Positions 1 to 64,000 of a stretch of DNA of 64,000 nt are shown one piece after another. How positions within the stretch are numbered: the stretch's first letter is position 1; each line of letters opens with the position of its first letter. The DNA is from Gracilaria domingensis (lineage: Eukaryota; Rhodophyta; Florideophyceae; Gracilariales; Gracilariaceae), in the NCBI GenBank assembly GCA_022539475.1, contig VCMS01000017.1, positions 363,641 through 427,640 on the forward strand. The letters are read 5' to 3'. The notes below the pieces were generated by a model. The model saw nothing but the letters and a program-made list of their open reading frames with translations. It did no database searches and had not been told where the DNA came from. Both the position numbers and the translations under genes were made by a program.

Positions 1-270
1 TCCTTCAACTGAGGTGATGTATCTAAGTACATCCGGGTGACGAAGGGTCTTCAATCGCATCAAGCCTGTCTTGGCTAAACCTTGCTTCTGAGATTGTGTG
101 GGTCGTGAATTTGATGCATCGAAGTGAAGAACAAGCGCTGGGTCTCCTGTTTCCTTTGAAGTACCTCTGTGAAGCGCCCATATCTCTGCGCGGTCATGAC
201 TGGCTACAGGCTCGTTGAGAGAATATGTGAAGCCTAGGTCCTTCTGAATCAGCTTCTGAAAGTACTGCAT
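1..270 (-). CDS. SCY1-like pseudokinase, N-terminal part (runs off the left edge)
   Basis: Exactly 90 codons are open on the minus strand from an ATG at 270 to the window edge. The peptide begins MQYFQKLIQKDLGFTYSL, continues with AEIWALHRGTSKETGDPALV and reaches MRLKTLRHPDVLRYITSVEG. This is the N-terminal layout of SCYL1/SCY1-family proteins: the degenerate glycine loop (WALHRG..K.TG.P), a VxxFD-type strand, and a K-TLRHP-(N/D)-(I/V)-L segment of the kinase fold. The family consists of catalytically inactive kinase-like proteins with HEAT repeats that act in Golgi-ER trafficking or nuclear tRNA export. The catalytic-loop and HEAT parts lie outside the window, so inactivity cannot be checked here. 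The gene is divergent from the UBX gene at 678. Family assignment is by recognition of the conserved segments, not by a search. Confidence 0.8.
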   Translation of the reverse strand, partial: MQYFQKLIQKDLGFTYSLNEPVASHDRAEIWALHRGTSKETGDPALVLHFDASNSRPTQSQKQGLAKTGLMRLKTLRHPDVLRYITSVEG

Positions 271-677
271 GGTTCCGAAAAAACCTCACGGAGAACGACT
301 CTGGACGAAGAAACGCGAAGCCGCACGGCGGAAACGCAAGCAGCTCTGAGGCCCTGTCTTAACAAACGTTGACACACAGGGAAAGTGTAGATAGATAGCA
401 AACAACCATGGGCGCAGAAGAGAGCTCTTTGTTGCCTGCAAGGTATGAGTTCTGCAGATTGACTTGGGCGCTGTAAGAATTCAGCGCTGGCCGTATGGCA
501 TTGGCTGAAAATCGTTCCAGCAATGAAAGCGCCGTCTGTAAACGCGAAAACTGAAGATATGTCACAACTGCGAAACTTCCCACAACTGGGTTTCCTTGCC
601 GTTCCGTGCATCGATAGACAACGACCGTGCCACTCTCTTCCGTCTTGCCGCGGCCTCAGTCGCGTCTTCACTGAATC
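271..677. other. Intergenic, divergent SCY1-like / UBX promoter region
   Basis: This is about 400 bp between two head-to-head genes and presumably holds both promoters. I see no convincing TATA box, repeat or RNA gene. Short open frames on both strands are not supported. Confidence 0.5.
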
Positions 678-2000
678 ATGGTTCCGTCGGAGCCTTCGGA
701 GGAACATCGCACGCAATCTATCGCAACGCTGCGCGCCGCTACCTCTGTGCAGTCCGATGAGGAGGCTCTCCGACTGCTCCGTGCTCACGATTGGGACCTT
801 GACCGCGCAGCTTCCGCTTTCTTTGATGGGCCCGAGACTCCATCAGCAGATCCGTCGCCAGCCCCCATTTCTTCATCTCGTGCTGTTGCAGTCCGTTCTT
901 CATCTACGACTGTGGCTGTAACCACCCCTCCACCCACACCCCGATGGCTGCTTGCCCTTCTCTCTCCGTTTCGTTTTGTGTGGTCATTCCTCGCCAGATT
1001 AACAAACTCTTTGCTAAACGCGCTTGGCGGTCCGGCCCGCCTGATTGAGGCCGCTCCGGGTGAAACGCCCACTCATCGCTTTCTAAACTTTTTCAATGAT
1101 AAGCACGGCACTCAGCATCCTTCATTCATGACAACCACCTACCTGCAAGCCCTCAACACTGCCCATTCACAACTCAAATTCCTCCTCGTGTACATCCACT
1201 CCGAATCACACAGGCTCACACCTGCGTTTGTGCGCCATGTCATCTCGAACCCCACGTTCATTAACTCCGTTGATGAAACTATGCTTTCATGGGCTGGTTC
1301 ATCAGTTACACAGCGAGATGCAGCTGCTGTACAGAGCGCCTTGCGAGCACCTGCACTTCCTTTCCTGGCCATTGTAGCAGCCCCATCACGCGTTTCGTCT
1401 GAGTTCACACGGTCAAACTACGGAAACGTTCTTTCTATTCGTGCCGGCTCTTCTGCTCTCGTCGGGGGCGCTGAAGCAACTGTAGCATGGATCGCACGCG
1501 TTGTAGAGAGACATGCTCCGATGCTCCATGCAATTCGACAAGAGCGCGTGGAAAGAGAAAGTGCGCGCTTACTTCGCGAACAGCAGGACGCCGAGTATGC
1601 TGCAGCGCTGGAGGCTGATCGATTAGCCGAGCGACAAGCTGCTGACCAACGCGAGAAGGAAGAGAAGGAGAGACGACGAGTGGAGGAGTTAGAAATTCGA
1701 CGTGAGCGGAAACGAGAAGCTTTGGGTCCAGAACCAGAAAAAGGCCCTGGAATTGCAAGTCTTGTGCTGAGATTACCGGATGGTAGTCGTGTTGGCAGAC
1801 GTTTTGAGAAGCATGATGCTTTAGAGAGAGTGTTTGACTGGGCTGAAGTTAATAGAGTTGATATCGAGGTAGCTTGTCTAGTTGTGGCTTATCCCCGAAA
1901 GAACTTCCGATATCCAGAAGATGCTGACATAACAATTGAAAAGGCTGGGCTGTTCCCGAGCAGCATGTTACTTCTGGAAGAACGCTCTTCAGACGCATAG
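678..2000 (+). CDS. UBX-domain protein of the FAF2/UBXD8 type (ERAD / p97 adaptor)
   Basis: 440 aa. Residues about 9-47 are a UBA-like domain (DEEALRLLRAHDWDLDRAAS). Residues about 90-115 hold a hydrophobic hairpin-like stretch (WLLALLSPFRFVWSFLARL). Residues about 140-280 match a UAS thioredoxin-like domain (FLLVYIHSES, VGGAEATVAWI). Next come a charged coiled coil of about 70 residues (ESARLLREQQDAEYAAALEA) and a C-terminal UBX domain ending in FPSSMLLLEE. This order (UBA, membrane hairpin, UAS, coiled coil, UBX) is that of FAF2/UBXD8 and plant PUX10. These sit in the ER or lipid-droplet membrane and recruit p97/Cdc48 to ubiquitinated clients. The start is the first ATG of the frame and the UBA follows directly. 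A single exon is seen. Confidence 0.88.
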   Translation: MVPSEPSEEHRTQSIATLRAATSVQSDEEALRLLRAHDWDLDRAASAFFDGPETPSADPSPAPISSSRAVAVRSSSTTVAVTTPPPTPRWLLALLSPFRFVWSFLARLTNSLLNALGGPARLIEAAPGETPTHRFLNFFNDKHGTQHPSFMTTTYLQALNTAHSQLKFLLVYIHSESHRLTPAFVRHVISNPTFINSVDETMLSWAGSSVTQRDAAAVQSALRAPALPFLAIVAAPSRVSSEFTRSNYGNVLSIRAGSSALVGGAEATVAWIARVVERHAPMLHAIRQERVERESARLLREQQDAEYAAALEADRLAERQAADQREKEEKERRRVEELEIRRERKREALGPEPEKGPGIASLVLRLPDGSRVGRRFEKHDALERVFDWAEVNRVDIEVACLVVAYPRKNFRYPEDADITIEKAGLFPSSMLLLEERSSDA

Positions 2001-2566
2001 TGTACGCATGGCGTACGTAAATGTATCGTCGTCTGATCGTTTGCGCAGCTTTTGAGGAAGATTAAAAACAAGAGGGGACTGGAAAGTGGTGGGGATGATG
2101 AGACAGTTTCTTTGCTACACTTGTGAGGAGCACGAGTATTGTTTATGAATGTGACAGTACGTATCATCGGCGAGGTCGCCAATTTGGCGCTCTAAGTGTT
2201 TGTTTCAGGGGAAAGGCCGGCCACCACAGAAGCTAACGTATTCACTCTCACCTAAAGAAAATGCATAGTTTTGGCTGCGCCCAGTATTGCATAATATAGA
2301 GCATATCTTGCCATCTGAAAAACCATTCATAAGAACTTCAGTGGGGATGATATGCTGTATCATTGCTAACACTTTCCTTGTCTTCATAAATTCCCTCGCC
2401 TAGAAGTGGGTGGAACCTTTATGAAGTCAATAGCAGACGCAAACAGCTTTGGATTCTACAGCGTGGAGGGCACTCAACCTATAGAGTGGGTCTTGTTGTG
2501 TTAAGATTGCAGACACTTGAGTGCGAAGTAGCCGTCAGAAGTGCTTGAACATATATAAATAAGTGC
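2001..2566. other. Intergenic, convergent 3' regions
   Basis: 566 bp between the convergent UBX and D-box genes. It is AT-richer than the flanking coding DNA and probably holds both 3' UTRs. I see no RNA gene, repeat or supported coding frame. Confidence 0.5.
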
Positions 2567-3196
2567 TCATGCAAGTTCGAGAGTAGAAAACTCAGTCTTT
2601 GGAATGAGTTGGTCGGCATTGAACAAGTCCAGATTAGTAACGGCAAGCAAATCGTTCTCGTCTGTGTCATTCATCATTTCAACAGGATCATACGGCATTT
2701 CAACCTTCTCCTGAAACCTGAGTTCCGTTCTGACATACGGCCTGCCCATGAAGTCCAAGCTGTCATCATCGTCTAGTGCAGCTTGCTCCTCGAGTCTTCG
2801 CCGAGCACTCTCGAGCTCATCGTCGTCAAACAGAACTGGCGCGTAAGGAATGTCGGACACAGGGGCCGGAATAATCTCCGGGTCTAGCACTTGCCCAAAC
2901 TTGTCAGTGGGAGCTTGAAACGTATGAGAGGTGCTGAAAATTGACTTGTTGTTGATCGTCGTGTTTCCGTCCAGCTTGAACGATGTGATAGAGTGTTTCT
3001 TCATGTTCTGCGAAGCGAAGACGTGGTTCTGTTCACCAGCTCTGTTCGTGATGTCGCCCAATGCCCGTCGCTTGCCTTGGGTCCCATTGCGATTGAAATT
3101 ATGGAGAGCTACCTTTCCTTCTGTCCGCGCTGACTTACCCAAAGGCTCTCTGTTTTGCGGAGTTTGGCGCAGTGCTTGTGGTGCCAGGTTTTCCAT
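2567..3196 (-). CDS. Small acidic protein with perfect D-box; securin candidate
   Basis: 209 aa, single exon, ATG at 3196. No enzyme domain is visible. The N-terminal third is basic and disordered and contains RRALGDITN at about residues 43-51, which fits the APC/C destruction box RxxLxxxxN exactly. The C-terminal half is acidic (DDDELESARRRLEEQAALDD, NDTDENDLLAVTN) with a conserved-looking patch FMGRPYVRTELRFQEKVEMP. A basic N-terminus with a degron plus an acidic C-terminus is the architecture of securins (PTTG1, Pds1, plant PATRONUS). These inhibit separase until anaphase and diverge too fast for simple recognition. The ALGDITN string also occurs in B-type cyclins, but no cyclin box is present. 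The molecular role is inference; the D-box is seen directly. Confidence 0.55.
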   Translation of the reverse strand: MENLAPQALRQTPQNREPLGKSARTEGKVALHNFNRNGTQGKRRALGDITNRAGEQNHVFASQNMKKHSITSFKLDGNTTINNKSIFSTSHTFQAPTDKFGQVLDPEIIPAPVSDIPYAPVLFDDDELESARRRLEEQAALDDDDSLDFMGRPYVRTELRFQEKVEMPYDPVEMMNDTDENDLLAVTNLDLFNADQLIPKTEFSTLELA

Positions 3197-3862
3197 TTCT
3201 GTTGCAGTTAGACGTAGTTAAACTGTCTCAAGCGTCCACGTCTTGGTTGAACAACGTCGGTTCCGCCGCTTTCAAGCCGTGAGCACATGATGATACATTT
3301 AATCCGTATTGGAGAGCATGCGAAAGGTCGCGACTGCAGTGCAGAGTCAGGAGTGGGCGTGGCCCGCGTAGCCGTTATCATTTTACCGTTGAAGAATTCG
3401 GTCGGGAATACAGCCTAATTAGAACGCAACGGAACCACTTACTCGTATCGGCCTACGGCCAGAGCTACTAGCTCTCGTTCAAATAGCCGTACTGGCACAT
3501 TACAGTTGCTGTAACTCATTCGTAGCTGAACGACGTTGTTCTGCAACACATGTCGCCTGTTTAGACACCCGAGCACGCTCCATCGCCTTGTGCTGCCCAA
3601 GTTGTGCATATGTACGAGTTCGTTTCCGGCAACGACATCAACATCGCTCACACTTTGCCGACAGCCCGACCCTATTGACACAAGACGGCAGTGCTCACCT
3701 TTCCAGCTGTCTTTCTTTTAGCTTGATATGAAACAAAGTTCCATTCTAAGAGTCATTTTTTCTGCATTTACAAGCATTTCCGAGTCGCCGCCTCCGACCG
3801 GCGGTACGCGATAAACCTTTTCCATCCACACCGCAACTGCCGTGTTTCAAGAAAGGCTTGAC
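3197..3862. other. Intergenic, divergent D-box protein / FKBP promoter region
   Basis: About 665 bp between two head-to-head genes. Small open frames on both strands have no recognisable content. No repeat or RNA gene is seen. Confidence 0.5.
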
Positions 3863-4624
3863 ATGGACCTTGGAAACTGGGACGATGACGACTTTGTCAC
3901 CCCCACAGCCGGACCACCTCCTCAAGATGATCTTGATGACCTTTTTGAGTTCACAGAAAACCTCACGATCGACGACTTCCCAGACACAACCGAAGCGGAG
4001 AGCAGCAAGCCTGAGTTGCCTCCATTGCCACCGGGTGTCATAGATTTGACTAACGGTCAACGCGGTGTTCTTCTCGAACGCAAGACAACTGTTGAAGGGA
4101 ACCCAAAGCCCTCTAAAGAAGAACCATTCGTCGAACTGCACTACGAAGGTACTCTGGTCGCTACTGGAGAGAAGTTCGATTCCAGTAAAGAACAGAACTA
4201 TGCTATGATCGTTCAGCTCGATATTCCCCCTTCCGGTAAATCAACCGTGATCAGAGGCTTGGAAATCGGCCTCAGAGAAGTTCGCGCTGGCGAGCATGTC
4301 GTACTTACTGTCACCTCAATGTATGCATACGGGAAGGATGGCGAAACAGATATCCCCCCAGATTCAGATCTTAGATTTGATATCGAAGTATTGGATGTCA
4401 GAGCCACTCATAAAAAGGTTGTCGTTGTGGATACGTCGTCAAAGGACTTGAGCCGCCTGGAAACCGTTCGTCGCGAACGAGAAATTGCCCAGATTCGTCG
4501 AGAGGAAGAAGACCAACGCAAAGAAGCTGAGAAACAACGAAAGGCAGCTCGTGCTGCGGCAATTCGTGAGAAGCTGGCGAATAAGAACAAAGGCGGCAAG
4601 AAAGGCGGCAAGAAGAAGAAGTAA
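3863..4624 (+). CDS. FKBP-type peptidyl-prolyl isomerase with acidic N-terminus and basic coiled tail
   Basis: 253 aa from the ATG at 3863; a GTG seven codons upstream is an unlikely eukaryotic start. Residues 1-60 are acidic and open with MDLGNWDDDDFVTP. Residues about 85-190 are an FKBP domain with most ligand-pocket landmarks: VELHYEG, KFDSS, STVIRG, YAYG, LRFDIEVLDV. The pocket tryptophan after VIRG is replaced by leucine (VIRGLEIG), as in many non-FKBP12 members, so isomerase activity may be weak. Residues about 195-253 are a charged helix with a Lys/Gly tail (NKGGKKGGKKKK). The N-terminal W-D-D-D-D-F motif and the basic helical tail resemble eIF3j, suggesting a ribosome or nucleolus link, but that is inference. 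Single exon. Confidence 0.85.
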   Translation: MDLGNWDDDDFVTPTAGPPPQDDLDDLFEFTENLTIDDFPDTTEAESSKPELPPLPPGVIDLTNGQRGVLLERKTTVEGNPKPSKEEPFVELHYEGTLVATGEKFDSSKEQNYAMIVQLDIPPSGKSTVIRGLEIGLREVRAGEHVVLTVTSMYAYGKDGETDIPPDSDLRFDIEVLDVRATHKKVVVVDTSSKDLSRLETVRREREIAQIRREEEDQRKEAEKQRKAARAAAIREKLANKNKGGKKGGKKKK

Positions 4625-4710
4625 TTTGCTGAGTTTCTTTTGTAACTGAATCCACAATTTACTAAGAAGTCATCGTCTTATATGAGATTATGACGGCCAA
4701 AGATTTCGCT

Positions 4711-5322
4711 CTAGCTGGAAAGTACGCCCGCGCAGTCAAGAATCAGTTCTATTATCCCAGGATGTGCGCCGATAGGAGGCTTCACTTCGTATGAAACATG
4801 AGGAAAGTTCTGTGCAGCCTCGGCTGTCAGTTGCGGGATATCTGATGTAACATGTCGCCCTGGTGACAGGAAGAAGGGCACGATAATTACATGCTTGGCA
4901 CCGTTTTGAACGCACAATTGCATACCTTCGGCGATTGTGGGAGACGCCAATTCCATGTGAGCGAAGTAAACAGGAATACTTGTTCGATTTTGAAGCTCTT
5001 GTGCTACTTCCTCGAGCATTGCGTTGGCTTTCGTTCGTTTTGAGCCATGGTCAACGAGAAGCAGCGCTGTATTTTCCTTGATTCCCTTGCCTTGCGTGCC
5101 AAATGTAAAGTTCATTGATAAGAGAAGCGGTGACAATCGGGATTCTGCTTTAGTGACAGTTGTAGTATTGCTTCTTCTTCTTCTAGGAGCCTGAAGAAAC
5201 CTATTATATCTTATGCTTTTGTTTTCTTGTAGAACATATCGACGTGAAACAGTCGATCGTCTTGCACTTGCGATCGCCAAAGAGAACGCTGGAACAATGC
5301 TGAGATTGAGACTATGATTCAT
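4711..5322 (-). CDS. sirB: Sirohydrochlorin ferrochelatase (SirB/CbiX type), probably plastid
   Basis: 203 aa from ATG 5322. Residues about 80-203 are a short CbiX/SirB chelatase domain. ALLLVDHGSKR carries the metal-binding His, followed by ELASPTIAEGM and the VPFFLSPGRHVTSDIP loop with the second His. Small SirB enzymes insert Fe2+ into sirohydrochlorin to make siroheme for sulfite and nitrite reductases. In plants and algae the enzyme is in the plastid. The first 70-80 residues are Ser/Arg-rich with few acids (MNHSLNLSIVPAFSLAIASA), consistent with a transit peptide. An in-frame ATG at 5439 would add 39 residues, but a donor-like AAG|GTATGT lies in that stretch (about 5383), so the 5' end could also involve an intron. 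I prefer 5322. Confidence 0.85.
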   Translation of the reverse strand: MNHSLNLSIVPAFSLAIASARRSTVSRRYVLQENKSIRYNRFLQAPRRRRSNTTTVTKAESRLSPLLLSMNFTFGTQGKGIKENTALLLVDHGSKRTKANAMLEEVAQELQNRTSIPVYFAHMELASPTIAEGMQLCVQNGAKHVIIVPFFLSPGRHVTSDIPQLTAEAAQNFPHVSYEVKPPIGAHPGIIELILDCAGVLSS

Positions 5323-5601
5323 CAGCACTTCACCAAGAAAAAAACGAGCTCTCCCTTGAGTTTGAATGATATCAGGACATACCTTAACATGCGAAGCATG
5401 TCCATGTTTGAACGGTAGTAGTGTGTCTTTGGTGGTCATCCCGTTTGGCCTCTGCGTCAGCCGCTTCCTGGTTGCTCAGTTCATAAGGGCCCAATAGATC
5501 TCTCAAGCTGAGAATTTTCTGGCTCCGGAGGTTTCCCTTATTTTGAAGTACGATGTATCGTTGGAATCTTTTGATCGCGTACCAGGGGTACAGTATCTCG
5601 T

Positions 5602-5671
5602 ATGATATCTAATCACAGGAGTTTCCAGCATCATCAATGATGATGCTGAAACTCCTGTGATTAGATATCAT
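5602..5671. repeat. Near-perfect palindrome, ~34-bp arms, 1-nt loop
   Basis: The left arm (5602-5636) reads back as the right arm (5638-5671) with a single extra C in the left arm. The centre is CAGCATCATCA-A-TGATGATGCTG. The whole unit can fold into one almost uninterrupted hairpin. It shares no sequence with the other palindromes in the window. Confidence 0.9.
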
Positions 5672-5691
5672 CATTATCATGCCATCTCCTT

Positions 5692-5730
5692 CAACAGAGA
5701 AGGTCATGATCATCATGACCTTCTCTGTTG
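5692..5730. repeat. Perfect palindrome, 18-bp arms, 3-nt loop
   Basis: The arms CAACAGAGAAGGTCATGA (5692-5709) and TCATGACCTTCTCTGTTG (5713-5730) are exact reverse complements around TCA. It lies 20 bp beyond the larger palindrome at 5602-5671. Confidence 0.9.
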
Positions 5731-6261
5731 CAGGGAATGGCGCCCCGCGGAGGATTGAAGTACACATGGTGGCCTTCTCGATGTGATGGCGGTTCTTTCT
5801 GGTCAGGTTCTGATCGTGACCGTCAATCCGACATTTGATGTTTACAGAATGATGCCCTCTTCGTTACCGTTTCGGATGCTAGCCCTGAACCCCTTTCGAT
5901 CGAAAAGACGATTGGTCTTGTGTTCATCTCTGGTCGGTTGCAGTTTGCTCAGGCCTCATCGATATGTTTGAAGGTAATCTCAGGACTTATGCACATGGAG
6001 TGTACTGACGTGACCCTTTTTGCACTTTCTTTTGGTTTGAACTGTGTACCGGACGATAACGGCGATGCAACAGTTGTTTTACAAACCAAACACAGAAGGC
6101 GAAAGACAATGAGCCAAGTTGAGATTGCCTACTTTTACTTCTTTCTAATAGTGCTTCGAAAGACTTTACACTTAAACCATTTCTCAGAGCGAATCCCCTC
6201 GTAATAAGCGTATGTCAAAATTGGAAGAGCATAGTAGGACGACATGCGTGGCCTGAAGATT

Positions 6262-8048
6262 CTACCCGCTATGAGTCGACTTCTCATAAGTGAATAACGA
6301 ATGGACGTTGCCCTCTAGCTGAGCGGCAGGAGTTCTTAATTGGAATCTTAATGTTCCATCATACATCTGGTTGTGGAGCTCCGTAATGCTTCGGACTCCA
6401 AGGTCCTGGAAACCGTGTTTGACACCCATGCGCAAGTAGGGAAGGAATCTTTTCACGGAGCCTTTGTCAGCAACGGCTCCAGATACTCCTTGAGCGACAC
6501 GAATGCGATCGTCTTCAGAGAAGTATCTTACGCTAGATCCTTTCCTCATGGCATCAGCACTTCCCATTCCACGGTATTTTTTCAGACGAACACCGTCCTT
6601 GTAAAAGTACTCGCCGGGGCTCTCTTCTGTGCCAGCAAGCATGCCACCCATCATTACAGAGGATGCGCCACATGCCAGGCCCTTGATGATGTGACCGGAG
6701 GAGGAAATCCCTCCGTCAGCAATGCATGGTATATTGAATTCACGAGCAAGTTTGGAGACGCGGTACACAGCTGTTGCCTGCGCTCTTCCGCATGCCATAA
6801 CTTCCTGAGTCGTGCAAATAGATCCACTTCCCATGCCGATACGAATGCCGTCGGCACCAGCCTTGATGAGATGGTAGGCTTGGTTCTGTGTCACGACATT
6901 ACCTGCCACAACCTCTAAGTTGGGATATTTGTTCTTGATATACTTCAACATATCCAGTTGGAATACAGAATCACCTTGACTTGAATCCAACATAATCACA
7001 TCAACCCCAACTTCCACCAGCGCCTCAAGACGTTCCCTATCCTCTTGCCTAGTACCTATGGACGCGCCACACAAGAGTCTTTTTCCGGTCTTGTCCTTAG
7101 AGGACTCTGGAAAGTCTCGATTCTTCAGAATGTCAGTTCTTGCCACAAGGCCAACAAGCTCAAAGCATTCGTTCACGATCGGCAGCTTTCCCTTTTTACT
7201 TTCCTTAAGGATGGAATAAGCCAGTTCGAGCGAACAACCTTCCGTCGCAGTCTGAAGTTCAGTTACCATGATGTCCCCCAGAGGGGTGTTCTTGTCCCGA
7301 ACGAACTCAACATCACGATTTGTTACAATTCCCACCAACTTGCTGTTCATCCCGCCGCTTTCAGTAATAGGAATGCCCATAAATCCGTACCGGTTCTTGA
7401 TGTCCAAGGCGTCACGAACCGTATGTGTCGGGCTCAATGTCTTCGGGTCTGTTATGAAGCCATTCTCGTATCTCTTAACACGATCGACCTCTCGCTTCTG
7501 CTCCCGAATACTGTTGTTGTAATGAATGATTCCGATACCCCCTTGCAAGGCCATGTTGATAGCCATCTCTGACTCTGTTACAGTGTCCATCGGCGAACTG
7601 ACCAGAGGAAGCTGAAGATGGGTGTTGCGAGTTATACGGGACTTGAGGGAAACATCTTCGACGCCAAAATAAATATGCCCTGGCAACATCACGAAGTCGC
7701 CATATGTGTAACCAACCTAGTTATAAACAGTCACGAATAGTTAGTACATCTAAGTTTGACCAGACAATAACGTTTCTCTAAAATTCATTTAAGAAGCTTA
7801 CAATGCCTGCATCCAAAAAGTCGACTGCCGCAGCACCATCTTGAAAACGAAACAGATCCTCAGGAGGGAAAGCAGGCCTATAAGAATTTCGAAGCATTGT
7901 TAAGAGTGTTGCTCTTTGTTAGATTGACCACATATTCACGCAGAAAACATCTTTTCGACGAGAAGGAAACTTACTTCGGACTCTTCTTAGGTTCGCTCTC
8001 CATATCTTGCCCATTTGCGTTCATTAAGCCATTGGTAACTGGTGCCAT
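6262..8048 (-). CDS. Inosine-5'-monophosphate dehydrogenase (three exons)
   Basis: Exons are 8048-7975, 7877-7802 and 7716-6262; the joined protein is 534 aa. It oxidises IMP to XMP, the committed step of GMP synthesis. Exon 1 gives [14 protein letters not shown], exon 2 [18 protein letters not shown], and exon 3 opens [14 protein letters not shown], the usual IMPDH N-terminus. Motifs: [11 protein letters not shown], a tandem CBS (Bateman) insert at about 130-245, the catalytic loop [16 protein letters not shown] with the active cysteine, [14 protein letters not shown], and the flap [11 protein letters not shown]. Intron 1 (7878-7974) starts GTAAGT. Intron 2 (7717-7801) starts GTAAGC, has TACTAAC as branch site and ends TAG. 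Both introns keep the frame. The apparent GTG start at 7692 in exon 3 is an artefact of the splice. Cytosolic location is expected. Confidence 0.96.
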
Positions 8049-9560
8049 TAGAAATTGTAGTTTGATTCCGACAGAAAAGCAATTTTTTCTGCTCCGGTTC
8101 TATGAACGCAATGCTGCGTGTTACGAGAATGAAAGACGTCTTGCACTCAGTGGAGACGAAGTGACATCCAAGGCCCGGCGTCGGTAAGCGGCTCTTCTCG
8201 TAGGTGATCTGCGATTGAGAGTATAGGTCGCCTATTTGCGCCGTTTTTGATGCAACTGACACTTGCTGGCAAAAGCTTGTTTGCTCAGATTTCTAAAAAT
8301 ATTAGGTACAAAGCGCTTTGTACGCGATAAAGTTTATCTTTAGAAAAAGTTTTGTTAATATGCAGACGGGTAGTTGATCCAAATTCGATTCAAAAGAGTA
8401 TTGAGGTGCAGAGGAAACGTCTTGAAATTGAAGAGGAAAAGAAGGTGCAAGCTGGAGCATGCGAAGGGGATTTCAATTAGATCCCAGACTGTGATCCACT
8501 TTTCAGTCGCATTCGGTATTGTGCACTAGCCCTGTTACATTGATGCACTATCTCAGGACCTGCGCTATCCGTTAGATATTCCCACGAATGAACACTGCCT
8601 GCTAGCGGCTGCCAACCTCAAGTTTGCGTGATTTCCTTCTTCAACGGTATCCTTTAGATATCCTTTCGTTCATATCTAGTTTTCTGGCTTTGAATGAGAG
8701 AAAGGCCCATGGCCTGGCTTGACGTGATGGCGCCCAGTTCACCTTAACTTACATACGCACTCGATGATGGTTAACGATGACGCTGGATGACACCTCTGTA
8801 CTGTCAGTGCAACCCAATCGCTGTTTGACTGAAGGACGTGATCATAACAGGAAGTACATGTAGTGTATCCAAACCGTCGAAGTACAAGGATACCATCCAC
8901 TGAAGATACAGAGCATGTGTAGAATTTGTAGCAGTCGTCCGTCTTTATGATTGCTATACTTCCGGGGTTTGTATGTTTGGAACAGCGGTTTGATGAAAGA
9001 AAATTGACTATCGTTTGAATATGTTTAGTTCATTTTGGACGAGCTTAAAAACCCTCATCCGTCTTGATAACCCCAGATATGTTTGTTCCACGCTTTTCCT
9101 CATTTTGCTTTTGAGGCCATTGCTCGTAAGTTACGAGCAGTACGAGTCGTAGCACAGACTTTGCGCGGCGACGATATGGGATATGAAGTGCCTTCATGTC
9201 ATCATGAACCGTATACGCAGCGTTAAAGCACCTTACAATTATAATCTCGTGCGAATGCACCATGCGGACCGCACTTTTAGATCGAGCTTCGACCGGATCA
9301 GTCTGCCATATTGCATAACTCTTGCACTAACGACCAAAGAAGCGAGCACATCTTGAATTCACGACTTAACTTTACATGGAAGATGAAATGACGAACCCCC
9401 TTTAACCTACTGCGAAACATAGAGCCCAACCCACAGTTTGAGCGCACTTACGGAACAACGGTACTTGCGAAAGGCGCTCTGAGCGGCAAGTGCACAGACA
9501 GTGTTTTTCATCAGCTCCAGTGCCTCAGAGAAACAACAGATACTGCGAATTATTTGTTCA
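8049..9560. other. 1.5-kb intergenic region
   Basis: Between the IMPDH promoter side and the reticulon 3' end. I found no coding frame with family features, no tRNA-like fold and no clear repeat. Base composition is ordinary. Confidence 0.45.
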
Positions 9561-10427
9561 CTACTGCATCTTCTTCGGGGTGAGACCCATCTTCTCAGCC
9601 AGATTCCTAGCAACTGGTGGAGCTTTCTCGAGATAAGGAGTAGACTTTTGCACGGCGACATCACGAAGCTTCACAGCACGATCAGCGGCGGCACGACGTC
9701 CAGACTCCAGGTGCCGCGAAGCAGTGTCCGAGGCCTTCGCGAACGCGTCATCAACTTGCTTCTTGTTCTTCTCGTACAAAAGAGGTACAGAGAACATTGC
9801 AAGAGAGGCGAGGAAGCAGATGGTGACTATAGAAAAGAACTTCCCGGCTTGGTAGATAACGAAAGCAACGAACATCCACTTGGCCGCGACGACCGGCTTA
9901 TCGCAGTGAATTATGTCGCGTAATTGCTCAGCCACTTCATTTCCTTCTTCCACGATGGTATCGACGACGCGCATCATGGAGTCACGTCGGAACAAAGGCG
10001 TGGATGGCGGCGGACGAGCAAGGTACTTGTCAAACTTGTTACCCATATGCTTGTTGGCATAGACGGCAGCGAGACGCACGGCGAGGTACAGGCCAAACAA
10101 CAGGCCGCACACGGAAAGAACGGAGTTACCGCGGATGAGGGTGAGATAGAAGAAGAGCATGTCGGCGGCAAAGATGACACCGGTAACCTTGGGATCGCGC
10201 CATAGTAGGACGGCGCGAATGCGGCTCTTGCTGGGGGCGACCGGGAGCGGGACGGCTGGAATGCCCTCAGAAGCGGATGGGGTGGCGAGCGAGGCTACGG
10301 GAGTGGAGGGATCCATGGTGACGAGTGGGGAGGGATCGGCGGCGGAGGGGGTCTTCGGAGCGGCGGAGTCGGTGGGCGCTTGATCGATGAAGGAGGGGAA
10401 GGTGGGAGCCGGGGGGGGAACGGGCAT
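9561..10427 (-). CDS. Reticulon-domain ER membrane protein
   Basis: 288 aa, single exon, ATG at 10427. Residues 1-65 are Pro/Ala/Ser-rich and disordered. The reticulon homology domain follows: AVLLWRDPKVTGVIFAADM (the typical LLWR.P..SG..F entry), a first long hydrophobic hairpin ending near LAAVYANKHM, a loop of about 60 residues with DSMMRVVDTIVEEGNEVAEQ, and a second hairpin (KWMFVAFVIYQAGKFFSIVT to SVPLLYEKNKKQVD). The C-terminus is basic and amphipathic. Reticulons shape tubular ER by wedging hairpins into the outer leaflet; this length and layout match plant RTNLB and yeast Rtn1 proteins. The 5' end lies in a GC-rich stretch like other genes here. Confidence 0.9.
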   Translation of the reverse strand: MPVPPPAPTFPSFIDQAPTDSAAPKTPSAADPSPLVTMDPSTPVASLATPSASEGIPAVPLPVAPSKSRIRAVLLWRDPKVTGVIFAADMLFFYLTLIRGNSVLSVCGLLFGLYLAVRLAAVYANKHMGNKFDKYLARPPPSTPLFRRDSMMRVVDTIVEEGNEVAEQLRDIIHCDKPVVAAKWMFVAFVIYQAGKFFSIVTICFLASLAMFSVPLLYEKNKKQVDDAFAKASDTASRHLESGRRAAADRAVKLRDVAVQKSTPYLEKAPPVARNLAEKMGLTPKKMQ

Positions 10428-10909
10428 CGCTTTGGAAGAGGCTGCGGCGGGAACGGGGCGGGCCCGTGCAGGGGGGTGAGAGCGTGGACAGAACGGTCAC
10501 AGAAGGGCTGTGTGCCGGATCGGGGAGCGCCGACGCGGCAGACGCGCGCTGCTGCACGGCACTCGTGATTTGAGCGTCTGCTGCTGCTGCACTTCCTCCA
10601 AACAGCGGCGCGCTGGAGGCTGGCCACCTGTGCACTGTTTTGAATGCACCAATCACGCCCTGGAGCAGTACTCCTTCTTTGCCGGGAGCAGCCCGCGCTT
10701 ACGCCAAGCTACCGCCGCCGCGTTCATGCCCCCAGCGCTTGAGGCCACGCAGTGGGACTGCCTGAGTACAAGGCTGCGCCGCTTTACTGTTGTCCGAACA
10801 AGCGGAAGAAGGGAGGGGCCGATGATCGTCACATCGCACGCCCCATGGCACCCAACGGGTGGTAAATCTGTGACCGGCTGTTGCAGCGATTGGTGTAGCG
10901 CACCCGTCG
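10428..10909. other. Intergenic, reticulon 5' / HAD gene 3'
   Basis: About 480 bp, GC-rich near the reticulon start. It probably holds the reticulon promoter and the HAD gene 3' UTR. No RNA or repeat is seen. Confidence 0.45.
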
Positions 10910-11677
10910 TTATGGCGTCTCTGGTGTTACGAGGTGCACGGTGGTCTTGATTGCCTTCAGCCGCATCAGTTCGTCGTTCAGGTCAGTAGCGAACGCCTCA
11001 GCGTGCATCTTTCGGTCCTCCCAGATGTGCAGCTCCTTCAGAGGGCACGAACCCAGCGGCTCCTCAGTAACCAGCTGTCTGAAAAGATCTTCCTTGAACT
11101 GTAGAGTAGTGCGGCGCCCACCGGGGTGAGTGATCACGGCCTCGTGGTCAAGGAACGATTCCCCGGGAGCCACCGTGTCATTCTTCGCAGCGATGCAGAT
11201 CTCATCCAAAATCCGCAGTACTGGTTCTCTCACTGGCTGTATTCTTCCAGTGACTATCACCCCGACTGCCGTTTCTGAGCGTGTGATCACCTCCTCCATC
11301 TGCTCGAATACCGTACGCACCACTCGTGATGGTGGAAACGGCGAATCCACGACTGGCGGCAAAAGGCTCCCAGGACGACCCCACCAGCCTCCCGTCCAAG
11401 CTTTTCCTGTTTCCAAGACATACCTCCGTTTCCCTTCTTCTGGACCAGGCGTGCGGACGAGAGTTCCGTCAAAGTCGAATACATGTAAAGAGTGTATTGG
11501 ACCAGCCTTTTTGTGTAGCTTAAGAGCTCTAGCCAATCGAGGGGGAAGGTCCATAGCGATGCTTCCCTTCCTCAACCAAGTTCCTGTCCGCTGCATGCCA
11601 CTCTGGTTGGTCGTCCTCCGCGCATCTTGACTCCGCGCTTTGCGCATATGGGCAGTCAGTGACAGATTACATCTCAT
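10910..11677 (-). CDS. HAD-fold 'Swiss Army Knife' RNA repair-like protein
   Basis: 255 aa, single exon. The HAD motif I nucleophile is SLHVFDFDGTLVRTP at about residues 62-76. AVGVIVTGR fits motif II (Thr followed by G-R). LHIWEDRKMHAEAF near the C-terminus fits the acidic motif IV. The GGWWGRPGSLLPP insert after motif I is characteristic of the HAD_SAK family, found in fungi, plants and algae and named for predicted multidomain RNA-repair proteins. No ligase or polymerase domain is attached here. The frame offers ATGs at 11677, 11596 and 11554 (MDLPPRLARALKLH); a start at the second or third would remove a short basic leader, so the exact start is open. Substrate unknown. Confidence 0.8.
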   Translation of the reverse strand: MRCNLSLTAHMRKARSQDARRTTNQSGMQRTGTWLRKGSIAMDLPPRLARALKLHKKAGPIHSLHVFDFDGTLVRTPGPEEGKRRYVLETGKAWTGGWWGRPGSLLPPVVDSPFPPSRVVRTVFEQMEEVITRSETAVGVIVTGRIQPVREPVLRILDEICIAAKNDTVAPGESFLDHEAVITHPGGRRTTLQFKEDLFRQLVTEEPLGSCPLKELHIWEDRKMHAEAFATDLNDELMRLKAIKTTVHLVTPETP

Positions 11678-12057
11678 GGTAAGTTGTTGTGTGTTAGCTT
11701 CGCCTACGTGTATCTGTCAGAACTTCTGCGTGTAGATCTGAAACCTGGAATCGAAGCACGGATACGTGTACGTGATTCGACCGGAAACCGCGGTCAGTGA
11801 ATGTATACATCTTGCAATTAGGCCAAGTTCAAGCGTATGCAGATACAGAATACATGCATACCAGTAGCAGGCCCGTCTTCAAGCATGAATAACGTTTGTC
11901 CCTCTTGGATATGGACCTGTTGATGCGAGAGATTGTAGCAAAGCTCATGAGGTGATTTTCCCACCAACTGTTATATCCTTTTATCTTACCATGTGGCCAA
12001 CAAGTTTCCCTCGTCGCTCTCGTTGGGGGGGTATAACTTGTTCAGGAGTCCTGACCT

Positions 12058-12112
12058 TTCGAGCCCAATCTTGTATCGTCCTGAATTAGGACGATACAAG
12101 ATGAGGCTCGAA
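12058..12112. repeat. Near-perfect palindrome, 25-bp arms, 5-nt loop
   Basis: The left arm 12058-12082 and right arm 12088-12112 are reverse complements except at two adjacent positions. The inner 15 bp (ATCTTGTATCGTCCT and its complement) are exact. The loop is GAATT. Confidence 0.9.
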
Positions 12113-12115
12113 GGG

Positions 12116-12136
12116 TGCTCATCTTGATGATGAGCA
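12116..12136. repeat. Small palindrome next to the larger one
   Basis: TGCTCATC (12116-12123) and GATGAGCA (12129-12136) pair across a 5-nt loop. It follows the palindrome at 12058-12112 after 3 nt, repeating the paired-hairpin arrangement seen near 5.6 kb. Confidence 0.7.
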
Positions 12137-12629
12137 TCTCGATCAGATTCTCGCATTCGAGACAGGGGAGGTGAAGATAGATGTTATTTATAGCAACTGC
12201 TTGGGGAATAGACTCACTCCCCCTTCTACTTCATTCAAACTTTTCTTCTTCTTTAGTATGAGCACGTTACGCCAATTCCGCGTAACGCGTGGGGTTTGCT
12301 AAGAACCCCCTACAACCTATAAGGCTTTCGTCAAAATGTAGCCTCATTCAAACAAAAAGCGAAAATGGACATTCCACTTGTTAGTGTCAAAGAAATGTAT
12401 ATATGCATATCTTCAAAGAAGCCATTCCATCTCAAATGTTGCTCAAGATTGGACCTATTATCTCAAGCCAAGCGTGGCTTGTTTTGCAAAAACGTGAGAA
12501 CCGGCGTTTAGTGAGTTGCAAAGCCTCTGGAACATGCTCACTATGCGATTTTATGCTGCCCCTAATCCTGAAAAAGAAGGAGATAAGGTTTACGCTCTTT
12601 CTGATGGAGATCCAAGTTTCATTTGTATA

Positions 12630-12676
12630 CGGACTTAAAGCTTCAATTGCAATTTTCTCTCTCTCGAAAGGCCGAG
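12630..12676 (-). repeat. Dispersed repeat copy (CGGCCTTTC..GAGAG type)
   Basis: On the minus strand this stretch reads CTCGGCCTTTCGAGAGAGAG and continues to GAAGCTTTAAG. It aligns by eye with copies at 58760 and 59174. No complete element or terminal repeat is visible. Confidence 0.5.
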
Positions 12677-13807
12677 ACTACGTTTCTCCTTCTTCTTTAC
12701 GGTCAATTGGGGAAATATTTGCCCCCACTTACAAAGCAGCAAGGTGGCCTTTAAACTAAATGCAAACTCCCTCCCTCTCTTTCTCCAAAAACTTTGAATA
12801 GATAAGATTTTTGAAGGACACACTAGATCTGCCTTCTCGTGGTGTGTCTGACTTTCGATAAGGAAGCGAAACGGGTGTAGCACTGGGACTCTGAAGGAGA
12901 CCCACAGCTTTCGGTTTCTGAAAACTCAACTGGAATTTAGTTTTACTGTGCTCCATATAGATTCATGCAAATGCCGAAAAAGTGTTGGTCTTTCTGGTGA
13001 AGGAACGCTTCTTTGAAGATCGCTCTGCATTTACTTCTCGTTAAGCTACTGTGCCCATATAAGAGAGAGAGAGATGCAAACGTTCAGTAGGCATTATTGC
13101 AAGAATTGTGGAACGTGACCTCAATCGCTACAGCCTGTATCAGCAGTTGATAAACTACTTCTGGTACCTATGGGAAAAAAGCAAGTCGATCTGGTTACGG
13201 ACGTACAGCAAGAACAACTTATTAAGTTCTGTTTCGTTGGCCTTTCTCAAACGTATGCGTGGCGCTTAGCGCAGACATGAAATGAAAGACGAGACAATCC
13301 ATGGAAGTTCCGGAAACAAGTGCACCTCCCACAGGAAAAATCAGAGGAATTCAGACATACTTGTAGAGCTTGCCAGACCCTGAGATGATTTTCTTCATCG
13401 CCTCAGACCTTGAAGTTCGAAGGTTCCAAGAACGTTTATATCCCTTGTGTCGGACATTGTGGATGGTGTATTCTGTAGAGAGAAACAATCGTTATTAAGC
13501 TAAGCTAGAGGAATTCCTTGATAACCCCTGCTGAGCTCACAAGCGCGCTACCCTACGGGTATACTTGTCGAAATCAACGTCATTTTCAGCGTAGCACTTA
13601 GTCATTTGACTCGAAGGTCCGCGACGGCAAGACCAATACCTTGAGAATCCGGAACTTCCAAATCTGGATACCAGGTACTAGACAGCTACCTACTATCAGT
13701 TCTTCAGGATAAACGCAAGGCTCGTGCGGACAGCTGAGAAAAAGCAACAAACCTGGCCCCGTTTTCAATTTGAAGTTTCTTGGCTCAGGAATCATATTTT
13801 GTGCCGA

Positions 13808-15089
13808 ATGTTGAGCTTCCTCCACAATTCCGGATTGGGGGTTCCGCTCCTCGCTCAAAAGAGGGCATCTCGAAAGAAACTATGTCGTCTTATTTCCAGA
13901 TGTCGAATGAACCTAAACACAGCTCAACGAGGACTGTCGTCGTTAGAGAATGGCACGTGGTTCAAACTTATATGCGGGGCAAGTTATCACGACACACCCT
14001 CAATTCGCAATCCGTGTGAAGTGTATACCATTGCTGGTGTGGACTGCATTGATGTTGCGGCAGATGAGAGCATTATTCGGGCAGCACGAGAAGGAATCCA
14101 ATCAGGTGTCACTCGGGCGCTCAGCTATGAAAAACCCCTGTTGATGATTTCCATCAACGATGACTCTGATCCTCACTTTCGAAAAGCAGTATTTGAGGTC
14201 AAAGATTGTATTTCAGGCTGTCCACGTCCATGCCAGAAGGTTTGCCCTGCAGATGCAATAGATTTGACGGGAGCTATTACAGACCGTTGCTATGGATGTG
14301 GTAGATGTATTCCTGCATGTCCGATTAATATCGTGCACGCCGAAGAGTACGTTCATGCTCTACCATATGTGAAAACTCTTTTGTCAGGAGGGATAGATTG
14401 TTTGGAGATCCACACCGGAAAGGGACATTTGGAACAGTTTGAGGTGACTTGGAAAGGCATTGAAGATGCAGTTGTTGATAATCTAAAGATGGTTGCAGTT
14501 TCTTTTCCTGATCTTGGAACAGATGAGGAAATGGAAAGTGCATTGCGGCATATGTGGAACGTGATTTCGAAAAGCAAGCGGTTTCTGGAGGGCGGACTTG
14601 CACTGGTTTGGCAAACAGATGGTAGGCCTATGAGTGGAGACATCAGTCGCGGAACTGCCATTAAATCTGTTAAACTAGCGAAAAGAGTGATACGACTGCT
14701 TAAAGGAGGTAGCATTCCGGGACATGTTCAACTAGCTGGAGGGACAAACGCTTCCACTGTTGCGCGAATGCGTGCAGCTGGGTTATTGCGATCGTCAGCT
14801 GGAGAGCATGGCATGCAAAGTTCGATGCATACAGCAAGCGGTATTGCCGTCGGTGGTTATGCAAGGAAGGTAAGTCAAAGACCATTTTAGCCGTTGACCT
14901 GTGTGACGAAGGTTAAGATTCAATCTTGCTTTGGACAGCTAACGACGACCATTTTCTTTATTTGTGCAGATTGTGAAAGAGAAGCTGGGAAATAAGTTTG
15001 ATACCGTATTGAGCGAACCTGAACTAGAGGAGGCGGTAAAAGTTGCGTCAGAGCTGGTACTCGGCCTGAAGTCCAGATGTGAGGAGTGA
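13808..15089 (+). CDS. ldpA: LdpA-like iron-sulfur protein (two exons)
   Basis: Exons 13808-14869 and 14970-15089; 393 aa. The 100-nt intron runs GTAAGT..GTGCAG with a GCTAAC branch-like site and falls between codons (ARK|IVKEKLG). The product matches cyanobacterial LdpA (light-dependent period), an Fe-S protein that senses redox and resets the circadian clock. Two ferredoxin-like cysteine groups are present: CISGCPRPCQKVCP (about 134) and CYGCGRCIPACP (about 160). They are followed by the LdpA-specific part (GIDCLEIHTGKGHL, PVQLAGGTN-like HVQLAGGTNASTV, HTASGIAVGGYARK). The first 45 residues are Lys/Arg/Ser-rich without many acids and suggest plastid import. I reject a GTG 84 nt upstream as start. 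No KaiABC genes are in the window, so the role in a eukaryote is open. Confidence 0.88.
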
Positions 15090-15770
15090 TTTCATGTGGA
15101 ATTCTGTTGCAACGACTCCCTCCCCTTCAGTTTTTAGAAAACTTCAGCTGAAATAACAGGAAACAGTTCAATGTGGACGTGGCAGCGATTGCCGTAATGG
15201 GGTATAGTAATTTATGCAATTCTTTCTTAACGCGGTGTTAGCGAGGGAACGACGGTACTGTTGTGGACTGTTGTAGACTGCGAATCCCGAACAAGGTGTC
15301 TAATTGATACCTCCTCAAGTTTCCAGGTGCGCTGTCTGCTCCGGGCTCACCGACTAAAGCGCTGAATGGGAAGTTGTGAATCACGACGAAGACGGGATCA
15401 GCGTGTCAGAGCTTGCTCGCGATTCATGAATATTGTCCCTTGGGCCGTCTATCTACAGTGAAATTGAAGTTCACATGCTTTTGAAATTCAACTTGACTTT
15501 TTCTTTCTTCAGATTTTGTTTGTTACTTTTGTCAAGGGTACCTTGTACACTGCTGGCTTGGTGGTCGGTCTGCGGTGTCCATAGATACGAAGCTGACCCA
15601 GGCCTCCCTCCAGTCCAGGGTCGTCGTCCGCATCCCGTTTAGCTAAACAAATCGAGGTCCATGCTCGGTTTGAGCAGCTCCCCAAGCTTTTTTTTTCTGC
15701 ACGTGAACAGGAGCCGTTTGAGATTCATAAACAGAGAGCGGGGCGTGCAACGAAGTCATTCTGAACCAAA
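15090..15770. other. Intergenic before golgin gene
   Basis: About 680 bp that should hold the LdpA 3' UTR and the golgin promoter and leader. T/C-rich stretches occur from 15480 on. No gene or repeat is recognised. Confidence 0.45.
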
Positions 15771-17732
15771 ATGTCGATGTTTATATCAAAAGCGTGGAGG
15801 CGAGCAGAAGTCTTCCTTGAACAAGTCGACGAGAGTGTTGCGCAAGCCTCAAGGAGACTTGTGGTTGAAGGAGCAACTGGAGCAGTGGAAGAAGATGAAG
15901 TTTACTCCTCGGAAGACGAAAGCGCTCAACAAAGTCGAGCATCTGCGATTCCTCGTGCTGAACCGCGACCAAAGGTACCTATCGTCGAAGCTCGACAAGC
16001 ATCTGATGCCGAAGATTCAAACGCCGAGGGTTGGGGCGATGATGTCGAAATTGATGAGAACATGCTCTCAGATCCACCCGCTTCCGATCAATCCGCCAAG
16101 AATGAACCGCATTCCAATAAAGCAGATGACGGAGCACCATCAGAGCTGAATACTGAGGCGAAGCACCCATCGTCATCAAAGCCGCTGTCAGCTGAACATG
16201 TTACTGCTCGACAGACCGCTGAATCAGTGAATCACCCAAACCTCCAAGTCCAGTTGGACCCAACTGAACAAACGAAAGAAAGTCGTGATCGGCCGGACGA
16301 CGATGGGTATATTAAAGCTCTGGAAGCCGAGAATGAAGAGCTTAGAAATGAGTTTGAGTCTCTTGAGGTTGAGTACGAAAAAACGCGCAAGGAGAAGGGA
16401 AAGCTCGTGAAGAATCTCAAGAGGATGAAAGACATTGTTAATGAGATGGATGAAACTCTTCAAGAGAAGTCTGCAGAGGCTCGTGCTCTCGAAACGGAAT
16501 TAAGGGCTGCAAATGACAAGATTACATCCCTTGAATCGGAATCTCGTCAGAGTGAAGCACGGGGGAAAGATGGTATGGATTCCTTGCGCACAGAGCTGAC
16601 ATCTCAGATCGAGTCATTGCAGGGGGAACTCAGTGCAGCTAATCAGGAGTGCCAGACCTTGACTGAGGAGAAGGAGCGTTTGAATGAGGCTCTGTTGCAA
16701 GGCCACGAAGCCGATTTGGCCACAGCTGATGGCGCTCGTCAGGAAGCTACTCAGGCACATCGGGCGTATGAAGCTGAGACACTTGCACATCGCGAAACAA
16801 GGAAGCATGCTAAAGAACGAGAGGAAGCACTGCAATCTGAGGCCGCAGTTGCTACAAAGGCTTTGGCAGATGCGCAAAGAAAAGCTGAAGAATGTATAGT
16901 AGCGGCTAGCAACGCGAAATCAGGCCAGAGGGCAGCAGAGGCGAAGTTATTAACCGTAACAAGTGCTCGAGACGCTGCATTTGCGAGAGTCGAAGACTTA
17001 GAGCAGGCGCTCAGTTTTTACGAAGAAAGGGGAGGAAACGAAGGAAACCGGCAAAACGAAACCCAGGACATGCAGCAGACCATATCTGAACTTGAAAATG
17101 CGCTTGAAGCTAAGAATGTCGAACTCAACAGACTGGAAGGTGAAGTGGAGGCATTACGCGCTTCCTACAGACCGAGGAAAGACGCGATGTCGCCAAGATC
17201 TAGCGGGAGAGGGGAGACAAGTACTTCTCCAGAGGTTGAGTTGAAGCTACGACACATGGCCGACGCAGCATTGCGAAAGCAAGCTCAGCTTGAAGTTCTG
17301 CGTTCGGAGAACAGAGCGCTCCAACATCAGCTGGGCACTGAACGCAAGCGCACGCGAGAAGCACAGGCCATGGCTGCTGCTGCCTCGACTTCACGCTCTG
17401 CAATCCGTGGCGGTTTCAGAGGGATACTGGACACTGGGGACGACAGCCGAGGTGATCGTGCATATGGGGTACGGGACGGTCCATTAGCACGATTTCGAAC
17501 ACCAAGAAGCTGGCCAAAGTCGGTGTCAAGGGTGATCATCAGTTTGGACCAGTTCTCAGCACATGCTTTAGCGTTCTTGAGGAAGGAGCCGTTTTTCAGG
17601 CTTGTGTTGTTATTGTACGTTGTCGGACTTCACTTGTTTGTATATAGCCTGCTGCACTGGCACGTGGATGCTGTTTCCGGTGGCAACGCGCACGAAAGTA
17701 TAGCGTCGCCAAAGGGTGGCGCGCATGCCTGA
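15771..17732 (+). CDS. Golgin-84-like Golgi coiled-coil tether
   Basis: 653 aa, single exon. The N-terminus MSMFISKAWRRAEVFLEQVD resembles the short amphipathic start of golgin-84/plant GC1-GC2. An acidic disordered linker follows to about residue 170. Coiled coil then occupies about 180-555 (EALEAENEELRNEFESLEVE type heptads). A single membrane anchor lies near the C-terminus (PFFRLVLLLYVVGLHLFVYS, about 607-630) with a short luminal tail. The segment AHALAFLRKEPFFRLVLLLY followed by LHLFVYSLL is the diagnostic tail-anchor region of GOLGA5 orthologues. Golgin-84 tethers COPI vesicles within the Golgi stack with CASP and Rab1. Start chosen at the ATG that immediately precedes the conserved N-terminal helix. 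Confidence 0.85.
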   Translation: MSMFISKAWRRAEVFLEQVDESVAQASRRLVVEGATGAVEEDEVYSSEDESAQQSRASAIPRAEPRPKVPIVEARQASDAEDSNAEGWGDDVEIDENMLSDPPASDQSAKNEPHSNKADDGAPSELNTEAKHPSSSKPLSAEHVTARQTAESVNHPNLQVQLDPTEQTKESRDRPDDDGYIKALEAENEELRNEFESLEVEYEKTRKEKGKLVKNLKRMKDIVNEMDETLQEKSAEARALETELRAANDKITSLESESRQSEARGKDGMDSLRTELTSQIESLQGELSAANQECQTLTEEKERLNEALLQGHEADLATADGARQEATQAHRAYEAETLAHRETRKHAKEREEALQSEAAVATKALADAQRKAEECIVAASNAKSGQRAAEAKLLTVTSARDAAFARVEDLEQALSFYEERGGNEGNRQNETQDMQQTISELENALEAKNVELNRLEGEVEALRASYRPRKDAMSPRSSGRGETSTSPEVELKLRHMADAALRKQAQLEVLRSENRALQHQLGTERKRTREAQAMAAAASTSRSAIRGGFRGILDTGDDSRGDRAYGVRDGPLARFRTPRSWPKSVSRVIISLDQFSAHALAFLRKEPFFRLVLLLYVVGLHLFVYSLLHWHVDAVSGGNAHESIASPKGGAHA

Positions 17733-17965
17733 CTCTAGCTAGATGTAACTATTAACAACTATTGAGAATGGAATGTCCATCGATTCGAAGTGAGAGGATC
17801 ACGCATAGAGAGCATGCCTGCAAAACTTGCCCGACAATTCGCTTTCCCGAGCTCCTTAGCAGCAAGAAGATACTGAGAGGTCAACTCACTGACTCTGGGT
17901 CGGGGCATGTAGTAACTGAAACGACAAACAAGGGCAGAAAACAAACAAAATCGAACCACAGCGCA

Positions 17966-18499
17966 TTACTTTTTAAGATTGTTCTTGTGCACGTAGTTGA
18001 GGAACTGCTTCTTGCTCATGCGGGCCAACTTCTTCGGGTTGGAGATAACGAGCTTCTGCGTTCCACGCGCCTCGTTCTCAGCGTCCCTCTTGCGCTTTTC
18101 TGCCAGGCGGTTGCGCTCGGCCTCCTTGGCGGCCGCATCGGCTTCCTTTGCGGCGCGGACGATGCTCATGAGCGCCTCGCGCTTCTCACGACGGCGCATC
18201 TTCTGCTCCAGGGTGAGCTTGAGCGCAGCGGTGCGACGCTGCGCGGCGGCCGGGCGGCGCTTGGGCCTCTTCCATGGGCGGTGGCCCTTGGTGGACGGCA
18301 CGAGCGCGGCGGCGGGCTTGCTCCGCGCGGGCGGCGGCGCGGCGGCGGACTCGGGTTGCATTGGGGGGGGGGCGGCCGGACGGCGAGGAAGACGGCGGCG
18401 GCGGCGACGACGGGCGCGGCGGCGGGCGGCGCAGTGTGGGGGCGGTGGAATTGCGGCAATTAATTTGCGCGCCTGCCATTCGCGCTGCACAGCAGACAT
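17966..18499 (-). CDS. CGR1/CCDC86-family nucleolar rRNA-processing protein
   Basis: 177 aa, ATG at 18499. A very Pro/Ala/Arg-rich N-terminal 65 residues leads into the family signature: GHRPWKRPKRR, then a charged helix (LTLEQKMRRREKREALMSIV, RNRLAEKRKRDAENEARGTQ), ending with KLVISNPKKLARMSKKQFLN. In yeast Cgr1 and human CCDC86 the same W-K entry, Arg/Lys helix and NP.K...M.KKQ end are found. Cgr1 is needed for pre-60S rRNA processing in the nucleolus. The N-terminal low-complexity region is encoded by extremely GC-rich DNA. The gene is head to head with CWC22. Confidence 0.8.
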   Translation of the reverse strand: MSAVQREWQARKLIAAIPPPPHCAARRRARRRRRRRLPRRPAAPPPMQPESAAAPPPARSKPAAALVPSTKGHRPWKRPKRRPAAAQRRTAALKLTLEQKMRRREKREALMSIVRAAKEADAAAKEAERNRLAEKRKRDAENEARGTQKLVISNPKKLARMSKKQFLNYVHKNNLKK

Positions 18500-18595
18500 G
18501 TCGTCCCCAGGCCCCAGCTGGCAGCCACTGGCGCAGCGCTGGCGAATTGCGGTGACATCCCCATTGCCAAGCAGTCACGAAACAAGCGCCAATCC

Positions 18596-21226
18596 TTGTA
18601 TGCGCCGCGCTTTGGCCGCCACCATCTCGACCACCATGGCCACGCCCACACAAACCATCCGCGTCGCAGCCACCCCCGTCCCTTCCTCGTCAAGGCCGCC
18701 CCGTCCTCCCCGCCCGCCGCGCCCGCAGCCCCCCCCTACATACCCCCCTTCCGCGCCAGGCGCCTTGCCGCCGTTTCTTCGCCGCAGAACTCGCAACTGC
18801 TGCACTGGACGCGGCTCAGGAAGTCCATCCACGGCATTGTTAATCGCCTCAACGCAAGCAACCTCCCCCACTGTGTCATCAACCTCTTCCGCCTCAATCT
18901 AGTTCGCGCGCGCGGCCTGTTCTGCAAGGCTGTTCTCCGCGCGCAGGTGGCCTCCCCCAACCTCTCGCCCGTTTTCGCCTGTTTCGTGGCTGTGGTCGGC
19001 TCCCGCTTTCCCGCCGTCGTCAACCTGCTTTTGCGCCGCCTCGTCGCCCAGCTCAAGACTGCGTACCGCAATCAGGACCGCGCCTCGTGCTTTGCCACTG
19101 CCAGGTTTCTCGCTAATTTATACAACCAGCACGTTATCAAGGATCTTTTGGTGCTAGAATTTCTCTGCCTCTGTACCGTAGACCCCTCCGACAGTTCCGC
19201 AGAGCTCGCCGTCGTCACCCTTCGTGAATGCGCGCCCACTTTGTACCAGAACAGTCCAGATGCCCTCGAGTTTGTCTTTGAGAACCTCAGAGCGATGCTG
19301 CATGACGGACATCTCGGTCGAAGAGCACAGGTCGCCATTGAAAATTTGTTGATCCTGCGTCGAAATAGGTTTCGAGACTTGCCGTCTACGGACCCCCGCT
19401 TAGATTTGTTACACGACAAAGATATCTTTACGCACGGTATCACCCTTGAAGAAGATCTCGGAGATTTGGAGTACGAATGCGACAACTTTCAGTTTGATCG
19501 CAAATACGAGGAAAACGAGAAGGCTTACTTAGAAATCAAGAAGGAGATCCTGGGTGCCGCCATGGATCAAATGCCGCCGGAGCTTGGCGAGGATCCCAGT
19601 CGTCCACAATCAGACAGAATGTCCAATCCAACGGCGCAGGCGCCGGAGAGCAACACTAACAATAACAAAGATCCAAACCCGATCAAGACGACGGATTTGA
19701 CAAACACTGATCTACTAAACTTTCGGCGCACAGTATATCTTACTCATAGTGCCACTTTGTCTGCTGAGGAATCAGCACATCGAATGTTTCTCTTGATGCG
19801 TGAAAATAAGGGAAAGGAAGCTGAGCTTTGCAAGATGATTATCGAGTGCTGCAGTCAGGAAAGCAGCTATCAGAAGGTATACGGTAACCTTGCACATCGA
19901 ATTTGTTACAATGACCGCAGCTACCGTGCCCACTTCGAAGAATTATTTGCAGATCGCTATGCAACAATTCATCGGTTTGACACTCGAAAGATTCGTATAA
20001 TCGCCTGCCTCTTTGCTTTCTTGTTGGCTGAAGAGGCTATTTCGTGGAATATCCTGGAGGTTGTGCGCATTGTGGAGGAAGAAACAACTGCTTCTAGCCG
20101 CACGTTCCTGAAATACCTTTTCCAACAGCTACGTGAGAATATGGGGAAGACAAAAACAAAGGAACGCTTCCTTCAAGCTGACAAAGACGGTAACTTGAAA
20201 GGAGTTTTTCCTACCGATTGCGCGAAGAATGCACGCTTTGCGATCAACATGTTCACAACCATTGGACTTGGTTTCCTAACGGACGGCCTCAGAGACAAAT
20301 TGAAAGATATTCCGGACCAAGCCGCTGGAGCACGACAAGATGAGCGAGACACAGAAACAAGTACAAGCTCGAGCAGTCTGTCATCCTCCTCATCAGAGTT
20401 AAGTCCAAGTATTGGAGACGAACACCCACAAGGTGATTTGTCTGACGATAATGGATCTCGAGGGTTGAAGCGTCAGCAGGACGAAGCATCTAGGCTTGAC
20501 TCAGAGAGGCCGACAAAGTTCCGCCGCTTGGAACGATCAGCAAGTAGGAGAGGCGAGCGTGAATCCAGAAGAAGAAGAGATATACGGCAAAACATAGAGC
20601 TTGATGACATTGAGCGCAACCATCGGGCATATGTCAATTCGTCATCGGGATCACGATCACGGCGATATGCTCCGGAACAGAGCGACGAAGACGAACGAGA
20701 TTACCATTCCAAGAGTCGCAGGGGTCCGTACCCCTCGCGCCGTGGTGAAGGAAGTCGTCGAGATCGGCCCCGATCATCACGGCTGATGTCGCATGAGTAC
20801 AGAGAGGGTTACCGTTCGGATGAGGAAGCATTGAGACGGTCTACCCCTCGAGACCGACACGGAAGACATCGGTCAGACCTAGACGAGTACGACAGGGGTC
20901 GACGTGATGAGCATAGAGACGTATCACCAGGTTACGATGGTGAGGATAATGATGTGGATCATCACAGGGACAGAAGAAGGAGCTCTAAGTACTACAGAAC
21001 CGATTCCCATGACTCCCGAGAGCGCCGCAGGAGGCATCGTACGGCAAGCGATCGCAGACACCGCCAACACTATTCGGACTCAGAGTCGCCCTCTTACAGT
21101 CCAGGAAGAAGAAGAAGGCGAAGCGGTTCATGGCGCCGTCGGCGTTCGCCTAGAAGGCGGGATTCATCCGAGTACTCTGACGCGCGGTCGACCTCTAGGT
21201 CCCCGAGGCGCCATAGACGACACTGA
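18596..21226 (+). CDS. CWC22: Pre-mRNA-splicing factor CWC22 (MIF4G-MA3-RS); start unresolved
   Basis: The open frame gives up to 876 aa. The conserved part begins YIPPFRARRLAAVSSPQNSQ (about 18734 on). It continues through the MIF4G domain (WTRLRKSIHGIVNRLNASN, DLLVLEFLCLC, GRRAQVAIENLLILRR) and the CWC22 linker (DLEYECDNFQFD). The MA3 domain follows at about 365-480 (NFRRTVYLTHSATLSAEESA, KMIIECCSQESSYQKVYGNL). A 300-residue Arg/Ser-rich tail ends in RSPRRHRRH. CWC22 loads eIF4A-III onto spliced mRNA for EJC assembly and is needed for catalytic splicing. No ATG exists in this frame before the MIF4G core; the frame opens with TTG at 18596. An ATG at 18636 in another frame would join it if one base were missing from the C8 run at 18729-18736. 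Confidence 0.92.
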   Translation: MYAPRFGRHHLDHHGHAHTNHPRRSHPRPFLVKAAPSSPPAAPAAPPYIPPFRARRLAAVSSPQNSQLLHWTRLRKSIHGIVNRLNASNLPHCVINLFRLNLVRARGLFCKAVLRAQVASPNLSPVFACFVAVVGSRFPAVVNLLLRRLVAQLKTAYRNQDRASCFATARFLANLYNQHVIKDLLVLEFLCLCTVDPSDSSAELAVVTLRECAPTLYQNSPDALEFVFENLRAMLHDGHLGRRAQVAIENLLILRRNRFRDLPSTDPRLDLLHDKDIFTHGITLEEDLGDLEYECDNFQFDRKYEENEKAYLEIKKEILGAAMDQMPPELGEDPSRPQSDRMSNPTAQAPESNTNNNKDPNPIKTTDLTNTDLLNFRRTVYLTHSATLSAEESAHRMFLLMRENKGKEAELCKMIIECCSQESSYQKVYGNLAHRICYNDRSYRAHFEELFADRYATIHRFDTRKIRIIACLFAFLLAEEAISWNILEVVRIVEEETTASSRTFLKYLFQQLRENMGKTKTKERFLQADKDGNLKGVFPTDCAKNARFAINMFTTIGLGFLTDGLRDKLKDIPDQAAGARQDERDTETSTSSSSLSSSSSELSPSIGDEHPQGDLSDDNGSRGLKRQQDEASRLDSERPTKFRRLERSASRRGERESRRRRDIRQNIELDDIERNHRAYVNSSSGSRSRRYAPEQSDEDERDYHSKSRRGPYPSRRGEGSRRDRPRSSRLMSHEYREGYRSDEEALRRSTPRDRHGRHRSDLDEYDRGRRDEHRDVSPGYDGEDNDVDHHRDRRRSSKYYRTDSHDSRERRRRHRTASDRRHRQHYSDSESPSYSPGRRRRRSGSWRRRRSPRRRDSSEYSDARSTSRSPRRHRRH

Positions 21227-22126
21227 TTCCACATCATGGAAGGTATAGTGATTTCAGTGTAGTTCATTGAAAACCTCGAGATGGGTTTCGTATCTTCCAT
21301 GAACCGTTTCACCTCATCATTGGTATCATCATGATGTGATAGACTAACATGCATTTATGTTCTGTGAACATTCTCTTGTTTCTAATTTTGAATCACTGTG
21401 AGTATGTGCATACTACAACTCTGCATCCGTAGCTCAGTAATGTTCAGTTCTTTGTTCAAATGGATTTTTCGTCTTATATACCTTATTCGTTTCTTTCGCA
21501 TTGTTCCTATACTGTATACACTAGAACAGGTTGAATCCAGGGTGTCATCGTGCATCAATGTAAGTACTATGGATTTTCCGTTGGAGTACATGATTTCCAT
21601 CCCGCTTCATTTGAGCATATCACTTCAGTTGCAATTCAAGAGTCATTGACTCAGTGCATCTTTTTCCTCATCACATCCTGGGGTAGCTCATGTCGGGTAC
21701 GTGCGTGGAAGATCTCCAGGGCACTGCCCGCAAGCAAAGTGAGAGTTTGACGCAAGCCTTGCAAATGCTAATTTTAACATACAATATTGTAAAGCAACTG
21801 TTTGAAGCACGCGAGATACCCTTGATATAGACCAGAACCAACTGGCACCGTCACTTTTGTCTGAAGTGTACGAAAGGTGCGAAAGGTGGGCGTCGTTGCG
21901 ATTATTGAACAAAACTCGGGGCGCGTGTCCTCGGGCCGTGAGCAAAGTTGTTCAATTTCGAGGGCACGCCTCAAACGTCGATCGATAATGTTCAATGTGA
22001 TGACATTCAATGAAGAGATGAAACGTTGATCATCGATGACCTTTGCAACGAAGTCTTTTAAATCGAGAGGGTGTTGCAACGAAGACAATTTATTAAATTG
22101 TGTCTTTGATAATTGCTGCCTAAAGG

Positions 22127-22146
22127 TCTATACTCAGTAGTATAGA
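22127..22146. repeat. Small hairpin beside the 30-bp palindrome
   Basis: TCTATACT and AGTATAGA pair around CAGT. It lies 25 bp upstream of the perfect palindrome, again giving a pair of adjacent hairpins. Confidence 0.7.
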
Positions 22147-22170
22147 GTCTACAGCCCTTGAACTATAGAA

Positions 22171-22233
22171 AATGAAAATTCAATAAATATGATACTGTAT
22201 CCGATACAGTATCATATTTATTGAATTTTCATT
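22171..22233. repeat. Perfect palindrome, 30-bp arms, 3-nt loop
   Basis: The arms 22171-22200 and 22204-22233 are exact reverse complements around CCG. They are AT-rich (the left arm starts AATGAAAATTCAATAAATAT). It is the longest exact palindrome in the window. Confidence 0.95.
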
Positions 22234-22425
22234 ATACAGTGCATCGTGCCGAACTCGTTGCCGCTGGCAGAGGCTCTGTTTCTCTCCGACGCGGTCCATT
22301 CAGGACTTGGTTTTATAACCAGGTTCGTCAGATCAAGAGCTCCAACGACATTCGAAACTTTTCCATCATCACTGATGCTGTGTACTTCGGCGTGATGAGC
22401 GGATCAGAAGAGGCCAAATCGAAGC

Positions 22426-23543
22426 ATGAGTGGCTTTGTGCTCAATCTGGTCCCCCTCCGTAATCACCGCTACCATCGGCACCGCGTATGGCTGAGAATG
22501 GTAGATAGGCCCACGCATTCGGATACACATAAGACGCCGATCTGCGTTAGAAACGTGTTTTTTCGTTGGGAGAATGGGCGTTCTGCATTAAACAATGTTT
22601 CCTTGACGGTCAAAGAAGGAGAGCTCACCATGATCCTTGGGCATAATGGCAGTGGTAAGAGTACTCTTCTTCGAATTCTTCGCGGAGTTCTAAATCCTTC
22701 TGCAGGAGATGTCTACCTTGAAAAGCCGTGTGCTTACGTTCAGCAGGATCCCAATCTGCAAATAGTATTGCCAACTATTGGAACCGATATTGCCTCCTCG
22801 ATTCCGAAAGATTTGAGCTCGCAAGCGTCAGATGTTCGACAAGCTGTAATCAACGCTCTAAATGCGGTAGGACTGACTCCTCCAGAAGATTTCATGCCGA
22901 AATCATCTTATAGGCTAAGCGGCGGGCAACGCCAGCGTGCTGCTGTAGCAGCTGCCCTTGCAATGGAGCCCAGGACAATTCTTTTCGATGAAGTTACAGC
23001 AAATATGGATCCATTCAATAAGGCAGAACTGGTTTCAAGGATCCGGCAAATAGTTACGGAACGAAACATGGCAGCAATATGGTAAGTGAAGCACTCACGA
23101 CTGATAGGAAAGAAGCATTGTTCGAAGGCCGCCCAGAGAAATTTTGCTGAAGCAATACGCACCTCTGGTTTGTCGGCTCAAAAAGAATGCGAGATCAACT
23201 ATTGACAGCCATCGTGTTGCTGATCCTGTTCACTCATAACAGTTCAGTGTCATATCACGCTTCAAACACTACTCCTTTCGGTCAAAACCACGTACTTACA
23301 AAGAAACCCGACTTTCCTTCAATGCCAGGGTTACGCACTTGTTGGACGAGCTAGAGTTTGCCGATAGCATAGCAATGTGAGTGGCTCCAAATCCCATCAG
23401 CACATGACTGTTTTTGCTAACATTCGCATTCGTTTTGCGACTCCAGAATGACCAATGGTAACATAGTCGCTCATGGACCAAGAGTAACCATGATGCCACT
23501 TGTTTTTGACTTGCAAGATAAAATGGAAAGCTCGTCATCGTGA
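22426..23543 (+). CDS. ABC transporter ATPase subunit, plastid/ECF-like (three exons)
   Basis: Exons 22426-23081, 23329-23376 and 23447-23543; 266 aa. The product is a stand-alone nucleotide-binding domain: Walker A LGHNGSGKST, Q-loop CAYVQQDPN, signature YRLSGGQRQRAAVAAALAME, Walker B and D-loop ILFDEVTANMD, H-loop VTHLLDELEFADS supplied by exon 2, and a C-terminal strand MTNGNIVAHG from exon 3. Introns begin GTAAGT and GTGAGT; the second has a GCTAAC branch-like site. Splicing joins TG|G (Trp) and AT|A (Ile) in frame. No membrane span is present, so a partner permease is required. It resembles cyanobacterial-derived ABCI-type/energy-coupling ATPases of plant plastids, and the basic N-terminus (HRYHRHRVWLRM) could be a transit peptide. 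The usual Pro after DE in Walker B is Val. Confidence 0.88.
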
Positions 23544-23856
23544 TCAGATATCACCACTGTCCATGTTTTACACCAGTCGAACTCAAGCCCTGGAGATCAC
23601 CGCCGTTAAATAGGAGCGACGTTGAATAGGTAAACCAATGGCGGGCACACGCGGAGGTGCTCCAATGTGATCTCCAGTAAAGAGTTTAAGATCATTTGCG
23701 GATACTGTACGCACCCTCGAGAGATTTCGTTCAGTTCAGCAATCATTCAAGCATTCTCGCCCATTATCGAAGATCCGCAGAAGGACTAGGACGTTTACAA
23801 GCGTCTGGTGCTTTTTGAGTTCTTTAGAGACAGGCTTCCGATACGAATGCGAAGCC
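23544..23856. other. Intergenic between ABC ATPase and creatininase genes
   Basis: 313 bp; presumably 3' UTR and promoter. Nothing else is recognised. Confidence 0.4.
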
Positions 23857-24714
23857 ATGTTCCTCTTAATTTCGTTTCTTATAAACGCATGCAGTGTCTG
23901 TGACGCAAGAGAATGTATGAGCAACATGAACCAGTGGGAATATTTGTCAAGCCCCGAAATCTCTGGCTTACAAATGGCAATACTTCCTCTTGGCTCAATA
24001 GAATCCCATGGACCTCATCTTCCTCTTGGCACAGATGCTATTCTCGCGTCCGAACTAGCGTCTAAAGCCGCTGAAGGACTAACGGATATTGCCATTCTAC
24101 CGTTAAGCTATTTTGGGGCCAGTTTCGAGCATTTGGGCTTTCCCGGCACAATTGGTATTCGGGACGACATTCTTAATAGCTACTGGGGAGATATAACGAC
24201 GAGCATAGTTCGGGCAGGGTTGAAAAAAGTTTTACTGGTGAATGGTCATGGGGGACAGACTAGCAACGTCCAAATTGTGATTCGCAATGCCAGATTCGAG
24301 CACAATGTTCTCGCCGTCAGTTTCAATGTTCAAGCGATGCTTGCAAAAGCCTACGGTGAGCTTGTTGAAGTGGATTTAAGCTCAGATGAGGTACTGAAGG
24401 GAATTCATGGAGGCTTGATTGAAACCTCGGTCATGCTCCACCTTCATCCTGAACTTGTTCAGGTTGATAAACTGCGTGACTTCAGGCCCAAAACCATATC
24501 TCACATTCATCTTGAACCATATGGGGCCATTGTCTCGTACGGGTGGCGCATGGAAGATCTTTGTGCGGAAGGAGCGGTTGGAAATGCTCGGGGGTCAAGC
24601 GCAGAGCTTGGTTCACGTATTTTTTCGCGAAGTGTGCTGGAACTGAGAGGAGTTATGGAAGACATGCTCAGGAGTGATCTTAAGGAACTCTTAGTGATGA
24701 AAGGCTACAGTTAA
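23857..24714 (+). CDS. Creatininase-family amidohydrolase
   Basis: 285 aa from ATG 23857. Metal-site motifs of the creatininase/MftE/FAPy-deformylase fold are present: LPLGSIESHGPHLPLGTDAI (E-x-H-G-x-H-x-P-x-G-T-D), SFEHLGFPGT, VLLVNGHGGQTSN, and GIHGGLIETSVML, where relatives have HAGEIETS. The family hydrolyses cyclic or linear amides using two metals; the substrate cannot be told from sequence. The first 17 residues (MFLLISFLINACSVCDA) look like a signal peptide, while an internal ATG at 23917 (MSNMNQWEYL) starts just before the conserved domain, so secreted versus cytosolic is open. A TTG further upstream is not a credible start. Single exon. Confidence 0.85.
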   Translation: MFLLISFLINACSVCDARECMSNMNQWEYLSSPEISGLQMAILPLGSIESHGPHLPLGTDAILASELASKAAEGLTDIAILPLSYFGASFEHLGFPGTIGIRDDILNSYWGDITTSIVRAGLKKVLLVNGHGGQTSNVQIVIRNARFEHNVLAVSFNVQAMLAKAYGELVEVDLSSDEVLKGIHGGLIETSVMLHLHPELVQVDKLRDFRPKTISHIHLEPYGAIVSYGWRMEDLCAEGAVGNARGSSAELGSRIFSRSVLELRGVMEDMLRSDLKELLVMKGYS

Positions 24715-24738
24715 GTTAAAACGTGTTTACTGACGACG

Positions 24739-26223
24739 TCACTCTGAGGAGTCTTGGTCGCCATCCTCGTCTTCCTCCTCCTCCTCACTCTCTTCATCCA
24801 CAGCCAAGTCCTCGATCAGCCATCTTCGCAAATCGTTTCTCTCGCTGCGGAGACTGTTGTTGTAATTCGACGCCGCCACAACTGCTGTCGAGTAATTCGA
24901 TTCATCGTTATCGGCGGGTTTAGAATCGTCGTCTAGCGAACTGGATGTTACCTCCGAATGCTCTCCCATCGGCTTCTTAATGCGTTCGATTGATATGACT
25001 ATATCGGGGTCCCCATCGCCAACAGATATGTCTGGTCCGTCGAAATAGAACGGGGGATACCCTTTACCAGGTAGCCCGAACAGCTTTCGGTGATCAACTC
25101 TAGATGCATAAGGTGGCGTTTCTTCGAATATGAACGATCTTCTTGCTTTCGAATCGAAGGCATCATCCTTGGTTATAAAAATAGGCTCGTATGGGTCGTC
25201 CAGGTCGTGATCTTCCCATAACTTCATATACGGATGAACTATCTTGTTCGCTGTATCTATTTGAGGAGGCGGACTCGCCGCAGCAGGAATCACGGATTGG
25301 CTCAACACACCCCGGCTTTGTATCCGTGGAGCAGGTTTTGTTATTTGTGGGCCAATGTGCATCGCTCGAGGGGATGGCTTCTGTACAATCTGTGGGTGAA
25401 TGGAGCGTGTGGATGTGAACTGATAAGGATTTTGGTAAATGATCTGCGTTGGGCGCGCGGCGGCTGGAGGATACGCCGGAGTCCTTTGTGGAACGAGTGT
25501 TTGTTGCATTGGTGGGACAGGGACTGGCTGTGGCACCGGTAACATTTTCGGCTGCGTTACAAGCGGACGGGCTGGTCTTGGTATTGTTGTCGGATGAGGC
25601 ATGTAAGGATTGGATCTCACAGGTAGTTGCGGAGCCGATATGGGCTTGGTCTTCATTCCCTTTGATGGGACGGAATGGCCCATGTTGCCCACAATCTCGC
25701 GTTCCTCGCTTGTAATAGTTCTTTCAATTGCAAATGCAAACCGTACGTTTGGTAGACCGTCAATAAAGGCGTCAACATGTGCAACCTGGTACATGTAGGT
25801 GGCAAACGGAGCAGAGCGAAACGCGTCAGCGGTGTCAAAAGGGCGGTCTATGTCGACGCGAACAAGAAGTCTTCTGTTACGGATAGCAACAGCCATGTGC
25901 TCCAAAGGAACCAACGGGAGATCTTTGTGAGCCTCAACTGATTCCATTCTCACCCAGTGTCGAAGAAAGAAGGCTCTCTTCTTCATGTCTCGTTCTCGTG
26001 TTAGCATAAAAGGGGCTCCGGAAGGAAACCCAGCAAAGGTGGGTGAACTCCTGTGTTGAACAAGGTTGATGCAGAAATACAGATATGGGGGATCTTCACA
26101 AGACTCTAAATTGGTTGTGAGAGGACGCCATGCTAATCGTGAATCGAGGTTAGTGAATTGGTTGCAAAGCTGACCATCAACGGATATTCGAACCAAATTC
26201 GGAGAAATGCTGTATGTGTTCAT
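24739..26223 (-). CDS. Unknown protein, Pro/Gln-rich middle and acidic C-terminus
   Basis: 494 aa from ATG 26223. I do not recognise the family. Residues 1-190 look folded (RLAWRPLTTNLESCEDPPYL, FFLRHWVRMESVEAHKDLPL, LLVRVDIDRPFDTADAFRSA). Residues about 190-320 are rich in Pro, Gln and Thr and lack structure. Residues about 325-400 again look conserved (PYMKLWEDHDLDDPYEPIFI, KLFGLPGKGYPPFYFDGPDI). The tail is acidic (DEESEEEEEDEDGDQD). Such a layout is common in nuclear regulatory proteins, but this is only inference. Upstream codons in frame begin at a TTG and may belong to leader sequence. Convergent with the creatininase gene (24-bp gap) and divergent from DDX56. Confidence 0.65.
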   Translation of the reverse strand: MNTYSISPNLVRISVDGQLCNQFTNLDSRLAWRPLTTNLESCEDPPYLYFCINLVQHRSSPTFAGFPSGAPFMLTRERDMKKRAFFLRHWVRMESVEAHKDLPLVPLEHMAVAIRNRRLLVRVDIDRPFDTADAFRSAPFATYMYQVAHVDAFIDGLPNVRFAFAIERTITSEEREIVGNMGHSVPSKGMKTKPISAPQLPVRSNPYMPHPTTIPRPARPLVTQPKMLPVPQPVPVPPMQQTLVPQRTPAYPPAAARPTQIIYQNPYQFTSTRSIHPQIVQKPSPRAMHIGPQITKPAPRIQSRGVLSQSVIPAAASPPPQIDTANKIVHPYMKLWEDHDLDDPYEPIFITKDDAFDSKARRSFIFEETPPYASRVDHRKLFGLPGKGYPPFYFDGPDISVGDGDPDIVISIERIKKPMGEHSEVTSSSLDDDSKPADNDESNYSTAVVAASNYNNSLRSERNDLRRWLIEDLAVDEESEEEEEDEDGDQDSSE

Positions 26224-26790
26224 TCCCGAAACGGTATGGACTTCTGCTGGTGTCAAGAGTCATAAACAAACCGTTCACCGGTAGGAAATACAAAGCCCCC
26301 GTACAGGATTGGTTATCAGGGTAGCGAATCCGACTCGTAAATAGATGTCAAAGATACGAAAGTGGCAGTATAGGGATGTAAGGATACAAGGATAACTTCA
26401 GTGCTCTTGGCAGTCGTCAGATTATACAAGGGCAGCATCAGCGAACGAGAAGGGCATCGAAGAGCAATCGATGAAGTTGCGTACCATTTCGAAAATTGGT
26501 TTTAATTGCAAATTAGGAACAATGTTTTGTGCGGTTTTGACATTTTCACACATTAGTTTTGGAAAATCACGAGCATTCCGGCGGCGGTGGTGTAGGACGG
26601 GAAGGCTTTGATCTCTTCTAGGTTTGAAAGCATCTATGGGATCAGAAGGCACCCAAAACTGCCATTATCCTCTTCCTCCACGTAGTTTTTCTGGGGTGAG
26701 GGGCGTTCATGAGGTGTTTATCTGATTCAAAAGAAATCTTTTTGTGAAGTTAAGTTCTTCTGAAGAAGGAGCGGTGAGAATAAGCAAGGA
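26224..26790. other. Intergenic, divergent unknown protein / DDX56 promoter region
   Basis: 567 bp. A minus-strand open stretch (26422-26652) lacks an ATG and any recognised domain. No repeat or RNA gene is seen. Confidence 0.4.
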
Positions 26791-29043
26791 ATGACAAAGA
26801 GGAAAAGGAGAGTATCATTTGTCTTGCCAGATAAAAAGCAAGATTCCACAGAAGAGCAGACAGTGAGCATCTGTTATGCAAATGGCGATGAATTTGATGA
26901 TGATATCGAGACAGCTTCGCCGGTTGGCGATGGAGACTCCGATGAGGAAGAGAGTCATGCAGATGTCAGCGGAACGGACGACCAAAGATTGGAATCCAAC
27001 GCCCATAAAGAATCCCTAACAGAAGCAGAGCACAAAGAGAAGGGTTTGACCAAACGCTCCACACCCAAGAAGCGAGGCAGGAGAACCGAAAAGAAGTTGC
27101 CAGATTTCTCCACTGAGGATGCAAGTGATGTGGACGATGAAAGCGATAGCACAGACAGTGACTCCAGTTCATCTGATAGAGCTGACGATTTCGATGAGAA
27201 CGAAGTTTCAGAGGATTCCGATTCATCTTCAAGCGCCAGCAGCGATTCGGAATCAGAGTCAAGCGAGGGCGAGAAGCAAGAAAACATAGAAAAAGCCCCC
27301 ACGCCAATTAGAATGTTCACCGAAATGGGACTGGATCCCCGCTTAGAAAGTGCTATCGAGAGAATGGAATGGAAGAAACCTACACCAATTCAATCGGCGG
27401 TTATTCCGGCAGCGCTACACGGTCGAGATGTACTGGTCAGTTCTCCTACAGGATCTGGAAAGACGGCGGCGTATGCCGTGCCAGTTATTCAACACATTTG
27501 CAAAACAGCTTCCGTTGCGCAGGGGCTTCGCGCTGTTGTTCTAGTCCCGACTCGTGAACTTGTTCATCAAGTGACATCGGTCCTGAAGGGCTTGAGTAAG
27601 TACATAGATGGCATACACATTGCGGCGCTAACTGGGTCGTATTCAACTAACTTTGGGAAGAACGGAAAGAAGGATGAAGACAAAACCGCGTTTGCCCGTT
27701 CGGCTGATGTAATGGTCGGAACTCCGGCTGCAATAGTGTCCGCGGCGGGGACAGGGATGGAGAACTTTCTGTCGACAGTAGAATTTGTCGTTGTCGATGA
27801 AGCTGACCTGGTTCTCAGCTATGGATACGAGCAAGATGCGAGAGCAGCCCTCTCGAAAGTACCAATGAGCGCACAATCCATGTTACTCAGTGCGACTTTG
27901 GAGGCAGAAGGGATGGATAAGTTCAAAAAAGTTATTCTTCGGCGCCCATTAACGATCAAGATTTCAGCGAGCGATTCTATTCAGGAAGACGAGGCCGCAG
28001 GCGCTACGCATTATTACGCCAGACTGAAGATCCATAGAGATCGATATCTTGTTACCTATGCGATGCTGAGACTAAATGTGATTACAGGGAAAGTGTTGAT
28101 CTTTGTAAATCATATCAGCACGGCCTTCCGCCTCAAACTCTTTCTGGACCAGTTCAAAGTGAAGAGCGCTGTTCTGAACTCGGAGCTTCCGATGAATTCG
28201 CGAGTTCACTGTGTGGAACAATTCAACGCGGGGGTGTTTGACATTCTCATTGCAACTGATGAGGCTCAGGACGATAGTGGAAAAGAAAAGCAACGTGAAA
28301 AGAAGGAAAAACGATCTCGCAAGAGAGTACGGAAAGACTTTGAATTCGGTTTGTCACGAGGCGTGGACTTTAGAGATGTCGCGGCTGTCTTTAACTTTGA
28401 CATGCCAAAGGCGGCCGCAAGCTATCTACACCGAGCCGGGCGCACTGCGCGAGCGGGGAAGAGCGGGACGGTGCTGACTTTGGTATGTCGCGACGACGAT
28501 GAAGAGGGAGTTAAGAGCATGGGAAAGGAGGGCGGATGTCATATTGCACCGCTGGCTTTTCGAATGGATCAGATTGAAGCGTTTCGATATCGCGTTGAAG
28601 ATGCTTTGCGAATGGTGACCGACGCGGCCGTGCACGGCGCACGACTAGCGGACGTAAGAAGGGAGATTGTGAATTCAGAACAATTGAAGGGTTACTTTGA
28701 AGAAAATCCCGAGGACCTGGATGCGTTGCGGCACAACCTAACGCTGGCCAAGAATATCCCAGATCATCTAGCGCATATTCCATCGTATTTGCTACCTCCT
28801 GCACTTCGCGGAAGTGTACCGAACGATCCCAACGGGGCAAAATTCCGAACAAAGCGGAAAAAGCGAGGCGCGCGCAGCAAGTCCGGGGGAAATCAAAGAA
28901 AACGAGGGGACCCGCTGAAGACATTTACAGCGAACGGCGTTTCAGGAAGTGCTCGTGAGAGATATCGCGAGAAACATGGGATCAAAAAGAGGAAATCGAG
29001 GGATCCCGGACAGACAATGTTAAAGAAACGACGAAGACATTAG
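26791..29043 (+). CDS. DEAD-box RNA helicase DDX56/Dbp9
   Basis: 750 aa, single exon. A long acidic Ser-rich N-terminus (1-165) precedes the helicase core. Q-motif region: FTEMGLDPRLESAIERMEWK and KPTPIQSAVIP. Motif I is SSPTGSGKT. Ia is VLVPTRELVHQV. Motif II with its Dbp9-specific follow-on is VVDEADLVLSYGYE. Motif III is LLSATL, IV is VLIFVNHIS, V is GVDFRDVAAVFNFDMP and VI is YLHRAGRTARAG. A charged insert (DSGKEKQREKKEKRSRKRVR) sits after IATDEA as in Dbp9. The C-terminal domain FRYRVEDALRMVTDAAVHGA followed by LPPALRGSVP is diagnostic for DDX56. The protein acts in nucleolar pre-60S assembly. Confidence 0.93.
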   Translation: MTKRKRRVSFVLPDKKQDSTEEQTVSICYANGDEFDDDIETASPVGDGDSDEEESHADVSGTDDQRLESNAHKESLTEAEHKEKGLTKRSTPKKRGRRTEKKLPDFSTEDASDVDDESDSTDSDSSSSDRADDFDENEVSEDSDSSSSASSDSESESSEGEKQENIEKAPTPIRMFTEMGLDPRLESAIERMEWKKPTPIQSAVIPAALHGRDVLVSSPTGSGKTAAYAVPVIQHICKTASVAQGLRAVVLVPTRELVHQVTSVLKGLSKYIDGIHIAALTGSYSTNFGKNGKKDEDKTAFARSADVMVGTPAAIVSAAGTGMENFLSTVEFVVVDEADLVLSYGYEQDARAALSKVPMSAQSMLLSATLEAEGMDKFKKVILRRPLTIKISASDSIQEDEAAGATHYYARLKIHRDRYLVTYAMLRLNVITGKVLIFVNHISTAFRLKLFLDQFKVKSAVLNSELPMNSRVHCVEQFNAGVFDILIATDEAQDDSGKEKQREKKEKRSRKRVRKDFEFGLSRGVDFRDVAAVFNFDMPKAAASYLHRAGRTARAGKSGTVLTLVCRDDDEEGVKSMGKEGGCHIAPLAFRMDQIEAFRYRVEDALRMVTDAAVHGARLADVRREIVNSEQLKGYFEENPEDLDALRHNLTLAKNIPDHLAHIPSYLLPPALRGSVPNDPNGAKFRTKRKKRGARSKSGGNQRKRGDPLKTFTANGVSGSARERYREKHGIKKRKSRDPGQTMLKKRRRH

Positions 29044-29106
29044 GTTTGGAATATGAAGGTGTGGTACAAAACAGCAAGGTGGGGAAATGAAATTAGTGAT
29101 AAAGGT

Positions 29107-30048
29107 TTAGACTCGATGCGGTTCGCGGCTGGGAACAGCTTTCGCAACTTTTGACAACATTCTAGAGTACCACATCCATTGGGCGAAAAGAACGAAGTTA
29201 AAACAAGTATTGACGGCAATGCCTGTGAGCATGAGCGGATCTCTCACCTGCGCTATGGTGGTGAAAATACGAGCGCAGTTTCCCAGAAGCTGCAGGCCCA
29301 AGGTGATTGGGGCAAGTTCTCCAGTGCTCTTCCGTCGCCAGTTCAGAATGATCTGCGGCAAGCGGGCGAGGTTGAGGATCGGGATGGAGCACACCTGCAG
29401 AAAGGTGGTGATGGACATGGGCACAATGGGTGAATACAAGCAAACAACGGCAAAAACGTAGAGCAGCGCCAGTGCGAAGGCCGGAAGGCGCGGAAGGCGC
29501 TCGAAAAACACAATCAAGATGAGGATGACAAAGTTCTGAATCATGATGAACACGCCCTCGCCGTACGTCGAAAACGGGATGCCAAGACGCGCGCAGTACA
29601 CGGCGGAGAAGGTGGTACCAATCGTCTCCAGCGAGTACATGAGCACGGAAATGCCGGCGGCGGAGCGACGGCGGATGACGCGGACGGCCTGCGGGATCTT
29701 GTACAGCACGCTGCCGATGAGCACGCACACGCCGACAATGGTGCTGAGCAAGGTGAGCACGCGGTTGGGCGGCGGCGCGCGCGGCACGACCTGCGCCACG
29801 GCGGCCGACGGCGACGGCGGCGGCGGCGGCGGCGCGCAGCGCAGCGCGGCGACCGGCGGCGCGCAGCGGCGCGCGCGGCGCACAGGCGGCGCGCGGCGGC
29901 GCGCGCCGCCGCGCGCGCTCGGCGCCAAGCGCGGCCGCGGCGCGACCGGAAGCGCCGGAACGAACGCCATCGTCGCGCGCAGCGTCGGCCGCACCGGTCG
30001 CCCGCAGCGCGCGAGCGCCGCGGCCGCGCGCGCCGCGCGATCTGCCAT
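29107..30048 (-). CDS. MPDU1-like PQ-loop membrane protein
   Basis: 313 aa from ATG 30048; a nested ATG at 29970 (MAFVPALPVAPRPRLAPSAR) is also possible. The body has two PQ-loop repeats: SVLYKIPQAVRVIRRRSAAG and IPILNLARLPQIILNWRRKS, each opening a triple-helix bundle, with about seven membrane spans in total. STYGEGVFIMIQNFVILILI matches the F(S/P)xxGE...Q region of MPDU1, the ER protein needed for use of dolichol-linked mannose and glucose. The N-terminal 80-100 residues are almost only Ala, Arg and Pro, from extremely GC-rich DNA. They look like a plastid transit peptide, so a plastid PQ-loop transporter is the alternative. Head to head with the PP2C gene. Confidence 0.8.
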   Translation of the reverse strand: MADRAARAAAALARCGRPVRPTLRATMAFVPALPVAPRPRLAPSARGGARRRAPPVRRARRCAPPVAALRCAPPPPPPSPSAAVAQVVPRAPPPNRVLTLLSTIVGVCVLIGSVLYKIPQAVRVIRRRSAAGISVLMYSLETIGTTFSAVYCARLGIPFSTYGEGVFIMIQNFVILILIVFFERLPRLPAFALALLYVFAVVCLYSPIVPMSITTFLQVCSIPILNLARLPQIILNWRRKSTGELAPITLGLQLLGNCARIFTTIAQVRDPLMLTGIAVNTCFNFVLFAQWMWYSRMLSKVAKAVPSREPHRV

Positions 30049-30291
30049 GGGCGCGCAGCGCCGCGCGCGCCGCGCGCGCCGCGCGCGCCTTGCACTGTAA
30101 GTGCGGCTGCTCACCCGCCGTGGCGCGCGGCGCGCCCGCACCGCGGGCGGCGGAAGCGGCGCGGGCGCGGCCAATGGCGTGCGCGCGTGGTGCGTGCGCG
30201 CGCGCGCGCGCCGCACGATTTGCGCCGAGCATAAACGAACCCTGTTTGGGCGCTACGCCGTCGCCGTCGGCGTTGCCCGCCACCGCCCGCC

Positions 30292-30332
<41 letters not shown>

Positions 30333-30456
30333 TGCTCTTGTGGCGCCGTCCTTCCGCTCCGCTTCCGCTCGGCCTGCGCTGCTCCGCGCCCCGCCCACCC
30401 CTCCCCCGCCGTCGTCCCGTCCGTGCCTCCGTTGTTTCGCGGCGTGCCCGCCTAGT
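30049..30456. promoter_or_regulatory. CpG-dense divergent promoter region with GCC microsatellite
   Basis: About 400 bp between two head-to-head starts. It contains a GCGCGC tract near 30195-30212 and an uninterrupted run of GCC/CCG triplets at about 30290-30332. Base composition is far richer in G+C than the neighbouring genes. Promoter role is inferred from position. Confidence 0.55.
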
Positions 30457-31356
30457 ATGGTCGCGTTTGCGACCGCCACCAACGCCACGTCTTCGGCTCC
30501 GTCTTCCTGCGTCGTGCATGCCACGCGCACCGTCGTCGGCTCGTTGCATCAGGAGTGTGATGTCCCCAATCAGGATGCACACGCCGAGCATGTCTCCGTC
30601 GCCTCCTCCGTGTACCTCGTCCTGGACGGCCACGGACCCGAGGGCGATGCTATAGCCATGCGAGCCGCGCACAACCTTTCCCGTCATGTTGTCGATCGTC
30701 TGGACAAGTTGCAAAGTGGCCCTGCCAACACCCGCCACCATACTGCGCTGCGCGCTGCCTTTGCCGCTACTGCTGAGCTTGTGGACACACAGCCAGCCGC
30801 GCATGCCGCCGGCACCACCGCCTCTGCCGTCGTTTTGGAGCGAGATGTTCTTACCGTTGCCAATATCGGAGACTCCGACGTCGTCCTATCCACTCACGGT
30901 CAGGCCAAGCTCGTCAGTTTTCGCCACAGGCCTAGTGAGCAAGATGAGAAGCAGCGCATGCTCAAATGTGGCGCTATCGTATCGAATGGATATGTGTGCG
31001 ATACCAATGACCCACCGAGCAAGATGATTTCGATCACCCGCGCTTTTGGGGATCTGGATGTGCGCGCCCTCGGAGTCGTTCCGTTGCCGCAGATCGCCAC
31101 CTACGCCATCAACGATGGCGATTTTGTCATTTTGGCCACGGATGGGTTGTGGGATGCGCATGGCGGCGTGACACCTCAAGCCGCTGTCGATGTGGTCAAG
31201 AGATGTTTCGAAGCCGGTGGTGATGTCTCGACCGCCGTTGAAAAACTTGTGGGTATGGCCAAAGGAAGATACCGATTACCAATCGATGACCTGACAATTA
31301 CGCTGGTACGCCGGAAACCACACGAGTCACCTACGCAGGCGGCTAGCAGCTCCTAG
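30457..31356 (+). CDS. PP2C-family protein phosphatase
   Basis: 299 aa from ATG 30457; the open frame extends upstream only because the GC-rich leader lacks stops. PPM motifs: NQDAHAEH, YLVLDGHGPEGDA (motif 2), GTTASAVVLE, VANIGDSDVVLS, ISITRAFGDLDV, and FVILATDGLWDAH (the late metal-binding Asp-Gly). The C-terminal aspartate is in PIDDLTITLV. The protein is a compact Mg/Mn-dependent Ser/Thr phosphatase domain with no extra regulatory domain or membrane segment. Usually GDSR is seen where GDSD occurs here, removing the Arg that often helps bind phosphate, though other PP2Cs also vary. Substrate unknown. Single exon, presumably cytosolic or nuclear. Confidence 0.9.
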   Translation: MVAFATATNATSSAPSSCVVHATRTVVGSLHQECDVPNQDAHAEHVSVASSVYLVLDGHGPEGDAIAMRAAHNLSRHVVDRLDKLQSGPANTRHHTALRAAFAATAELVDTQPAAHAAGTTASAVVLERDVLTVANIGDSDVVLSTHGQAKLVSFRHRPSEQDEKQRMLKCGAIVSNGYVCDTNDPPSKMISITRAFGDLDVRALGVVPLPQIATYAINDGDFVILATDGLWDAHGGVTPQAAVDVVKRCFEAGGDVSTAVEKLVGMAKGRYRLPIDDLTITLVRRKPHESPTQAASSS

Positions 31357-31745
31357 CCAGGTTTTGCCTTTTTGTTCTTAACCACGCAAGTCGACTAGCT
31401 AATCTAATGCCTACTCAATTCACTCGCATTCCGCTACAACTCACGTTCAAAATTCTTTCTCCACTCACTGCAACCCCACAACGTTTGACTGCCATTCGTT
31501 ACATCGCGTGACGTCTTTTTTCCCCGTAGCCAAATACTCGTACGCCATTGCGACAGTCGCTATGTAAGCAAAATAGTTGTTATAATGTCGTGGGCTTGTG
31601 TACAGCTATCTATAAACACTGTTGATTTTCTTCGTGCACATCGCGCCCCGAAAAGCTTTCTGCGTCCCTAGACGTCAACAAAATTCCCAAGCTTGCGAAA
31701 GAGTCGCAATGCTTGCAGATTCCACTACCCGAGCTCACCGAAGCG
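31357..31745. other. Intergenic, convergent PP2C / CLC 3' regions
   Basis: About 390 bp of C/T-rich non-coding sequence that should hold both 3' UTRs. No repeats or RNA genes are seen. Confidence 0.4.
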
Positions 31746-34700
31746 CTATCTAAATCTCGAGCTGCTGTGTCTACTCTTCCGACCGCCAGAACTGTTAGAA
31801 GGCAGATCGGAAAAGGAAGCCCGTGATGCCATCCGCACTCCTATAGGGTTGCGACGAAACTGTTCCAGCATTCGTGCTTCTTCCTGCTCCCTTCGTGTCT
31901 GGCTCTCTTTTTCTTGCGCTCGCTTCCGCCTTGCACGTTCCTCAAGCTGAATTGAGTATTGAATCACCTGGACCCGGCTCACAATCCCCACAGTCACACC
32001 GTCTTGAACCACGTATGTTGTGTTCATGGACAGCATGCGGAAGTAAGTAATGATCCGCCAGAACGGGGTGTTCACAGATATCTGCATCGGGCCCATGTCA
32101 ACGTACTCATGTCCAACCTCAGGGTCGAAATCCCTAAGAAACGGAATCAGTTCATTCTCTCGACTGAATTCTGCGTCAAACGTGCCGTACGCGTTTTCAT
32201 CTGCGCATCCCGGGTAGTACTGTCCAAAATCATCGCCTATGGCGTCCCAAAGAGCCTTTTGCGAGACAGTGCCCCACAGTCTTCTCCTGTCCCGGTCACT
32301 GAGAAACGCACAGGTTGTCCATGGCTTTCCTCCTTGAGTCAACATTCTGTACACTTCGCCTTTCGTGCTCTCCGGTGTGACATAAGGAAAGTCCCTTGTC
32401 ATGCACGATTTTGCTGTTACCGACGCAGCGTCTTCGAAAAACTGCTTGTTTTCAGACGGGTATCGTTCTCGCAACCCCAAGATGAACGGAAGACGGCGAA
32501 GTTTGATAAGTTCCGAAAACAGGTCAGAGCACATATGTTTCGAAACGCCATACGAAACGATAACCCCGACTGCCAACGGAAGAACGTCGATTGCTTCTCG
32601 GGTCAACTCAAGCATTACGACTGCAACTGCAGTCGTATGAAGTGTACCTGCGGTTACAGCAGCGGCACCAATAATTGCGGTGGTGCGGACATCGACCCAG
32701 TTCACGAACCATATCCCCGAGGCAAACTCTCCAAAGGCACGGCCAACCAATGCTCCAATCTCGAAGATAGGCATAAACGTACCAGCCGGGACCGGCATAA
32801 CTAGAGATAGGCCTGTCAAGAAGAACTTCACGGTCGTCGCAATTATCAGAGCGAAGCATGTGTTGAGGTGATCCGAGGAGAAAGGTTCCCAGATTTCAGT
32901 TACCCACAAGTCCTTCCCAGCAGTCTTGTTGAACAGCTGAGTAACTCCTTCTTTCTGACCAACAGCTAGAACGCCTCCGACCCAGAAAGACACGAACGTG
33001 TGAAGCATGGCAAACACTATCACCATAAGGGTCGTTCTGACAGGGGTGCTATTCTTAAAGTAGCTCCTTCTGAACTGGAAAGCCATCTTTGTGAACTCAA
33101 CCAAAGCTGCACCAACAAGACCACAAAGTGCCCCAAGGACGACATACGTAAGCAGCCTCTGGATTGAATGGTCCTTAAGATGAAGGGTGACATTGGAGGT
33201 GAAGTATGCAGTCGAATCAGCTTGCCCAAATGCGACGACAAAATAGTAACCCATAATGGAACAGTACAAAGCCATGGGGAGCCAATGAATATAATAATAG
33301 GTGCTCATTATCTCTATTGCGAGCATTGTACCACCAATCGGAGCACCAAATGTCGCACCAACCCCCGCAGCCATTGCGGCATTCAACGCTTGTAACTGGA
33401 AACGAGCACTGTTACTCAAGGATTCAAACCATGGGATTTTCGAAACTAGTGCAGCCGTAATGCCACTGATATGGATGAATGGCCCCAGTCTCCCAATACT
33501 TATCTCACTTGACAACGAAAATATGAGACCAATCGATTTGCTCAATAGGGTTCTCCAGTTCAGCATCTTTCTCAATAGCACGCCACTCAGCACACACTTC
33601 ATTTCAGGTATCCCCGAACCAGCTGAGTAGTAGGGAGCGATCTTGAGCACAACCAAAAAACTAGCGGCCAATGAAAGACCTCGTAACCCAGCCAGAGCAA
33701 AAACGCCTGCTCGGTCGCCGTATGCATTGCCAAAGACAGACGCAAGACCCGAGATGATCGTGCCAGACAAAAACTTTGCAGTGGTGTTGATAATCAAAGC
33801 AATGGTAAAGGTACAAAACCCTATCAGTGCAAGATATACCCACGCACCGCTGGGCATGATGGCGTCCTCTTCCGCTGGTTTTCGCCATCCCCAAGCCCCA
33901 GGTTCAAAGTTTTCACGCCTTCTTTTCGCCTTTTTCTTCCCTTGGCTTTTGGAACGCTCGCTGGACTTCACGCTGAGAGCATGGCCAAACTCTTCATCCC
34001 AAAAAGAGCCAGTCATAAAAGAGTTGCGCCTTGAATGCTCTTTTTTGTATTCATGACGAGCGAGAGGTGCATCCCTGCTTTGTGAGGGGACTGACAAGGC
34101 TTCCGGCTGTGTGTTAGTTAGAGACGGTTGCCGGCGATGCTGCCTACTAGAAACCAGAGGCGTCTGTTCGGGGCGGGAGGACATGGCGGAAAGCGGAGCG
34201 GAAACGGTATCTGCCGGAGTCATCTTACTCTCTTTCGCCTCAAAATTGTTAAAGACAGGAACTCGTTGTCGCTGTGGTACGTCCGGAAGAGGAAAATGCT
34301 TGTTCATCTTGTTAAAAACAGAAGGAGGAACATACGAGCCCATCGAAGCTCTGGCTCGATGAAGACGGCGCGCTTCTCGGGCTTCAGATTCAAGCGCACT
34401 CCACTGGGGGGCCGTTTGAGCATCTATCGGAGGAAGAGATATTATTGAGTCAGAGTTAGAAGTCATCTGGTCCGATTGTTTGTTGGAAGGCTGAGCGGGT
34501 TTAGTTGACACATGGGCGCCATCGAGCAGGTCAACGATGATGAAGTCGTCATCCTGGTTTTCCTTTTGGCGTTGCTTGGACTTGGAATGATCACTGCTTC
34601 GTGGTTTCCGTGTTGTTGGTGGCGGCTTCTTGTTGCCACCGTTGCGTATGAACTGCTTCTGTTCGGAAATAAGCCACTGTGGAGCAGTTTCTGGGGCGTC

Positions 34701-34790
34701 CGAAACGCTCAAGTTCACTCCCTCCAACAAAGCCTTCGAGCGGGACTGGCGAGCTAAGCGCGGGGAGCCTGTATTCCATGACTGAGACAT
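31746..34790 (-). CDS. CLC chloride channel with CBS domains, lacking both transport glutamates
   Basis: 1014 aa, single exon. A cytosolic tail of about 310 residues comes first and carries two TAPQW motifs. The CLC core follows: GSGIPEMKCVLSG (about 392, chloride-binding Ser), IGRLGPFIHISG (about 432), GAPIGGTMLAIEIMSTYYY (about 490), and PVPAGTFMPIFEIGALVGR (about 665). A CBS pair closes the protein (KSCMTRDFPYVTPES; AFLSDRDRRRLWGTVS; TTYVVQDGVTVGIVS). In CLC antiporters the second core motif is G(K/R)EGP with the gating Glu; here it is GRLGP. The proton-transfer Glu position (EE in exchangers) is E-I. Both changes point to a passive, ungated or differently gated chloride channel rather than a Cl-/H+ exchanger; this is inferred from the known roles of these residues. 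Membrane location is not predicted. Confidence 0.92.
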   Translation of the reverse strand: MSQSWNTGSPRLARQSRSKALLEGVNLSVSDAPETAPQWLISEQKQFIRNGGNKKPPPTTRKPRSSDHSKSKQRQKENQDDDFIIVDLLDGAHVSTKPAQPSNKQSDQMTSNSDSIISLPPIDAQTAPQWSALESEAREARRLHRARASMGSYVPPSVFNKMNKHFPLPDVPQRQRVPVFNNFEAKESKMTPADTVSAPLSAMSSRPEQTPLVSSRQHRRQPSLTNTQPEALSVPSQSRDAPLARHEYKKEHSRRNSFMTGSFWDEEFGHALSVKSSERSKSQGKKKAKRRRENFEPGAWGWRKPAEEDAIMPSGAWVYLALIGFCTFTIALIINTTAKFLSGTIISGLASVFGNAYGDRAGVFALAGLRGLSLAASFLVVLKIAPYYSAGSGIPEMKCVLSGVLLRKMLNWRTLLSKSIGLIFSLSSEISIGRLGPFIHISGITAALVSKIPWFESLSNSARFQLQALNAAMAAGVGATFGAPIGGTMLAIEIMSTYYYIHWLPMALYCSIMGYYFVVAFGQADSTAYFTSNVTLHLKDHSIQRLLTYVVLGALCGLVGAALVEFTKMAFQFRRSYFKNSTPVRTTLMVIVFAMLHTFVSFWVGGVLAVGQKEGVTQLFNKTAGKDLWVTEIWEPFSSDHLNTCFALIIATTVKFFLTGLSLVMPVPAGTFMPIFEIGALVGRAFGEFASGIWFVNWVDVRTTAIIGAAAVTAGTLHTTAVAVVMLELTREAIDVLPLAVGVIVSYGVSKHMCSDLFSELIKLRRLPFILGLRERYPSENKQFFEDAASVTAKSCMTRDFPYVTPESTKGEVYRMLTQGGKPWTTCAFLSDRDRRRLWGTVSQKALWDAIGDDFGQYYPGCADENAYGTFDAEFSRENELIPFLRDFDPEVGHEYVDMGPMQISVNTPFWRIITYFRMLSMNTTYVVQDGVTVGIVSRVQVIQYSIQLEERARRKRAQEKESQTRREQEEARMLEQFRRNPIGVRMASRASFSDLPSNSSGGRKSRHSSSRFR

Positions 34791-35229
34791 TAGGCAAAAG
34801 ATAAAAAGAGAAGATGAGCAAGAAAAAAGTTATGCAAGAACGCAGACTGCTTGAGGAGATAGCACGCTGCTGGTGAGCTAGGGAATAGACGGGGGTAGCG
34901 AGGACTCCGTGCTGCGGAATATAAGAGTGGGAGCCTCGCAGCAGACGGGGTCGCGCGAAGTAAAAGAACGCATCGAACGACAGGCTATGGAGATAGCGCA
35001 ATGGAAAGCATCTACCAGAAGTGGAGCAGAAGAATTGACATGCAAAACTGGGAAAACAACCACCAAAACATGGCCAGGCCGCATGGGGCGCGCTCTCGGG
35101 ACCCGCGGCCACGTATTTGTTCCTGCATGGCAAGCGGGTTTGTCACCGTTCGTCAAAACACATCGCTGTTGCTCTCACGCTGAGTAGAGCGTGAATTGCG
35201 CGAACGGTGCATGCCGTCGGCAGTGCACC

Positions 35230-35263
35230 TTCGCAGATACCACACGTTCGCAGATACCACACG
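35230..35263. repeat. Tandem duplication, 2 x 17 bp
   Basis: TTCGCAGATACCACACG occurs at 35230-35246 and again at 35247-35263. The pair is bracketed by CCTTCG (35228-35233) and CGAAGG (35262-35267), an inverted repeat overlapping its ends. Confidence 0.85.
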
Positions 35264-36406
35264 AAGGCCGTCTGCCGTTGTCCCGATCGGAACGCGGTCG
35301 CGCGTATGGTTGCGCGGAACGCTGAACGGCTTCCAAGTGGGCTTCAGTCGCTGGAGTGCAGCGCTTGACGTTCCCCATCGCAGAGGTTACGGCGCATTGC
35401 GTCGGCTTGAAACTGGAAAAATGATTTGTCCCCATTGCTGTATCCTCAGCTGCACTACGTATGAAACGGCGTTCCACTCTCTGCCCAGTCCGGCCACTTG
35501 AAATGACGTGTTCCTACAAGGACTCATTGCCGTCTTGGCTTGCATTTCGGATTCTGCAAAACCTTACTCATCCGCTTGTCTGCTGAGCTCAACGCGATCA
35601 CTCTCCAGACTCGTGTGTTCTAAACTGAGAAGGATAGATACAAAGATACTTGTCCGGGCACAAGACGTTCTGTTGTTTTTGCTTTTTTTCGCATGCCCGT
35701 CATGCGCACAGAGATGGATTTTTCGCAAGCAGCGATCACTCTCTCAGCGATGCGACTATGCCTTTTTTTACCTCAAATGTAACGACGATCATCGTGATGA
35801 TGTTGCGACAGAGTACTTCGAACCCAGCAAGATGAGACGGTATTGCCCAGAGCAGTAGAGTCCGAACACTTCATCTGCTGGTTAAGAGCTTTTCGAGCAC
35901 AATGAGCTCCTTGAGTTCTGCATTGCAGTATTGTATTGATTTCGCAAACCCTCAATGTCTGCTACACAACTATGAGGTACGTAATCAAATAGAGCACAAG
36001 GATCGAACCGTCTACCTATACCGATCGACATCTGCTATTTCATCCTGTCAGAGTTTACGTCTACTATCTTTCCCCTCTACGGTTGTACGAAGTAACGATG
36101 GCAAAACAAAGTAGAGTATGGGTTGCTCAATGCTCGTGGAAAAAGCTTCAATGGTCCTAACTGAAGTGAATCTTAGTTGAGGCGAAGACCTTTTCCAGCA
36201 GAGCAGACAACTGACCCTGAATGAAAGGCAAAAAAGGCATTTGCATCAGTGCTACACCTTTACAGCGAGTATGTATAGACCTTTACCTTCTGTGCGGAAA
36301 TGATTTAATGAGGTCTTGGAGCAAAAAGATTGCGTCTTTCGAACAGTGATGGGAAGTCTTCCCACCGGCAGACGCTTGTCAAAGGGAACTCCATCACTTT
36401 ATGTAT

Positions 36407-36452
36407 AAAGGACGCAGAGCACGTATAAAGTTATACGTGCTCTGCGTCCTTT
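36407..36452. repeat. Perfect palindrome, 22-bp arms, 2-nt loop
   Basis: The arms 36407-36428 and 36431-36452 are exact reverse complements (core GGACGCAGAGCACG) around AG. No gene flanks it within 1.6 kb. Confidence 0.95.
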
Positions 36453-38117
36453 TCAACGCTTGTACCACACTCGCACACACAAGCCTTTCCCCAGACACAA
36501 AGTAAACAGACGTCTCTCTCTCTCTCGTTCATGTAGGATGCTGCTGGAGATGCGACTTTGGGAAGATGACTATGAGCACCTCAACTTTCTAATAGGTTGC
36601 GTCGTTATCCGTTAAAAAAAAAAACTCGGCGGCGCTTCAACAGCCGTTTCGATCTCGTCTTTGAAGGGGTGTTAATAACATCATGTTACGCCCTCGTACG
36701 GCTGCGCAGTCCGCTTACAAATGGCTCCCGACGAGATGAACAAAACGCAGTAAATTGTTCTTACTTGGAAGAGCAAGGCTTCCTCAAAGAAGCTGAGTCC
36801 CCATGAACGTGGCTTTCTTCTTAGATAACACTTCCATAAAGGACAAGACTGCTCGTCATCATCGTTTGCCTGTTTGGCACATGCGCGATTGGGATGTTTT
36901 GCACTTGTCTGTTGTCAATAGCCAGTGCCTGCGGCACAGTCCTTCGTAGTGAGCTTCGCTTCTCCAATGAAGGCAAAATTGCCTACTGGGTGCAATTGCA
37001 AGCCGTGTCGGGCAGGTTGTGCCCAGACGGAAGTAACCTGGTTAACTCTCTATGCAAGAGAATCGACTCGCAAGATTGCTTCAAAACGAATCAGGATATC
37101 ATAAGGATGGGCTCTTTTGAACTCTATCTGTCAGGGCAAACCCTTGGGTAGGTTATCCTTCAGGCTATCCCTCTCGTTCTGGCTAGTTCTCTTGACCTTC
37201 TTCTCAAAAGGTACAATAGCGGCGCGGGGTTTCCATCATGGATAACAAGGGGTTACGCTAAAGAGCCCGGGGCACCGAGCGTGACAAGGTCGCGCGCCAC
37301 GTTTTGAAAACCGAAGATGCATGAAAGGGGAGTCAAAACCCTTGCCCTATTCTTGCCCACTCAGAGCGCGTCCTGAGAGCCATCATCACGATGATCGTCC
37401 GCTCTCCGGGCAAAAGGCTGAGCCCTATGTAGGTTTAGTGATAGGGCACTGCTGGGACAATACCACAAGGGACAACCGAAGAGCAGTCAGAAGGATAGCC
37501 TTCAACCCTCGTGAAGGGAAAAGTCATCGTTCCGGCGCAATCCACGATTCCACCTTAACACTGGAGAATACTGTATAAACTAGAGCAAACATAATCCGTA
37601 ACTCAAGACGCCCTTGGTTTCAGAGGCAGCGGATGGTGTTTATAAACACAGTACCCGGAACAAGTGTTCTTTCATACCCGTTTGATGCTCGCGGTTTGGA
37701 CTGCCTGAAGTAGGCGCAAGTACTGTAGTGTAGCTGGCAGCTTTCTCGTAAGAGTTTCTAAACCACACGCGTAGGGGAGCTACAACAAAGATGATTAAAC
37801 AGCTCTTTTCTCGAGAGCTCATCTCCAACATCGTGAGGGTGAGACTACTGACACCGCACAAAAACGCTTATTCGCGCAAAACAAAAACGAGAAGGATGCA
37901 CAGCATTACGCATGCTGAAACGTTACCCGCCCTATCGCTCAATCCTACTTTTTCTGACCACGCAGACGAGACGTTTTCCATTGTACATCTATACTGTGAA
38001 CAAGACATCTACGTCAAATACGTGCAACCCCAAGATGTAGTACAACAGCTAAACCCGCAATATCAACAACGAATTCCCCAAGCGCAACATAATGGATGCA
38101 GGCGATGATTAACATTA

Positions 38118-39077
38118 CTAGCGGCCAAACGCACTAAGAATGCGCTCATACATGATTGACTTTGCATGCACAACAGCAGCGTACAAGACTTGTACCAAGC
38201 TACGTTGCAGCAATTCAAGCACACGATCTCGGCCACCATAGCTTATCATGCCCGACATCTGTTGAATCACGTTTGGCGCAACGGATGCGACGACAATTTT
38301 AGCACATACTTCAGTGACGACGGTTGGCGACAGTTCGTTAGGAATATTCCACTGTTTGTCATTCACGCGCACAGTGCAAAAGTCATCCTGGACGTGAATG
38401 GACCATGATTCCGTGACAGAACTGATGTGGAGTTCCAGCACGCGCTCGAAAAAGTGCTCTGAGAGCAACCAGTCGTCGTACAACTGACAAACTTTTTCCA
38501 GCGAAGATGGTAAGCCAGGAGCGCCAAAGATGGCATTGGCAACAGTTTCGGGTAGAGGTTGAGTGATATCAGTGACGCCACAGGCAGCAGAGGCGGAAAG
38601 AACGACCAGATCCTCGACGCGGAGATGGGACGGTAACGACGCGAAGAACAGAGCGTGCCATTGGTCGGCTGTAGGCCCAGCCACTCCAAACGAGTACAGA
38701 AAGGACACGGCGTCGTAGGCGGTGGCGGTATGCGCGTTGAAGAAAGGCCGCAACGCCTTTGCCAGCATGTGGTTGTTGGTAAGCATGCGCGCCAGCGACG
38801 CGCAATTGCGCAGGGAAGCGCGCGTTCGATCGGCGCGCGCGGCGAGGGAGTCAACAACAAGGTCGGCGTGACCGGGGCGGGGCGCAGACATGGTAGGGTG
38901 GTGCCGAGGGGGCAGCGAATGAGCGTCCAGCAGGGGCATGAAGGGGTGATGGGGATGCATAGCGGCGAGAAGATACTCGATCATGGTATCGACGGGGCGG
39001 CTATCGACGGCACAGACGCTGGAACTGGTGTGGGGTGAAGAAGTGTGCGCGGGTGAAAGTGGGGGGGGTGTAGCCAT
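38118..39077 (-). CDS. Unknown protein, possible paralogue of the next gene
   Basis: 319 aa, ATG 39077. No known family is recognised. The N-terminal 90 residues are Pro/His/Ser-rich and low-complexity. From about residue 95 the chain looks globular and helical (LARMLTNNHMLAKALRPFFN). VSFLYSFGVAGPTADQWHAL (about 120-140) resembles VQYICGFGYPGPSEPAWAQL of the neighbour at 40294-42036. A mixed C-terminal domain follows (WSIHVQDDFCTVRVNDKQWN, RVLELLQRSLVQVLYAAVVH). No signal peptide or membrane span is evident. Its leader (39078-39300) is C/T-rich in sense. Confidence 0.6.
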   Translation of the reverse strand: MATPPPLSPAHTSSPHTSSSVCAVDSRPVDTMIEYLLAAMHPHHPFMPLLDAHSLPPRHHPTMSAPRPGHADLVVDSLAARADRTRASLRNCASLARMLTNNHMLAKALRPFFNAHTATAYDAVSFLYSFGVAGPTADQWHALFFASLPSHLRVEDLVVLSASAACGVTDITQPLPETVANAIFGAPGLPSSLEKVCQLYDDWLLSEHFFERVLELHISSVTESWSIHVQDDFCTVRVNDKQWNIPNELSPTVVTEVCAKIVVASVAPNVIQQMSGMISYGGRDRVLELLQRSLVQVLYAAVVHAKSIMYERILSAFGR

Positions 39078-40293
39078 TTGAGAGCTACCGTTCGGGCGCG
39101 GTGGACAGCAACATGGTGTCGGTGCTGGGTGCTCTCCGCGCGTCGGAGGTCGGACGCGGTCGGAGGCGTTGGTGGCGGGTGAGATGGTGGGGGGGGTGCT
39201 GTTTGAAATGGGGGGCGGGGTGCTGAAGGAGCGGCGGCGGCGACGGCGGCGGCAGCGGCAGCGGCGGCGGCAGGGCGCGCGACAGCGGGTAGTTGAGGGC
39301 GGGGGTCCGGTACGTGCTATCTCGCAAGGTGGTCAGCAGGCAAGTGTTGGGGCGCGCGGGCAGCTTGCGCAATGCGGGCGCATCAGCGATGGCAACGACA
39401 CCGCCGTGCTCGAGCGCGGAATTAATCACGTGCGGTCAAAGCAGCCGCTGTCAACGACGGAGCGGCTCGCCGGCGCGCGCGCAGCGGCGCTTCAGGCGCG
39501 GCGCCGCAAAAGTATCGCGGCAGCGCACACATGCGCGCGCCGGTGGAAACCGCAGTGGCACCGTCACGCCGCGCCCAAACGCGCCGCGTTTGTCGCGCCG
39601 CTCGGCGCGCGCGCGCCGTCACGCGCGCCATTTGCCATTCCCGGGAAAAACTTTTTCGCGCCGCTGCGCGCTTCTCATTGGCGAGACGGCCCGGTCGCCG
39701 CGCGTAAATCATTGGAAACACTCGCCGCTCCGTCGCACGCAATAAACCGCGCCACGTGCACACGCGGCCACCTGCACACCCGCGATGCCCACCCCCACCC
39801 CCCATCTCCCCCGCCGAGATCGGCGCCCCCGCCCCGCCTCGCCGCCGCCGAAAACCTACGCCGACGGCTATTGGTTTCGCGAGCATTTAACCCAGCACAA
39901 ACGCCCCCGCCCCCGCATATGCACACACCCCCCCCACCCCCCATCCCCGAAAAAACTATACCCAAACCAGGAAGAAAAACGTTTACACCCAATTCCCCCG
40001 TCTCCGCCGCGTCCCTGTTGCCATCCCCCTACTTCTACCACACTCTGCTCACCCTCGCTCTACTACGTCCCTAATATACATCCCCAGCCGCCCGCATCTT
40101 CTTCGCCTCATCGCCGCATCCCCGCCCCCCGCGCTTCACCTTCAATGCTTCCTCGCCCGTATATCTCCCTCTGCCGCATGCATCTCTCGTCCCATTTTTC
40201 AACCAATCCCTGATAAAAAAAAAAAGGCATCGTTACTCCCACACTTCTGCCCCAACACATCACATCGCACCGCCTCCGTCACCCTTCGCCAGC
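39078..40293. other. 1.2-kb intergenic, GC island and C-rich tracts
   Basis: The left part (39100-39300) is G/A-rich on the plus strand, so C/T-rich in the sense of the minus gene. 39460-39640 is a CGCG-rich island. 39780-40200 is C-rich, with runs such as CACCCCCCATC. Open frames here reflect composition rather than genes. Confidence 0.45.
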
Positions 40294-42036
40294 TTACGGC
40301 GTAATAGACCGCCCGTCAATCGGGAAATGCAACATGTCAGTCTTCGCCGCAGTCACTGCGTAAAAGTCGCCATCCGCCGGAGTCACGTAAGTCACCATCG
40401 CATTCGTATACCAATCGATCCAACACAGCTCCTTGAAGCTCTCGCACCCGTCGTCGTCAAATGTCAACCCCAGGTCCAGAGACGCGCACGACGCATGCGT
40501 CCCCGCAGTATGTGCCACGTCCTCCATCTTCATCATGGCTGCCGAGTCTACACCGCAATCCTCGGCAATCCTCGTCTCCATACGCACCCGTCGCAGCAGC
40601 CGCGACGGCACCGTGATGTCCATTTCATGCTTGCGTATTCCGTGGCTCAGATCGAACGTCTGCCTTCGCATGCTGCCACTCTCGGGCACGTATCCGCCAT
40701 CGCTGCTCAAGTTACGGCTCTTGCGGAACAACTCGTGCTTGCAATGCTTGTCCTGCTCCTCGCTCAGCTCCACCCAGTTCACACTTTCGATACCCACAAT
40801 CTCGAACCTCGGTCGCTCGCTGCCCAGTCTGGGTGGAAGAACGCCAACTTTTAGTCGCAGCGACAGTCCGCGACACGCGTGACTCAGTGGAATTCCACTC
40901 ACTTCCGCACACAGCGAGGGGGGGTTGTTTGATCCAATTCGTAGAAACGGTGTCGATGAAGCAACAGCACTACCATTGTGAGCGTAGTTCACACCCTGGG
41001 GCGAACATGATTCTGAAGGAATGAAGTCCAACGCAGCTTGCCCGTATCTGGAACACTTGTGGAGCCGACAAACCATAACCTCTGCGACAACCACGCTCCA
41101 TGGAGGGAAACTGATACGCGAGGCTGAGCTAGCGGCGCCTTTCACTTTAGGTTCGCACACATCTAACTTGGGCGATTTCGGGGTGAAATCATAATTGATT
41201 ACGCTGGGCTGAGAGGTGCAATCGCTGTGCTCTGAGTGATTAAACGGCGATTGCAATTCAGCACTGGTCGTAGAACGTAGCCACTGTTCGGAAATCTTGA
41301 CATACATTTGTTGGTAAATAAATCGACGCTTCTCGTGAAGCTTTGCCTCAAAGCGTTGCATTCGAGCAGATTTGTTGTTGACATCAAGATCTAGTACTGA
41401 AGTCATGACAGAGCCCCAAGACTTGAGAGTGGCGTTGGTATGCGCGTTGGCACTTTGGCGAATGGTATCTCCAATGTGAGACAGAGTGTTGGGCGAGCTG
41501 TGGTTGGGCGGTGGAAGCGGTTCTGGACAAACCAGATTTACGCACAGAGCACAGTACATGTCTGTGAAGGGGCCCAGCGCCCAGTTCTCGAACTTTTGGT
41601 GGATATGGTACAAAATGCCGGGAGTGCGGGCGACCGAACGACCTAACACCGCAGGCTTGATGCGATGCTTAACGAGCTGAGCTGGGGTCATGGAGTCGCC
41701 ATTGTCGGGTGTGATCTTGGAGTAGGCCAAAAGCACGGCGATTTCATGCTCACGCAGGTATGTTCGTCCGGGATGCAGCGAAGGAATGACGCGGCAGGCG
41801 GAGAAAAGCTGTGCCCAAGCTGGTTCTGACGGGCCGGGGTAACCGAAGCCACAGATGTACTGCACCCATGTGACAAGGTCTAGCCGACCGGTCTTGCGGA
41901 TTTCGCGCTCGGTCTTGAAGAGGGCGAGGGCGGCCGCGACTTGTTCGTGACGACTCCATTGCAGGTAGTGCGACATAGGGAGCTCAAGGGCGGCGGCGAC
42001 GAGCGAGTTATCGGGGGAAGTATCCTCTTCGCTCAT
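40294..42036 (-). CDS. Unknown 580-aa protein, possible paralogue of the 319-aa neighbour
   Basis: 580 aa, ATG 42036, single exon. No family is recognised. The N-terminal segment HYLQWSRHEQVAAALALFKT, GFGYPGPSEPAWAQLFSACR and LREHEIAVLLAYSKI (about 22-115) looks helical and shares the F-G-x-x-GP-x3-W-x-x-LF pattern with the neighbour at 38118-39077. A middle region with HIHQKFENWALGPFTDMYCA leads to a Ser-rich linker. The C-terminal half is beta-like (PRFEIVGIESVNWVEL, FKELCWIDWYTNAMVTYVTP, DGDFYAVTAAKTDMLHFPID). No catalytic motif, signal peptide or membrane span is evident. The leader is an extreme polypyrimidine tract in sense. Confidence 0.65.
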   Translation of the reverse strand: MSEEDTSPDNSLVAAALELPMSHYLQWSRHEQVAAALALFKTEREIRKTGRLDLVTWVQYICGFGYPGPSEPAWAQLFSACRVIPSLHPGRTYLREHEIAVLLAYSKITPDNGDSMTPAQLVKHRIKPAVLGRSVARTPGILYHIHQKFENWALGPFTDMYCALCVNLVCPEPLPPPNHSSPNTLSHIGDTIRQSANAHTNATLKSWGSVMTSVLDLDVNNKSARMQRFEAKLHEKRRFIYQQMYVKISEQWLRSTTSAELQSPFNHSEHSDCTSQPSVINYDFTPKSPKLDVCEPKVKGAASSASRISFPPWSVVVAEVMVCRLHKCSRYGQAALDFIPSESCSPQGVNYAHNGSAVASSTPFLRIGSNNPPSLCAEVSGIPLSHACRGLSLRLKVGVLPPRLGSERPRFEIVGIESVNWVELSEEQDKHCKHELFRKSRNLSSDGGYVPESGSMRRQTFDLSHGIRKHEMDITVPSRLLRRVRMETRIAEDCGVDSAAMMKMEDVAHTAGTHASCASLDLGLTFDDDGCESFKELCWIDWYTNAMVTYVTPADGDFYAVTAAKTDMLHFPIDGRSITP

Positions 42037-43559
42037 AGTTGCTGACGGCCCGAAGGGTGGGGTGGGGTTTGGGGGAAAGGGGGGGTTTGGGGGAGGAGGG
42101 GGTGATTCGACGGGAAAGCGGGATGAAGGGAGGAAGGCGAGAAAAGGGGGGAGGAAAAGGGAGAGGAGGAAGGGGGAAAGGAGGAAGGGGGAGGGGGGGG
42201 GGGGGGGGGGAGGAAAGGCGGGGAAGGGGGAGGGGGTTGGGGAAGGAAGGGGAGGAGGTGAATGATATATGAGAGGGGGAGTAGTGATGGGGTGTGATGG
42301 TGGAATAGTAGTGGGGTGGCACGGAGGAGAACGGAAAGCGGAAAGTAGGGGCGGGGAAGAGGTGGAGAGGGAGGGAGGGGAGGAAGCGAGGAAGAAGCGA
42401 CGGGATGGAGGGAAGAGGAGGACGCGAGTTGGAGGTTGGACGGGGGAGAGAAGGTGAGGGGCGGAGATGCGAGAAGCGGAAGAGGAGTAGATAGCGCGTC
42501 GCGCGCGTGCGCGCGGTACAGCGCACGGCGTGCGCGACGCAACGGCGGGGCCGATCGGGGCCGCGCGCCGATCGGCTCAGGGAGCAGCGCCAGCGCGCGG
42601 CGCGCGCGGCGGCCGCCGCTGGCGGCGCGTCACAGCGCGTATGAGCCGCCGGCGCGCAAGTGTGCGCGACGCGTGGCACGTGAATTTGATGGCGCCGCCT
42701 CGCTGGCCACGTGCGGCGCGCCGAGTGGGCCACGGGGGCGGCGCTTTCCACTTGCTGCCGGTTGAGCTGTGGCGGTAGGCCAATCGGTGCGGCGCGCGCG
42801 CCAGCGCGCAAAGCGCGGCCGCGCGCGCCGCGCGGCGAATCACCGCCACGGCCGGCGGGCGGCACTGCCGCGCGCGCATCGGCCGCGTCGGCCGCGCGCG
42901 CCGCCGCTGTGCTTCTTGTTGGTTGACCGGCTGCGGTAGGCGAATCATTCCTCTGCGTTGGCGCCGCGCCGGCCGCCTGCGCCGCGCCGCCAGCGCTGGA
43001 GCGTTGTCGCGCGCCTTTGGCGCGCTCGGCGCCGCGATGCCGTCGCCGCCGCGATGCGCGGCTGCGTCCGCGGCGCTCACTCAGCGCCGATCACGGTCGC
43101 AGACGTTGACGACCCCATTGCGTCGTTTTGTGATGCGCCAGAGCTTTCTTATTGGCTTGGCCGTTGGCTGCAGACGTTCCAGGGTATTCCCACACTGCTT
43201 GCGGCGGTGCATTTGCTCGCCGCCCAGTCGCAGCCATGGCGTTAATCTTACTGTACGTACGTGTGCCGTGGGCTCGACGCAGCGGTTTGGTTCTAACGTA
43301 GCATCGACGAGCGCTTGTGCAGAGCGCTTGAGCGCTCGTGTATGTTTTCGCAGGTGAGAGCGCATCACGGCTGAGGTGAGCTCTCACGCGCCGCGCCCCG
43401 ATCGGCCCGAGGGTGACACCATTAGCATTATTAATTAATCCCGTTTAATTTTAAAACGTCCAACCACAACAATAATGTTGTCATGTTCGACGGCCTCGAG
43501 GCTCCGCAGAGAGCCCCGGCCGAATTGGCGTCACTGACGCGCAGATCCCCTCACCAAGT
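42037..43559. promoter_or_regulatory. Divergent promoter region: polypurine tract plus CGCG island
   Basis: 1.5 kb between two head-to-head genes. 42054-42470 is almost purely G and A on the plus strand, including an 18-G run at 42193-42210. 42485-43100 is a dense CGCG island. 43420-43470 is AT-rich (ATTAATTAATCCCGTTTAAT), close to the start of the fusion gene. Long open frames across the island are composition artefacts. Confidence 0.55.
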
Positions 43560-45587
43560 ATGAATCCGCTGCAGTTCGTCCCCAGTCAGCACCTCGCGTC
43601 CCACGCCCCGTCCGCATCTTTCCTCCCCAATGCGCCCTGTGTCTGTTCCCGCCAGTCGTTCCTGCCACCGACGGCTTTCGGACAGCCCTCATTGAGCCCA
43701 TCGCAGTCGTGCTCCCCACTTCCAAATCGCCGCGCTAACCCACTGCGAAAGGAATACCTGCGACCTTCTTCTTCTGCCGATCCTCATCGACAAGTCGTAC
43801 GCGCCGTCGCCAACGACCACGTGCCACACAGAGTCGCCTTCGCCTCCTCCAAGCTCCCATCGCACATCATCGACACTGCCGTGAGAGCCGCAGATATAGC
43901 CGGTGTCATCATACGCAAGTACTTCAGAAAGCCTATCGAAATCTCGTTCAAGCATGATGAATCCCCAGTCACAAAAGCCGATAAGGAGGTCGAGTCTGCA
44001 ATACGTGCTCTCATCAACGAAGCATTCCCAGAACATACCATTATTGGCGAAGAACATGGAACTCTGGAGACACAACTTCAGAGCGAATACCAGTGGATTA
44101 TTGACCCTATCGATGGCACCAAAGCGTTTATGACGGGACGCCCAACCTTTGCCACCCTTATTGCTGTTGCGCGCCGCGGTGTACCACTGTTAGGAATCAT
44201 CGACCAGCCTATATCGCAAGAACGCTGGGTTGGTATTGCCGATGAGCAGACCACCCTCAACGGCAAGCCAGTCACAGTCAGAGACCCTCCCATGCTTTCG
44301 AAATGCGTACTGCAAGCTACCACCCCAGACATGTTTGTGGGATGGGACGGCGTCTTGTTCCGAAAGCTGTCCACACATGTCAAAGCAGTTGTGTATGGCT
44401 CAGATTGTTACGCGTATGCGATGCTCGCCTCTGGTTTTTCCGATCTTGTCGTTGAGGCCGATCTTAAAGTTTGGGACTTTATGGCCCTGGTCCCTGTTAT
44501 CACCGGTGCTGGTGGTTTCATGGGCGATTGGTGCGGAATGACATTATCTTTGCAAAGCGAAGGGCGTGTTATTGCTGCTTCGGGAGAAAAACTTTTTGGA
44601 GATGTGTCGCAAATTTTGAACCCGTTGGACGAAATGGGCTTGTATCCTGGAAGAACAAAAGCAACTTATGTTCCAGAGCTCGTGCCCGAGGATCCTGGGG
44701 ACGGAAGTGTAGAGAGTATGACAGGCTTTGGATACGGCACAGCCGAAGGCTCTGGTTATATTGTGAATGTACAAGCGCGTAGTGTCAACTCAAAATATTG
44801 CGACGTGCAGATAAACTGCCCTCGGTATCTTTCACTAAAAGACAGCGAGCTAATCAACATGGTGAAGAGCCAATTGCGGCGGGGGCAAATCATGTTAAAC
44901 ATAGATGTCAATGATGAAGAATCACCTGATGACGTCGTTCCTGTCAATGTCGACCGTAAAGCAGCTGCAGAGGTTCGTCAACTCCTCGACAAGCTCGCAG
45001 AAGCTGCGGGAATAACGAAAGAGCCATCTTTGTCTGATGTAATAAGGTTCTCAGAAGTTTTTAATCGATCTAATCAGGTTGCAACCGCTGAACACGTGCT
45101 CCCTGTCGCGAGGGCGGCCGTCATCAATGCAGTTCGGGATCTAAGGGTATCACGACGGAGAGAAGGAGTGTTTTTGCAATATGACATTTTGCAGAGAACA
45201 AGAAAGATTAAAAAGACGGCGGATGAAATAAGTCTTCGACTACCTCGACGAGTGGAAGCTAAGCGAAAGCACCTGAGAGATCTTACGGAAGGATTAACTG
45301 TAGGAATAGACTCTAACAGATTGGAAGCAGAAATTATGACTTATGCGGACCGGACAGACGTCACAGAGGAACTAACTCGATTATTGGCGCATGTTCACAT
45401 TTTTGAGCTCTCGTTTCTCCCAGCGGATGAACCCGTTGGACAGCGGCTGAACTTCCTGCTGCAAGAAATGCGCCGTGAAATCACCACATTGAGTAACAAA
45501 TGCGAGGATTCAGCTGTCAATCACCTAAGCGTAACGATCAAAGAAGAAATCGAAAAGATACGCGAGCAATGCGTCAACATTCGTTAG
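43560..45587 (+). CDS. HisN-type histidinol-phosphatase fused to YicC-type endoribonuclease
   Basis: 675 aa in one frame, ATG 43560. Residues 1-75 are Ser/Pro/Arg-rich and transit-like. Residues about 95-360 are an inositol-monophosphatase-fold HisN: VTKADKEVE, IIGEEHG, WIIDPIDGTKAFMTGRPTF (about 178-196) and ADLKVWDFMALVP. It should dephosphorylate histidinol-P in plastid histidine synthesis. Residues about 385-675 are a full-length YicC: ESMTGFGYG, ARSVNSKYCDVQINCPRYLS, LRRGQIMLNID, RTDVTEELTRLLAHV, EPVGQRLNFLLQEMRREITT and a NKCED..VNH..V..K.EIEKIREQ.QNI-like end. YicC proteins are bacterial endoribonucleases. The domains are joined by a short linker with no stop or intron. Codon character is even across the joint. 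I know of no pathway linking the two activities. Confidence 0.93.
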   Translation: MNPLQFVPSQHLASHAPSASFLPNAPCVCSRQSFLPPTAFGQPSLSPSQSCSPLPNRRANPLRKEYLRPSSSADPHRQVVRAVANDHVPHRVAFASSKLPSHIIDTAVRAADIAGVIIRKYFRKPIEISFKHDESPVTKADKEVESAIRALINEAFPEHTIIGEEHGTLETQLQSEYQWIIDPIDGTKAFMTGRPTFATLIAVARRGVPLLGIIDQPISQERWVGIADEQTTLNGKPVTVRDPPMLSKCVLQATTPDMFVGWDGVLFRKLSTHVKAVVYGSDCYAYAMLASGFSDLVVEADLKVWDFMALVPVITGAGGFMGDWCGMTLSLQSEGRVIAASGEKLFGDVSQILNPLDEMGLYPGRTKATYVPELVPEDPGDGSVESMTGFGYGTAEGSGYIVNVQARSVNSKYCDVQINCPRYLSLKDSELINMVKSQLRRGQIMLNIDVNDEESPDDVVPVNVDRKAAAEVRQLLDKLAEAAGITKEPSLSDVIRFSEVFNRSNQVATAEHVLPVARAAVINAVRDLRVSRRREGVFLQYDILQRTRKIKKTADEISLRLPRRVEAKRKHLRDLTEGLTVGIDSNRLEAEIMTYADRTDVTEELTRLLAHVHIFELSFLPADEPVGQRLNFLLQEMRREITTLSNKCEDSAVNHLSVTIKEEIEKIREQCVNIR

Positions 45588-46116
45588 AGTCCAACATTTT
45601 GTGAAAATCTTCCTCAGAGATTGGAGTGACGGTTGACAGCCCGGGAGCACATGCCAAGACGGTGATGATTACATGCTTGCAAAACGGCTCTGCTCGGAAA
45701 GAATAAGCTTTGCAATCACAGGAGCACTCGCATAGTTGGGCATGCTTATCGAAAGGAAGAGCACATAACTGGCCGTCTTTGTAGCGCAGGTCACGGAACA
45801 TGACAGTGTGGGTTGCCTGCTGGGCGACGACTTGAGCCAGTACATGTCCATCAAAGGTGAAGAATGAAACGAATGATTTCCAAGGCTTCTCTGAACTATG
45901 AGGGGCGTTATTCAAAGCGTGATCGACGCGCCGGAGAGCGGCCCGTGTGGCATTCGGACTTTTGTTGTGGAGTAGACCAACAGCTGATGTGGATGATGGC
46001 AATTTGGGTGATATGATGTGGTTAGAAGCTGATTGCCGGTGGAAGGATGTTGAAGAATTTGAACGCTGAAGTGCTGCAGTCAAGGCGAGGTGAAGTATGA
46101 AACCGTTGTTTTCCAT
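45574..46116 (-). CDS. SWIM zinc-finger protein, ZSWIM7/SWS1-like
   Basis: 180 aa, ATG 46116. The C-terminal third holds a SWIM finger CSCDCKAYSFRAEPFCKH (C-x-C-xn-C-x-H) followed by VIITVLACAPGLSTVTPISE and EEDFHKML. That matches ZSWIM7/SWS1, where the finger is followed by a short helix and a D/E-E-x-F segment. SWS1 proteins belong to Shu complexes that help RAD51 filaments in homologous recombination. The N-terminal 60 residues are Ser/Asn-rich and not informative. The last 14 nt overlap the end of the HisN-YicC gene on the other strand. Other SWIM proteins (MULE-derived, for example) are much longer, which favours ZSWIM7. Confidence 0.68.
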   Translation of the reverse strand: MENNGFILHLALTAALQRSNSSTSFHRQSASNHIISPKLPSSTSAVGLLHNKSPNATRAALRRVDHALNNAPHSSEKPWKSFVSFFTFDGHVLAQVVAQQATHTVMFRDLRYKDGQLCALPFDKHAQLCECSCDCKAYSFRAEPFCKHVIITVLACAPGLSTVTPISEEDFHKMLDSNEC

Positions 46117-47681
46117 GTTGCGGAAGCATTGGCTTGTTTCGCTTCTGCATTAGAACCCAGGCTAAGTTGCGAGCAAGTACCAATAACATAAGGGTTGTAC
46201 TAAAGGTTATTTCTTCTTCATCCCCCCCATCGCAGAGCTCTTTCCGAACAAGAACTACTATTGGGTCGAAGGTATTCAAGGAAGATACCGTTGAGGAACA
46301 GGATATGAATTAGATACCTTCTACCACATGAGTTCACTTTCCTGTTTCGTTCTTCTTTCGCGCGAGTTTGTCGTGAAATGTATGACGAAATGCAAGCTTA
46401 TTAAACACACAATTGCAATTTCCTCTTTGTAATTCGAGCGACAGTGCCGCCCAAACGCAACGAGTTGTTGAGTTGAGTTTTGAAGACTCTTTGGAGACTA
46501 CGTGTACACCCTTGGTAACGTTGGTTTTTGGCTTCTTCGGTTTATCTTCATCACTTGTTTCGACATCGACGCCTTTCCAGCGGAAACTTTCCAACGGCAA
46601 TGCGTCGAAACTCGTTCAGATTCTGAGAGGTTCTCGCTCGGCCCGCTCCCGAGAACCTCAGGAGCTACGGCACTGCACAGGACGTGCTGTTTTCTGTAAA
46701 ACTCGCGGCAGCAGTGAAGACACTATATATAACACTGCTTTTCGTACTAAGGAGGTTAAGCAGAGGCAAACCTTGAAAGGCGAACTCCTATTGAAGCTGT
46801 GACATTCAATCGGTCTCGTCTGTAACCTTGTATCGAAGACGTCATTCATCCTGAACATGTGATGACATCCGAAGTAAGGGTAAACAGGTTTCGACACTCG
46901 TGCGTTTGCAGCTCATAAGGCGATTGAACATGCCCAAAACGAATCATCTGAAGGCCACACAAACCCGAAACGGGTTACGTGATTCACTTGTGACCGCTGG
47001 AACGCCTTTTGTAATGCCTCACGAGCGCACGTCTTTGCATGTTTTCCTTCAAACCACACGTTACAGGGGCTGCCCTCGAAAGGTGACAGTTTCGCATACA
47101 TATGTACAACGGATCGCTGAATATGAACTCTGCTAATTACTTTTGACTCACAAGTATGCGTTGATCCTAGTTTTGTAACTAGCAAGTTGTGAGAGAGGCA
47201 AACAGCAATGCGTACCTGGAAACTTCTCTTTTGAGTTCCTGGCAAGTTTAACGTTGGAGCTGTACAAGAGGAACTGAATGCTGTCAAACTGCTTTCATAC
47301 GATACATTTCCATCGAAAGAGTAGATACTGGTAATCGCAATGGCTGTTTGCTGCGCACCTTGTTGGACCTGAAACATCCCAGTGCCACCAGCACTCATCG
47401 CATTCTTTACCTATGCAAAGATGTTGTACCAAGCGGAGCGAGTATACGTTTGAAAGCAGAGAAAGTCGAGACAATGTCGAGCGTTAGGAACCCGATTAGG
47501 AGAGTTATCTCACATAACTGGTATTCCAACGGTGCAAGTGAAGCCAATCCATGCTTCTACCCCGTATCATTTGGAACATGAGCACATCCGATGTTGTTCA
47601 CACCAGAAGACCCCATAAAGGTTTGATGTTTGAGGTGGCGCCTAGTTTATTAATCCTCACTTTCGCAAGATCCCAGCAGAT
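46117..47681. other. 1.56-kb intergenic region
   Basis: Between the SWIM gene promoter and the sirtuin gene. A minus-strand open stretch at 47213-47398 ends at a donor-like CAG|GTACGC, but I recognise no family or continuation. Otherwise nothing is seen. Confidence 0.4.
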
Positions 47682-48926
47682 ATGTTACGCCTTGTTCATT
47701 CCGCAATCGCACGTTTCAGTCAGTTTTGGCCACACAAATATTTCATCATGATGTCCTCGCAAGAGAACATACTTTCACGATCCATTCCGCTAGACCTAGT
47801 ACAGTGTACTGTCGGTCCCGTCGCTGTGTCTAACACCGTCGCCCTGCCCATGCATTTCCGATTGGGCTTCTCCATCGCACCATCGAGTCCGTTGCGACTT
47901 CCACGCACACCGACAGTTCAAAATTTTGGGCCTCAAATTCGCGAAGAGCTTTCTATGGCTCGTCTCAAACCGCAGCTTCCACAAGGTGCAGCCTTCGCGA
48001 AAGATGCGGCTATCGAGCATCTCTATGACCGTCTGTCTCGTTTTCCTCGGATCACTGTGCTCACCGGGGCAGGAATTTCCACCGAATCCGGTTTGAGTGA
48101 TTATCGGTCGCCTGGAAAGAAAAAGCCACCACGCCCACCCATCCAGCATCAAGAATTCGTCGCAAGCGCCGCCGTTCGCAAACGCTATTGGGCTCGATCG
48201 TTTGTCGGGTTTCCAGTGCTGTCCAACGCGCGTCCAAACTTGGCACATCTGTCGCTTGCAGCACTGCATGACTCAGCTGGCTCGCGGTTTCGTTGGCACA
48301 TAACACAAAACGTCGATGGCCTACTGCAGGCCGCGAGAATTCCCAGCGCGTCACTTGTTGAATTACATGGAACCATCCACAAAGTTGTGTGTCGCTCGTG
48401 CGGCGCGTATGAGCTACGTAAACATTTTCAGACTCGACTTGTAAACTGTAATAAGGAATGGAGTAAAGAACTGGGCACGTACAGGTATCGACCTGACGGT
48501 GACGCTGATTTGGATGACAATCTAGTTCACAAGTTTCAAGTTCCGTTATGCGATTCATGTGGGGAAGAAGCATTGATGCCGGCCCTCGTGTTTCATGGCG
48601 GACAAGTACCAGCCGAGGTAGCGGATATGGCGACGCACAAGGTTGAACAGAGTGATGCGCTGCTCGTCGTAGGTTCAACCGTGACTCCATTCTCAGCATA
48701 CCGTCTCGTGAGACTAGCAAAGAAGAAAGGCGCTTTCTTGGCCTGTGTGAACTTTGGCGCCACAAGGGCGGATGAGCTTTACGACGTCAAAGTCGAGGCG
48801 CTTGTTGGCAATGCCATGGCACGATTTGCAAACCTGCAGCTCGCGGGAGGCTTCAAGGCGCCCGAAGGGTACGAAGATGTTACGCGACCACATGCAGACG
48901 AGCTGGTTCGCAGACTAGAATTGTGA
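47682..48926 (+). CDS. Sirtuin, class II (SIRT4-like), probably mitochondrial
   Basis: 414 aa, ATG 47682. Sir2 motifs: ITVLTGAGISTESGLSDYRS (NAD pocket), FRWHITQNVDGLLQAA (catalytic core TQNVD), SLVELHGTIHKVVCRSCGAY (catalytic His of LHG and the first zinc pair), VPLCDSCGEEALMPALVFHG (second zinc pair) and DALLVVGSTVTPFSAYRLV. PPIQHQEFVASAAVRKRYWA and the DGDADL segment are class II hallmarks shared by SIRT4 and related bacterial proteins. The first 25 residues (MLRLVHSAIARFSQFW) are basic and amphipathic, as expected of a mitochondrial presequence. SIRT4 acts as a lipoamidase, ADP-ribosyltransferase or deacylase; which applies here is not known. Single exon. Confidence 0.93.
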   Translation: MLRLVHSAIARFSQFWPHKYFIMMSSQENILSRSIPLDLVQCTVGPVAVSNTVALPMHFRLGFSIAPSSPLRLPRTPTVQNFGPQIREELSMARLKPQLPQGAAFAKDAAIEHLYDRLSRFPRITVLTGAGISTESGLSDYRSPGKKKPPRPPIQHQEFVASAAVRKRYWARSFVGFPVLSNARPNLAHLSLAALHDSAGSRFRWHITQNVDGLLQAARIPSASLVELHGTIHKVVCRSCGAYELRKHFQTRLVNCNKEWSKELGTYRYRPDGDADLDDNLVHKFQVPLCDSCGEEALMPALVFHGGQVPAEVADMATHKVEQSDALLVVGSTVTPFSAYRLVRLAKKKGAFLACVNFGATRADELYDVKVEALVGNAMARFANLQLAGGFKAPEGYEDVTRPHADELVRRLEL

Positions 48927-49182
48927 CATTGGTGTACGCCTGTACTGTAACTTGTGCATTTTCACGAATAGCAATGACTTTTTTTCTTCGCGGACAGTCA
49001 AACCCATGTGATGCGGGAACGCTACTGTTACAACATACCTTCGATATATGAAGGGTTTCATTAGTTAAAGATGTGCCGACGTGTGTGGTTTTAGTGAGAA
49101 AGTCACAGAGAGTCGATCAATTACAATGAGCGAAAACGAAGGTTGTAGAAAAACATAGAGGAGGACCACAATGGGTGGCACG

Positions 49183-50265
49183 TCACTGTACCGGAGGAGG
49201 AAGCGAAGGTTCGTTAGGGTGCGAAAGGTTATTAAGTTGAGGTGGTTGAAAGTCGACAGGTGGTACAAAACCTGGCTGAAAGTTAGTGCCATCAAAGACG
49301 GAGTAAAAGTCAATGGTGCCGGTTGGAACGCGAGGATATGGAAGTATTTCAAAGTCTTGCCGGTAGTACTCAAGCGCAAGCTGCAGAGCGCGTGGCGAGA
49401 AATAGTCTGACAGATTGCGCGAGTACACCGGACTGCGCTGCATGCGGAAGGCAGTGACGTTCTCGTGCCAGTGCAGCTGATGGAGTAGAATCGCGGCGTC
49501 GGAGGCAAGCGACTCCAAGTGCAGATAGTTGTCGTAGCGGATGTGGTCTAAACCACATAGTTCAGTTTGAGGGCGCCAGTGTTCGTTGCTGGGTTCTGTA
49601 TTGTCAGTGGATAGGAGACATTGGAGGAATGTCTCGAGTGACATAAGCGGCCCCTCGGCAGGCATAGTGGTTGACTCAATAAGCGAAGGACACTCGGCTC
49701 GCAAATGCTTGTTCCAAAAGTCTGTTCTCTGATCTGGCCATGGAGTGGCGACCTTGTTCTGATAGGCGGAGATAAGCCTGGAGAAGGGATCTCGTACGAC
49801 GACAAACTTGTAGATGTGAGGGTCGGTGAGACGGTCGATAGCGAGGTTGCGAGAGAGCCACTTGAGTCGTTGTAAGCCGTTCTTGCCATGTATCTTGCGC
49901 GAGTCGTCCCAATCGGCGAAGCCCTCACGCTTACGGAGCAACGGCTTGAAGCGACTGCAAGCGTTCTTGGGGATGTAACAGTACATGACGGGCTCGGCGT
50001 TGAGGTAGTAGATGTTTCTGGGGATGTGGAACATGGAGTGGGGGGGGCTGCGCGGAGTGATGGAGCGCCATTGGGCGTGGTACGGGTGTAGGCTATTGGC
50101 GCGACGACGATGCAGCACGTGCAGCACAAGAACGAAAACGAGCAGAAGGACGGCTAGAACGGCATCGAATGCTGCGCGTGCAAAGTTCTTGCGAGGCAGA
50201 CGTGGCGCAAGCGTGGCGTGCAACGGGAGAAGAAGGTGCGACAGCGAGCGAGACGATGAGCGCAT
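49183..50265 (-). CDS. Carbohydrate sulfotransferase (type II Golgi membrane protein)
   Basis: 360 aa, ATG 50265. Short cytosolic N-terminus, then a signal anchor at about 33-52 (FDAVLAVLLLVFVLVLHVLH), a stem, and a CHST8-14-like sulfotransferase domain. The 5'-phosphosulfate loop is YCYIPKNACSRFKPLLRK and the 3'-phosphate-binding region is KFVVVRDPFSRLISAYQNK. Later hallmarks are NEHWRPQTELCGLDHIRYDN and the C-terminal YY.QDFEIL-like YYRQDFEILPY. These enzymes move sulfate from PAPS to sugar hydroxyls in the Golgi. In a red alga the natural acceptors would be sulfated galactans of the cell wall, which is inference. Head to head with the Asn-rich gene. Confidence 0.9.
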   Translation of the reverse strand: MRSSSRSLSHLLLPLHATLAPRLPRKNFARAAFDAVLAVLLLVFVLVLHVLHRRRANSLHPYHAQWRSITPRSPPHSMFHIPRNIYYLNAEPVMYCYIPKNACSRFKPLLRKREGFADWDDSRKIHGKNGLQRLKWLSRNLAIDRLTDPHIYKFVVVRDPFSRLISAYQNKVATPWPDQRTDFWNKHLRAECPSLIESTTMPAEGPLMSLETFLQCLLSTDNTEPSNEHWRPQTELCGLDHIRYDNYLHLESLASDAAILLHQLHWHENVTAFRMQRSPVYSRNLSDYFSPRALQLALEYYRQDFEILPYPRVPTGTIDFYSVFDGTNFQPGFVPPVDFQPPQLNNLSHPNEPSLPPPVQ

Positions 50266-50716
50266 GGTGCGGCGCGGATTGGCGGAGCGAGACGCGCGAC
50301 GGCGTCAGCGGCGGACATGCGGGACGATACACGGTCACTTCTGCGCCGACCGCCGACCTCCACGCAGTGGAAAGCGGAACACGGCGCGAAGCGCCGTGGC
50401 GCAGCGCGTGGCGATTATTTTTAGAGACGGCGGTTTTTTAAGTTGTTTTTTTGCATTGCTGCCGGCGCGCGCTTCCAACGCGTGCCGCGCGACGTGTCCG
50501 GCCGCGCCCGTGCACGCCACGCGCGCTCACCGCGCGCAGCAAGTGCGCCCGCGGTCCAGCAGGCGGCGCGCGCTTAAAAGGCACCGCGCCGCCCTTCGCG
50601 CCCTGCCGTCCACGCCAGCTACGTCGTTTGTCCGCAGCTCACCCGCTGTCTCCTTCCTCCGCCGCCCGCGCTAGCTTCCTGTTTTTCCCCGTTTGTCGCT
50701 TTTTTGGTCACCACCC
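50266..50716. promoter_or_regulatory. GC-rich divergent promoter region
   Basis: 450 bp between two head-to-head genes; CGCG-rich around 50460-50590 and C/T-rich near the plus-strand start. Promoter role is inferred from position. Confidence 0.5.
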
Positions 50717-51523
50717 ATGCGCGCCTTTCCCCACTTTCGCGTCTTCATCCAGAGGCTGGACGGTCATATAGAACCGTTCCAGTTCCCTCTTCTCTGCGTC
50801 GCCGACCCGCCCACGCTCGACGATTTGCGCGCCCGTCTGGAGCAGTCGCCGCTCGGCGACGTGGAGAAGGACATCTTCTTCCCAAACTGGACCAAGTCCC
50901 TGCATGTCGTGCAGAGCGAGCTGCTTTCGCAGCAGAACGTGCCGTCGTGGCACACCATCGAACAACATAAGCAGACCGTTGACACTCCAGACAAGCTTCG
51001 CTCTATTCTGGACAACGAGGAGACCACCCCTGGCACCACTGCCATCGTCGTGCAGCAGTGTCGAAGCAAGAGGTACAGCCGCAAGAAGGAGGAATCGGTT
51101 GCCGCTCTCAACCCACAGTTCCAGAGCACCCCGCCCGTCTCTCCGCATACCTCGCTCTCTTCGCCTTCGCATCAGCACCGCCGGAAACCGCTTATTGCTT
51201 CCAACAACACAAACAACAGCATCCCCATCAAACACAACAACAACAACTCCACCAACTCCAAAAGTCCTACCAACATTGCGAGCAACAACAACAATCTTAC
51301 TTATGGTCTGCCTCTTAACAGTGTATCCGAGCCGTATGACATCCGCACAATCATGTTCATGGAGCAATCTCAGCCATACTTTGCGCCCATAGGAATGGTA
51401 CCACCGCCCCCCACGGCCGTTTACCAGCCTTGTTACCCGTATGCGCCATTTAACATACCGGCATACAACTACATGGGCACGCCGTCGTTCATAACGGCCT
51501 ACCAACCGTTCTACACATACTGA
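50717..51523 (+). CDS. Unknown protein with Asn-rich linker
   Basis: 268 aa from ATG 50717; a TTG upstream is not credible. No family is recognised. The N-terminal 95 residues may be a small domain (MRAFPHFRVFIQRLDGHIEP, LEQSPLGDVEKDIFFPNWTK). Residues about 110-205 are low-complexity, rich in Ser, Asn and Pro (IKHNNNNSTNSKSPTNIASN). The C-terminal 60 residues are Pro/Tyr-rich (PCYPYAPFNIPAYNYMG), a style seen in RNA-binding or condensate-forming proteins. No membrane span or signal peptide is visible. Function unknown. Confidence 0.6.
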   Translation: MRAFPHFRVFIQRLDGHIEPFQFPLLCVADPPTLDDLRARLEQSPLGDVEKDIFFPNWTKSLHVVQSELLSQQNVPSWHTIEQHKQTVDTPDKLRSILDNEETTPGTTAIVVQQCRSKRYSRKKEESVAALNPQFQSTPPVSPHTSLSSPSHQHRRKPLIASNNTNNSIPIKHNNNNSTNSKSPTNIASNNNNLTYGLPLNSVSEPYDIRTIMFMEQSQPYFAPIGMVPPPPTAVYQPCYPYAPFNIPAYNYMGTPSFITAYQPFYTY

Positions 51524-53820
51524 GATTGCAACATTTACATTTTGCTGTATCGACGTGCTGAACATGCCACTGTGGTTTGTTGGTTTTGCACCCTTTTTGT
51601 AAAGTGAACACATACGAGCATCGTTAACGATCTCAACCTTGTAACGCCTCTCCGAACGCTCTCAATGTGTTTACCTCAACCTCTGTACCCTGCATCAGAT
51701 GCAGATTCTGAGTTCGAAGGTTACCTGTTACTCGCGGGTCACGAACCACCTGATTTTTGTTGTTGTGCCTTACGAGCACTTCGCTCTCGCAGCGAACGGC
51801 ATTAGCGCAACAATACAGCGCCCTGGACACGCCATTGGAAACAAGCAGAAAACAGCGCTGAATCAAAATTGTTTGCACGCACATGCGCCTTTGCAAGCGA
51901 TGACTGAATACACGTGGGTTGTATGTCCGTCTCGTTGTCAATTCATGGAAGGCGTTTGCTGCCGCTGCCGACGACGGCATCAATACTATCGATACTCATT
52001 CCATATCCATGGCTCTCGTTTGTAATGCAAGCCTGCCAACTGGTACTCGCGTCATGAGACCGTTGTTGTAGGCGAGTTCCATTTGGAACGCCGTCGATTT
52101 GATTCCTGGACGCTCCCCTTTTCTGTCAAGCTCGCTCTTTGATTGCAAGATGCTAACTCGTTGACATACCGAAGGTACAATGTTTGCCGACACATTGTTC
52201 AAAAATCAAAAAATCCAAATCGCACCTTGTCCTGACTTTTCTCTTAGAAAACAGGGATGCGACGATGGAGCAAGTCAACATTGTATGCTTGTAAGGTTAC
52301 ATGCGGTTTCCGTTTTGCTCCTTTGGCCGGAACGCGTTGTGTGTTTGCCCAAGCGCCATCAGAAGCAGTGGTTCCCACTCTATTTTTGATATTTGCCCAA
52401 AAATCCGCCGCCATTGATCACCAGTCACCCGTCCCAACTCCTCTTGAAACTCATAATGGTCTATACCGGTGGAAGCAATGAATGCATTCTCAAAGATTTC
52501 TGTTATTCTGCCACAGCAGTCACAATAAGTTCCATTGAATCAAATCAGCTTTCGGGCACTGTGCTCATTCTACTTCATAGAAACTGACAACATGATTGTT
52601 TTCTTTTTCTTGAAACAATGTTCCCTGTCCCTGGTCCAAATGCAGGTTCCTCGTATGGTTTTGCATTTTGGAGATGAGAGTATTTTCTTCCACGTTCCAT
52701 AAAGCCACTCTCAATGGTGAGATGCACTAACCCTATCTACCACCAATTGCCACAATCATATCATTTATATCAATCGGCGTTTGTGCGTTTCTTCCTTAAA
52801 CGCCCAGAATCTGGAGCTCAAGAAGAGAGTTTTCCCTGGCACCAATTACACTTGCAATACCAAGTATCGCTGGGGCACCCGCAAAGGGTGAATGAAACAG
52901 GCTACTTTGAAGTTTTCCATAATATAGTTCTCAATTGTCGCAAGACGTATTATTGTTTGTGTTGTGAAATGCAATCAAAAGAGCGTAATGAGCATGCGCT
53001 CAAACTGCGCATCAGTCACACTCAGCGCAAATGCTTCTCTGACACATCCGCTAACCACGCAAACTGTTACTGAACAGTGAATGTACAGCAACAGAGAAAA
53101 GAAAAGCACGCATCATTTTAAACTGGTGCATGCTGTTCGAAACAAAGCAAATTTCCTCACCTTTGAACGGTCAGCATGTTGTATAGGTAGGAACGAGATA
53201 AATTGTCTCCAATAGAGGGTTTACGCAAACCGCATTTCTCGTGAAAAAAATCGTAGACACAAACGACACGTATGTCACGAGATGTCTGAGTGCTGCGAAT
53301 AATTCTGACTCTTAAGCTAGTCAAATTTTCGTATCGTCGTTTGCTCGTTCCCAGTGATTTCGGGAGCAAGCTCACTCCGCTTCTACGCCGATGCCTTCAA
53401 GACTCGAGCGCTCTCTGCGTTGTGCTTCGACTGGATGCAGCGTTTGTAGTACGTCAAGCCCGGCTGGTTTTTGTAACGTAGCGTTCACACTACGTCAGAA
53501 CGCATTTGTCCTCGGCTTTATGAACGCAATCTGAAAGCTTGAGTTGCATTGCGGACTTAATGTCTCCCGGAGTACGCTCAAAATAGCGTGTTGGTTACAC
53601 TTGCAAACATTCTACGCATGTCTGTCTTAAAAAAGTTTGCAGACCAAACTTCCGTAAAAACCTGCTACTAAACGTGCGCCATGGTCCAACAGAAAGAATA
53701 TGCCATTGGTAATGCTTGCCGTCGTTATCGACACCTACGTTTGTTGTTGGCTTTAGCAAGGAGCTACAGATGAACTCGATCAGAGCACAGAAACCGGTGC
53801 CGCTATAGACGCCTTGACTT
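51524..53820. other. 2.3-kb region without a supported complete gene
   Basis: Minus-strand open stretches at 51633-51983 and 51996-52202 contain plausible-looking but unrecognised peptide. A stretch at 53157-53240 (LSRSYLYNMLTVQ before a GTGAGG donor-like site) could be a late exon of the site-2 protease gene. No ORF has a start, domain and stop together. Confidence 0.4.
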
Positions 53821-54903
53821 ACAACGGTAGCGTTAGAAAGCTCGAAAATGAAATCTCCGCCACGTTTACGTCAAACAACTTCCGTGCTACAGACATCCTA
53901 ATGAGTCGACCATCGCCAAAATGGTTCCGTGCGGCGCACCCCGTATCCGATGCACAGTGCTCATGTGAATAACACAAAGGCCGCAACGCAGCGTTCATAG
54001 CGACCAAGCACACCGCACGAGTCGCAATGGCCAAGCAGCGTTTTCTTTGAGAAGCGTGAAACGTGCAACATTGCGAGCCACGACAGCAAAATGCATGCTC
54101 CTGTCGCACCAACGGCTTCGAAATAGAAAGAATCCCGATGCCGCAGACGTGCCTTGCACTCACAAAAAACCCGATTTGAGAGAGAACAAACCGTGCGACA
54201 TGGAAGTTTCGGCAACAGCGGTGACCAGATCACTCACCGCAAGCGACGCGCACAGCGACGAGTTGCGCAGCAAGTTAGTGACAACAAGCGCACCACTGCG
54301 GGGCACATACAACGGAAGCGACAGAAATGGGATGAGCGTCACGCAGCGCACCGCAAACAGCCACATGATAAGGTTATGCCAGACACCTACGCAGACAATA
54401 TGCAACTCTCGTTGCCACGATTGTAACTTGAGATTGAAGAGCTTGGCGAAAGCAGCAGGGAATAGAAACGCCAGAAACACACCCACGCACAGCACGGCTA
54501 CATCGTACACAAGAGCACTCAGCAGATGATCTATCTCGTGCACTAGCACTTAGCAGAGATGCGCTAGAATGAAAAGAGGCAGATCAGTGTGGCGCAGCGT
54601 GAGCGCCAGAAGGCGAGGAACAAGCGTTGGTGGAGCGACTGTCGACTTGGTCGACGACGCGATGACACGCGATGTGACGTTTGGAAGCGTGTGACGCGGG
54701 CGAGAGCGACGGGAAAGCCGATGATCGGCACGTGTAGTCGACGCGTCATCGATGGCAGTGTCGTTGTTCACCACCAACAGCTGCTCATATGCGCCACCAC
54801 CACCACGATAGACACTCAGCGTGGCGACGACGTTGAACAATAACGCGACACATACAAACGGAGTGGGAACGTAACGACGAAAGCGCCAGCCGTGTAGAAC
54901 CAT
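53821..54903 (-). pseudogene. Site-2 protease (M50, MBTPS2-like), interrupted
   Basis: Starting at ATG 54903 the frame encodes a membrane anchor (YVPTPFVCVALLFNVVATLS). It runs to a TAA at 54550-54552 and continues in the same frame with VHEIDHLLSALVYDV, the zinc site HExxH. FLAFLFPAAFAKLF and LHIVCVGVWHNLIM follow, which are S2P landmarks. At 54163 the frame ends in TGA; one frame over, the Cys-rich luminal part goes on (CCRGSQCCTF, CYSHEHCASDTGCAARN) to FSSFLTLPL and a donor GTAAGT. S2P cleaves membrane-tethered transcription factors. The in-frame TAA falls in the helix just before HExxH, and the second break is beside a T6 run. No clear NPDG/LDG zinc-ligand segment was found downstream. 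Pseudogene, assembly error or unrecognised splicing are all possible. Confidence 0.6.
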
Positions 54904-55123
54904 GATCTGTTCTTCGCCTTCTATTCCGGCGTACAAGAGCGCGCCGCGCCTCTGTGTGCTCCCGTGCCCGTCGCCCTTGCTCTCCGCCACTGCCGATTCA
55001 CCCCAGCAGCGCAATGCGACGACTTGCGGTTTTTGGTTGCGCTGCTTGCGTGTTTTGCGCTTGAACAAACGCAAAGCAACGAGAACGAATCGCTCAACGC
55101 GTACATCGCCGCCAGCACAGACC

Positions 55124-55600
55124 ATGTTCGAGCAGTACAACTCGCTTTTGTTCGGCGACATCTCCGTGGCCAAGGCGACGTTTCGCGGCGCAATCGCCAT
55201 GCATGGAAAGGCTGAACTGGCCGACTTTGACATGGGCTCAAACAAGATGTGCGACAAAGATCGCAGGGCCGTGAGGGTGGGCGCCTCGCTTGCGACGCGC
55301 ATGGACTCCATCCACGGCGGCTACTCCGTGGTAGGCAGCGGCAACGAGATGCATCACAGCATGTGCATGAGGTGCTCCAACCGCGCGAAACAGTACCACG
55401 TGGTGCACAACGGCAACATGGAGTTCGACAATGTGCGGCGCTTGGTGGTGCGTGAGGCGGCCGAGATGTGCGTCGCCGCGCTGACGGGCAGCGTGAAGAC
55501 GATCAGCGGCATCATGGCGTTCACGCAGGGCAAGAAGAGCTTCTTGTGCTACACGTTCCTCAAGCTGCGCACGGACAAGCTGCGGCTGTTGAATCTCTGA
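55124..55600 (+). CDS. Unknown 158-aa protein
   Basis: 158 aa from ATG 55124; an in-frame ATG at 54902 would overlap the divergent protease start and add low-complexity sequence, so it is less likely. No family is recognised. The sequence is compact and mixed alpha/beta in appearance (FEQYNSLLFGDISVAKATFR, EMCVAALTGSVKTISGIMAF, GKKSFLCYTFLKLRTDKLRL), Met-rich, with a CMRC pair. Third codon positions are strongly G/C, like true genes nearby, which supports coding. No signal peptide or membrane span is seen. Confidence 0.55.
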   Translation: MFEQYNSLLFGDISVAKATFRGAIAMHGKAELADFDMGSNKMCDKDRRAVRVGASLATRMDSIHGGYSVVGSGNEMHHSMCMRCSNRAKQYHVVHNGNMEFDNVRRLVVREAAEMCVAALTGSVKTISGIMAFTQGKKSFLCYTFLKLRTDKLRLLNL

Positions 55601-55925
55601 GTCTTCGGCAGCGACGACAAGTTGCGCAATGTTGTTATTGTGGTTTCGGGGCTGCGCAGCGGGTTCTGCAACTCTCTCGTAGAGGCCTTAAATCCGAGGT
55701 GCACGATGATCGTGTTCTACGCAATGCACCGGTCGTTTGAGTTCTACAACGCGAAGGTGCTCGCCTATCTTGCGCTCTCAATGCTGCCGTCATTTTGGTG
55801 CTGGACTAAGTGCTGTTTGAAGCTTACCGCATCCGCCATAGCGCTCCGACTAGGCGGGGTGGCATTCACGAGTTGATACGAAGTGCACCTCGTGCAAAGC
55901 TGCGTTTACACGAAATATGGTATGC

Positions 55926-55993
55926 AAATTCTCGTACTGCTCGTAGCCACATATTACACTACGTCTAAGAGTACTACGTGGCTACGAGAATTT
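55926..55993. repeat. Imperfect palindrome with 9-nt insertion in one arm
   Basis: GTGGCTACGAGAATTT (55978-55993) pairs with AAATTCTCG..TAGCCAC in 55926-55950, where the left arm carries 9 extra bases (TACTGCTCG). Confidence 0.7.
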
Positions 55994-58041
55994 TTGTACG
56001 AACTGGGTTGCGTAAACCCTCTAATACTTTAATTTGAACAACTCATCATCTGCGTCTCTCCCGTTGCTTATTCCCATCCGAAACTAACTACAGGAGCCAC
56101 ACTCTTGCGCGCCCTTCACACCCACATGTTAAATTTAGGGAGCCCTGAAAAAATTCATCTTCGTGCCACCAAATTCGCAAGTACTCTTATCCTTCATCTC
56201 AATATTGAACCATAAAAAACCCCTTCTGCAGAAAATCCGTTTGCTTGCTGGTGCAAATTTGCCGCTGATTTTCATATCGAGGCATCGCTTTTGAACTACG
56301 AACAGCTAATGGACACTGACCGATAGGAAATAGGACATGTGCTTCCAGTGGGTCCAAACCTAACCTGGGGGAGTTTCGAACGAATTCTTCGGATTGAAGG
56401 GGCTTAGCTTCCTTACTACAGAATACAGTTCTCCGAATCCAGTCACTTCGTGAAAAGTCGTGTCATCCCCCTCAATATTCATTGGATTTTATGGCTGTCA
56501 AGTAAGCAATGGGTTTCAATCAAATCGTCTCAGGGCATATTAAAATCCACTTGCAAAATAAGGCCTAGACTATGTCCTCTTCTTCTTGCGCAACCTTAAA
56601 AAATCTTTGAAACATCAGAAGGGTTGAGCTAGATCCCAAACAGTTTCGTTCGTTTCATTTGCTCCTTCTTTATAAATTCACCGTGAAACCACCGTGTAGG
56701 CATTTGACGAGAGGTACTGAGTTGTGTGCTTCAATGATCCAACGTCAGCTGTGTGATAGTGAACTGGAGGTCTTTTCGAACGGGGAGAACTCACCTAGCA
56801 TCATGCTTATCATCATCATCACGATTTTTGCAACCCGCACAAATCGGCAATTGAATTGAAGCTAATTATTTTTCTGGGATCATTAAAGACATTCTTGTTC
56901 ATGCGGTAGCGAAGGGCCGTTACTCTCTCTCCCATTTACAGACACGTGAGCTTAATATGAACTAAGTGCAGGGCGTTAATAACGGTGAAAGAGGCGTTCG
57001 TCCGTTCTGGTTCTTACTAACTAGTGATTTTCCAGCATTGCTCCGTCTTATTTAATTTCTACAGGTTTAGTCAGTGAGTTTGTGAACTAACTCACTGTTC
57101 GAAGAGAGTCTTCTTACTCTGTCGCCTATCTTCAGGAAGCCGTTGGGCAAACATAGCTTGTCATTTGTGCTGAATACTAACTGCCACCGTTAGCCAAAAC
57201 ACAGCATTGTAAATCGCAGGATTAGAAGAGCCACATTATCTCGAGCGGAGACTGCACTGTCCGAATGAATAATTTCACACACTCGAAACACAGGAGAATG
57301 TATCTGTCATTGAACATCATGATGATCGTACCTTCGTGACGCAAGCGTACGAACGAAAACAAAAGGCCGATAAGATACTTGTTAAAATAACGCTTGTAAA
57401 TTCCTTGTAGACACCAAACCCAAGGTAATACTTAACTTCCCACATTTAAGCATTCATCTTTCTGCTGTGTGGATTGATAAGCTGTCGGGGGCAATGGGAG
57501 ATATGGCTAGAGAGTATGCGGGCTTCTGGTTTGTCTCTTTTAAGAGTGTGTAACGGGTTGAGTCGCGACTGCTGTTGATGGTCAGAGTTTCAGAAGGTCG
57601 TTATTACCACCGTGCTCTCATTCTGCAGTGCACGCTTCTCGTGAGGCCGTTCGGCGCCTGTGCGCCGTTCTAACTGCCACCCTTCAACATGGGTGCTGTT
57701 CTACGACATTGACGACCCCGCCAGGGCAGTCAGCGCCCGCCTACCGCGGGAGTTAGAGCCGCTACTCTACGCAATAAACACCGTCCCTTGCTCGCGTCTG
57801 TACATGCTGTCCTTAAGAAGCATACGCAGGATTTATGTTACAGTATTGCTCAAAGTACGGAAACAAATGGCTTTCGGTGTGAGGAATCACAGACGACACC
57901 TGGCACAAAACGAAGATCTGTGACACAGTTGTCGAAGGAGTGCCTGGATTTGCTCAAGAGATCTTGGAAGGAAAAATGAGGACATTGACGAGGACAGTGA
58001 CAAGAGTCAAATTAGACTTTCAGTCCGTAACGTAGTAGGGG

Positions 58042-58463
58042 TTGGTGCATTTGAAATCAGGAACAGAAACGCAACACAGCAACGAACATTTTGTAGTTTC
58101 AGCCGATATTAACGTCTGCTCTTACACAGCAGAAATCGTCGCAGTCAAAGCGGCTCTGCAAAAAGTATCCGATGCTAAGGAGAAAGTGATCAAGGTATTT
58201 AAGATTCCCAATTCATTGTCATGATGCAAAGCAATCTATTCAAATAACCAGAGTACCCGCAATGTATGGCATTCGATACTCACAAACTATGCGCTTGTGA
58301 CGAAGTCTACATTGGCTGGAAACCCAGTCACTGGAATCTTCGAGAGCGGACGAGTGGATAAACTGGGGAAGGAAGGCCAGTTGCTGCCTTTGTTAGAGCA
58401 GGTCAGAGCTTCGCTGGACCTGACGGATGCCAAAAGTCTTCTCTCGGTTAAAGAATAAGCAGT
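58042..58463 (+). mobile_element. Degenerate LINE-type RNase H fragment
   Basis: The plus-strand frame shows SYTAEIVAVKAALQ, the alpha-helical Glu segment of retrotransposon-type RNase H (YxAEIxAIxxAL). It is followed by a KVIKVF strand and an S(D/N)SLS-like stretch in which the catalytic Asp is replaced. A TGA at 58222 interrupts the frame, and similarity-like sequence continues in the same frame (CKAIYSNNQSTRNVWHSIL) to a stop near 58463. This fits the 3' part of a decayed non-LTR retrotransposon. No reverse transcriptase, poly-A tail or target duplication was recognised. Upstream, 57660-58040 may be part of the same copy. Confidence 0.45.
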
Positions 58464-58759
58464 TCCGCTTCTGTCGCATTTCCCCAAATCTGCAACCGAC
58501 GTGAGGGCCACTCGCAAGGCGGAAGTAATAATGGCACAATTCTTTACGAGAGGTGTGTCTTCACTTCACCCCCGCAAGCGTCCTATCTCGAACAAAAAAC
58601 ATTAAGGTGTTGCTGCGGAACGAATTTCAAGAAAGACTCCGAGAATATCAGGTCACGATTCCGTCTGTCAAACATTTCTCGACGCAACCTGTTTATTGGT
58701 CAGCCGCACGAAATGGAGTCTTCCGTTTAGCACTTGATCAAGCATTGTCTAAAGATCGT

Positions 58760-58818
58760 CTTGGCCTTTCTAAAGAGAGAAAGCTATCTCTGAAGCTTTA
58801 CTATAATTTAGCAATAAA
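58760..58818 (+). repeat. Dispersed repeat copy
   Basis: It begins CTTGGCCTTTCTAAAGAGAG and runs to a TTTAGCAATAA end; the copy at 59174-59230 has the same start and a TTTGGCAGTAA end. The minus-strand copy at 12630-12676 shares the first 45 bases. Confidence 0.55.
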
Positions 58819-59173
58819 AATACCTTCTTCTTCTTCTTTAGTATGGTCTGCAACTCCTTATTGCGAAGAAGCAGGAAAACTACGTTAAACTAGAGGTAAT
58901 TTTCTCTCCTTAAGAAGGCCAAAAATTTCGACGGGTATTGCTTAATCAGGTCTAACAGAGGTTTCTCTTCTCGCTCTGTTGAGTTAGGGAGCGTGTCCCG
59001 CCGGGATACGTTTGTGAGTGAGTGAAAAATACCTTCCAAAATAAAGAAGTACGTTGCTCAACGCTTCACGTCGAGACCTATTTGCTGGACAGCCACGTGA
59101 AGCAAAGCGGGCAAAGTGGGCAAAGGGGCAAAGTTGAGGGTTCAAATACCTGATTCGGCGTAAGTCAGAAATT

Positions 59174-59230
59174 CTTGGCCTTTCTAGAGAGAAGAACTTC
59201 ATCTTAAGTACTACTGTGGTTTGGCAGTAA
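59174..59230 (+). repeat. Dispersed repeat copy
   Basis: It begins CTTGGCCTTTCTAGAGAGAA and ends TGTGGTTTGGCAGTAA, matching the copy at 58760-58818 with scattered differences. Boundaries are approximate. Confidence 0.55.
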
Positions 59231-60187
59231 GAAACTACTGTCCAAAGAAAGGAAGGCAAAAATGAAGAAACCAATGTTAAGCATGGTTAGAAAGTGATCT
59301 TAAAGCTATTTGACCTTCTCGGATATGGAGAGCGCACTGATAGAAGGGGACCCTCGTAGTTTAGGAATATGGCCGATGGTTGGACGGAAGAATGCACGTG
59401 CAATTGAACGAATTGTAGAAATCCGAATATCTTGAGATATAGTGTTGTAGTTTCCTTCCACTTGTTATCTCAATATCTCCGTATAGCAGAAATATCTTAC
59501 AGGTACATATACTGGATTTAAGCAACAGTAGCAACAAAGCGAAAGATTGGTAAGTTCAGCAAACAGTGAAGCCAGATTCTTCGGGAAGCTTCATTCCAGT
59601 GCAAGCGTGTTATAGAAACACGAGTACCAGTACAATGTCAATCGATAAAGAAAGCTTGCACTTCAAACATCATGTTTAAGTTTGCATCTGCGTTTTTTTT
59701 TAGAGGTACAAAGGCCTCGAGATGTTTAGAAGAGAGTTGAATGGCTGCCATTGCTGCTAGTTTTCAAATGGTTCCGCTTTTTTTGTAGGACGCGGAGCCC
59801 AAGAGTTTTCACTGGCCCACTTACCTTCTGCAGAATGACCAGCACAGAAAAATCTGACGACATGTAAGGTTATGGCACAAAGCAAAGTCGAGTCGTATGA
59901 GAACGACAAAATCCAATTACGAGTTTGCCTGTTCGAGCTCTTCTTTACGTGAGACAAGAATGTTATCCGCGGTTTCATATTTGGAGAAATGAGTTGGTTG
60001 GAAGGCTAAATTTATTGCACAGTTCTTTTACGGGACACGTAGGCTCAGTACATCTGGTATCTAGCTTATTATGATTATCATGATTCTTATCATGATGATA
60101 AAAAAAGATTCGCTGCGGAACGAAAATAAAAAAAGACTCCCAAGCATGTTGGCCCCAGATGTCCATGACGCTTCAGACCCCAACTGC

Positions 60188-60253
60188 TCAAGTACTGCGA
60201 AGACAACTTTGCACAGTATGACACTGTGCACAAAGTTGTCTTCGCAGTACTTG
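60188..60253. repeat. Near-perfect palindrome, ~30-bp arms, plus repeated end
   Basis: The arms 60188-60217 and 60223-60253 are complementary with one 2-nt difference, around a loop of 5 nt. The right-arm end TCGCAGTACTTG is then repeated directly at 60254-60265. Confidence 0.9.
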
Positions 60254-60997
60254 TCGCAGTACTTGATTAGAGATGAACCACAGAATTTCGTGGCCTTGTC
60301 CTTAGAAAAAGAAAATATTGCTTGATCATCTTCTGTACCATAGTACCCTTGGTAACTAATAAGAATGGGTTTGCGAAAAGTCTTGGGTAGGGCTGGCTTT
60401 CGTACTCAGAAAGCTTCAGCATTAGGCGTCCGAAACGCTTCAGTTCAATTCCACTTCGCATTCCGAAGGTGGCTTACCTGGCATGGCCTAAGTATCTGAA
60501 GCTGTAGGGATTTCTTGGACGATCCATAAATGAAAGGCCGTTGCGAACGAAAACAATTTCAACGATACGCGCAAGGGTACTCGTCAAAGAGTTCATTCTC
60601 GCGGACTTTTTTTTTTCTGTGTGCGTTTACGTGCATAGTAGGAGCATTGCTATTCTTCGCGAAGAAAGACGTCAAACGACGCGAATCGATAGAATTTCAC
60701 TCGAGGTACACGAGAGTATGGGAGATAGATGTACTGAACATGTTCTTTGTTGTTAGGGACGATCGTTTTGGTGTTTACGAAGTGCTTAACAACTGCGAGA
60801 GATTCGCCAAAAGGCCTACGACTAGATTTGGACAGTCGTTCTTTACTTTGCATTCAACTCCAACCCTTGGCACTTAAATCTCTGCGCTTCACAGAGTGGA
60901 CGTGTTTAAGTTGTGATCGAAAACACTGGGGAATTGCCGACGTTGATGGCGAACCACCGCACATCATCCAAGTTCGCGAAGTCCATTGTCCGTACGA

Positions 60998-61032
60998 ACA
61001 AGCGGGTGCCGACTCGACACCAGCTTGTTCGT
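60998..61032. repeat. Palindrome, 13-bp arms with one mismatch
   Basis: GAACAAGCGGGTG and CACCAGCTTGTTC pair around a 9-nt loop; one mismatch. Confidence 0.7.
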
Positions 61033-61457
61033 TCGACACGGTCAAGACTCGGAGGCCGGTGTCGAGAGACGAACGACAGCAGAAATCCTTTGCAGAGTTG
61101 TAATTTGGAAGGTTTTTTGTTAATTTGATTTCAAACGCTGGACTGTATTTGTCTTTCAATTACCTATGTCCCTCGAACGACAAGACTCCGAAGTGCACCG
61201 AAACACAAGAACCGTGGCTTGCGCTGCCAACTCAAACCCGTCAATGGCCTTGCGTCGTGAGAGGCTGCTTCAGACGACAGCGTCGTTCCACTGCGTTTTG
61301 CTACGATTCGCGACGTCTTTCAACCCGGCGGTACCCTTACCTTCCCTTCCTTCGTAAACGTTTCCCTGAGGGGCCTCCTTGCTCGCAATCTATCCCACAC
61401 TTTTTCGTAAAACGGCCCTGTTTATTAACTACTGCTGTTCGTGGTGAACGTCGTATC

Positions 61458-64000
61458 ATGTCTGACGAAGAAGGAGGTTTGTTCGAAGACGAAGCGTTTG
61501 CAGAAGATGGAGACCAGCAGAAGTTCGAGGACTCCAGTGAAGAGGAAGACGATGAGGATAACTATGAGAAGGATGACTTCATCGTTGACGAGGACGACAT
61601 TGGCGACGACGACGACTTAGCAGCACCTGTACCACGTCTTAGCGACAGTGCTTTTAATGAGGTGCGGCGAAAGAAGAAAAAGAAGCGCCGTCGTCACCGC
61701 GAGGATTCCCCGGAGCTGGCTGAGGGAGATCTACAACTGTTGGAGGAAGGAGGTGTGCGAATCGACCGGCGAAAAAAGCTTAAGCGCCTCCGTAAGGGCG
61801 CTTCGGACGAAGAAGAAAACGCCTTTGCTGACGACGTAAGAGACTTTGTCGATGACGACGAAGACAACTATGAAGATCGCAGACGCGCGGCCGATGAGCC
61901 AGTCGATTACGACGACGATATGGATGACTTCATCGATGACGGTGGGAGAAAGAAAAAGAAGACAGCCGAGCGCGAAGGTCTTGTAAGCTCAGAAGCTGTT
62001 CGACACGCTCGTTCCATCTTCGGTGATGCCGAAGAAATGACTCAATACCGGGGCGAAGGAAAACTATTCAAGCATAGCCGAGACGGCGATGACGAAGATG
62101 ATGAAGACTATACCGTGGACAAAGACGCAAAGGAAAGCGAACGTCCATTGCGTAAGATTCAGGATCGTGACATGGATTTCGACGATTACGACGATGACTT
62201 GGAAGAACCAGAGACTGTACCTAGAGATCCGGCGGGTGAAACGATTGCCAAGGAACTCACTGCTCCTAAAGACGATTCAGAGAAAGTCACAAGGATTGTC
62301 ACGACTGATATACCTGAACAGCTTCAGAATCACTTTGGACCAGATTACAAGGCTCCAACAGAACTGGAAATCCAAGATGAGGCAGAATGGATATACCGCC
62401 ACGGTTTCCAGGAGAACCCTGTCTTCGCAGACATAATGCGTTTCCCCGCAATTGAAGTCAAGAAACGAATCGTAGTTGTCTTGTCTTACATGCACATAGA
62501 CAACTTAGACATTCCTTTTATTGCTATGTATCGGAAGGATTACATTACTCCATACCTTGTACAATCAGCCGGTGAAATACTTCGTGATACGAACCCAAGA
62601 GCGGAAGGTTACACACAAGAACCTATGCCTCCTCCCAGAGGTTTCAATTCTTTAGCGCACGAAGATCTTGGTATTCATTGTTCATTTGACCATAAACGAG
62701 GTGTACCAGCCGGGTATCATGATGGGTTTGGAGATTGGAGCACATTGTGGCACATTCTGGATCTCGATAAAAGATACGCGACTATAGCAAATATCAGGAA
62801 AGCTGTTATACGCGCAGCAGAGGAAGCTGGGGATAAAAGTATCGCAGATTCTGTCGTTGAAAACGTCAAAGCCATGGCTCTTTCAGCAGATGTTGAGCAA
62901 TCTCTGAAAGATGCTGGGAAGTATTTGCGTTTGGAACTCCAACGTCAAGAGGCACTAGAGAAGAAGGAAGAGATGGAATACTTAAGCCGGGGATCCGGAT
63001 CGAATAAGCGTCCAGTGAAGAGGAAAAACAAATACATTGATTACTGCGCTCGTGGTTACCGCGATCTAGCAAGAGAATTCGGACTCACAGCCAGACAAGT
63101 TGGAGAGAATCTGAAGGGAGCTGCTGAGTACGGTGGAAGTGTGCAAGTTCATGTTCCCCTTGAAGCAGATGACGAGCCCATGGCAATAGCCACAAGGTAC
63201 GCCATAAGTTTAGAGGATAATTTGAATCTGCAGTCAGAGGCAGACAACGATAGAGTAGCGATGGCAGCTGGAAGAATTTTATACGCTGCTCGTTTCATTC
63301 TAACGGCCGAAATTGTTGCTGATATGACAGTGGTACAAACGGCTAGGAAAGTGATGTGCAAACCGGGGACTGTGTCGATCACGACGACTCCAACTCCCCA
63401 AGGAATTACACAAGTAGGGGAGAATCACCCCTTGCGACCGGTGACGAGCTTGTTCGAGAAGAAACTTGAGAGCTTTGCAAATACTTCAGATTATGTTCTG
63501 GTCAAACGAGCTGTGGAGCTTGGCTTTACGGAGATGGAGGTCAATCTTCAACCTGAAGCCGTGAACGCGTTCGAACGTATGCTGAGCTCTGCATTTCTTG
63601 TTTCGGAGCTGGAGATCATTTCACCGTTGGTGGAGAAATGGAACAAGGAGAGGCTACTTATAGTGGATGAGGTGAAGTCAGCTTTGATCAAACAAATGAA
63701 GGAAGAGGTTGAACTCGAGCTACGTGAAAACACAGCCGTGGTTCTGAGGCATAAGATTTGTAATGCGGCCTCTCGCCGTTTTTTGCTTGGACCTAGTATG
63801 CCAAACCCTACTGACGATGCATGTCCTAGAGTTTTAGCGTTCTCTGTTACTTCTGAGGACGATGAAGAGTCGGACCCACTACAGATTGCAAAGGACGCTG
63901 AGACTGCGAAGGAGAAAGGCCAGAGGAACTCAGATCAGCGTCTGGCCCGTGAAAGGGTTACAATTGCAGAACTAGATGAGAACGGCGAGTATCAAAACGG
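61458..64000 (+). CDS. SPT6: Transcription elongation factor SPT6 (cut off by right edge)
   Basis: Open from ATG 61458 to the window end, 847 codons without stop. The N-terminus is highly acidic (EDSSEEEDDEDNYEKDDFIV, DDVRDFVDDDEDNYEDR), with the DDFIDD motif before a basic patch, as in SPT6. The core region is recognisable: ELEIQDEAEWIYRHGF (the E.DEAEWIY helix), MHIDNLDIPFIAMYRKDYIT (the VPFI..YRKEYV motif), and FGDWSTLWHILDLDKRYATI. The DLAREFGLTARQVGENLKGA and LYAARFILTAEIVADMTVVQ parts follow before the YqgF/HhH/S1/tandem-SH2 region, which lies outside. SPT6 is a histone chaperone travelling with RNA polymerase II. No intron is seen in this part. Confidence 0.95.
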   Translation, partial: MSDEEGGLFEDEAFAEDGDQQKFEDSSEEEDDEDNYEKDDFIVDEDDIGDDDDLAAPVPRLSDSAFNEVRRKKKKKRRRHREDSPELAEGDLQLLEEGGVRIDRRKKLKRLRKGASDEEENAFADDVRDFVDDDEDNYEDRRRAADEPVDYDDDMDDFIDDGGRKKKKTAEREGLVSSEAVRHARSIFGDAEEMTQYRGEGKLFKHSRDGDDEDDEDYTVDKDAKESERPLRKIQDRDMDFDDYDDDLEEPETVPRDPAGETIAKELTAPKDDSEKVTRIVTTDIPEQLQNHFGPDYKAPTELEIQDEAEWIYRHGFQENPVFADIMRFPAIEVKKRIVVVLSYMHIDNLDIPFIAMYRKDYITPYLVQSAGEILRDTNPRAEGYTQEPMPPPRGFNSLAHEDLGIHCSFDHKRGVPAGYHDGFGDWSTLWHILDLDKRYATIANIRKAVIRAAEEAGDKSIADSVVENVKAMALSADVEQSLKDAGKYLRLELQRQEALEKKEEMEYLSRGSGSNKRPVKRKNKYIDYCARGYRDLAREFGLTARQVGENLKGAAEYGGSVQVHVPLEADDEPMAIATRYAISLEDNLNLQSEADNDRVAMAAGRILYAARFILTAEIVADMTVVQTARKVMCKPGTVSITTTPTPQGITQVGENHPLRPVTSLFEKKLESFANTSDYVLVKRAVELGFTEMEVNLQPEAVNAFERMLSSAFLVSELEIISPLVEKWNKERLLIVDEVKSALIKQMKEEVELELRENTAVVLRHKICNAASRRFLLGPSMPNPTDDACPRVLAFSVTSEDDEESDPLQIAKDAETAKEKGQRNSDQRLARERVTIAELDENGEYQN

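Follow-up and report, generated by a model that had tools for sequence, protein, structure and literature searches.

Results

A single reading frame joins two enzyme families

The window, meaning the whole 64,000-nucleotide stretch of DNA analysed here, lies on a contig of 620,893 bp (C17) in an assembly of 77,892,253 bases and 680 contigs. On its forward strand, positions 43560-45587 form an uninterrupted open reading frame (ORF) of 675 codons, which runs from an ATG to a stop codon at 45585-45587 and encodes 675 amino acids. The earlier note on this DNA had described one nuclear frame holding both HisN and YicC, and the ORF with its domain matches confirms that observation. Using hmmscan, Pfam placed Inositol_P at residues 101-343 (E 8.4e-52), YicC-like_N at residues 384-539 (E 2.6e-31), and YicC-like_C at residues 561-674 (E 2.4e-31). 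The protein opens with a leader of about 96 residues (43560-43847) that is presumed from its composition to be a plastid transit peptide. A HisN/HISN7 histidinol-phosphatase domain follows at residues ~97-355 (43848-44624), as delimited and assigned by Pfam, NCBIfam, PDB, tree, and alignment evidence. A 28-residue linker (residues 356-383, 44625-44708), measured from the aligned end of HisN to the Pfam start of YicC, leads into the YicC-like N-terminal domain (44709-45176) and then the YicC-like C-terminal domain with its Glu/Arg cluster (45240-45581).

Pro, Gly, and acidic residues each occur among those of the linker. The stretch 44560-44780 is free of the donor motifs GTRAGT, GTATGT, GTAAG, and GTGAG. 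Around the linker there are 80 weaker GT..AG pairs enclosing at least 50 bases, 21 of them with a length that is a multiple of three; a frame-keeping intron within the linker is possible, yet the fusion would stay intact. Third-position GC is 0.51 at the end of HisN, 0.44 in the linker, and 0.44 in YicC, with no jump at the joint. An in-frame ATG at 44718-44720 encodes Met387, which aligns with Met5 of E. coli YicC and is the likeliest site at which translation of a free YicC could begin. Past the second domain, a convergent ORF of 180 amino acids (45574-46116, reverse strand) overlaps the stop of the fusion by 14 bases at its own 3' end. It has a SWIM-like CxC...CKH pattern by eye and is without a Pfam match.

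Host, leader, and gene copies

Phycobilisome-linker matches number 14 in the genome, with 4 on contig C680 and 10 on other contigs. C680 spans 179,836 bp and, by eye, holds atpB, atpE, apcE, petA, and other plastid genes in one 10-kb stretch. Its ApcE was confirmed and has 5y6p as its nearest PDB entry, which we take to come from Griffithsia pacifica, a florideophyte. Phycobilisome linkers both on and outside the plastid contig identify the host as a red alga, and the ApcE match makes a florideophyte probable. C680 also encodes RNase E (E 6.4e-81), so a bacterial-type RNA-decay enzyme is present in this plastid.

A Phe near the start marks red-algal plastid preproteins. The leader has Phe at position 6, is rich in Ser, Pro, and Ala (Ser and Pro make up 22 of the first 60 residues), and contains no acidic residue before position 65, leaving zero in the first 60. 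It thereby shows both the early Phe and the scarcity of acidic residues seen in such preproteins, and the transit-like character reported earlier matches this composition and Phe6. As a yardstick, 5 of the 10 phycobilisome-linker matches outside the plastid contig were taken; the 4 that could be read (L011-L014) all have a Phe within their first 6 residues. Arabidopsis IMPL2/HISN7 (At4g39120) is plastid-located by way of a 77-residue N-terminal extension (PMC4288329), which is a close parallel of the ~96-residue algal leader.

The profile PF03755 matched once in the whole genome, and a second YicC was not found. Searching the genome with the whole protein returned 4 other places, all IMPase-like, at no more than 37% identity and with E no better than 2e-12; two of these gave the same score and match coordinates on different contigs (C104 and C494). 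Two PHP matches were considered as a PHP-type histidinol-phosphatase and rejected, as they belong instead to a nuclear DnaE gene and its decayed copy. Because the other IMPase-like places are distant and the PHP matches are DnaE, no HisN-type phosphatase besides the fusion was found in the genome, IMPase- and PHP-type enzymes being those covered.

The N-terminal half is a predicted plant-type histidinol-phosphatase

HISN7 performs the eighth step of histidine synthesis. The best PDB relative of the HisN half is 5eq7 (3.5e-71), labelled inositol monophosphatase in the table and presumably the Medicago histidinol-phosphatase; identity to the Medicago segment is 49% over 242 residues. The NCBIfam HisN profile TIGR02067 scored the half at 253 bits, below its cut-off of 275.15. 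Among partial segments used as yardsticks, Medicago scored above the cut-off (297.4) and Zymomonas below it (265.3). HolPase activity of the Zymomonas protein is reported in PMC5516325. Given that an active HolPase also falls below the cut-off, the shortfall does not exclude membership in HisN.

By alignment, the IMPase metal site is present as GEE at 163-165, DPIDGT at 182-187, and D306. The further HisN motif residues K131, D133, S135-T138, and C283 are kept, as are the HolPase-specific motif 5 (D282-C-Y284-A-Y286) and the Leu of motif 6 (L310), taking the motif residues described in PMC5516325. In the alignment, bacterial HisN proteins stop at about algal residue 355, which indicates a complete domain; the algal domain ends in 'LNP', as does one bacterial HisN (L118). 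The Pfam match, the motif residues, and these aligned ends thus agree with the earlier claim of a complete HisN domain. In a 36-row tree, the alga, Medicago, Zymomonas, and seven alphaproteobacterial sequences formed a 10-row clade with support of 100/100, although the pairing of the alga with Medicago itself was weak (83/56); the alphaproteobacteria in this tree came from plasmid records only, plants were represented by one species, and the sampling was without cyanobacteria. The best bacterial identity of the HisN half was 46.9% among the matches listed, and a search from the HisN alignment returned 1 distant relative. From these comparisons, we predict that the HisN half is a plant-type HISN7 acting as a histidinol-phosphatase.

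The C-terminal half is a full-length member of the YicC family

The YicC half scored 173.8 bits against NCBIfam TIGR00255 (YicC), above the cut-off of 167.5, with coverage of profile positions 2-290 of 291. This score and the presence of both Pfam domains place it in the YicC family, and they bear out the view that YicC is complete and of bacterial length. Its best PDB relatives are the E. coli YicC entries 8ver, 8ves, and 8hvj. YicC/RNase CS is widespread in bacteria; YicC was found in 5 of 14 control genomes, archaea included. Its cellular function is given as unknown in PMC10793500, which describes the protein as a dimer of trimers.

The same source lists ten E. coli residues whose Ala mutants are inactive: M5, N28, R30, E216, E217, F244, R251, E252, R280, and E281 (PMC10793500). 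Their algal counterparts are M387, N410, K412, E603, E604, F632, R639, E640, R668, and E669, so that 9 of 10 are identical. The exception replaces R30 with K412, and Lys also occupies this position in 22 of 128 bacterial rows. The alga therefore has both the catalytic Glu cluster (E603, E604, E640, E669) and the basic RNA-binding residues (R639, R668, K412). Across 91 bacterial rows, from which one of the 92 bacterial loci discussed below (L095) was excluded for a stop inside its match, the algal sequence agrees with the bacteria in 23 of the 24 invariant columns; for columns conserved at 97%, 90%, and 80%, it agrees in 26 of 28, 32 of 35, and 39 of 45, respectively. The bacterial minimum for columns conserved at 90% is also 32.

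Three substitutions stand out against the bacterial rows. Gln405 occupies a site that is acidic in all 128 bacterial rows (126 Glu, 2 Asp), Thr642 replaces an Asn found in 128 of 128, and Asn646 takes the place of Ser in 113 rows, Ala in 13, and Val in 2. Gln405 and Thr642 depart from what is invariant in bacteria, at positions not known to define the YicC family; the E. coli equivalents, E23 and N254 by our own count, are not named in PMC10793500. With these two substitutions and the long branch described below, catalysis may be altered or lost. In addition, Met387, the counterpart of the essential Met5, is 3 residues from the linker, and the clamshell could be obstructed by so large a domain on the N-terminal side. 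On the balance of retained and substituted residues, RNase activity of the YicC half is likely but not certain.

The two halves have different bacterial kin

The phylogeny of each half had been proposed as a check, and the two halves went separate ways: HisN fell with plant and alphaproteobacterial sequences and YicC on the FCB side. In a tree with 124 bacterial rows, algal YicC joined a clade of Bacteroidota, Rhodothermota, Balneolota, Chlorobiota, Ignavibacteriota, and a few others (95/97) on a branch of 1.51, while a 31-row Rhodothermales-type clade (100/99) left the alga out. A second tree was built from 60 rows out of the 128 bacterial ones, among them 3 alphaproteobacteria and 4 gamma/betaproteobacteria. 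Here the alga grouped with FCB rows at 99/92, with nested nodes at 96/96 and 95/87, and fell inside a 12-row Rhodothermales-type set (100/94). Its branch of 1.86 was the second longest of 61, against a median of 0.8. Both trees put the alga on the FCB side, and they differ in where exactly it falls there.

We considered an alphaproteobacterial (mitochondrial) origin of YicC, which was rejected by the tree and by the AU test (p 0.0114, with only 3 alphaproteobacteria). Grouping algal YicC with all 7 proteobacterial rows was also rejected (AU p 0.0257), whereas a placement outside the FCB rows as their sister was not (AU p 0.461); the groups in these tests were named after the first tree had been seen, and long branches are in play. 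For cyanobacteria, YicC_N had no match in the one control, Synechococcus elongatus, and the YicC trees were without cyanobacteria. The best full-length bacterial identities were 44% (G172) and 42% (G039), both from one order, in which 91 of 114 genomes match the YicC half at an E limit of 1e-20. The named Rhodothermales rows (L038 and L061) group with this order in both trees. These Rhodothermales-type sequences are the closest full-length bacterial relatives found, and they differ from the algal gene in being bacterial and without a HisN fusion. Judging by the trees and identities, YicC most likely came from the FCB side, and Rhodothermales are the foremost candidate donors.

Bacterial yicC loci and published descriptions

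We compared 92 bacterial yicC loci, comprising 80 from genome_contigs, 6 from viral_contigs, and 6 from plasmid records, with flanks of up to 4 kb a side. The 80 from genome_contigs are the best 80 of at least 562 confirmed, so that sampling leans to close relatives. A HisN fusion occurred in 0 of the 92. An open frame of more than 60 amino acids extended upstream of yicC in 5 of the 92, reaching at most 115. Two Verrucomicrobiota loci (L066 6146-6817 and L089 4343-4999) have an IMPase-family gene 1.3 and 2.3 kb from yicC, respectively, on the same strand and unfused. In all three annotated loci showing the downstream neighbour (L028, L192, and L193), gmk adjoins yicC.

No match spanning both domains was present among the matches listed for 148 genomes from one phylum (that of G003), nor in a further 9 genomes. 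Scans of viral_contigs with the HisN half alone and with the YicC half alone gave no confirmed match. In the order that includes G039, an 817-aa open frame with yicC (G242:C519, L194) was examined as a candidate fusion, and on reading proved to be without HisN; other long yicC frames there have 535 and 481 aa, the 817-aa frame being the only one read. This locus is a high-GC bacterial yicC with an unrelated open frame of ~500 aa upstream (GC 0.66), and such long frames are not fusions. Inheritance of an operon or of a bacterial fusion is ruled against by the unfused bacterial loci and the separate kin of the halves. The separate bacterial affinities of HisN and YicC make transfer of an operon unlikely, and the join probably arose within the algal line.

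The absence of any described eukaryotic fusion of this kind, which the earlier note had stated, agrees with a text search that covered titles and the starts of abstracts, with few subscription journals among them, and found no description of a eukaryotic YicC or a HisN-YicC fusion. Publications that came up included one naming yicC as an unannotated bacterial core gene (PMC10411014), a proteome table from pig in which one spot, of unstated sequence origin, is given as 'DUF1732' (PMC4640832), and a phage ORF matching at E 0.35 (PMC1524935). The main text of PMC3655940 does not contain the term searched for. To the extent of this text search the domain architecture is new, and both component families are known. 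Other red algae may well have entries of this kind that lack annotation.

Discussion

Origin and possible role of the fusion

The explanation that we hold to be somewhat better than even is that the protein is a plastid HISN7 with a C-terminal YicC (RNase CS), in which a yicC acquired laterally came to be imported into the plastid through fusion to a resident enzyme. At first, the nucleus would have encoded a HisN of the plant/alphaproteobacterial type that was already addressed to the plastid. A yicC from a bacterium on the Bacteroidota/Rhodothermota/Chlorobiota side would then have landed behind it, and a short linker would have joined the newcomer in frame, so that it could enter the plastid although it lacked its own transit peptide. 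We infer that the gene is transcribed as one unit and that the leader imports a single preprotein, whose HisN part would make histidinol in the stroma. YicC, if active, would be a Mg-dependent hexameric endoribonuclease acting on plastid RNA hairpins beside the plastid-encoded RNase E. Any benefit of the linkage may lie in targeting, as it could be kept simply because YicC, once detached, would be left in the cytosol. The 28-residue linker and the matching symmetry of HisN dimers and a YicC dimer of trimers could permit one complex; a steric cost or later cleavage is possible, with the N-terminus of YicC so close to the counterpart of Met5. A bolder form of this explanation, in which a eukaryotic plastid RNase CS derived from a Rhodothermota-like bacterium forms one hexamer with HisN and plastid RNA decay depends on it, strikes us as doubtful.

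The halves might instead act separately, either because two transcripts are made, with YicC starting at Met387, or because the preprotein is cut in the linker after import. A start at the Met5 position would yield a nearly complete YicC, and the Pro, Gly, and acidic residues of the linker would suit such a separation, whereas YicC beginning there would be left without a transit peptide, and the linker holds neither a stop nor a strong splice-donor motif. We consider separate action somewhat unlikely, noting that it overlaps in part with our preferred explanation. Alternatively, the fused YicC may no longer be an RNase, and its hexamer may scaffold HisN dimers or bind RNA without cutting it. 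Gln405 and Thr642 at bacterially conserved positions, Asn646, and the long branch would fit a change in function, and the symmetry of the YicC dimer of trimers could match that of a HisN homodimer, the form described for Zymomonas HisN in PMC5516325. All four Glu residues whose mutants are inactive are nevertheless kept, as are two of the three RNA-binding Arg residues, the third being a Lys shared with some bacteria, and we regard such a loss of cleavage as unlikely.

Under a metabolic coupling, the link to HisN would make the cutting of RNA by YicC either respond to histidine synthesis or control it; the physical linkage in one frame is all that speaks for this. The halves have separate kin, the HisN query near the 92 yicC loci gave two IMPase-family genes and no fusion, and the annotated loci put yicC beside gmk; we consider coupling very unlikely. 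The earlier note had offered two interpretations, a link between histidine synthesis and RNA decay or a simple targeting partnership. The separate kin of the halves fit the targeting partnership better, and nothing was seen that speaks for the link. Its account therefore stands in part, in that the frame, the leader, and the two complete domains hold up, and the targeting reading is the better fit of the two. An artificial join, produced by a chimeric assembly or by contaminating bacterial DNA, is extremely improbable. The assembly does have some stretches that are nearly identical between contigs, such as those on C104 and C494, but the join is in frame and free of stops, lies among eukaryotic genes on a contig of several hundred kilobases, and is crossed without a jump in third-position GC. 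Contamination is further opposed by the distance of both halves from bacterial sequence among the matches listed.

Comparison with known proteins and significance

The algal protein shares with plant HISN7 (5eq7; At4g39120) the HolPase motif residues and, as in Arabidopsis, an N-terminal plastid extension. Plant HISN7 is the phosphatase alone, whereas the algal protein adds the linker and a 291-residue YicC. With bacterial YicC/YloC, or RNase CS (E. coli 8ver; TIGR00255), it has in common a full-length match above the cut-off and nearly all of the essential residues. It differs from them in that the gene is nuclear and eukaryotic, YicC is the C-terminal part of a fusion whose N-terminus is not free, and Gln405 and Thr642 are substituted. 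Histidine enzymes fused in frame to a second domain have been described: in plant HISN2 (PMC8102479) and in E. coli HisNB (PMC5516325), both parts serve histidine synthesis. In contrast, the partner in the algal fusion belongs to an RNase family.

If the bolder form of our explanation is true, no YicC-type ribonuclease would have been shown in a eukaryote before, within the reach of the text searches. A eukaryotic organelle that keeps a copy of YicC and has few RNAs would be a convenient system in which to look for the substrates of YicC. The gene also stands as a clear example, still a candidate one, of a lateral gene gaining organelle targeting by fusion to a resident preprotein rather than by a new transit peptide, and its two parents can be recognised as coming from different bacterial lines. 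Conservation across red algae, if it holds, would mean a shared innovation in plastid RNA metabolism.

Other genes in the window and genome

The DnaE gene is a single-exon ORF of at least 1696 aa with a transit-like leader (G000:C73, L189 3-5090, reverse strand, and L186). Its PHP, DNA_pol3_alpha (9.8e-94), and finger domains are those of a bacterial-type DNA polymerase III alpha subunit. The second copy is decayed, with in-frame TGA codons (G000:C325:94453-94983, L187). DnaE in a red-algal nucleus may merit separate study. LdpA provides the cyanobacterial light input to the clock, and an LdpA gene with LdpA_C (3.7e-43) and its Fe-S domain is present at 13724-14890 (forward strand) of the window, on a nuclear contig. 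The window also includes a CbiX-type chelatase in a single open frame at 4711-5439 (reverse strand, 3.4e-29), and a putative ice-binding-like adhesive domain, pAdhesive_15, at 54902-55600 (forward strand, 3.5e-7).
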